Source: Alphaproteobacteria bacterium (GTDB lineage: Bacteria > Pseudomonadota > Alphaproteobacteria > GCA-2731375). Taken from it: a DNA stretch of 37,467 nt. The notes below the pieces were generated by a model, which saw only the letters and a list, made by a program, of their open reading frames with translations, did no database searches and was not told where the DNA came from. Every line of letters begins with the position of its first letter. Within the stretch, counting starts at the first letter, position 1. The DNA lies in NCBI GenBank assembly GCA_028824965.1, contig JAPKBD010000004.1, positions 1 to 37,467 of the forward strand. The letters are read 5' to 3'. Made by a program: the position numbers and the translations under genes. Below, one piece after another: positions 1 through 37,467 of the stretch.

Positions 1-79
1 CGTGATGGGGGCCAGCCAGGATAAATTGTTTGGTGTCGATGTTGCGGGCCATACCCAGTCAATAATATCTATGCCGCGG

Positions 80-283
80 TCAGCCGTTGCCGCCCTTAAA
101 GCCCTTGCTCCCACTGCCCCCGGGGCAGATTACTGATGGCTGGGATTTTTTTCTTGCCGATGCCTCACCATCTATGTGGGCGATCATCGGAGCGGCATAC
201 ACGACGGCGGCCGCCAAAGCCAGCCGCGCCAGCGCCTTGCGGCGGCTTATTACGGATCTATCCTGGCCTTCTGCCATAATCAC
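80..283 (-). CDS. small twin-arginine signal-type exported protein, unknown function
   Basis: 67 aa; SRRKALARLALAAAVVYAAPMIA resembles a Tat signal, followed by a short Gly/Lys-rich tail with one Cys (VICPGGSGSKGFKGGNG). Likely start at MAEGQ (277). Confidence 0.5.
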   Translation of the reverse strand: MIMAEGQDRSVISRRKALARLALAAAVVYAAPMIAHIDGEASARKKSQPSVICPGGSGSKGFKGGNG

Positions 284-377
284 CTACCTTGGCATTCTCG
301 GGTGCATGACAGATATAAGAATCGATCACGCTATATCTAAAAATCGCCCCTAACTGGTCAAACTTCAAGGATTATTC

Positions 378-1115
378 TTAAGAATTTGGCAACTCCGCCA
401 GGCCCGCCGCCAACAAAGCCTGCCCCAATTTGACGTCATCGGGCTTTTCCAGATCAAAACCCTGGGCGAATAGAATTTCGATGGGGACGGATGGGCTGGG
501 AAATATGGTCTGTTGTTCCAACGCCGCCTCTGCACGCATGACGACAAAATTGCCGAAAGCGTAATGATTGGCCCAATCCTCATGCTCATTATAATTGGCG
601 GCGACGGCGTTACGTTCGGGAATATTAAACCGCACCTCCCCATTGGCAATCTGCCTTTGCGCATTGGCGTGATGATGTCGCGGGCAGGGCACCACGGTCT
701 GGGCGGAGGCGGCATTGCCATCGGCCAACAAGGCATTGATGGCCCAGCGGATATGTTCCGGCAAAATAAAGGGCGACGTGGGGTGCAGGACGGCGAGATA
801 TTCGGCGATTGCACCTTCCTGGGCGTGAAGATCATGCATCAGGTCTTCAACCACCGCAATCATCGGCGTGTCATCGGCACCCAGATTTATCGGCCGGGAA
901 TGCACCTCTAATCGCATGGTGGCGCATCGGTCGGCGATCTCCTGGTTGTCGGTGCTGCATAACAGGCGGGTGAATTCCCCATAACCATTCGCCGCCAATG
1001 CTTGAAAGTCCATAAGCGGGCGACCGACGAAGGGCGTCAGGTTTTTCAAAGGGATCGACTGCGAGCCGCCCCGCGCTGGGATTAAGCCCCAGACGGCACC
1101 AGGAATAATCTTCAT
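378..1115 (-). CDS. acylneuraminate cytidylyltransferase-like (CMP-sugar synthetase) protein
   Basis: N-terminal IPARGGSQSIPLKNLTPFVGRPLM, then CSTDNQEIADRC and LHPTSPF, characteristic of the NeuA/PseF family. Confidence 0.85.
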   Translation of the reverse strand: MKIIPGAVWGLIPARGGSQSIPLKNLTPFVGRPLMDFQALAANGYGEFTRLLCSTDNQEIADRCATMRLEVHSRPINLGADDTPMIAVVEDLMHDLHAQEGAIAEYLAVLHPTSPFILPEHIRWAINALLADGNAASAQTVVPCPRHHHANAQRQIANGEVRFNIPERNAVAANYNEHEDWANHYAFGNFVVMRAEAALEQQTIFPSPSVPIEILFAQGFDLEKPDDVKLGQALLAAGLAELPNS

Positions 1116-1216
1116 TCTTTAAGGCCCTTTGATTGATGCGCGATGGACTGTCATGGCTGGTCTAGTTTCTACACCACTGCCATGACCAATGCCATGATCG
1201 GGCGCAAACAGATTTC

Positions 1217-1378
1217 CTAATCGTCCCCCATAACTTTCTTAATGCCAAAGCCGATGCAGGTCAGCATAATCAAAAGGCTAAAAAATGCACCAAACGGGTT
1301 CCACAACGGCACCACGTCGGCGATATGACACCACCAGAACCAAAGCGCATGCACAAAATTGATGCCCAAATCAAACAT
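1217..1378 (-). CDS. 53-aa hydrophobic micro-protein (not in the supplied ORF track)
   Basis: My translation: MFDLGINFVHALWFWWCHIADVVPLWNPFGAFFSLLIMLTCIGFGIKKVMGDD*. AGGGA about 7 nt upstream of ATG; at least one predicted TM stretch; fills an otherwise empty gap. Confidence 0.55.
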   Translation of the reverse strand: MFDLGINFVHALWFWWCHIADVVPLWNPFGAFFSLLIMLTCIGFGIKKVMGDD

Positions 1379-1441
1379 CTAATGATCCCTGAACAATCCT
1401 TTCACGTACCTAAAAGATAGTTAGGATAGGGACTTGTAAAA

Positions 1442-2662
1442 GTGATCGCGCTCACATCGGATTACGCCGGGCGCTCAACAAATGGTGATCGAATGGCCGA
1501 TAGACTGGGCGCATATATTACGCATGATTCTGTGGCGCTGGAGGCAACTGCACCGGGTGATTTGTCAGGGTTAAGTTTCGCCACAAAAGACCTTTATGAC
1601 ATCGCCGGCCATACAACCGGTGCCGGCAGTCCGGATTGGCTGGCCAGTCATGGCCCCGCCGCCGTAACGGCATCGGCGGTATCCAGGTTGTTGGCCGCTG
1701 GTGCCCACATGGTGGCCAAAGCGCAGACGGACGAAATGGCGTTTTCCATTACCGGCCAAAACGCCCACTATGGCACCCCGGTCAACGTCAACGCACCGGG
1801 CCGCATCCCGGGCGGATCGTCGTCCGGGTCGGCGGCGGCGGTCGCTGGTGGCTTGGTGGATTTCGCCTTGGGCTCGGACACTGGTGGATCGGTTCGGATG
1901 CCGGCTGGATTTTGCGGCATTCACGGTATCCGCACGACACAGGATCGTATCCCCACCGATGGCGTCCACCCCCTTGCGCCTTGTTTTGATACGGTTGGTT
2001 GGTTCACCCAAAGTGGCGCTCTGATGCAAAAAATAGGGCAGGTCTTGCTGCCTGATTATGATCCTGGTCCGGCACCGAAACGTTTTATGGTGGCCCGGGA
2101 TTGTTTTGATTTGTTACCCGATGATGCGGCACGGGCCTTGGCAGAAGCCGTAGAACAGATGGCGGGACATTTTGCGGATCGCAGCGAAATTTCCGTAAGC
2201 CCGGATGGGCCTGATAAATGGATGCCCCATTTCCGAACCCTGCAGATGGCCGATATCTGGCGCACCCACGGTGGATGGATCGAACAAACCAAACCAAACT
2301 TTGGTCCCGGTGTGGTTGATCGTTTTGCCATGTCGGCAACAATCACGGTGGACATGGTGGCCGATAGTACAATTGTGCGCGACCAAGTGCGCCAACGGCT
2401 GGATGAAATATTGGGCGACGATGGCATCCTTTGCCTGCCCACGGCACCGGGCATCGCGCCTTTGTGTGAAACGCCGGAAGGGGACCTGGATGATTTTCGG
2501 TGGCGTAGCATGGGGCTCAGTTGTGTGGCGGGCCTGTCGGGTTGCCCTCAGATAAACCTACCCCTGGCTAGCCTTGATGGTTGTCCCCTGGGCCTGGGCC
2601 TTATTGCAGGACGGGGGCGTGATGAGGCGCTGTTGCAATTGGCATCAAAGATCGCACCGTAA
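1442..2662 (+). CDS. amidase (amidase signature family)
   Basis: Ser-cisSer-Lys elements: ATKDLYD, GGSSSGSAAAVAGG, GSDTGGSVRMPAGFCG. GTG start at 1442; an ATG at 1495 region (MADRLG) is an alternative. Confidence 0.85.
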   Translation: MIALTSDYAGRSTNGDRMADRLGAYITHDSVALEATAPGDLSGLSFATKDLYDIAGHTTGAGSPDWLASHGPAAVTASAVSRLLAAGAHMVAKAQTDEMAFSITGQNAHYGTPVNVNAPGRIPGGSSSGSAAAVAGGLVDFALGSDTGGSVRMPAGFCGIHGIRTTQDRIPTDGVHPLAPCFDTVGWFTQSGALMQKIGQVLLPDYDPGPAPKRFMVARDCFDLLPDDAARALAEAVEQMAGHFADRSEISVSPDGPDKWMPHFRTLQMADIWRTHGGWIEQTKPNFGPGVVDRFAMSATITVDMVADSTIVRDQVRQRLDEILGDDGILCLPTAPGIAPLCETPEGDLDDFRWRSMGLSCVAGLSGCPQINLPLASLDGCPLGLGLIAGRGRDEALLQLASKIAP

Positions 2663-4005
2663 TGGCGAATAATCGCAGCGACCCATTGTCGATGGCCGAA
2701 CAGGCCCATCCGGCCATGGGACGGGTGCGGGTCAGGACGTTGTTGACCATCAGGTGGCTGGCCATCGCCGGGCAGTTGGCGGCCTTGTTGATGGTCGATA
2801 AGGTCATGCAGTTCAATTTGCCTATGGTCCCGGCGATGATCACCATTGGCATCTCCCTGGCCGTTAATTTGTGGATTCTGACACGCTACAACTCCAACCA
2901 ATGGCACCATGATAGAGGGGCGACGGCCTATCTGGCCTTTGATATCGTGCAATTGGCGGTGATGCTGTTTTTGACCGGCGGTTTGGATAACCCTTTCGCA
3001 TTGTTGTTCCTGGTTCCGGTCACCATCTCGGCTACCATCCTCAGCCTGCGCAGCGCCATTTATCTAGGTGTCCTGGCCGTGTTCTGTGTCAGCTTTCTGG
3101 CTGTATATCATTTACCTTTGCCCTGGCCGGCACCGGGCTTTCAGCTGCCGCAAATGTACGCTGCGGCCATCTGGGTCTCGCTGATCCTGGGTACGGTATT
3201 TCTGATGTTCTATGCCTGGCGGGTGGCGGAGGAAACCCGGCGTATGTCGGACGCCCTGGCGGCGACGCAGATCCATCTTTCCCAGGAACGGGAATTGTCC
3301 GCCCTGGGCAGTCTGGCCGCCGCCGCCGCCCACGAACTGGGGACACCCTTGGGCACCATCGCCCTAGTCGTTAAGGAACTGTTGCATGGACAGCCCGAAG
3401 GTGGAGAGGTCCACACGGATCTGGAATTGCTGGACGGTGAAGTGGCCCGCTGCCGTACCATTTTGGCCAGTCTGGCCGGGGACCCATCGGCAGGTGTGGA
3501 TCCGGCGGTCTCCCAGCTGGGTTTTGATGCCTTGATTAATGATATCAGTGAAGATTATGGCGACGATGACACAGCCGTTAGGGTGACGGCCAATGCTGCG
3601 ATGCCTGGGACGCCTGCCCCTTTGATGCGGCGCAGCCCTGAATTGATGCAGGGGTTGGGCAACCTCATCGAAAATGCGACGGAGTTCGCCCGTTCCCGGG
3701 TAGAGCTGGAATATTCCTGGGACGCAGAGCAGGTTGAACTGACGATCAGCGACGATGGCCCCGGTTTTGCTGCAAATATCCTCGGCCTGTTAGGTGATCC
3801 CTATATTTCCACCCGCCCGGATAGCGGACGTATGGGCCTTGGTGTATTCATCTCAAAAACCTTGTTGGAGCGCACGGGCGCGGCCCTGCATTTCTTTAAT
3901 CGGGGGCGTGGCCTGGGTGCAACGGTTGTCATTCGCTGGCCAAGGCACATAATAGACCTCACAATCGTCGATGCCGTATCGGACGGCAACAATCTTGAAC
4001 AATGA
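2662..4005 (+). CDS. regB: redox-sensing sensor histidine kinase, RegB/PrrB/ActS type
   Basis: Multi-TM N-terminus with GGLDNPFALLFLVPVTISA, H-box ALGSLAAAAAHELGTPLGTIALVVKEL, Cys in EVARCRTIL, ATPase DGPGFA. Followed by a RegA-type regulator. Start overlaps amidase stop (TAATG). Confidence 0.92.
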   Translation: MANNRSDPLSMAEQAHPAMGRVRVRTLLTIRWLAIAGQLAALLMVDKVMQFNLPMVPAMITIGISLAVNLWILTRYNSNQWHHDRGATAYLAFDIVQLAVMLFLTGGLDNPFALLFLVPVTISATILSLRSAIYLGVLAVFCVSFLAVYHLPLPWPAPGFQLPQMYAAAIWVSLILGTVFLMFYAWRVAEETRRMSDALAATQIHLSQERELSALGSLAAAAAHELGTPLGTIALVVKELLHGQPEGGEVHTDLELLDGEVARCRTILASLAGDPSAGVDPAVSQLGFDALINDISEDYGDDDTAVRVTANAAMPGTPAPLMRRSPELMQGLGNLIENATEFARSRVELEYSWDAEQVELTISDDGPGFAANILGLLGDPYISTRPDSGRMGLGVFISKTLLERTGAALHFFNRGRGLGATVVIRWPRHIIDLTIVDAVSDGNNLEQ

Positions 4006-4031
4006 TATCTGCGATTAATGGGAGCATATAG

Positions 4032-4628
4032 ATGAGCGGTGATGAGGCGGGCAGCGATACCGGCGGCAATGCGGGCCCAGGTGCGAGTACGGGCGCCGGT
4101 ACGGGCCGGTCGCTGCTTTTGGTCGACGATGACCAGGTTTGGCTACAACGCCTGGCGGTGGCCATGGAACGGCGCGACTTTGCCGTGATAACAGCTGGTT
4201 CCGTGAAAGACGCCATCGCGTTGGCAAAAAAGGACGCCCCCGACTATGCGGTGATCGACCTGCGCCTGGAAGATGGTAGCGGTTTGGAGGTGGTTGAGGT
4301 CTTGCGCGATGTGCGGCCCGACGGGCGCATCATTATGCTGACGGGCTATGGCAATATCGCCACGGCAGTGGCGGCGGTGAAACTTGGCGCGGTGGACTAT
4401 CTGTCAAAGCCGGCGGATGCCGATGCGATCGAAGCTGCGTTATTGGCTGAAACGGGCGATGCCCCGGCCCCGCCCGAACGCCCCATGTCCGCTGATCGCG
4501 TGCGTTGGGAACATATTCAACGGGTCTATGAAATGTGTAATCGCAACGTCTCGGAAACCGCGCGGCAATTGAATATGCACCGCCGTACATTGCAGCGCAT
4601 TCTGGCCAAACGCTCGCCCAAGGAATAG
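4032..4628 (+). CDS. regA: response regulator, RegA/PrrA/ActR type
   Basis: Receiver LLLVDDDQVWLQRL, PDYAVIDLRLEDGSG, KPADAD; Fis-type HTH NVSETARQLNMHRRTLQRILAKRSP typical of RegA. Confidence 0.93.
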   Translation: MSGDEAGSDTGGNAGPGASTGAGTGRSLLLVDDDQVWLQRLAVAMERRDFAVITAGSVKDAIALAKKDAPDYAVIDLRLEDGSGLEVVEVLRDVRPDGRIIMLTGYGNIATAVAAVKLGAVDYLSKPADADAIEAALLAETGDAPAPPERPMSADRVRWEHIQRVYEMCNRNVSETARQLNMHRRTLQRILAKRSPKE

Positions 4629-4663
4629 GCGGCCATTATTGTAATTGAGGGACGTGTTTTGAT

Positions 4664-5893
4664 ATGAGTGCCCAGAGTGCCCTGAGTGGTATCAAGGTGG
4701 TGGAGATTGGCGAGGGCGTCGCGCTGGGCTATTGCGGCGCGCTTTTTGCAGCCTGTGGCGCGAATGTCATCAAGGTTGAGGCGCCGGGCAAAGGCGATGC
4801 AGTACGCCGCCTGCCCCCCTTTGCCCCCGGCGTTGCCGCACCCGAAGCCAGCGGTATGCATGCTTTCTTAAGTGCCGGAAAATCCAACATTGCCATCGAT
4901 TTGACTAAACCGGATGGGGCCGCCCTGGTCCTGGATATGATCCGTGATGCGGATATTATTTTGGATGCCATGGGCCCTGGTATGGGGGCCGCCGTTAGCC
5001 TGGGCTATGACCATGTGAAAGCCGTCGCGCCGAATGTGACTATGGTGGCGTTAAGTTGGTTCGGCGATGACGGCACGCGACGGGACTGGTTGGGCAGCGA
5101 TGCAATTGCCCAAGCCCTGGCCGGTTTTATCTATCCCATCGGGGAAAAGGACGGCCCGCCAATTATACCGGGTGGATATTTCGCCCAGATCACGGGCGGC
5201 CTGACTGCCTTTAATGCGGCCATGACCGCCCTGATAGGCAATCAAGCAGGCGATGACGGCGCCTATATTGATCTTTCTATTCAGGAAGCGCAGACGACGT
5301 ATACCGAAACCGCCGGTGTCCGCCTGGCCTATGACGGCCCGGTGTCCATCCGGCGCAGTGTCAATATTTTCACGCCAACCTACCCGCAAACCATCTACCC
5401 TGCGTCTGATGGTTGGATTGGTGTCACCGTCCTGACGCCGCAGCAATGGCGCACCTGTTGCGAATTGCTCGACGCACCGGAATTGGCGGACGACCCGCGT
5501 TTTTTAACGGCGGAAACCCGCAGCGTTCGAGCGCACGAGTTGGATGAAATTTTGCTGCCGTTGTTTGCCAAGCGCCCGGCCCTGGAATGGTTTCACGCGG
5601 CACAGACCCGCCGCGTCCCCTTGGCCCTGGTGCCGACTATGGCCGATCTGGCTGATCTGGATCATTTTCAGGCTCGGGATGTCCTGGCCACGTATCAACA
5701 TCCTGACCTGGGCGAATTTACCGCCGCCACCATCCCGTGGAAGCTGGCCGCGACGCCGCTGCACAGGGGCGGCACCGCACCACGATTGGGGCAGCACACC
5801 CATGATGTTTTGCTGGAACTGGGTATGGACGAGGCAAAGATTGCGGCCTTCGCTTCCCAGGGCGTCATTAGTTTAGGCGGGGCGACCTCATGA
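4664..5893 (+). CDS. CaiB/BaiF family (family III) CoA-transferase
   Basis: VVEIGEGVALGYCGALFAACGANVIKVEAPGKGDAVRRLPPF, NIAIDLTKPDGAALVLDMIRDADIILDAMGPG. Confidence 0.87.
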   Translation: MSAQSALSGIKVVEIGEGVALGYCGALFAACGANVIKVEAPGKGDAVRRLPPFAPGVAAPEASGMHAFLSAGKSNIAIDLTKPDGAALVLDMIRDADIILDAMGPGMGAAVSLGYDHVKAVAPNVTMVALSWFGDDGTRRDWLGSDAIAQALAGFIYPIGEKDGPPIIPGGYFAQITGGLTAFNAAMTALIGNQAGDDGAYIDLSIQEAQTTYTETAGVRLAYDGPVSIRRSVNIFTPTYPQTIYPASDGWIGVTVLTPQQWRTCCELLDAPELADDPRFLTAETRSVRAHELDEILLPLFAKRPALEWFHAAQTRRVPLALVPTMADLADLDHFQARDVLATYQHPDLGEFTAATIPWKLAATPLHRGGTAPRLGQHTHDVLLELGMDEAKIAAFASQGVISLGGATS

Positions 5894-7134
5894 GCAAAAA
5901 ATTACCCCTGCGTGATATCCGCATTGTTGATCTGACCATGGGCTGGTCCGGCCCCTTGGCCACGCGCCATATGGGCGACATGGGGGCGGAGGTGATTAAG
6001 ATCGAATCCTGTACCCATCCCGACTGGTGGCGCGGCTGGGGCCATTCGGCAGAAGCCCTGGCCGATCTCGAACATGAAAAGGCCGCGGCCTTTAACCAAA
6101 TCAATCGCAACAAACAGGGCGTCGCCATTGATCTGACCAAACCGGAAGGACAGGCCCTGGCCCTGCGCCTGGTGGCCCGCGCCGATGCGGTGATCGAAAA
6201 CCAGGCGACGGGCGTGATGGCTAAACTGGGCCTGTCCTATGATGAACTACGCGCGGCAAACCCCTCTATCATCATGATGTCCCTGCCGGCGTTCGGTGCT
6301 GCGGGGCCCTGGTCGGGCTATCGTGGTTATGGCTCGACCGTGGAACATGGTGCAGGTCTGCCCTATCTGACCGGGGATGAGGGCGGACCGCCCATACAGA
6401 CCCATTCCGCCCTTGGCGATGCCTATGCCGGCCTGAATGCCATGGGGGCGTTGCTGGTGGCCTTGTTCCATCGCAAACGTACGGGCGAGGGACAGTATGT
6501 CGAATTTTCGCAAGTTGAATGCATGTTGCAACAAGGCGTCCACGGCACAATTGCACAGGGCCTGACAGGTGCGCCGCCCGAACGCACCGGCAACCGTCAT
6601 CCGGCCTTCGTGCCCCACGGCTGTTTTGCCTGCGCGGCACCTGATAGCTGGCTTGTCGTTGCTGTCACGGAGGATGCCCAATGGCCGAAACTATGTACCG
6701 TGATAGGGCGGGACGATCTTAGTGCCCGTGCGGATTTGCACGCAGCAGATGGACGCAGAGCGATAGAGAGTGAAATTGAAGCCGCCATATCTGCCTGGAC
6801 AACAACCCAAGGTGCAGACGCCGCCATGGTGACCTTGCAAAATGCCGGGGTCCCCGCCGGTGTGACCCGGCGACCCACGGATCTGCTGGACGACCCCCAT
6901 TATGCAGAGCGTGGTTTCTGGCAAGAGATCGACCGCGCCGTGGTTGGGCTGAAACCTCATCCATTAACCCCATGGCGTTTTGATGGTGAACGCGGTCCTT
7001 TGCGTACACCCGCGCCGTTGTTGGGCGAATATAACCGCGCCGTCTTTTGCGGCATCCTCGGCATGAGCGACGCGGAATTCGCAGCGTTAGTGGCCGCCGA
7101 CGTTATCGGTGATCAACCCATGGTGATGGATTAG
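5890..7134 (+). CDS. CaiB/BaiF family (family III) CoA-transferase
   Basis: IRIVDLTMGWSGPLATRHMGDMGAEVIKIES, NKQGVAIDLTKPEGQALALRLVARADAVIENQATGVMAKLGLSYDELR. 4-bp ATGA overlap with the preceding paralogue. Confidence 0.9.
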   Translation: MSKKLPLRDIRIVDLTMGWSGPLATRHMGDMGAEVIKIESCTHPDWWRGWGHSAEALADLEHEKAAAFNQINRNKQGVAIDLTKPEGQALALRLVARADAVIENQATGVMAKLGLSYDELRAANPSIIMMSLPAFGAAGPWSGYRGYGSTVEHGAGLPYLTGDEGGPPIQTHSALGDAYAGLNAMGALLVALFHRKRTGEGQYVEFSQVECMLQQGVHGTIAQGLTGAPPERTGNRHPAFVPHGCFACAAPDSWLVVAVTEDAQWPKLCTVIGRDDLSARADLHAADGRRAIESEIEAAISAWTTTQGADAAMVTLQNAGVPAGVTRRPTDLLDDPHYAERGFWQEIDRAVVGLKPHPLTPWRFDGERGPLRTPAPLLGEYNRAVFCGILGMSDAEFAALVAADVIGDQPMVMD

Positions 7135-7178
7135 CCGGTGATGGATTTTGCTACCTAATTTAGGCCGCGACGGCGGCC

Positions 7179-7223
7179 CGGCGCTTACGCGCCGCCCGCG
7201 CAGAGTGGTGCGCCCTTGCGCAC
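7179..7223. terminator. two adjacent GC-rich hairpins in a convergent intergenic region (candidate bidirectional terminator)
   Basis: CGGCGC-TTAC-GCGCCG at 7179-7194 and GTGCGC-CCTT-GCGCAC at 7208-7223, both perfect; no clear U-tract. Confidence 0.35.
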
Positions 7224-7242
7224 ACACCTGAGCGATAAAGAA

Positions 7243-8010
7243 TCAGCGGGCCAGATAGCCACCATCCACGGGGACTTCGATGCCGGTGATGTAGGAGGCT
7301 TCGTCTGAGGCCAGGAACAAATTCGCGTAAGCGACTTCCTCCACCCGGCCTTCGCGGCCTGCGGGAATGGCCGAAATCATTTTACGCCGCACGTCCGGGT
7401 CCGCACTCATCATCGAGGTGCGCATGGCGGGCATAATGCCGGGGTGTACAGAGTTAACCCGGATGCCGTCCTTGGCATACTGCACGGCGGCAGCCTTGGT
7501 TGCCAGGCGCACCGCGCCTTTGGCGGCGTTATACCCCATATGAACAAAGTCCTGTCCAACAAAGCCGGAGATGGAGGAGATATTGACGATGGAGCCGCCG
7601 CCCTGTGCCTGCATGCCGGGAATGACGGATCGCATACCAAGGAAGACACTTTTTGCGTTGATACTCATCTGCTTGTCCCAGGTATCCATATTCAACAGAT
7701 CCGGATGGCTACCGCTGACACCGGCGTTGTTGACCAAAATATCAACCCGGCCATAGGCAGCAATGGTATCGGCGATGGCCTGGCTCCATTCAGCCTCGTT
7801 CGAAACATCCAGTTTCTGGAACCGCGCCGTGCCTCCCGATGCCTCTATGGTGCCAACAATTTCTGCGCCCTCCACCTCCAACAGATCGGCGACGACCACC
7901 TTGGCGCCTTCACGGGCAAACAGGGTGGCCGTCGATGCCCCCATGCCTGACGCTGCGCCGGTGACGATGGCAACCTTATCCTGCAAACGCATATCTAATC
8001 TCCCTGACAA
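7243..8010 (-). CDS. short-chain dehydrogenase/reductase (SDR)
   Basis: VTGAASGMGASTA cofactor motif, NNAG, YNAAKGA active site, terminal VPVDGGYLAR. Likely start MRLQDKV (7992). Confidence 0.92.
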   Translation of the reverse strand: MSGRLDMRLQDKVAIVTGAASGMGASTATLFAREGAKVVVADLLEVEGAEIVGTIEASGGTARFQKLDVSNEAEWSQAIADTIAAYGRVDILVNNAGVSGSHPDLLNMDTWDKQMSINAKSVFLGMRSVIPGMQAQGGGSIVNISSISGFVGQDFVHMGYNAAKGAVRLATKAAAVQYAKDGIRVNSVHPGIMPAMRTSMMSADPDVRRKMISAIPAGREGRVEEVAYANLFLASDEASYITGIEVPVDGGYLAR

Positions 8011-8018
8011 TATGTGAT

Positions 8019-9014
8019 CTAAAACTGGTAAAGGCGGCCCACGGCGGACGGTACAACTTTGTCACCAAAGGCATTTACCAGCGCCGTTACGGCGCGATAA
8101 CCGGTGCAATGGGCCGGAACGATCACATCCAGATCGAAATCCGCCATGCGTCCCACCGTGTCGGGAATGATCGGCTCTATCTCCGCGCCGGATAGGTGAA
8201 ACCCGCCCATGGCGCAATAGAGATTTTCATCGCCAAATTGGGCTTTCGCATCTTCCAGAACATTGATGATGCCCGCATGGGAGCAGGCGGAAAAAATGAT
8301 GATGCCTTTATCTTTTACATTAACCGCCAAATACCGCTCGTCCATGATCCATGGATCGGGCTCCCATTCCTCACTTTCGGGCGTCGCCTTGCGGACATGT
8401 CCGGGCAGGCCTTTTTCAAACGGGGTGACGCGGGGAATTTCACCGCTGATGAAATAGCAATCATCGACAACGGTTTGCGCCTCTTTCGTGCATTGCACGT
8501 CTGCCCCAAGGGCGTTTAGTTCCGCCTCGGACGGGACATCCTGGAAAGGCAAGACAAAGCCGTTGGGAAACTGTCTGCCGCGGCGGCAAAACATATCGGG
8601 ATGCATATGGAACGGGATCTTCCGATCATCACCATCCTTACGCATCAGTTTCAGGGCCGCCAGCAATCCACCCCCATGATCCCAATGGCCGTGGGATAAC
8701 ATGGCGGCATCGATTTCGCCGAATTTCACGCCTAGCTTTTCGCCATTGCGCTGCACTGTGTATTCTTCCGGGCCTGCATCAAACAGAAAGCTGCGGCTGT
8801 CATTGCCAAAATGTACTGTTACCACCAGGGATAAACCGTGATGGGCACAGCACATGCAGTCGCCGCGAAGGGCGCGCATGCCAAGGCCGCTTAGGGTTTT
8901 GAACTCCTGCTCCACGTTTTCGGGGACGGACGACAGGCTGTCGGTAACATTGTCGACCAGGACGCGGATATCGACGCTGTCGACAACGCGAAGGGAATGT
9001 GCAGCAGATGTCAT
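8019..9014 (-). CDS. MBL-fold metallo-hydrolase
   Basis: LSHGHWDHGGGLLAAL (HxHxDH), FSACSHAGIINVLEDAK, VPAHCTGYRA. Confidence 0.87.
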   Translation of the reverse strand: MTSAAHSLRVVDSVDIRVLVDNVTDSLSSVPENVEQEFKTLSGLGMRALRGDCMCCAHHGLSLVVTVHFGNDSRSFLFDAGPEEYTVQRNGEKLGVKFGEIDAAMLSHGHWDHGGGLLAALKLMRKDGDDRKIPFHMHPDMFCRRGRQFPNGFVLPFQDVPSEAELNALGADVQCTKEAQTVVDDCYFISGEIPRVTPFEKGLPGHVRKATPESEEWEPDPWIMDERYLAVNVKDKGIIIFSACSHAGIINVLEDAKAQFGDENLYCAMGGFHLSGAEIEPIIPDTVGRMADFDLDVIVPAHCTGYRAVTALVNAFGDKVVPSAVGRLYQF

Positions 9015-9085
9015 CGTAACCTCCCATAACCAATTTTTTTGATTGTTGATCGCCTATGGGATCGTCCATCAGATTGATTGCCGGG

Positions 9086-9364
9086 TCAATCCTCGTCGAA
9101 TTTGGCTTCCGTCAAGGCGGCCAGGGCGGCGATGGCCTCCGCCGCGTCGGCACCTATGGCGCGAACTTCGATTTCCGTGCCCGGTGCAGCGGCCAGCATC
9201 ATCAGGCCCATAATGGACCGACCCGGCACTTCAACGCCTTGTCGGGTCACGTAAATTTCTGCTTCGAAACGTTCTGCGCAATTGACGAATTTGGCCGCCG
9301 CGCGGGCGTGCAGGCCACGCCGGTTGATGATGGGAAGGGTACGCTGAACGGTGTCGTTACTCAC
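9086..9364 (-). CDS. HPr family phosphocarrier protein
   Basis: RGLHARAAAKFV (His15 motif) and GRSIMGLMMLAAAPGTEIEV (Ser46 motif). Confidence 0.94.
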   Translation of the reverse strand: MSNDTVQRTLPIINRRGLHARAAAKFVNCAERFEAEIYVTRQGVEVPGRSIMGLMMLAAAPGTEIEVRAIGADAAEAIAALAALTEAKFDED

Positions 9365-9765
9365 TTATCACCCTGCAATAAAATCGACGCTACATTGATA
9401 TATTTACGCCCCGAATCCTGGGCCTGGACCACGGCTTCTGCCAGATTATCATCCTTACGGACCTTCACCAGCTTGATCAGCATGGGCAGGTTCATGCCCG
9501 CAATAACCTCTACATTGGCGCGGTCCAGCAAGGATATGGCCAAATTGGACGGGGTGCCGCCAAACATATCGGTCAATATGATAACCCCGTTGCCCGTATC
9601 CACGTCCTCCACCGCCTGAACGATTTCCTTGCGGCGTTGTTCCATATCGTCATCCGGGCCAATGGAAATGGCGCGAATGGCTTCTTGGGGGCCGACCACA
9701 TGCTCGGTCGCGGCGATGAATTCATCGGCCAGGCGACCATGGGTGACTAAGACCATGCCTATCAT
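9361..9765 (-). CDS. PTS EIIA component, mannose/fructose type
   Basis: MIGMVLVTHGRLADEFIAA active His motif, VIILTDMFGGTPSNLAISLL. 4-bp overlap with HPr. Confidence 0.92.
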   Translation of the reverse strand: MIGMVLVTHGRLADEFIAATEHVVGPQEAIRAISIGPDDDMEQRRKEIVQAVEDVDTGNGVIILTDMFGGTPSNLAISLLDRANVEVIAGMNLPMLIKLVKVRKDDNLAEAVVQAQDSGRKYINVASILLQGDK

Positions 9766-9842
9766 TTGTCGCTTATCATCCCCGGCTTATCATCAGTAAT
9801 TCAATAATTATGGTTCTTACAGTAATCATTCTTGTACTCAAT

Positions 9843-10787
9843 TTACAGTTTGTCTACATCACGATGGCGCACCTGCACGTCATGCCCGGCGGCAACCAAA
9901 CGTTCGGTCAATTGTTCAGCCGTATAGACGGAGCGGTGACGCCCACCTGTACAACCAATCGCCACCGTCAAATAGCTTTTTCCTTCCCGTCGATAAAGCG
10001 GCAAAAGCGTTTCCAGCATATTCGTCAAAGATGCCAAAAACGGCTCACACGCTGGATCGTTCGCAATATAGGTACCGACGCCGGGATCCCGCCCCGTCAA
10101 CGGTCGCAGATCATCCACATAATGGGGGTTGGCCAGAAAGCGCACATCGAAAACCAGGTCCGCTTCCCGCGGCAAACCCTGCCGATAGGAAAAGGATTGT
10201 ACCGAAACAGCCAGGCCCGGATCACCGCGCGGGCGAAATTGCCCCGCCAACAATGCCCGCAGTGCCCCCACCGTCAGGTTGGAAGTATCGATCAGCAAAT
10301 CAGCGCGGTCCTTTATGGGCGCCAGCAATTGCCGCTCCCGTATAATGCCGTCCATGACCTGGCGGTCTTCCGCCAGGGGGTGCCGCCGCCGGGTTTCGGT
10401 AAAACGCCGGGCCAGAATTTCGTTATCGCAATCCAGAAAGATCACATCCAGGTCAATATCGTCACGGGCCCGCAAGGGTGCCGTAGCCTGATCAAAGGCG
10501 GTGGCTGAGAAATCCTTCTGCCGAAAATCCACTGCAATGGCGATGGCGTGGCTGTCGTCGTCCCCACCGCCACGACTGTTTCCGGGCTGGGTCAGAGGGT
10601 GCAGCAGGCGGGCGATCAGGGTCAGGGGCAGATTGTCGATGGCCTCAAAGCCTACATCTTCAAGTGCTTTCAGGGACAGGGTTCGTCCGGCACCAGACAG
10701 GCCGGTCACCAGCAACAGGCGCACCGCTGGTTGCGGATCAGTGTCCGTTGTTTTCCCTCTCATCCGCGTCAAGCCTGTCGCTGTCAT
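9843..10787 (-). CDS. rapZ: RapZ/YvcJ family nucleotide-binding protein
   Basis: LLVTGLSGAGRTLSLKALEDVGFEAIDNLPL, VIFLDCDNEILARRFTETRRRHPLA, AIGCTGGRHRSVYTAEQL. Confidence 0.94.
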   Translation of the reverse strand: MTATGLTRMRGKTTDTDPQPAVRLLLVTGLSGAGRTLSLKALEDVGFEAIDNLPLTLIARLLHPLTQPGNSRGGGDDDSHAIAIAVDFRQKDFSATAFDQATAPLRARDDIDLDVIFLDCDNEILARRFTETRRRHPLAEDRQVMDGIIRERQLLAPIKDRADLLIDTSNLTVGALRALLAGQFRPRGDPGLAVSVQSFSYRQGLPREADLVFDVRFLANPHYVDDLRPLTGRDPGVGTYIANDPACEPFLASLTNMLETLLPLYRREGKSYLTVAIGCTGGRHRSVYTAEQLTERLVAAGHDVQVRHRDVDKL

Positions 10788-11248
10788 GAGCGCAAAATAT
10801 CCTCATCCAGAGATCGCACCAAAAGGGCAATCTTGTCCGGTGCAGATGCCTCGAATGGTGCACATGGGTACAGAGGAAGGTCAACACCGGCAATATTTTC
10901 GAATGCCTTTTCAGGCATCCGGGGCACTGCGCTGCCCGTATCCGAAACCAAATCCAACACCAGGCCAAGGCGCGCTTCAGATACGCTCTCAACCATAACC
11001 AGGCCAACGCCCCGCACTTCCATCAGGCCGGCGATTTGCGCAGGTGCCGCAGCCCACACCTCGTCACCGCGCCGGGTTACCTCAACCTGATCATCGGCCA
11101 CCAGTCGGGCACCCAGATCATCCCGGCCCAGCAGACGCAAAGCCAGATCAGACTTGCCTGATCCCGATGGCCCCCGCAACAACACAGCCCAAGGCCCGAT
11201 ATTGTTGCCTATGCCAATCGCTATGCAGGTGCCGTGCAGCAGGCTCAT
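10784..11248 (-). CDS. hprK: HPr kinase/phosphorylase, short (kinase-domain-only) form
   Basis: Walker A LLRGPSGSGKSDLALRLL, LVADDQVEV, MEVRGVGLV signature. 154 aa. 4-bp overlap with rapZ. Confidence 0.93.
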   Translation of the reverse strand: MSLLHGTCIAIGIGNNIGPWAVLLRGPSGSGKSDLALRLLGRDDLGARLVADDQVEVTRRGDEVWAAAPAQIAGLMEVRGVGLVMVESVSEARLGLVLDLVSDTGSAVPRMPEKAFENIAGVDLPLYPCAPFEASAPDKIALLVRSLDEDILRS

Positions 11249-11251
11249 ACG

Positions 11252-11644
11252 CTAGACACCCTCAGCTTCAAATGCAGTTTCCGTCATAAAGATAGGGGAA
11301 TTTTCCAGATCGATAAAATTCAGCTCGTCCTTGTACATCTCCCGCCCCGCCGCGCGACCGTCGTCCGTGCCCGTGGCGGTGATGAAATGTTCCAGATCAT
11401 CCCACCAGACCACCGCAACGCCGTCATAATCTTGCGGTCCGCCCCGAGATTTGTTGATCTGATCAGCCGCCGGTCCCGTACTGGTATGCCATTGCTGATA
11501 TTTCCTGGCATCGAAGGCTTTCATATTGCTTTTCATCAGGGGGCCATGACTTTCCCGCCAATAGCGTTGAAATTCCTCCCGGCTTAAGCCTTCTTTCCGG
11601 CGCAGACAAAACACGAGGGTCAACATTATTCTCTCCCTTACCAA
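11252..11644 (-). CDS. EthD-domain protein
   Basis: MLTLVFCLRRKEGLSREEFQRYWRESHGPL and AVVWWDDLEHF. Likely start at MLTLVF (11626). Confidence 0.75.
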   Translation of the reverse strand: MVRERIMLTLVFCLRRKEGLSREEFQRYWRESHGPLMKSNMKAFDARKYQQWHTSTGPAADQINKSRGGPQDYDGVAVVWWDDLEHFITATGTDDGRAAGREMYKDELNFIDLENSPIFMTETAFEAEGV

Positions 11645-11700
11645 TACAGAGTTTCATGTTATGAGTTTCCGCGAGATGACACTAGTGTTGGGATTTCTGT

Positions 11701-12165
11701 ATGCGGTATTTTGAAGATATTGAGGTTGGTGAGGTCTGGGACCTGGGCCAAAGGAACGTCGATGAGGCGGAGATCGTCGAATTCGCCACGAAGTATGATC
11801 CACAGTCGTTTCACATCGATGAAGCGGCAGCGGCGAGCAGCTTTTTTGGCGGGATAATCGCGTCTGGTTGGCATACCTCTGCCATCATGATGGGATTGCT
11901 GGCCGGTTCTATTAAGCGCCAGAAGCTTCACAGCCTTGGTGGGCCGGGCATTGATCAATGCCGCTGGTTGGTACCTGTACGCCCCGGCGATGTGCTGCAT
12001 GGACGCTCCACCGTGGTGGCGGTCCGGCCATCAAGCTCAAAACCCATGGGTTTGGTAACCCTGCGGACGGAGGTTTTCAATCAAAGTGATGCCAAGGTTG
12101 CCCAGATGCAAGGCGTGGGCATGTACGGCTGCCGCCCCTCGACACCGACAGGAGTCGGCGCATGA
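11701..12165 (+). CDS. MaoC-family (hotdog-fold) dehydratase
   Basis: YFEDIEVGEVW, DPQSFHIDEAAAASSFFGGIIASGWHT hydratase motif. Confidence 0.88.
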   Translation: MRYFEDIEVGEVWDLGQRNVDEAEIVEFATKYDPQSFHIDEAAAASSFFGGIIASGWHTSAIMMGLLAGSIKRQKLHSLGGPGIDQCRWLVPVRPGDVLHGRSTVVAVRPSSSKPMGLVTLRTEVFNQSDAKVAQMQGVGMYGCRPSTPTGVGA

Positions 12166-12617
12166 CCTATTTGGAAGATATCGTTGTCGGGACCGAACGA
12201 TCATTTGGTCAGTACGAAGTGACGGAGGGGGAGATCATCGCCTTTGGCAAACTTTACGATGATCAGCCATTCCACACGGACCCAGAGGCGGCCAAGGACA
12301 GTATCTATGGCGGACTGATCGCGTCGGGCTGGCATACATGTGCGATGTTCATGCGCATGGCAGTCGATGCCCAGGACAAAGATAACAGCCTTGCGGGCCT
12401 GGGCTCGCCCGGATTTGATGACCTTAAATGGCTTTTGCCCGTGCGGCCCGGCGATACTTTGTCCGCGCAAACGAAAATCCTGTCGGCCACGCCGTCGCGC
12501 AGCAAACTGGACCGGGGCACGGTGCGTATTCAGATCACAATCTTTAATCAAACGGGTGCGCTTGTGTTGGAGATGACCTCCATGGGACGATATCTGCGAC
12601 GGCCAACGACCTCGTAG
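12162..12617 (+). CDS. MaoC-family (hotdog-fold) dehydratase
   Basis: YLEDIVVGTERSFGQ, DDQPFHTDPEAAKDSIYGGLIASGWHT. 4-bp overlap with the preceding paralogue. Confidence 0.88.
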   Translation: MTYLEDIVVGTERSFGQYEVTEGEIIAFGKLYDDQPFHTDPEAAKDSIYGGLIASGWHTCAMFMRMAVDAQDKDNSLAGLGSPGFDDLKWLLPVRPGDTLSAQTKILSATPSRSKLDRGTVRIQITIFNQTGALVLEMTSMGRYLRRPTTS

Positions 12618-12716
12618 GCCGCCTGATAATTACCGCGGACATGCTGACGGCCTATCCCGGACGTGCCATACTGCAGGAAAGCAAACGACAACAATCATAT
12701 TGGGGAGCGAACGATC

Positions 12717-13388
12717 ATGGGAACGGATTTTACCTTAACGGCGGAAGACGGACACACATTGGGTGCCTACCGGGCCAATCCGTCAGGTACACCAAAGGGC
12801 GGCGTCATCGTCATTCAGGAGATTTTTGGCGTGAACGTCCATATTCGCGAAACCTGTGACCGCTTTGCAGCTGACGGCTATGTGGCCATTGCGCCTGCCC
12901 TTTATGACCGCACGGACACCAAAAACTGCTCCCTGGGTTACACGCCAGAGGACATCGCCATTGGCCGGGACCTTAAGGATGCATTTTCCTGGGACCTGTC
13001 CATGCTTGATTTGAAGGCTGCGAAGGCTGTGCTGGAAGGTGAGGGCCTGAAGGTCGGCACCGTCGGTTATTGCTGGGGCGGTACGATATCTTATCTGGCC
13101 GGCACCCGCCTGGGCGTTGCGGCATCCGTGGTCTATTACGGCGGCCAAATCATGCCCTACATTGATGAAAAAGAAGGCTGCCCCTTGCTGATGCATTTTG
13201 GTGAGCATGACAAAGGCATTCCCCTCGATGATGTGGCCGCTATCGACAAAGCCCACCCTGATGCAGTGGTGCATATTTATGACGCCGATCACGGCTTCAA
13301 CTGCGACCATCGCGGTTCTTACAACGAAGCGGCGGGTGATCTCGCCCGAGAACGCACGATGGAGCTGTTCGCTGCACAGTTAAGCTAA
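12717..13388 (+). CDS. dienelactone hydrolase family protein
   Basis: GVIVIQEIFGVNVHIRETCDRFAADGYVAIAPALYDR, GTVGYCWGGTISYL (Cys nucleophile), YDADHGFNCDHRGSYNEAA. ATG at 12717 preceded by GGGGAG. Confidence 0.92.
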   Translation: MGTDFTLTAEDGHTLGAYRANPSGTPKGGVIVIQEIFGVNVHIRETCDRFAADGYVAIAPALYDRTDTKNCSLGYTPEDIAIGRDLKDAFSWDLSMLDLKAAKAVLEGEGLKVGTVGYCWGGTISYLAGTRLGVAASVVYYGGQIMPYIDEKEGCPLLMHFGEHDKGIPLDDVAAIDKAHPDAVVHIYDADHGFNCDHRGSYNEAAGDLARERTMELFAAQLS

Positions 13389-13427
13389 CGCTGATTGGCT
13401 TAAACACTTCGCTTCACGTCTGGGTGA

Positions 13428-13456
13428 GGGCGCGCCACAAAGGCGCGCCCTTTCTC
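13428..13456 (+). terminator. Rho-independent terminator downstream of dienelactone hydrolase
   Basis: GGGCGCGCC-ACAAA-GGCGCGCCC followed by TTTCTC. Confidence 0.8.
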
Positions 13457-13496
13457 TATGATTGATCCAATATTCATTTCATAGAGAGGGCCTGCC

Positions 13497-14102
13497 ATGT
13501 CGTCGCAGCGAACGCGCAATCTCATTGTGAGCTTTATTACCGTACTGTTTTTCTGGCCCATAGCCGGGCAAGCGGATCAGGGTTATCCCCACGACGGCAT
13601 GATCGTCATCGACTGTCAGAAAACGTTCAAGTCATTGTTCAATGACCTGGACCGGGCCGTGCGCAAACATCGCATGGGTGTTGTCGGCCGCGCCTCCGCC
13701 TCCATGGGTGCGGCGCGCAATGGGGTGGAGATCCCCGGCAATGGTGTCTATGGGATTTATCGCAATGATTTCGCTGTGCGTATGTTGCGGGCCAGTGTGC
13801 CCGCCGGCATCGAAGCCCCTTTACGGATCTACATCACGCAAAAACCTGATGACACATCGCGCCTGACCTACCGGAGGCCAACGGCGGTGTTCAAACCCTA
13901 TGGCAGTGCTGATCTGGATGTCATGGCGGGGGAACTTGATGTGATCTTTGCCAAGATCGCTGCGGATGCTGTGGCAAATCAGCCTGCTTCCGTCCTGAAC
14001 ATGACCGTAAAGCGCGCACCAATGACCGTGCCGCCAAAGGTGCCGCCGGAACCATATCTGTTGGCCGCCTGGATGGTGCCGCCGTGGGCTTCAACGATTT
14101 GA
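13497..14102 (+). CDS. DUF302-like exported protein with C-terminal tail antisense to chvG
   Basis: Signal-like N-terminus (SFITVLFFWPIAGQA); core IPGNGVYGIYRNDFAVRMLRASVPAGIEAPLRIYI...TAVFKPYGSADLDVMAGELDVIFAKIAADA. Last ~41 codons lie antisense to chvG. Confidence 0.7.
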   Translation: MSSQRTRNLIVSFITVLFFWPIAGQADQGYPHDGMIVIDCQKTFKSLFNDLDRAVRKHRMGVVGRASASMGAARNGVEIPGNGVYGIYRNDFAVRMLRASVPAGIEAPLRIYITQKPDDTSRLTYRRPTAVFKPYGSADLDVMAGELDVIFAKIAADAVANQPASVLNMTVKRAPMTVPPKVPPEPYLLAAWMVPPWASTI

Positions 14103-15703
14103 CGGCAGATGGACAGGCCCAACCCGGAATGCTGACCGAAGACTTCCCCCGCCGGGCGTTGGCTGTAAAATCTTTGAAAGATCGCTTCTTCCTGACCGGG
14201 CGGAATGCCGGGGCCTTCGTCCTCTACGGTTAATTGAACATCCCCAGCCAGACGATTAAGGGACAACTTGATGCGCCCACCGGGGGGCGAGAAGGATAGC
14301 GCATTGCCCAGCAGGTTATCCACCACCTGGCCCAAGCGGCTGGGCAGGCCCTCGATCAAAATTCTGGGCCCTGGATCAATGTCCAAATCAAATGTGGGTC
14401 CGGACGCGTCCTGGCTCGACTGGCGCATGGACAATAAAGTCTGCAGCAGGGCTGCCAGATCCACTGTCTCCAATTCTTCGCGGGCCAGTTCCGCATCAAT
14501 GCGGCTGGCATTTGATATATCGCTGATCAAGCGGTCCATGCGCCGGACGTCCTGGGCCATGACGGCCATCAAATTGGCCTTTTGTGCCGGATCGTCAGTA
14601 AGCTCCACGGTCTCCAAAGCGCTGCGTAGGGAGGTTAGGGGGTTCTTGATTTCATGGGCCACATCGGCGGCAAAAACTTCAATCGCATCCAGGCGTTCAT
14701 ACAAGGCTTCCGTCATCTCGTGCAGGGCAACGGACAGATCGCCGATTTCGTCATGGCGGCGGCTAAGGTCGGGAATTTGTGCCCGCCGCCCGCGCCAGCG
14801 ACGCACCTGATCCGCCGCCTTGGCCAATCGACCCACAGGCCCCGAAATGGTTCCGGCCAGAAAGAATGACATCAAAACAGTGACGCTGAGCGCCAGGGCG
14901 GAGGCTTGCAAGATGGCCAGGCGCGCGTTGCGCACACCCTCCTCGATTTCCGCACTATCGGCGGACAGCAACAATGCGCCCGCCACACGGCGCAATTGCT
15001 GTACCGGAACGGCGACGGTTAGGATCAGGGTTTCATTCTTACCCCTGCGGATCGCGCCGCCGACCTCCCCCCTCAGTGCGACGGACAATTCGGGATAGTC
15101 CACCAAGCCATGGCCCAAACGTTCCTGATAGGGAGGAAAGACCGGCCCTTGCGGCAAGCTGGGCAACAGCCAGTCATAGACCCGGTTGAATAATCCCAGA
15201 ATACGATCAGAGCGGTCGGTAGGAGGCAGATAGCGCAACTGCACTTGTCGCCCGGCGGCAACCAGTGCCCGGCTGTCGGCCAGCATGTCACCGTTGGGTT
15301 GATACAATCTGGCCCTGGTCAATGTGGGAACGACCAGACGCCGGATAATCCGGGCGGATATTTTGCCTTCCAGGTGGCGACGATTTTCTGCACCCGTCAA
15401 AGCGCTTTCGCCCAGGGCACCGGCAATTACCTCAGCCTGACTTTGCAAAGAGGCGATTTTGGCATCCAACAGACCGTCACGATATTGATCCAGATAAAAT
15501 ATCCCCCCGACCAGCACGCCAAGGGCCAGGACATTGGGTGCCAGGATGCGCAGGGTCAGGGTGGAGAAACGTCGCCGCCGCTCATCACCAGGGCCGCCGC
15601 CTTTGCCGGTGGCAGCAGGTGCGGGTGCGGGTGCCGCGGGGCGGGGGCCGGGTAGGCCAAGCTGCCTCACAATCGCATCTCCCCCAACCATTCGGGCCGG
15701 CAA
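13979..15703 (-). CDS. chvG: sensor histidine kinase, ChvG/ExoS type
   Basis: FSTLTLRILAPNVLALGVLVGGIFYLDQYRDGL, HAMP region, H-box VFAADVAHEIKNPLTSLRSALETVE, N/G boxes. Follows ChvI. Confidence 0.92.
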   Translation of the reverse strand: MPARMVGGDAIVRQLGLPGPRPAAPAPAPAATGKGGGPGDERRRRFSTLTLRILAPNVLALGVLVGGIFYLDQYRDGLLDAKIASLQSQAEVIAGALGESALTGAENRRHLEGKISARIIRRLVVPTLTRARLYQPNGDMLADSRALVAAGRQVQLRYLPPTDRSDRILGLFNRVYDWLLPSLPQGPVFPPYQERLGHGLVDYPELSVALRGEVGGAIRRGKNETLILTVAVPVQQLRRVAGALLLSADSAEIEEGVRNARLAILQASALALSVTVLMSFFLAGTISGPVGRLAKAADQVRRWRGRRAQIPDLSRRHDEIGDLSVALHEMTEALYERLDAIEVFAADVAHEIKNPLTSLRSALETVELTDDPAQKANLMAVMAQDVRRMDRLISDISNASRIDAELAREELETVDLAALLQTLLSMRQSSQDASGPTFDLDIDPGPRILIEGLPSRLGQVVDNLLGNALSFSPPGGRIKLSLNRLAGDVQLTVEDEGPGIPPGQEEAIFQRFYSQRPAGEVFGQHSGLGLSICRQIVEAHGGTIQAANRYGSGGTFGGTVIGARFTVMFRTEAG

Positions 15704-15715
15704 TCGATGGGCAGG

Positions 15716-16423
15716 CTATTCCTGGAAACGATAGCCGAGGCCGTACAATGTTTCGATACGGGTAAAGTCATCATCGGCGGCCTTAAACTTTCGGCGCAGG
15801 CGTTTGATATGAGAATCAATTGTGCGGTCATCGACGTATATATTGTCGCCATATGCCGCATCCATCAACTGGTCACGGCTTTTTACATGGCCGGGATGTT
15901 TGACCAGGGCCTGCAGGATCAAAAATTCGGTTACCGTTAATTGCACCCCGGCATTACGCCAGGTGCATTCATGGCGGGTTGGGTCCAGGCGCAGATCACC
16001 CCGGATCAGCAATGCGCCTTCATCGCTTTGACCACCCAGTGCCCCTGGCCCGGCTGTGACATCCGCCCGACGTAGTACGGCGCGAATGCGTTCGATCAAC
16101 AGGCGTTGGGAAAACGGTTTACGGATAAAATCATCCGCGCCCATTTTCAGGCCCAGCATTTCATCAATTTCCTCGTCCTTGGAAGTTAGGAAAATAACCG
16201 GCACCGCTGAAACCCGACGCAGTTTGTTCAATAATTCCATACCGTCCATGCCCGGCATCTTGATATCCAGCACGGCCAGGTCCGGCGCCTTTTGGGACAT
16301 TGCCGCCAAGGCCGCCTGACTGTCCGAATAGGTCACGACCTTGAAACCCTCCGCCTCCAACGCAATAGAAACAGAGGTCAAAATATTGCGGTCGTCATCG
16401 ACTAACGTGATGGTCGCGGCCAT
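15716..16423 (-). CDS. chvI: OmpR-family response regulator, ChvI type
   Basis: [62 protein letters not shown], winged helix [19 protein letters not shown]. Confidence 0.95.
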
Positions 16424-16525
16424 GCGATCTCCCTTCGTCCCTGCCCATCATGTAGGCAGCTTCGTCATAGCATCAAGTGTGGCCCGAAATGGGGCCGGAT
16501 TGTGACCATATCAGGGCAAAGTTAA

Positions 16526-17980
16526 CTAAAGGCGCGCCACTGGGTGCTTCGAAATATAATAGAAGCGGCCCGCCAATAAAATGGAGGCCAGGGTGACGCC
16601 GCAAAATGTGCCCATCATCAGGCCAGGGGTGCCGTATCCGGCCCAAAAGGCAAAACCCCGCGCCGCTGGCACCATGACAAAAAGAAAGGCGAATAGGTGC
16701 AATACGGACGGCACCCAAACATCCCCCGCCCCTCGCAGTGCGCCCATCAAAACGCCTTGCGCGCCGTCGCTGATCAAAGTTGCCGCCGCCACAAATAGGG
16801 TGGGTATGGCGATGGCCAATAACACGGGGTCTTGGGTAAATATCTTCGCCAATGGTCCTGGGAATATGGCGACGACAATCGCCATTATTGCCATGAGGAC
16901 AGTAATGGTGAACAGACCGGCCCAGCCCGAAAGTACCATTTGCCGATGGTTTTGACGTCCAATGGCCAGGCCGACATGCACGGCCGTTGCGGTGCCGACG
17001 CCGATGGCACCCATGTAACAGAACGCGACCAACATCATGACAACCTGGAATGCACCCACCGCCTCGGTGCCCAGGTGGCCCGCGAATATGGTCAGGGACG
17101 CAAAGGCCGCGGATTCCAATCCCTGCGCCAGCCCCAGGGGATAGCCCAGGCTACGCAGTTTTCGCCCGATCTCCGCCGCGCGAAACATCTGTCGGCGCAC
17201 GTTATAATGGCCGCCATCCCGCATACGCAGAATATACATGACCGCCAACAGACCGATGATCCAGCGGACAATCGTTGTCGCCCAGGCGGCACCCTCGCCA
17301 CCAGACGTAATTTGGCTAATCTGTGCAATCGGTCCGTCGATCAACAGCCAGTTCAGGGCCACATTCAGGATGTTCGCAGTGATTGTAATAACAAGGCCGG
17401 GCCCGGGGCGGCCCAGGGATTCCAAAAACAAAATGGAGGCGGTAAAAACCAGTTGGCCCGGTAGCCCCAGGTTTAGAATGACCAGAACGCTCCCGGCACC
17501 AGCTGCCAGGTCCGCCTCCTGCCCCTGTAGTTCATAGAAGAATGCGCCGCCCTGGGCCAACAATGCAAAAAACACGCCCAGGACAAGGGCATGCATCACC
17601 GAAACCCGCCAGATCACACCGCAATCCTGGTGCCGCCTGGCACCATAGGCTTGTGAACACAAAATTGCTGTGCCCACCAACATACCGACGCCAATCAACA
17701 TACAGACCATATGCACCGCATGGCCCAGACTATAGAACGCCAGTTCCCGACTGCTGACATAACCGGTCATAGCCGTATCGACCATGATCAGCACCAGCAT
17801 ACCCGTTCGCGCGGCCGTGACCGGCACTGCTAGTTTGCCAATGGCACCCACGCGCGCAAAGAAATCGGCTGTGAGGCCGCGATTAGGTGTTCTGGGGTCG
17901 GTCGTGTTCATGGGGTATAATGATTGCTGAGTGTTGGCACGGGAATAGTTTCGCTGACGCGCTATACGCGCCTTTGACAA
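16526..17980 (-). CDS. MATE-family efflux transporter
   Basis: Twelve-TM-like protein; MLVLIMVDTAMTGYVSSRELAFYSLGHAVHM, LGLPGQLVFTASILFLESLGRPGPGLV. Likely start MNTTDPRTPN (17911). Confidence 0.88.
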   Translation of the reverse strand: MSKARIARQRNYSRANTQQSLYPMNTTDPRTPNRGLTADFFARVGAIGKLAVPVTAARTGMLVLIMVDTAMTGYVSSRELAFYSLGHAVHMVCMLIGVGMLVGTAILCSQAYGARRHQDCGVIWRVSVMHALVLGVFFALLAQGGAFFYELQGQEADLAAGAGSVLVILNLGLPGQLVFTASILFLESLGRPGPGLVITITANILNVALNWLLIDGPIAQISQITSGGEGAAWATTIVRWIIGLLAVMYILRMRDGGHYNVRRQMFRAAEIGRKLRSLGYPLGLAQGLESAAFASLTIFAGHLGTEAVGAFQVVMMLVAFCYMGAIGVGTATAVHVGLAIGRQNHRQMVLSGWAGLFTITVLMAIMAIVVAIFPGPLAKIFTQDPVLLAIAIPTLFVAAATLISDGAQGVLMGALRGAGDVWVPSVLHLFAFLFVMVPAARGFAFWAGYGTPGLMMGTFCGVTLASILLAGRFYYISKHPVARL

Positions 17981-18013
17981 TAATTGCCACGGAACAATAT
18001 ACGGAACAATGCA

Positions 18014-18757
18014 ATGACATCATCAGATGTTTCCCACCGACAGACAGCCCGTGATCTGATGCGGTCCCAGGATTGGGGGGTGCTGGCGACTGCTATGCCT
18101 GGTGATGGCCACCCCTATGCGTCCCTGGTTCTTGTTGCGGCGGACTATGACGCGACGCCCATATTGCTGATGTCTGACTTGGCGGAACATGCCAAGAATA
18201 TCGCGGGCGATGATCGTGTCTCGTTGTTGTTCGATGGCACCCGTGGTTTATCCTCACCCCTGACCGGCGCACGGCTCAGTGTTCAGGGCCGTGCCGAACG
18301 CTGTAACGACGCGCGCCTTCGCGACCGCTTTCTGGCCCGCCATGAAGATGCCTCTCAGTATGTCGATTTTGGCGATTTTGCATTTTATCGCGTGGTGGTC
18401 GCGCGGGGGCATCTCGTCGCGGGCTTTGGCAAGATCGAATGGATTGATCGCGGCGACCTTTTGTACAGCGCGTCGGAGGCAGCCGATTTAAATGGCATGC
18501 ATGAATGGGAAGCTTCTGCCAATCGTCACATGAACGAGGATCACAGCGACGCCATCCAAAACTATGCCCAGAACCTCCTCAATGGGCAGGGTGATGGCTG
18601 GACGATGACCGGTTGTGACCCGGAAGGTTGTGATTTACGCCGGGGGGCTGATGTCCTGCGTCTGGCCTTCCCCGAACCCTGCCATGACCCCGATTCGCTG
18701 CGCCGGCAACTTGTGGCCCTGGCCCGCCGTGCCGCTGTTCAACATCCCGAAACATAG
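18014..18757 (+). CDS. HugZ-like protein (pyridoxamine 5'-phosphate oxidase-like + DUF2470 domains)
   Basis: ARDLMRSQDWGVLATAMPGDGHPYASLVLVAADYDATPILLMSDLAEHAKNI; C-terminal NRHMNEDHSDAIQNYAQ. Track ORF begins at 17984. Confidence 0.85.
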   Translation: MTSSDVSHRQTARDLMRSQDWGVLATAMPGDGHPYASLVLVAADYDATPILLMSDLAEHAKNIAGDDRVSLLFDGTRGLSSPLTGARLSVQGRAERCNDARLRDRFLARHEDASQYVDFGDFAFYRVVVARGHLVAGFGKIEWIDRGDLLYSASEAADLNGMHEWEASANRHMNEDHSDAIQNYAQNLLNGQGDGWTMTGCDPEGCDLRRGADVLRLAFPEPCHDPDSLRRQLVALARRAAVQHPET

Positions 18758-18841
18758 TTAATCCGGCGCGGCGGTCTAAAACGCCCCTATGTCACAGCCT
18801 GCGCCAAATTGCCGCACCCTTTAGGGCAAATGCCATTTTGC

Positions 18842-18857
18842 GCAATAGGATTATTGC
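18842..18857. promoter_or_regulatory. inverted repeat GCAATA-GGAT-TATTGC upstream of pckA
   Basis: Perfect 6-bp arms, 4-bp spacer, in the 247-bp gap before pckA. Confidence 0.3.
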
Positions 18858-19004
18858 CTCTTAAACAAATGGCGCTTATCTTGGCGATAGGGGCATCATT
18901 TAATAAGGGCGGGTGCATATTCGCCGTCATCGACAAACAATTAACGCTTAGGGTCTGTCGGCAAAAATGCCGGTGGACGTTTCGTCGTCTCGTAGGAGAA
19001 TACC

Positions 19005-20612
19005 GTGACGCAGATCGGAGCTAACATCAGCCGCCATGGGCTGAACATCCACGGCATCAACAATGCCGCCAACGAATATTGGAATCTGGAAGCGCCCGCG
19101 CTGTACCAGATGGCTTTGGCCAACAATGAAGCGGAATTAAGTCAGGGCGGCGCCCTTGTTTGCCGCACAGGTGTCCATACGGGGCGCTCTGCCAATGACA
19201 AGTTCATTGTGCGTGAGGCAGAGAATGAAGCCAATATCGATTGGGGCTCTGTTAACAAGCCGATCGAACCCGATCAATTCGACGATATTTTGCAGGCGCA
19301 CCTGGCCCATTACGAAGGCAAGGACCTGTATGTCCAGGATGTCTGGGCCGGTGCCGACAAGGGCCACCGTCTGGCCGTTCGGGTTGTAACTGAACAGGCC
19401 TGGCATACATTGTTTGCCCGCAACATGTTCATTCAGCCCACAGCGGAAGAACTGGCGAATTTCGAACCGCAGTTCACGATCATGCAGGCGCCTGAGTTGG
19501 AGGCACCAACGGGTACCCCAGGTTTGGGATCCGGTACCTATATTCTGGCGAATTTCGAACGGCGTATTGTTCTGATCGGCGGTACGTCTTATGCGGGCGA
19601 GATCAAAAAGTCCGTATTTTCGATCCTGAATTATATTCTGCCGGGCAATGATGTCTTGCCCATGCATTGTTCCGTCAATGTGGGCGCGGATGGTGGTGCG
19701 GCGATTTTCTTTGGCCTTTCGGGCACCGGCAAAACCACGTTATCGGCGGATCCCAACCGGCAGTTGGTGGGCGATGATGAACATGGTTGGGGTGATGCCG
19801 GCCTGTTCAATTTTGAAGGCGGCTGTTACGCCAAGGTGATTAATCTGTCGGCCGAGGCGGAACCGGAAATTTTTGCCACCACACGGCGTTTCGGCACAGT
19901 GCTTGAAAATGTTGTGATGGACCCTGATACACGGGTTCTGGATCTGGACGATGGCCGCTATACGGAAAACACCCGGGCCTCGTACCCATTGGACTTTATT
20001 CCGAATATCGCCGAATCCGGTACGTCCGGGCATCCGCGCAATGTAGTGATGTTGACGGCGGATGCCTTTGGCGTGCTGCCGCCGCTATCCAAGTTGACGC
20101 CCGAACAGGCGATGTATCATTTCCTCTCGGGCTATACGGCCAAGGTTGCCGGCACGGAAAAAGGCGTGGGCAGCGAACCGCAGGCGACGTTCTCCGCCTG
20201 TTTTGGTGCCCCTTTCATGCCGCGTCATCCGGCGGTTTATGGCAACATGTTGCGCGATCGTATTGCCGAACACGGCGTCGATTGCTGGTTGGTCAACACA
20301 GGTTGGACCGGTGGCATTTATGGCACCGGTTATCGGATGCCGATCCAGCACACGCGGGCTTTGTTAAGCGCGGCGCTGGAAGGGCAATTGGTCGATGTGG
20401 CGTTCCGGAAGGACGAAAATTTCGGCCTTTTGGTCCCTGAATCCTGCCCTGGTGTTCCCAGCGAAATTCTTAATCCGCGCAGCACATGGTCGGACGGTGC
20501 GGCCTATGATGCCCAGGCAAAAGATTTGGTCGCGTTGTTCCAGGCGAATTTTGCTAAATACGATGCCCACGTGGATGACAGCGTGAAGGCTGCCGCCCCG
20601 AAGGCTGCCTAG
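19005..20612 (+). CDS. pckA: phosphoenolpyruvate carboxykinase (ATP)
   Basis: [41 protein letters not shown] signature; GTG start with AGGAGA upstream. Confidence 0.97.
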
Positions 20613-20785
20613 CGAACAGCCTCTGGCTTATGGTGAGAGCCCAAGTGCATGTAGACAGGTGTGGCCATCTGCCGCATTGGCGCGCGGCACGAGGGGCCCT
20701 ATCTTGCTGCTCAACGATTGATCGCCCGTAAGGGGATGTAATCGTCACAGGGGCTTGGTATTCGATCAAACAGGTTAAATTTGGA

Positions 20786-20810
20786 ATCAAATTGAAGCTG
20801 ATAATTTGAT
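20786..20810. promoter_or_regulatory. inverted repeat ATCAAATT-N9-AATTTGAT upstream of the phosphate permease
   Basis: Perfect 8-bp arms in the pckA-PiT intergenic region. Confidence 0.45.
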
Positions 20811-20823
20811 CTATCTCAAAAAG

Positions 20824-20867
20824 TTAGAGCAACTTGCCTGCGTTCAATAGAACGCAGATCGCTCTAA
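20824..20867 (+). promoter_or_regulatory. compound nested hairpin in the leader of the phosphate permease
   Basis: Outer TTAGAGC (20824-20830)/GCTCTAA (20861-20867); inner CTGCGTTC (20838-20845)-AATA-GAACGCAG (20850-20857). Ends 18 nt before the ATG at 20886. Confidence 0.55.
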
Positions 20868-20885
20868 GCGCGGGGGCGCGGGTTA

Positions 20886-22385
20886 ATGTATAAAGAGACA
20901 CTCAGCAAGGATCTGGCCAAATTTGACCGGATTGGCGCTGCAACACTGGAACATGCGCGGCCCGTCACAAAGCTGGGCCTGGCGCTGTTGTTCCTGTTGA
21001 TCGTTTGGGTCGGCGTCACCATTATCAGTGCGGGCGGGGAACAGCACATCGTGGTGATTACAGCCGGCATTATCGGCGGCTATATGGCATTGAATATCGG
21101 TGCCAACGATGTCGCCAATAATGTGGGGCCCGCCGTCGGCTCCCGCGCCCTGACCATGGTGGGGGCTTTGATCATCGCCTCAGTTTTTGAGGCCCTGGGC
21201 GCCATTGTCGCAGGCGGTGATGTGGTCAACACCATATCCAAGGGCATAATCGCACCGGATGATTTTCCCAGCTCCGACATGTTTATCTGGAGCATGCTGT
21301 CGGCCTTGTTAGCTGCTGCCCTGTGGGTCAATATTGCCACGATGGTGAACGCCCCTGTTTCAACCACCCATTCCATTGTTGGTGGGGTTATTGGTGCCGG
21401 TATCGCTGCCGTGGGTTTCAGCGTCATTAACTGGCCGACGTTGGGTATGATCGCTGCATCCTGGGTTATTTCACCTCTTATGGGCGGCGTTATAGCGGCA
21501 ATTTTCCTGGCCTTTATCAAGGCCAATATCATCTATCGCGATGACAAGATTGCCGGAGCCAAGCGTTGGGTGCCGATCCTGGTAGCGTTGATGGCCGGGG
21601 TGTTTTCCGCCTATCTGGTCATGAAAGGTCTAAAGCGGGTCTGGACGCCTGATGGCTGGACCATCACTGCCATTGGCGTCGCGGTTTTCGCGGGGTCCTA
21701 TTTCATTCTAAATCCGCTGATCCGCAAGCAGGCGGAAGGCATGGAAAACCGCAATAAATCTGTGCGGACATTATTTACAATTCCACTGATCTGCTCTGCT
21801 GCCCTGTTGTCTTTCGCCCATGGCTCTAACGATGTGGCGAATGCGGTTGGTCCCTTGGCAGCAATTGTGGGTGCTGCGGAAACCGGAGAGGTGGCCGCAA
21901 AGGTGGAAATCCCCCTTTGGGTCATGTTCATCGGCGCTGCCGGAATATCGGCGGGTTTGTTACTGTTCGGCCCGAAATTGATCCGTACCGTCGGTCAGCA
22001 GATTACCAAGATGAACCCCATGCGGGCCTATTGCGTGGCCCTGTCGGCGGCAATTACCGTGATCATTGCCTCAACCATGGGCTTGCCTGTCAGTTCGACC
22101 CATATTGCGGTGGGTGCAGTTTTTGGCGTGGGCTTTTACAGGGAATGGCAAACTGCGCGACGGACCCATATCAACCATGGCCGCTATGGTGAGGCGGGCC
22201 GGCGCATTAGGGCGAACAAGCGCAATGGTGACAATACAGAAAACTCGGCGCGCGCCTTGCGGCGCAGATTGGTCCGCCGCTCTCACGTCATGACAATTGC
22301 TGCCGCCTGGGTCATTACAGTACCTGCATCAGCCGTGATGGCAGGCGCAATTTTCTGGACCCTGCAGTATGTTCGTAGTTTTTAA
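20886..22385 (+). CDS. inorganic phosphate transporter, PiT family
   Basis: Duplicated signatures NIGANDVANNVGPAVGSRALT and FAHGSNDVANAVGPLAAIVG; PVSTTHSIVGGV and PVSSTHIAVGAV. Confidence 0.94.
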   Translation: MYKETLSKDLAKFDRIGAATLEHARPVTKLGLALLFLLIVWVGVTIISAGGEQHIVVITAGIIGGYMALNIGANDVANNVGPAVGSRALTMVGALIIASVFEALGAIVAGGDVVNTISKGIIAPDDFPSSDMFIWSMLSALLAAALWVNIATMVNAPVSTTHSIVGGVIGAGIAAVGFSVINWPTLGMIAASWVISPLMGGVIAAIFLAFIKANIIYRDDKIAGAKRWVPILVALMAGVFSAYLVMKGLKRVWTPDGWTITAIGVAVFAGSYFILNPLIRKQAEGMENRNKSVRTLFTIPLICSAALLSFAHGSNDVANAVGPLAAIVGAAETGEVAAKVEIPLWVMFIGAAGISAGLLLFGPKLIRTVGQQITKMNPMRAYCVALSAAITVIIASTMGLPVSSTHIAVGAVFGVGFYREWQTARRTHINHGRYGEAGRRIRANKRNGDNTENSARALRRRLVRRSHVMTIAAAWVITVPASAVMAGAIFWTLQYVRSF

Positions 22386-22453
22386 GGCCATTCGTTTTTT
22401 GGTCATGAATAGCGCTCGGAAATAGCTCTTGAGAACAGGGATGAACAGGCATC

Positions 22454-23128
22454 ATGCTGCTGGCAATTGAGGGTATAGACGGCGCCGGTAAAGGCACCCT
22501 ATGTCGGGAATTATTGGTCCGCGCCAAAGCTGCCGGAATCAACGCTGCCACTTTGTCTTTTCCCCGTTATGAGGAAACCCAGTTTTCCGACCTGGTGGGT
22601 CGGTATCTTCGTGGCGAGATGGGGGCCATTGATCAAGTGCCCGTGCGCCAGGCCGCCCTGCTATATGCTGGTGACCGCTTTGAAAGCCGGGATCGTTTGT
22701 TGGCCCTTATCGCAGACCATGATCTGGTGATCCTGGACCGCTATGTGGCATCCAATATTGCTTACAACGGCGCCAAGGTTTCCGGTCAAGCGCGTGATGA
22801 GCTGATGACCTGGATCGAACAGCTGGAATTCGGTATGTTCGAATTGCCCCGCCCGGACCTGACGTTGTTGCTGGCAACATCCACGGCCCTTGCCGACCGA
22901 TTGGTCGGCGAAAAAGCCGCCCGCAGCTATACGGACGAAACCAGAGACATGCATGAAGCCGACCGGGGTTATCTGGACCTGGTCGCCGACGTCTATGGCC
23001 AACTGGCCGTCGCCGGCGGCGATCACTGGTTGGTGGTTGATCCGACAGACGGTGCCGGTAACTTGCGACCACCCGATGATATCGCAGCCGGGATCTGGCA
23101 ACACCCGGATCTTGCAGCCTTAGGGTAA
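22454..23128 (+). CDS. thymidylate kinase-like protein (atypical subtype)
   Basis: LLAIEGIDGAGKGTLCRELLVRAKAAG P-loop, FPRYEETQFSDLVGRYLRGEMG, DRYVASNIAYNGAK. Confidence 0.82.
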   Translation: MLLAIEGIDGAGKGTLCRELLVRAKAAGINAATLSFPRYEETQFSDLVGRYLRGEMGAIDQVPVRQAALLYAGDRFESRDRLLALIADHDLVILDRYVASNIAYNGAKVSGQARDELMTWIEQLEFGMFELPRPDLTLLLATSTALADRLVGEKAARSYTDETRDMHEADRGYLDLVADVYGQLAVAGGDHWLVVDPTDGAGNLRPPDDIAAGIWQHPDLAALG

Positions 23129-23464
23129 GTCCAAGCTTACCACTATTGCGGCCGAGGCAATGACGGCGAAATCGCCAATGGCCTCATCGGGTACGTCCAG
23201 GCCACCTTTGATCACATTGACTGTGACCGTGCCATAGGGCAATGCCGCTTTAATGGCCTCCCTGTTCACTTTGTCAGGCTCCTGCACCCCGATTGTCACG
23301 TCCACAAACATCCCCGTGGATGGGTCCACGCCCAAGGTTCGGATCATGGTCAGGGATGAATGATGCAGGGCATCGTCCACGGCCCGCAACGCAGCCTTGG
23401 TATAATCGCCGCCGTGCAAATCGTTGCCCGCACCCATTTCCAGTATCACGCGTTTTTTTGTCAT
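23120..23464 (-). CDS. Lin0512-family protein, copy 2
   Basis: KRVILEMGAGNDLHGGDYTKAALRAVDDALHHSSLTMIRTLGVDP...VDVTIGVQEPDKVN...LPYGTVTVNVIKGGLDVPDE. Confidence 0.83.
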   Translation of the reverse strand: MTKKRVILEMGAGNDLHGGDYTKAALRAVDDALHHSSLTMIRTLGVDPSTGMFVDVTIGVQEPDKVNREAIKAALPYGTVTVNVIKGGLDVPDEAIGDFAVIASAAIVVSLDLP

Positions 23465-23829
23465 GACCCGGTCCCGTCCCCCGACCCTTGGGCCATGTCC
23501 AGATAAACGACGGCGGCGGCATGCGCCATCACGGTCGCATCGGTGCCTTGCTCATTGGGGATTTCCAAGCCGCCTTGGACGACTTTCACTGTACCGGTGC
23601 CATGGGGCAATACCGCCAGCACGGCTGCATGGTCCACTTGATCGGGTTGCGGCACACCGATGGTGACGGCGACCTGCATAGAATCTACATCCAGATCCAA
23701 GGCTTTCGCCACTGTCAGTGAATTGTGCCAAAGGGCATCTTTTAAGGCGCGGACCGCTGCCTTGGTATAGTCCGTGCCGCGAATATCGGTACCCATGCCG
23801 ATTTCCAGCACCATACGCTTCATTGTCAT
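23461..23829 (-). CDS. Lin0512-family protein, copy 1
   Basis: MTMKRMVLEIGMGTDIRGTDYTKAAVRALKDALWHNSLTVAKALDLDV...VAVTIGVPQPDQVD...LPHGTGTVKVVQGGLEIPNE. Track ORF extends to 23919 but the paralogue suggests a start near 23829. Confidence 0.83.
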   Translation of the reverse strand: MTMKRMVLEIGMGTDIRGTDYTKAAVRALKDALWHNSLTVAKALDLDVDSMQVAVTIGVPQPDQVDHAAVLAVLPHGTGTVKVVQGGLEIPNEQGTDATVMAHAAAVVYLDMAQGSGDGTGS

Positions 23830-23894
23830 TTGCCTTTCGCCTCCATTCCTGCTTTCCATGGAGCTTAAAGCATCCTGCTTGAATGGAGAAGCAC

Positions 23895-24710
23895 ATGGCT
23901 GATCTGCGTATATTTTCATACATCCCGAACCCCCGCATATGGAAGGCGACGATTGCAGCGCGCCTTTGCGGGGTGGACGTGGAATTGCGCGGGGCCAAAC
24001 CGGGGCAACTATCGGAATGGCTTTGGGATTATGACGCCCGGCCCTTGAACAATGTTGATCGTGCCCGAGGGAAGGAATTGTTGCGGCAAAGCCGAACCGG
24101 CTTCAACACTGAACTGTACAAAACCGATGGCTTTTTGGCGGCGCATCCATTTGGCACCGTCCCGGCGGCATTCGGCCCGAACGGTGATATTGGCATTTTT
24201 GAATCCAATTCTATCGCCAGGGCTGTTGCGCGATTGCGACGTCATGGCCCTGCCTTGTATGGGGATGATCCATATGAGGCATCCCGGATTGATAGTTTTC
24301 TGGATGTTAGTTTGGTCTTTGCCTTGGCCGGACAGAATTATCTTCTCGCCCTAAACAACAATGCCATTACAGCAGACATCCACGGCCAGGCCCGCAAAGC
24401 CTTCACAACGTACATGGCGGGGATGGAGGCGGCGCTTTCGTCCTCGCCAAGCTATCTGGTGGGCGATGACATCACCTTGGCCGATATTGTCTTCGTTGCG
24501 GAACTTTGTTCATTCGCCAGAGAGGCGGTGCATCTTGAACGTTTGTCCGAGCATGGCCTGGAAATCATCTTTCAGCCGGATGCAACGGCGGCTTCGTATC
24601 CTACGGCGATAGCTCATTTTGATGAGCTATGTCAGGGTCCGGCGTTTGTGCCGGACATAGCGCCGTTTATGGAGAAGCTGGAAGCTCGCCGGGAGGCCGG
24701 TTTTAGTTAA
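23895..24710 (+). CDS. glutathione S-transferase-like protein
   Basis: MADLRIFSYIPNPRIWKATIAARLCGVDVELR thioredoxin-like N-terminus; C-terminal YLVGDDITLADIVFVAEL. Track start at 23883. Confidence 0.85.
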   Translation: MADLRIFSYIPNPRIWKATIAARLCGVDVELRGAKPGQLSEWLWDYDARPLNNVDRARGKELLRQSRTGFNTELYKTDGFLAAHPFGTVPAAFGPNGDIGIFESNSIARAVARLRRHGPALYGDDPYEASRIDSFLDVSLVFALAGQNYLLALNNNAITADIHGQARKAFTTYMAGMEAALSSSPSYLVGDDITLADIVFVAELCSFAREAVHLERLSEHGLEIIFQPDATAASYPTAIAHFDELCQGPAFVPDIAPFMEKLEARREAGFS

Positions 24711-24982
24711 TGCCGCGACGGCGTGGGAGGGGCCTCATCAACCAAGTCAAGGTCATCCTCCGCCGACATGGCACCTGTGGAGGCGGCAGCCAGGATTTCA
24801 CCGGCGGTGGAGCCAGCTGACGTGGCCGCATAGGCGGCAAATTCCAGTAGGGTCAGGGCCAGACATTTCGGGCAGATATTTTGCCGTGCCATGGCACCCA
24901 TCAAGCCATCGCCGACGGTCGTGTCGATCAGATTACGAATTTCATCTTCATATTCGTCAGCATGTTTGAAGTCATCATCCAT
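24707..24982 (-). CDS. hypothetical protein with CPKC motif
   Basis: 91 aa: MDDDFKHADEYEDEIRNLIDTTVGDGLMGAMARQNICPKCLALTLLEFAAYAATSAGST...; convergent 4-bp overlap with the GST stop. Confidence 0.55.
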   Translation of the reverse strand: MDDDFKHADEYEDEIRNLIDTTVGDGLMGAMARQNICPKCLALTLLEFAAYAATSAGSTAGEILAAASTGAMSAEDDLDLVDEAPPTPSRH

Positions 24983-25070
24983 GTGGACACCGTCCTTTCT
25001 GCCTAGGCCAGATCAAAGACCAGGCGAAACGGTACTGCCCCCATTGATCCTAAGAGTCCCAAAAGTCCGC

Positions 25071-26627
25071 CTAGAACTGAACCATAATCTCGGCCCGTGC
25101 GCCGGAGCCGTTGTCGCGACCTTCAAGATAGGCAACGAACCCATCAAGTTGCAACTGCACGTGCTGCCCAATTGCTTGCTGGAACTGTACAGTAAACGCA
25201 GCGGCATCGGTGCCGTCGCCATCAGTGCTGAATATATTCCGGGTGTTGTCTTTCAGACCAGCCAACTCCAGAACCAGATTGCGGCGATGATTATCCCAAA
25301 ACGCCTGGTAGCCAATAGCAATACCGGCGACCTGGGTATTGAAGCCGCTCAACTCCGACAGGTGGTTGCCCAAGCTGGGAGAGGCGAATGAGATGCCCAA
25401 GGGTGCCAAAGGACCACCGACGACCGGTTCGCGGCTAACCTGGGTAAAGCGGTCGAAACCATAAAACGGGTTGATATAGACAACGTCGTCAGAACTATGC
25501 GGCGTCCAGGAAATCTCTGCCGAGACCAATACACCGTCAGAGGAGAGCGAATTGTCCGTCTCGTCAGCAATGGATGCGTTGATGCGATAGGCGGTATTGA
25601 AACTTGCAAGACGGCTCCATGGTGTCCAGGAACGTTGTGACGCGGAAATGCCGATATTTACACTGTCGCCGCCTGCGAAATTGTCATCATCATCAACGTG
25701 AATGATATCCAAGCCCCATGTTGTGGTCGGATCATCTGCCTGAAGGAATAGACCGTACAAGCCGCCGGGCTGGTTCAAGCGTTGGCGATTTGAAGGCGCA
25801 CCGCGGTCAATTGAGCCCCAGGAATAGACCGCTGTGGCGCGAATGTTGGAAATACCGGGGGCATGCATATTGTTGCGGACGATACCAACCGAATCCAGGA
25901 AATCATTGATCATGATACCTTCCTGGAAGTGGATCCGTTGCCGGCCTACAGAAAAGCCCCAATCGACAAATTTTGTGCCCTTAGGATCAAGATTTGGAAA
26001 TAACGAGCCTAAATCACCTTCACAAAAGGCTGTGCGGATAAACGTACCCAATTCGGACCGACCGCCTTCTTCACCCTGATGGGATTCCCAGCTGTATCGC
26101 GTGAAATTCGTGAAGCGGTTTTTATCGAGAGGCGCGACACCGACAATGCATTTTTCTGTCGACGTTAATTGCAGGTTGGCGAACAAATCCAGACGTGTCA
26201 CTAGCTCGGTGTTGCGGCCAACGGGGCCGACCGATTCGTAGGTCTGCATAGCCGCACGCCATGTACCGAATACCCAAAGGCATGGCGTCCAAACCGCGCC
26301 GCCCGGAATATTGATACCCTGGGGAATATTGCCTTTACCCAGGAACTTACAGCCCGCCTCGACAACCAGTTCCGGACGTTCCTGGGGAACGACATAAGGT
26401 AATGCTTTGTCTGACAGCAATGGTACCGGAGTCACTTCGCCCAAAGGATACAATCCAAAGAGGCTTTTGGCGTGGCTGTCCGCGGCTGTGCCAACGGTTA
26501 CCGCAATTGCGGCTGTCAGGACTGTCGCCAGTGTACTGTTGCGAAACCAATCATTTCGTCCAGTTTGCTTTTTCATTATCGGTGCCATTCTAAGCTCGCC
26601 TCTCCGATTCAACGGTTTTGTATACAT
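25071..26627 (-). CDS. outer-membrane beta-barrel (porin-like) protein
   Basis: Signal peptide region STLATVLTAAIAVTVGTAADSHAKS, alternating hydrophobic strands, C-terminal ...RAEIMVQF ending in Phe (outer-membrane barrel signature). Likely start at MKKQTGRN. Confidence 0.72.
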   Translation of the reverse strand: MYTKPLNRRGELRMAPIMKKQTGRNDWFRNSTLATVLTAAIAVTVGTAADSHAKSLFGLYPLGEVTPVPLLSDKALPYVVPQERPELVVEAGCKFLGKGNIPQGINIPGGAVWTPCLWVFGTWRAAMQTYESVGPVGRNTELVTRLDLFANLQLTSTEKCIVGVAPLDKNRFTNFTRYSWESHQGEEGGRSELGTFIRTAFCEGDLGSLFPNLDPKGTKFVDWGFSVGRQRIHFQEGIMINDFLDSVGIVRNNMHAPGISNIRATAVYSWGSIDRGAPSNRQRLNQPGGLYGLFLQADDPTTTWGLDIIHVDDDDNFAGGDSVNIGISASQRSWTPWSRLASFNTAYRINASIADETDNSLSSDGVLVSAEISWTPHSSDDVVYINPFYGFDRFTQVSREPVVGGPLAPLGISFASPSLGNHLSELSGFNTQVAGIAIGYQAFWDNHRRNLVLELAGLKDNTRNIFSTDGDGTDAAAFTVQFQQAIGQHVQLQLDGFVAYLEGRDNGSGARAEIMVQF

Positions 26628-26635
26628 CCCGATCG

Positions 26636-28777
26636 CTATTTGACGTTGATCGTTACGTTTTCCTCATACAGAACTTCGCGGCCATCAACCACAGCCTTGG
26701 CCACATCACGCGGACTGATGCCGTAATCAAAACCAACCACCTGAATAGCCGTTATAAGATTGATGGGGAACATCTGTGCCATCAATTCGAACTTGGCATT
26801 GTATGTGCCCTTGCCTGTCAGCAATTCACTATCGACTTCGTAATCGGCGATACGATGGCCCAATGGCTCGATCCCCTTGCGATGGTTCCGCTCTACTGTG
26901 GATTCCCCGGTCAAGATCAAGGACAGTCGGGTTGGCCGCAGGAATGGCAAAGAGGTCGTCGAATAAGGAATGGTAACAGTCCGTTCCCGTTCGCCACCGC
27001 GAACACTTTGCACCAGGAAGCGCGATTGTAGCGAGAATAACTGCGTATCAAGGGGCATTTCGCCCGCATGTACGAAGGCGGATTCGTTATCACGAACATC
27101 GCCATTGGAATCCGTATCGCCCGATTCGAACACCACCTTGCCGTCGCTGTTTGTAACAGTGACCCGCAGCCAGACCAGCCGCTCGCCGGTAAAGCCTGTC
27201 GGTACGTTATGCCCTTCGGTGATATTGGAAACCTTGGCCTGCAATTCGATGCCGCCCATGGTCGCCTTGTTGACCTTAACATCGCTCAACAGATAACCGT
27301 TGCGCAATACTTCCAGTCGCAGCTCCCGCACACTCGCCAGGCGCTTGAATTGATAATTTAGGATTTCCCGGGCGTCATAGCGGGCGTCCACGGATGCCCA
27401 TGCTTTGGGGAATACCTTATTGGCCGGGACGTTATCCTCAAACTCATCAGTGCCCCAGCCGGCCTTGTGATCGTAGGTCAGCCATTCCGCCAGGGTCGCC
27501 AGCTGTTGCGCCTCGGCGTTGTGGGGGAAGATACCCGGATGCACCAGGGAATAGTCAGGCCCGGCCATGATGTGATTTGTCAATTTACGCGGCTCGGTCG
27601 GGACACCGCCGACAACGGCAGCAGGCCCTTCATGATAGCCTGACGGGATGCCTTGCACTTTGCCCATATGGCAGTCCTGGCAGGTGATGCCTTTGGCCGC
27701 TGCCGGCCCGGAGCGATATTCGCTGAAGGCTTCTTCCAGCCGGAAACCATTTAACAGCGTCACATCGTGACAGGTGCCACAGAATGTGGAGCTGGACATT
27801 TCTTTAAATTCAATGACTTCCGTATGAATTTTGCGGCCAGGTTCGTCGGCCTTTGTGACAACCCGGTATTTGTCGCGGTTATCCAATACCCGCTTCAACT
27901 CTGCATCGCCTTTCGGGCCATAGACGGGCTGTAGCAGGTCGCCCTCAACCAAGGCAACGCGACCCGACGCCTTGTTATAGATATTTTTGACCCGGTGACA
28001 GACGATACAGGTGATGCCTTCGCGGCTGGTGGGGTGGCGTTCCAAGTTGGAAATCCCGGTCGCCTCTCCCATGTTCATGCCGACTTGGTTATGGCAGCGA
28101 ATGCAAAAATCGCCGTTGGTGCCATTAACCTGGGAATTAACAAAATTCTGAAAGGCCATATAGGCCGGGCTCAACTGAGCATAAGAATGCTGGGAGACGG
28201 ACCATTCTTCGAAATGGCGGGGATGGCAGGTGCCGCATGTGGTCGCTGAGGGATAGCGGCTTTCCGCAAACAGGGCGGCATGTTCTTTACCGGCAGCATT
28301 TTTCACTTTACCGGCTGCGGCGGTGTCTTTCATTTCCGCCTTTTCGTCTTTATCTTCGTCGTCGTCATCGTCATCGTTCAGCAGACCATCATCGTCATCA
28401 TCATCGTCATCTTTATCTAAAAGGTCGTCTTCTTCCTTTTTGGCCTGCGCCAACAGCAAGGGAGAGGCAGCGATCATCCCGGCCCCGGAGGCCTCTAAAA
28501 CAAACGCGTCCAAAATGGGGGAGACGATAACTGCAGAGCTATTAACCGGCGCTATCAATGGGGCTGTATCCAACGGCGCGCCTGCCGCCATGGCAGGTCC
28601 CACAGATCCTGCCGATATCGGCAGCAGCAAAAGCCCGGCCAGAACAGCGCCAACCAAAGCACCAGGGGCCATCACTGCGCCAGGGGCTATCGTTGCCGTA
28701 ATTTTGGCACCGTCGCCGGCCTTGAAAAAATTGCCGTACCGTTTGATTTTCTGCGCCATGGTTATCCGTCCCATCAC
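26636..28777 (-). CDS. multiheme (5 x CXXCH) c-type cytochrome with Asp-rich linker
   Basis: CGTCH, CIRCH, CIVCH, CGTCH, CQDCH; hydrophobic N-terminal export signal; DDLLDKDDDDDDDDGLLNDDDDDDEDKDEK; C-terminal beta-rich region. Alternative start MAQKIKRYG. Confidence 0.88.
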   Translation of the reverse strand: MMGRITMAQKIKRYGNFFKAGDGAKITATIAPGAVMAPGALVGAVLAGLLLLPISAGSVGPAMAAGAPLDTAPLIAPVNSSAVIVSPILDAFVLEASGAGMIAASPLLLAQAKKEEDDLLDKDDDDDDDDGLLNDDDDDDEDKDEKAEMKDTAAAGKVKNAAGKEHAALFAESRYPSATTCGTCHPRHFEEWSVSQHSYAQLSPAYMAFQNFVNSQVNGTNGDFCIRCHNQVGMNMGEATGISNLERHPTSREGITCIVCHRVKNIYNKASGRVALVEGDLLQPVYGPKGDAELKRVLDNRDKYRVVTKADEPGRKIHTEVIEFKEMSSSTFCGTCHDVTLLNGFRLEEAFSEYRSGPAAAKGITCQDCHMGKVQGIPSGYHEGPAAVVGGVPTEPRKLTNHIMAGPDYSLVHPGIFPHNAEAQQLATLAEWLTYDHKAGWGTDEFEDNVPANKVFPKAWASVDARYDAREILNYQFKRLASVRELRLEVLRNGYLLSDVKVNKATMGGIELQAKVSNITEGHNVPTGFTGERLVWLRVTVTNSDGKVVFESGDTDSNGDVRDNESAFVHAGEMPLDTQLFSLQSRFLVQSVRGGERERTVTIPYSTTSLPFLRPTRLSLILTGESTVERNHRKGIEPLGHRIADYEVDSELLTGKGTYNAKFELMAQMFPINLITAIQVVGFDYGISPRDVAKAVVDGREVLYEENVTINVK
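28351..28440. repeat. degenerate GAT/GAC trinucleotide tract coding poly-Asp
   Basis: cttcgtcgtcgtcatcgtcatcg and catcatcgtcatcatcatcgtcat runs inside the cytochrome gene. Confidence 0.75.
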
Positions 28778-28806
28778 TTCATTCGCCCACTTGGCCTAGC
28801 ATCGAC

Positions 28807-28830
28807 TGAATTTCGCACCGGTGAAATTCA
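28807..28830. promoter_or_regulatory. 24-bp inverted repeat TGAATTTC-GCACCGGT-GAAATTCA upstream of the cytochrome gene
   Basis: Perfect 8-bp arms, 8-bp spacer; 30 bp upstream of the ORF start at 28777. Confidence 0.5.
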
Positions 28831-29152
28831 ATTCCTAGTATTATTTAATGTCCGCGCGCGCGCCAACTGTTTCAATGTTTACGTTACACGAGTTACTTTA
28901 CACTATTTATATTACGTCGCGACCCTAAGCGATTGTATTTGCGAACAAATAATAGGGGCCGAATTCCTGCTACATATTGAAATCGAGTTTACCACGCGAT
29001 TTTTATTTGCGCTATCCTGCCATGTTGAATGCGTTGATGGCAGTGAAATTGTGACAAATATGCTGCTATTTCGATGTTTTGCTGAAATATGTTGTAACTT
29101 GGCATCACTTTTTGCTTTCAAAATGATGCAGATTAGGCTGAAGGGAGCTTAA

Positions 29153-30478
29153 ATGACCCAGGCAAACGAACTTACCGCCAGCCAGGCGCGGGCAGCAATG
29201 GACCGAGGCGACCTCAGGGCTGAAGACCTTGTGCAGGCCTGTCTGGAGCGGATTGCGATGCGGGATGCTGACGTCAAGGCCTGGTGCCATTTGGCGGCGA
29301 AGCCAAGCCTGGCTGCAGCCAAAGTCATAGACCGGGCATTGGATCAGGCGTCGGAACAGCCTGGCGCGATCGACAAAGGCGGCCCCTTGGCCGGTCTGCC
29401 TATCGGCGTAAAAGACATTATCGATACCGCTGATATGCCCACCACATACGGCAGTGCCGTATATCCCGATCACCGGCCCACTATGGATGCGGCCTGTGTG
29501 GCTCTGGTGCGGGCGGCGGGCGGCATCGCCTTGGGCAAGACGGTGAGTACGGAATTCGCCTATTTTCAGCCGGGCAAAACCACCAACCCTCATAATCCAG
29601 GCCATACACCGGGCGGGTCTTCATCCGGCTCGGCCGCAGCGGTCGCCGATTTCATGGTGCCCTTTGCCTTTGGCACACAGACGGGCGGCTCAGTCATTCG
29701 CCCGGCCGCCTTTTGCGGTGTCGTCGGCTACAAGGCAAGCCATGGTGCCTTGCCGCTTTATGGGGTGAAGGCGTTGTCCCATGATCTTGATACCTTGGGC
29801 TGGTTCTGCCGCGAAGTGGCGGATATCCATCTTATGCGTGCTGCGCTGGTCGGTGCGCCGGCATTTGTTTCGGACCCGGATCTGAAAATGAATGGGGTGC
29901 CAAAAATAGGCCTTTGTCGGACCTATGAATGGGATCAGGCGGATGACGACTGCCAACGTGCGGTCCTTGCCGCTGCCAAAAATCTAGAGGCCGCCGGCGC
30001 TGAGGTCGTGGATATCACCCTGCCGCCATCCTTTGCTGACCTGGTGGATAGCCAAAAGCGGGTGATGGCACAAAATGCCGCGCGTGATCTGGCCTTTGAA
30101 TATTATCAACACCGGGATCGCATGAGCAGCCATATCATCGCCCTGATCGAACAGGGACAGGGGGTGGATTTTGCCACCTATCAGAACGATGTCGCCGCGA
30201 CGGTCGCCGGACGGGCAGCTTTGCAGGGGATTTTCGCGCAGGTCGACGTTCTGCTCTGCCCCAGTGCACCGGGGGAAGCACCAAAAGGCTTGGATAATAC
30301 CGGCGACCCAATATTCAATCGGCTATGGACTCTATTGGGCAACCCTTGTGTAAATTTACCGGGCCATACGGGCAGTCATGGCTTACCCGTGGGCGTCCAG
30401 GCCGTCGGGGCCATGGGTCAGGACGAGGCGCTGTTGGCCCATTGCCGCTGGATGGAGCGACGGGTACTAGGCTCGTGA
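29153..30478 (+). CDS. amidase (amidase signature family)
   Basis: GVKDIIDTADMPTTYGS, GGSSSGSAAAVADF, GTQTGGSVIRPAAFCGVVGYK; AGGGAG upstream. Confidence 0.92.
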   Translation: MTQANELTASQARAAMDRGDLRAEDLVQACLERIAMRDADVKAWCHLAAKPSLAAAKVIDRALDQASEQPGAIDKGGPLAGLPIGVKDIIDTADMPTTYGSAVYPDHRPTMDAACVALVRAAGGIALGKTVSTEFAYFQPGKTTNPHNPGHTPGGSSSGSAAAVADFMVPFAFGTQTGGSVIRPAAFCGVVGYKASHGALPLYGVKALSHDLDTLGWFCREVADIHLMRAALVGAPAFVSDPDLKMNGVPKIGLCRTYEWDQADDDCQRAVLAAAKNLEAAGAEVVDITLPPSFADLVDSQKRVMAQNAARDLAFEYYQHRDRMSSHIIALIEQGQGVDFATYQNDVAATVAGRAALQGIFAQVDVLLCPSAPGEAPKGLDNTGDPIFNRLWTLLGNPCVNLPGHTGSHGLPVGVQAVGAMGQDEALLAHCRWMERRVLGS

Positions 30479-30552
30479 TGCGACGACGGGGCGATAGGGC
30501 GGAGATTAATACCAAAGTACGGAGATAAAGGCTTGGCTGTGAGACCGCACAG

Positions 30553-31383
30553 CTAAGCCGCCGCCTTTCTACCAACCCAGTTGAAGTGGGTCAAAATGGG
30601 TGCCAGGCAGCGCCACGCCAGGGCGCGCTCCACCCCGCCAAGGGCATCAAATATGCCGGCGCTGGGGAACATCCGGAAATAGCGCAGGCTTTGCCGATCA
30701 ATTCCCTGGTTGGAAAAGGCGCGGGTCAGGGCAAGGGCGGTGGTAATCCGTTCAACGCCATAGAGGATATCCTTGCCACCGGGGCCGGCCATGGTTTCCA
30801 CGCGCGGCCAACCACGGCGCACCAATAGCTCCGCCTGGATCAGGGGGTTCAGGGCGTTCGCCTCGGATATCACCAGATGCCCACCCGGCTTCAGCAGACG
30901 AGCGGTCTTGGCCACAACCTCATGACGTGGCTCCAGATGGTGAAAGGCCTGTTCCATCCAAATGGCATCGAAGGGTTCAGCCTCCCCCAGATCGAGCATG
31001 GATTGCATAGAGAAATCAACATTCAGGGGCCGGTCAAGCTGATCCTGCAAAACAGCCAGGCGCGCCCGGGCGCCCGCGATCCGATCGCCGCGCACATCCA
31101 ACGCCGTCACCCGCGCGCCCTTCAATGCCAACCACAGGGTTTCCGTTCCCAACCCGCAGCCAACTTCCAAAACCCGCATGTTCGGGGCCGCTATAACCAG
31201 CGCCTCAATCTCGCGAATTTGTTCGGCGTAATAGCTGCGCATACGATCAGAAAAATTGCGCCGAAAGGCTCCGTAATAACTATTGAAGGTTGCTTCGGCC
31301 TCGCCCTGCAAAAGATCATTCTGTAACCAGCTGGCCAAAAATGCGGCAATGTCCGGTGCTACGGCAAGTGAAAGGTTCTTCAT
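30553..31383 (-). CDS. class I SAM-dependent methyltransferase
   Basis: MRVLEVGCGLGTETLWLALKGARVTALDVRGDRIAGAR, FDAIWMEQAFHHLEP, LLKPGGHLVISEAN. Track ORF starts 31413; ATG at 31383 (MKNLSL) fits the upstream gene's end. Confidence 0.88.
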   Translation of the reverse strand: MKNLSLAVAPDIAAFLASWLQNDLLQGEAEATFNSYYGAFRRNFSDRMRSYYAEQIREIEALVIAAPNMRVLEVGCGLGTETLWLALKGARVTALDVRGDRIAGARARLAVLQDQLDRPLNVDFSMQSMLDLGEAEPFDAIWMEQAFHHLEPRHEVVAKTARLLKPGGHLVISEANALNPLIQAELLVRRGWPRVETMAGPGGKDILYGVERITTALALTRAFSNQGIDRQSLRYFRMFPSAGIFDALGGVERALAWRCLAPILTHFNWVGRKAAA

Positions 31384-31385
31384 TT

Positions 31386-32765
31386 TCAGGACGACTTCGA
31401 AATGTGGAAACAATGATGTAGGGGTAGGCTTTCGACGCGAACACCTTCGAACCGCCCCGAGACCGACTGCAATTGGGCCAGAACCCCGCGCACTTCATCC
31501 AGTTCCATGCCGGGGAATTTTTGGTTGGCATAGTCCGCTGCCCGGCCACCACGGACCAGACGTCGCACCTTGGGTCGAATGGCTGTTGCCAGCCGTGTGA
31601 CAAGGCGACCCAGTCGCGCAACGGGCCCTTGGGCAAAGCCAGCCACGGGACAATCAAGGCCCGCCAATTCATCGGCAATATTGTCCGCGGCCAAGGCACC
31701 TGTGGCGGCCGCAAGATAGTGTCCCGCCTGATCACCAATATTATCGGGCGGCCCCATGGTTCCATCAGTCAGCGCTGTAATGGTGTCGATCAATTCATCG
31801 GCGCTATAGGCGTTCCGGCTCAACACATTGGGCAGGTGAGAATCTACCACTACGTCCGTGGCCGGTCGGTAAGCGGCGACAGGGACGCCAAGGACATGGG
31901 CCTCAACCCCCGTTGTGCAGGAATTTTGCAGAACGCAATCGGCACCCAAAATCCACGGTATGACATTGCCGTAATGCAGTACCTGAACATTATCCAAGCC
32001 AGCCGCCGCCTCACCCCACGCACCATGATCCTCTGATGGATGGGGGCGCAGAATAATCGTATGATCGGGAAAGGCCTTTGATAGATCGGGCAGGGCAGCG
32101 GCAAAGCCATGGAATATTTTGCCGATGAAATCGATCCAGTGCTGTACCGCTGCTTGTTCGTCAGCGGTTTTTATACCGCCCCGTTGTCGCTGTGCCTTGA
32201 TCCAGAAATCGGATCCAAGGAAATGATTGAAGCGGCTGAAATTGGTGTTGATCAATAGATAGCGGCCATGACGATCCTGATGGGCCTTGGCCTCATCCGC
32301 AAAGATGGCGCGAAATTCCGGGCGCAACAGATCAAAGCGCGGATTGCCAATAGCCCGAATTTTTGCCGCTGCGTCAGGCAACTTATAGGCAATGTCATCC
32401 GCCTGGTTCTGCCCCCAGGCAAAAAACCTATCGACAAACCCCATGGCCTCAGGCGAGATACGTTGATGCAAATAGGTATCCCGGTCCCGATAGACCACGC
32501 CTTCCTCGCACCAGGCGCAAACCAAATAACCGCTGTCCCGCAGTAATTTGAAATGCGCTTCCTTGGTGCAGGCGATGCTTTTGTCCACATAGATGCCGAC
32601 AGGCAAATGAGGCAACTGCGCCAGGATAGCGTTTTGGTCACCCATTAAGACATCGAAGCCGCGTTCGGCAGCAGCTGCCGCCAACAACGTCTTGGCATGA
32701 AACTCCCGCGCCTTGGTTTCAATGGGCAGCAACAGCCAGCGCCGGGGCTGAGATAGATTATTCAT
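31386..32765 (-). CDS. surface carbohydrate biosynthesis protein, CDP-glycerol glycerophosphotransferase-like
   Basis: RRWLLLPIETKAREFHAKTLLAAAAAERGFDVLMG, FFAWGQNQADDI, AIGNPRFDLL, TIILRPHPSEDHGAW. Start MNNLSQ (32765) overlaps the upstream stop by 4 bp. Confidence 0.75.
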   Translation of the reverse strand: MNNLSQPRRWLLLPIETKAREFHAKTLLAAAAAERGFDVLMGDQNAILAQLPHLPVGIYVDKSIACTKEAHFKLLRDSGYLVCAWCEEGVVYRDRDTYLHQRISPEAMGFVDRFFAWGQNQADDIAYKLPDAAAKIRAIGNPRFDLLRPEFRAIFADEAKAHQDRHGRYLLINTNFSRFNHFLGSDFWIKAQRQRGGIKTADEQAAVQHWIDFIGKIFHGFAAALPDLSKAFPDHTIILRPHPSEDHGAWGEAAAGLDNVQVLHYGNVIPWILGADCVLQNSCTTGVEAHVLGVPVAAYRPATDVVVDSHLPNVLSRNAYSADELIDTITALTDGTMGPPDNIGDQAGHYLAAATGALAADNIADELAGLDCPVAGFAQGPVARLGRLVTRLATAIRPKVRRLVRGGRAADYANQKFPGMELDEVRGVLAQLQSVSGRFEGVRVESLPLHHCFHISKSS

Positions 32766-34120
32766 CGACGCGGCCCCTTGGCGATTTCCGCCCATACGGC
32801 ATCGGCCACACGGGCACCTGCCTTACCATCTGCATTGCCGGTCCATTTTTCCAATAGAGCCAACGCCGCTGGCGACAAATCGGTCACCACGACGCGCGGG
32901 GCCTGTAAGTGGCGAACGACGTGTCCAGCCATATCATCGTCCGAGCGGCCATAAGACACGGCAGCTTCCATATCCAGGATGTAGGGCAGATTTTTTTCGT
33001 CCACGGCCTCGGCGAATTGCGGGCACACAATGGGTTTGCCGGCGGCCAGTGCCTCCAGCAATGCGGTACTGGTGAAACCGCAAACCACATCAGAAGACAG
33101 GATCAGATCCAGGGGGTCGCCGCCCTCTACAATTTTCAGGTTGTCCGGTATCTCGCCAGCCTGGGCCATAAGCTCGCGGGCGGCATCAACTTCATACTTA
33201 CCGGATTTGGTTTTTACGATGACTGTAGCTTCAGGCATCTGCCGGGCCACGATGACGGCAGCCCGATGGTAACCGGCGGCCAACTCATCCCAATGCAACG
33301 CTTCCAGACCATGGTCCACATCCCGGTCACCCAGGCCGTCGGGATCATATTTTCGTGGGATGCGGGGCAGGCCTGTCTTGGCGGTGAAGGAAAAGAACAA
33401 CGCCTGTTTCGGCCCCGACGGCGCCTCACCCTTTGCGCGCCAGGCATGGACGGGATCCAGGCGGGGCATGCCGACGATGATCACCCGGTCACTGGGCAAC
33501 ACACCAGCGCTGACCTGGATGCGTTTTTCAACTTGGTTATAGACCAAGGTGCACCGGCCCTCGTACGGCCCGCGCCGGTCCTGATAGAAACTGGTGAAAA
33601 ACGGCTCCAACCCCGGCGTCTTCAGGTTCTCTTTATGCAAAGGAATAAAGGGCGTGCCGAAACCCTCTAGCGCCGCAGCCAACGGACGTTCAGCATAATA
33701 GGCAAAGTTGGCGGACAACACCGCATCATAGGATCGATAGGTAATCAGGCGCTGCCACACCCTACCCACGAATGCCTGATAGGCCGCCTTCCCGGCGACG
33801 GTGGCCGGGTCATCAGTTTTATAGCTGTGATCATCCAGGGTAGGGGGGCAAAAGGCGGAGATCATCGCCTTCAGGGCCTTGACGTTGACCTTGTCGAAAG
33901 CAAATAGCCGGAACCTGGGGTCTGCACCAAAGGCTGCCTGGGCGTCCTCGGCCAGACCTTGTTTGGAGATCAACAGCAGGTTCACCGCATCCCCGTTGGT
34001 CTTGCTGGGAATTTCGCTGATGACATTATGCAGCAATCGCGCAGCCAGGTGGGCTAGGTTCGCCTTGGCCGACCAGCGAAAAGCAAACCACCAAAACTCC
34101 CTGATCAAGCGGCGGCTCAT
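32762..34120 (-). CDS. glycosyltransferase-like protein, paralogue B
   Basis: HKENLKTPGLEPFF, YNQVEKRIQVSAG, VGMPRLDPVHAW, DVVCGFTSTALLEALAAGKPIVCPQFAEA; GT-B-like C-terminal half. Confidence 0.65.
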   Translation of the reverse strand: MSRRLIREFWWFAFRWSAKANLAHLAARLLHNVISEIPSKTNGDAVNLLLISKQGLAEDAQAAFGADPRFRLFAFDKVNVKALKAMISAFCPPTLDDHSYKTDDPATVAGKAAYQAFVGRVWQRLITYRSYDAVLSANFAYYAERPLAAALEGFGTPFIPLHKENLKTPGLEPFFTSFYQDRRGPYEGRCTLVYNQVEKRIQVSAGVLPSDRVIIVGMPRLDPVHAWRAKGEAPSGPKQALFFSFTAKTGLPRIPRKYDPDGLGDRDVDHGLEALHWDELAAGYHRAAVIVARQMPEATVIVKTKSGKYEVDAARELMAQAGEIPDNLKIVEGGDPLDLILSSDVVCGFTSTALLEALAAGKPIVCPQFAEAVDEKNLPYILDMEAAVSYGRSDDDMAGHVVRHLQAPRVVVTDLSPAALALLEKWTGNADGKAGARVADAVWAEIAKGPRR

Positions 34121-34848
34121 GCGCGCCCAGCCCCACCCTCATTTTCGAGGATATAATAACGGATGGCCCGGCTTTCGTCCTCATCGTCAAAGACATCGAC
34201 AATGGTCAGACCCTGGCGGGCGAAGATGGCGCGCATGTCCCCGTCGTGATACCGGCGGGTCTTTTTCCCTTCACGTCCGACAACAGCACTTAGCATCGTG
34301 CGCACGCCATCACGCAACAGCCATCGTGCGCGCTTAATCGCGGCGGCAACCCCTCCGGCTTGCGGCCCACCATCGGCGGTCACCTTGACCTGGATCAACA
34401 TACGTCCCGTGGGGCAGATGCGGGCGAACTCGCCAATGACGTTTTCCACAACGGCCAGGTTCGGCAGCCATTTTATAAAGCGTGTGCTGACCACGGCATC
34501 CGCCGCGCCATTCGCAAACGGCAGATGTTCCGCATCCGCGACCCGGACATCCAGCTGGCAAAATATTTCTGCGCCCATACGGTCGGCAGCAGCAGCAATC
34601 ATATCGGCCGAGATATCCGCGCCAATAACATTCAAGCCATGGGCAAGATAATCATCCACATAGCGCCCGGTGCCAAAGGGCACGTCCATAACCGTCGCAT
34701 CCGTCGATCTGGCAGCAATGTCGGCAATGAAGCCGGCAACGACCGCCTGCTCCCGGCCCCAATGGGGTTTCTCCACACGCCGGTCGTCATAGCCAGCAGC
34801 AACATTGCCCGCATATTTTTCTTTGGCGTGATAGCTGTCATTCGTCAT
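34117..34848 (-). CDS. class I SAM-dependent methyltransferase
   Basis: ATVMDVPFGTGRYVDDYLAHGLNVIGADISADMIAAA, DAEHLPFANGAADAVVSTRFIKWLP. Confidence 0.87.
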   Translation of the reverse strand: MTNDSYHAKEKYAGNVAAGYDDRRVEKPHWGREQAVVAGFIADIAARSTDATVMDVPFGTGRYVDDYLAHGLNVIGADISADMIAAAADRMGAEIFCQLDVRVADAEHLPFANGAADAVVSTRFIKWLPNLAVVENVIGEFARICPTGRMLIQVKVTADGGPQAGGVAAAIKRARWLLRDGVRTMLSAVVGREGKKTRRYHDGDMRAIFARQGLTIVDVFDDEDESRAIRYYILENEGGAGRA

Positions 34849-35608
34849 TCTGTTCTCGCAAATCGGCTAGGCCGGTTATAACAGCATCGCAAGGTGCTTC
34901 GCCGGTTAGATTGATCAATTCCTGTAGCCAGTCGCCATGGATAAATCGGATCGAGCATGTAACCCGTTTCAGTTTGGCCTGTTGGGCCAGGGCCAGGCGG
35001 TGATGGCCCTTGCGGAAGTGGCATAGCCTGCCATCCCGCCCAACGGCAAGACCAATATCTGCATTGCGCCGATACCGCCGGTCACTGGGATCAGCGGCAC
35101 GATAACCATTGACGCGCATGTCCTGGTAGATGTCCGAATAGGATTGGCAATATTCCGTGATCGCCGTGACATTATCCAAATACCGCCCCCCATGACGGCG
35201 CGGACCTCCCGCCTCCATCGCCGCAATCAACGCCCGGTGGGTGCGGCTGTCCGTCACATCCTCCACGCCTATCAGGCCCGCCATCTCCACCGCGGCGCGG
35301 GTCTGGGCAAAAGGGGTCGTGTTTCGATCCCAATTATCAGGAACCACGAAAAAATGGCGCGGTTCAACAACCAACCCCCGTACGGTGATGCGTTTGGGTA
35401 CGGTGTCCGTGATTTCACGGGGGTCAATTTCCAGGGATAGGTCACGGCCGAACAAACTATCGGCCAAGCCAAAGGTAACGCCAATGCTGTCGTTGGCGAC
35501 ACAGCGACGGGCCTGGGCATCAAAGATAGCCGGTGCCAGGGCACGGCCGGGTATGCTGCGCCACAGGCCATCACGCAGGGCGCCGATTTGGGCGCGCAGG
35601 CCGCTCAT
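34838..35608 (-). CDS. hypothetical protein with ParB/sulfiredoxin-like core motif
   Basis: VGRDGRLCHFRKGHHRLALAQQAKLKRVTCSIRFIH resembles the GxHRLAxA motif of ParB-like domains; embedded in a glycan operon. Confidence 0.5.
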   Translation of the reverse strand: MSGLRAQIGALRDGLWRSIPGRALAPAIFDAQARRCVANDSIGVTFGLADSLFGRDLSLEIDPREITDTVPKRITVRGLVVEPRHFFVVPDNWDRNTTPFAQTRAAVEMAGLIGVEDVTDSRTHRALIAAMEAGGPRRHGGRYLDNVTAITEYCQSYSDIYQDMRVNGYRAADPSDRRYRRNADIGLAVGRDGRLCHFRKGHHRLALAQQAKLKRVTCSIRFIHGDWLQELINLTGEAPCDAVITGLADLREQNDE

Positions 35609-36999
35609 ACCTTTGAACCTGCAATGACGGTAAATACCGCGTCGGCTATGCGGGTACCGGAGCGACCGTCTGCATTACCCAGCCAATGGTCCAGGGCAGC
35701 GCGCGCCGTATCGCCCAGTTCCGTTCCATGGCCACTTGCATGCGCGACACGGGCGCGGGCGACCAGCTGGGTGACAAGTTCATCCGCCGACGCGGCGGTT
35801 TCCACCGCCATGCCAAGGTCCATCATATAGGGAACGTTGGCGGCATTCGTCGCCTCGGCGAAGACCGGAACAATGACCGGGACCCCTGCGGCCAAGGTTT
35901 CCAGCAACGCGGTGGAGTTAAAACCGCAGACTACGTCCGCCTGGGTGATCAAATTAAAAGGATCGCCGGAGGTGACCAAAGTTAGATTTTCCGGAAATGA
36001 ATAGTCCTCACCATAGACTTCACCCAAAATGCCCCGGGCTCGCAAATCACCCTTTGACTTGATAACGACGTCCAGGCCCGGGTTCTCTTGGGCCACGCGC
36101 ACAATGGCCTGGTGGCAGCTGCGCGACAATTCGGGCCAACCGATGGCCTCCAACTCTGGCGCCAAAGTTTCCCGCGCAGGGGGAAATTGTTTGGGCCATT
36201 TTCGTTGGATCAGCGGCGCGCCTGTTTTCGGTGCAAAGGAAAAAAACAACACTGTTGGTCGTGACCCGGTCCGTCGCACGGCACCTTGGGAGCCGCGCCA
36301 TTGGTGGATCTTATCCAGGCGCGGCATACCCGTAACCATCACCGCGTCCGCCGCCGCCATACCGGCGGCCACTTCGATATTCTTTTCGATTTGATTGTAG
36401 GTGCAAATGGCCCGACCCTGAAACGGCAGCTTTCGCTCCCGATACAGGTTCTCAAAAAATGCTTCCAGGCCTGGTGTCTTCAGGTTTTCTTTGTGCACCG
36501 CAATCACGGCGGTGCCATGGGCATCAAGTGCGGCAGTAAATTCCTGTTCCGCATGGTAGCCAAAATTAGCCGTCAGAACGCCGCCATAACGACGCGCCGG
36601 GTCGATACGTGACCACACGTCGTACCAGAATTTCCGCAACGCCGCCTTTGGTGCATCAAATTCGGCGGGCGCGGAGATGTAATTCTTGTCGTCAATGATG
36701 GGCGGCAGGAAGGCGCGAAAGACCGTCTTTAACAATAGGCGGTCAAAAGCATGGATGCGGAACCGTGGGTCATGGCCCAACGAGGCCGCGATATCTTCAA
36801 CAAAGCCCGGTTTGGGCAGCACGATGATATCAAGGGCGGCACTGTCCCGGGGCCCCTTGGTCAACGGTATGATTTGCGGGCGCAGCAACACGGCCGCCCA
36901 CCCAGCCCAACCGCGTCGGGCGCAAAGCCTTAACAAGGGCACCGCAAGGCGAAGGCCCAAATGCCGGCGCAGACGATATCTGAGAGACGTTGTATCCAT
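35605..36999 (-). CDS. glycosyltransferase-like protein, paralogue A
   Basis: HKENLKTPGLEAFF, YNQIEKNIEVAAG, TGMPRLDKIHQW, DVVCGFNSTALLETLAAGVPVIVPVFAEA; colinear with 32762-34120. Confidence 0.65.
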   Translation of the reverse strand: MDTTSLRYRLRRHLGLRLAVPLLRLCARRGWAGWAAVLLRPQIIPLTKGPRDSAALDIIVLPKPGFVEDIAASLGHDPRFRIHAFDRLLLKTVFRAFLPPIIDDKNYISAPAEFDAPKAALRKFWYDVWSRIDPARRYGGVLTANFGYHAEQEFTAALDAHGTAVIAVHKENLKTPGLEAFFENLYRERKLPFQGRAICTYNQIEKNIEVAAGMAAADAVMVTGMPRLDKIHQWRGSQGAVRRTGSRPTVLFFSFAPKTGAPLIQRKWPKQFPPARETLAPELEAIGWPELSRSCHQAIVRVAQENPGLDVVIKSKGDLRARGILGEVYGEDYSFPENLTLVTSGDPFNLITQADVVCGFNSTALLETLAAGVPVIVPVFAEATNAANVPYMMDLGMAVETAASADELVTQLVARARVAHASGHGTELGDTARAALDHWLGNADGRSGTRIADAVFTVIAGSKV

Positions 37000-37009
37000 C
37001 GCCCAAACC

Positions 37010-37467
37010 CTACAGAAACCGGCCCAGGCGCTTTTTCACGCGGTTCAAATGAAAACCAGTGGCCGACGACGGCAGCGCATCAAGATCGAGGGAATAATTA
37101 TAGGTCGCGCATGCCGGGCGCATCAGATCGAGCACTTCATCACGATGGGGGCTTTGGCGAAGCAAGGTTTTGATCAGATGATAATTGTTGTCGCGGGCCT
37201 GGGGCAAAAGTGCGGCGCGGGCCACCGCCGCCTCATCGCCGATGTCCAGGGCATCGTACAGCCGCCTGGTTTCACCTGCCGGGTCCGCCAGCAGATCCTC
37301 ATACCGGGATATGCTCCAGTTATCAGGGCTGGCATCGCTTGCAGCCTCAAATATCTCAATCGCCTCAACCCACGAGGTGGCGGCCTTTAACAAGGCATCG
37401 GCGGGCAGGTTGAGATTTCGATCCGTGCGCAACAGAAATGAACCTTTGGTCACCGCCTTCACCGCGA
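37010..37467 (-). CDS. sulfotransferase family protein, C-terminal part (truncated by window edge)
   Basis: NWSISRYEDLLADPAGETRRLYDALDIGDE resembles the sulfotransferase 3'-PAPS-binding region; frame open through 37467. Confidence 0.6.
   Translation of the reverse strand, partial: AVKAVTKGSFLLRTDRNLNLPADALLKAATSWVEAIEIFEAASDASPDNWSISRYEDLLADPAGETRRLYDALDIGDEAAVARAALLPQARDNNYHLIKTLLRQSPHRDEVLDLMRPACATYNYSLDLDALPSSATGFHLNRVKKRLGRFL

Follow-up and report, generated by a model that had tools for sequence, protein, structure and literature searches.

Does an exported multiheme cytochrome encoded beside an outer-membrane barrel form a conduit that carries electrons across the outer membrane, or a redox unit of another kind? 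We addressed this question for two adjacent genes in the window, that is, the whole stretch of 37,467 nucleotides of alphaproteobacterial DNA analysed here. Most of what is known about electron exchange at the outer membrane comes from a small number of anaerobic metal respirers and iron oxidisers. A preliminary description of the window had proposed a porin-cytochrome module with a different architecture, or equally an ordinary substrate porin co-expressed with a periplasmic redox enzyme.

Two adjacent genes on the minus strand

That description had noted an exported cytochrome with five CXXCH motifs, then a barrel-type protein with a signal peptide ending in ...MVQF. Both open reading frames are present on the minus strand, and we refer to their products as PHC (pentaheme cytochrome) and BAR (barrel). 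Their features are as follows.

25071..26627, minus: BAR, outer-membrane beta barrel of ~18 strands, 518 aa, C-terminal Phe (...MVQF)
26283..26378, minus: conserved N-terminal segment of BAR before strand 1, residues 84-115, with invariant R84, E90, L96, G99, G110 and P115
26636..28777, minus: PHC, exported pentaheme c-type cytochrome, 713 aa from a GTG, with ATG alternatives a few codons in
28340..28444, minus: acidic linker of PHC (Asp runs), ~residues 112-146, predicted disordered, between the signal segment and the heme domain
28223..28237, minus: PHC heme motif 1, CGTCH, residues 181-185, conserved in 55/56 sequences
28091..28105, minus: PHC heme motif 2, CIRCH, residues 225-229, invariant
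27995..28009, minus: PHC heme motif 3, CIVCH, residues 257-261, invariant
27767..27781, minus: PHC heme motif 4, CGTCH, residues 333-337, invariant
27668..27682, minus: PHC heme motif 5, CQDCH, residues 366-370, invariant
26639..27295, minus: beta-rich C-terminal domain of PHC, ~residues 495-713, with the invariant His523 of HNVPTG (AF2 secondary structure)

The 8-bp gap reported between the two genes holds for the longest open reading frame of BAR. The start is more likely the ATG at 26588, which is preceded by GGAGAGG on the minus strand, and with this start the gap would be 47 bp. The neighbours of the pair, both on the plus strand and unrelated to it, are genes for a GST-like protein (23883–24710) and for an amidase (29153–30478), so that PHC–BAR stands alone in the window. 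Promoter and terminator scans gave results no better than shuffled sequences.

The pair is conserved, and once fused

BAR lies directly 3' of PHC on the same strand in 75 of the 76 informative loci, defined as PHC genes followed by 700 bp or more of sequence and including one gene fusion. The single exception is a PHC gene with a second, tandem PHC after it; BAR comes directly after this tandem. The pair occurs in at least ten phyla, as counted from submitters' titles, with carriers in the Nitrospinota, Alphaproteobacteria, Planctomycetota, Acidobacteriota, Verrucomicrobiota, SAR324 and others. Most loci come from metagenome-assembled genomes (MAGs), but there are also cultured carriers (Thalassobaculum litoreum, two Nisaea species and Tistlia consotensis), and the pair is found in bacterium MnTg02. 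Five CXXCH motifs are kept in 79 of 81 homologous cytochrome reading frames, the other two being one short and one end-truncated frame. This constancy and the conservation across at least ten phyla show that the pairing is not due to chance; the preliminary description would have been undermined by a pair that is not conserved in relatives, and the opposite was found.

Among 289 alphaproteobacterial genomes, PHC was found in 25, and all 25 have BAR beside it. BAR was found in 27: these same 25 and two in which it lies at the very start of a contig. This distribution, together with the lack of any porin family match, speaks against an ordinary porin that normally occurs without the cytochrome. 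The distance matrices of PHC and BAR are correlated (r = 0.81 over 48 pairs; none of 2000 permutations was as high, with a maximum of 0.21), a value to which shared ancestry contributes. In a maximum-likelihood tree, PHC sequences group mostly by phylum. The outliers are a gammaproteobacterial MAG among the Planctomycetota, and Omnitrophota and Latescibacterota MAGs among the Alphaproteobacteria, and some of these placements may be binning errors.

In a Saprospiraceae MAG (locus L084), PHC, an acidic linker and the barrel form one open reading frame of about 1080 codons, and the signal peptide of the barrel is absent in all three frames. This fusion is not a simple frameshift, and as the finding of one MAG it needs confirmation. 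When it was aligned by MAFFT with separate PHC and BAR rows, the barrels were placed onto its cytochrome half, at 13–18% identity. The order of the fused parts and the missing signal peptide of the barrel would put the hemes on the periplasmic, N-terminal side of the barrel. Together these observations support PHC–BAR as a dedicated porin-cytochrome unit with its own architecture.

PHC is homologous to a pentaheme cytochrome c552

PHC begins with a signal-like segment, followed by a very acidic, low-complexity Asp/Glu stretch. Residues 51-159 have a pLDDT below 50 in the AlphaFold model, and the acidic extension is present in many, not all, homologues. The large C-terminal beta-rich domain proposed in the preliminary description is seen in the same model from about residue 495.

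In single-sequence searches the best PDB match was 5ze8, the pentaheme cytochrome c552 of Thermochromatium tepidum, and the multiheme family matches were generic only, among them Pfam Cytochrome_C554 (31.3 bits). Of the families suggested earlier for comparison, c554 gave a match, and MtrB_PioB and DUF1302-type porins gave none. The DmsE-type decaheme model TIGR03508 scored 27.6 bits, well below its cut-off of 192.2. A profile of 56 PHC homologues matched 5ze8 with an E value of 3e-15, and the match included the HxxPTG motif of the C-terminal domain; 5ze8 was also the sole convincing structural match of the PHC model (E 3e-11, TM 0.67 of target). PHC has the five c-type hemes followed by an Ig-like/beta-rich domain with HxxPTG that characterize the PHC family. 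This family unites c552, Geobacter ExtKL, Gsu2801 and cytochromes of cable bacteria; on structural grounds it also takes in the subunit of the AvECN nanowire, and a relationship of its members to the extracellular cytochrome nanowires AvECN and PcECN has been stated (PMC11976967). PHC is thus homologous to the T. tepidum protein and, distantly, to Geobacter ExtKL. Only distant pentaheme matches (24–26%) were found in a plasmid collection.

Besides the five heme-bound His, residues His 166, 197, 318, 402, 523 and 632 are kept in at least 55 of 56 sequences. With these as candidate ligands, all five hemes could be bis-His, which would favour electron transfer over catalysis, although PHC may serve in either.

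BAR resembles AlgE and OprD in its predicted fold

BAR carries a signal peptide, and its AlphaFold model (mean pLDDT 83.6) has 19 longer strand segments, which fits about 18 transmembrane strands. The fold neighbours of this predicted model in Foldseek are AlgE, OprD/Occ channels and MOMP (E ~1e-10, TM about 0.6-0.69 of target). The structure predictions first suggested for the two proteins have thus yielded an AlgE/OprD-like barrel and a 5ze8-like cytochrome; neither model contains hemes. Searches of Pfam and NCBIfam placed none of 61 BAR homologues in a family of porins or outer-membrane proteins, MtrB_PioB and phosphate-selective porins included, and no solved structure matching BAR by sequence was found.

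The inward and outward faces of the strands were assigned from strand alternation and hydrophobicity, not from coordinates. By this assignment, the lumen would be lined by most of the Arg, Asp and Glu residues that are almost invariant (R124, R145, R229, R251, R263, R332, R348 and R511; E141, D147, D245, D298, E371, E454 and E513), and the outer face would be hydrophobic and less conserved. Residues 84-115 are a candidate plug or docking surface. A barrel of 18 strands probably leaves too little room for a globular pentaheme protein, and BAR looks too small to sheathe PHC the way 26-strand MtrB sheathes MtrA. Even so, a redox centre might come near the surface in such a barrel if it has a small plug.

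In most phyla the pair is part of a seven-gene module

Clustering of neighbouring genes over 80 loci revealed five further recurrent families, each present at 38–44 loci, many others being cut by contig ends.

FADred: FAD_binding_6, NAD_binding_1 and Fer2 (2Fe-2S) domains, with one N-terminal hydrophobic helix
cNMP-FeS: cyclic-nucleotide-binding domains and 4Fe-4S ferredoxin domains
cytb: diheme cytochrome b, with two helices that each bear a pair of invariant His 14 apart
MHC1: membrane-anchored cytochrome with 6 or 10 hemes
C554: c554-like tetraheme cytochrome

With PHC and BAR they make up a seven-gene module, found in most phyla, that holds at least 15 c-type hemes and lies beyond what could be seen from the window. 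The matches of cytb are weak and point to b561, DUF4405 and ferric-reductase families. In the genome from which the window comes, FADred, C554 and cNMP-FeS lie together on another contig (C365), which ends just after them, and a congener (locus L121) has the full set beside PHC–BAR. Among the 289 alphaproteobacterial genomes, cNMP-FeS was found in 20, comprising 18 with PHC, one with BAR only and one in which neither was detected; seven PHC genomes have no close cNMP-FeS, and several of them carry divergent versions. The divergent carriers L115 and L117 have no separate FADred nearby, and in them a Pyr_redox FAD domain, unrelated to that of FADred, is fused to cNMP-FeS. Two different NAD(P)H flavoproteins, as judged from their domains, fill one slot of the module, and this replacement is the best evidence for NAD(P)H as the cytoplasmic partner. 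The recurrent genes of the module include no proton or sodium pump that could act as an energy-coupling subunit, and neither a rhodanese lipoprotein nor a Rieske protein; neighbouring genes indicate no substrate.

We found no description of the PHC–BAR pair or of the module in the open-access literature. The pair has the look of the distal end of an electron chain, so far undescribed, from NAD(P)H inside the cell to the outer membrane: a tightly linked porin–cytochrome pair with a seemingly complete NAD(P)H inner-membrane feed, recurring over many phyla. Whether it acts as a new reductase or a new conduit, it would be a respiratory function for which we found no description in that literature, and the cultured carriers make this function genetically testable.

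Proposed mechanism and alternatives

We give an even chance to the proposal that PHC and BAR are one outer-membrane functional unit, the distal end of an NAD(P)H-driven trans-envelope chain in which PHC is a reductase docked under the BAR pore. Docking, the order and direction of electron flow, catalysis and substrate are what we infer here. Electrons from NAD(P)H would enter the membrane-anchored FAD/2Fe-2S reductase and pass to the 4Fe-4S protein, presumably gated by its cyclic-nucleotide-binding domains, and from there to the four-helix diheme cytochrome b, which would take them across the inner membrane. The anchored 6- or 10-heme cytochrome and the c554-like tetraheme would then carry them over the periplasm to PHC, which would sit where BAR, a pore of ~18 strands whose lumen is conserved and probably charged, opens to the periplasm. 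PHC would most likely reduce a small soluble acceptor (an oxyanion, a chelated metal or a shuttle) that enters via BAR. The barrel would thus be a substrate or product channel, not a sheath round a heme wire; its size and its lumen are the reasons why we favour a pore feeding a docked reductase. A broader proposal, which we put forward tentatively, is that the module represents a new trans-envelope redox class, present in mainly marine bacteria from at least ten phyla, independent of quinones, fed by NAD(P)H and gated by a cyclic nucleotide, with a pentaheme cytochrome docked on its own family of outer-membrane channel and reducing an abundant, so far unrecognised environmental acceptor.

The same genes might instead encode a true outer-membrane electron conduit, a heme-poor variant of the porin-cytochrome theme in which PHC would be partly inserted in BAR or tightly docked to it and electrons would flow outward to minerals, humics or partner cells. 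The exclusive pairing of porin and cytochrome and the number of c-type hemes across the module (at least 15) are consistent with this, as is the L084 fusion gene, formally like those of Cyc2-type proteins, which are cytochrome-barrel fusions. There is also a precedent in the Geobacter pentaheme cluster extHIJKL, which supports mineral reduction (PMC6148476). However, BAR has ~18 strands where 26 surround MtrA (PMC7198977), conserved charged residues probably line its lumen, no surface or extracellular lipoprotein cytochrome is evident in the module, and no classical metal respirer is among the listed carriers. We consider such a conduit less likely than the docked reductase. Of the reading given in the preliminary description, the dedicated and conserved pair is supported, and a conduit of the MtrAB or Pcc type is not.

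Flow in the opposite direction, from an extracellular or periplasmic donor through PHC and inward to NAD(P)+ via the flavoprotein, as in the reverse electron transport of lithotrophs, appears improbable to us. The chain is formally reversible, and its presence in Nitrospinota, a lineage of nitrite oxidisers, and in bacterium MnTg02 would fit, but uphill reduction of NAD+ from a high-potential donor would be hard to drive in a module that lacks a recurrent proton or sodium pump subunit, and the genes also occur in heterotrophs such as Thalassobaculum and Nisaea. We see equally little chance that the flavoprotein and cytochromes form a periplasmic reductase, driven by NAD(P)H, that detoxifies or helps to assimilate metals (by reducing Fe(III) or a metalloid, for example), with BAR a general uptake porin that merely shares its promoter. 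The layout of flavoprotein and diheme cytochrome b does recall ferric reductases, and the fold of BAR is that of a substrate channel. Yet BAR was not found without PHC wherever contigs allow the comparison, and the L084 fusion argues against mere promoter sharing.

Comparison with known systems

In MtrAB, PioAB and MtoAB, as here, the gene of an outer-membrane barrel adjoins that of an exported multiheme cytochrome. MtrB forms a 26-strand sheath round the decaheme MtrA (PMC7198977), whereas PHC–BAR has five hemes and ~18 strands and belongs to neither the MtrB_PioB nor the DmsE family. By the number of strands, the five CXXCH motifs, the lack of an MtrB_PioB match and the TIGR03508 score below cut-off, PHC–BAR is not a member of the MtrAB family.

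AlgE and OprD (Occ) are the best fold matches of BAR and share its strand number of about 18 and, probably, a charged lumen. In contrast to them, BAR is tied to a cytochrome, has only 5-14% sequence identity to these proteins and has no Pfam membership; the 18-strand fold is shared, but assignment to the AlgE, OprD or DUF1302 sequence families was rejected for want of a Pfam or NCBIfam porin match. The T. tepidum c552 (5ze8), a member of the PHC family (PMC11976967), has in common with PHC the five hemes and the beta-rich C-terminal domain with HxxPTG, at about 14% identity in the structural alignment. We found no description of c552 or the PHC family that includes the barrel partner or the module.

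The Geobacter cluster extHIJKLMNOPQS likewise has a porin-like barrel by a pentaheme cytochrome of the PHC family, and it too encodes tetraheme and 10/12-heme cytochromes as well as a cytochrome b of the inner membrane. PHC falls outside the ExtKL family, scoring 36.8 bits with model NF040886 against a curated cut-off of 250. ExtI has been described as phosphate-selective-porin-like, and BAR, compared via Pfam only, has no such match; where the ext cluster has a rhodanese lipoprotein and a Rieske protein, the recurrent genes here include the NAD(P)H flavoprotein and the cNMP/4Fe-4S protein. Hence PHC–BAR was not assigned to an ExtHIJKL-type cluster. The porin ExtI adjoins the pentaheme ExtKL, and deletion of extI impairs the reduction of selenite and tellurite, not that of Fe(III)-citrate (PMC5877670). 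When extHIJKL is the only conduit cluster, the reduction of Fe(III) oxide still reaches up to 50% and that of Mn(IV) oxide up to 75% (PMC6148476). These two behaviours provide precedents for both a pore-reductase and a conduit role, and the best reading, by analogy, is that the PHC–BAR layout may work like Geobacter ExtI/ExtKL.

Genomic context of the module

csaA-like and TetR genes are neighbors common to L111:1-5500, on contig C365 of the window's genome, and L121:1-3800, from a congener with the full module beside the pentaheme cytochrome and barrel genes (PHC-BAR). Because both loci have these neighbors, the comparison suggests that in the window's lineage PHC-BAR was relocated away from the remaining module genes or never adjoined them. 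Contig C365 also carries:

L111:6814-7887, tetraheme C554-like gene

Its first heme site reads CGERH, as opposed to CGECH in relatives; either this site was lost in the protein or the base in question was misread during sequencing.

The window itself contains three large ORFs of unclear family:

31386-32795
32762-34120
35605-36999

Two of the three have sub-threshold matches to DUF6716 glycosyltransferases. The ORFs neighbor methyltransferases, in what looks like a surface-polysaccharide cluster (31386-36999).

Module variants in other genomes

L084:7866-11105, natural PHC-barrel gene fusion (Saprospiraceae MAG)
L066:2161-6447, two tandem PHC genes, then a single barrel gene (Verrucomicrobiales MAG)
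L115:1422-3812, cNMP-binding/4Fe-4S protein with fused pyridine-nucleotide oxidoreductase domain
L117:12058-14472, likewise

The L084 fusion is joined via an acidic linker and has no internal signal peptide. No separate flavoprotein gene lies next to the module in L115 or L117.

Homologues of the membrane-anchored multiheme cytochrome MHC1 (e.g., L033:12508-14397) bear an N-terminal Cys-rich segment ahead of the membrane helix. This segment, missing from MHC1 of Acidobacteriota, is predicted to be cytoplasmic and is possibly a metal or Fe-S site.
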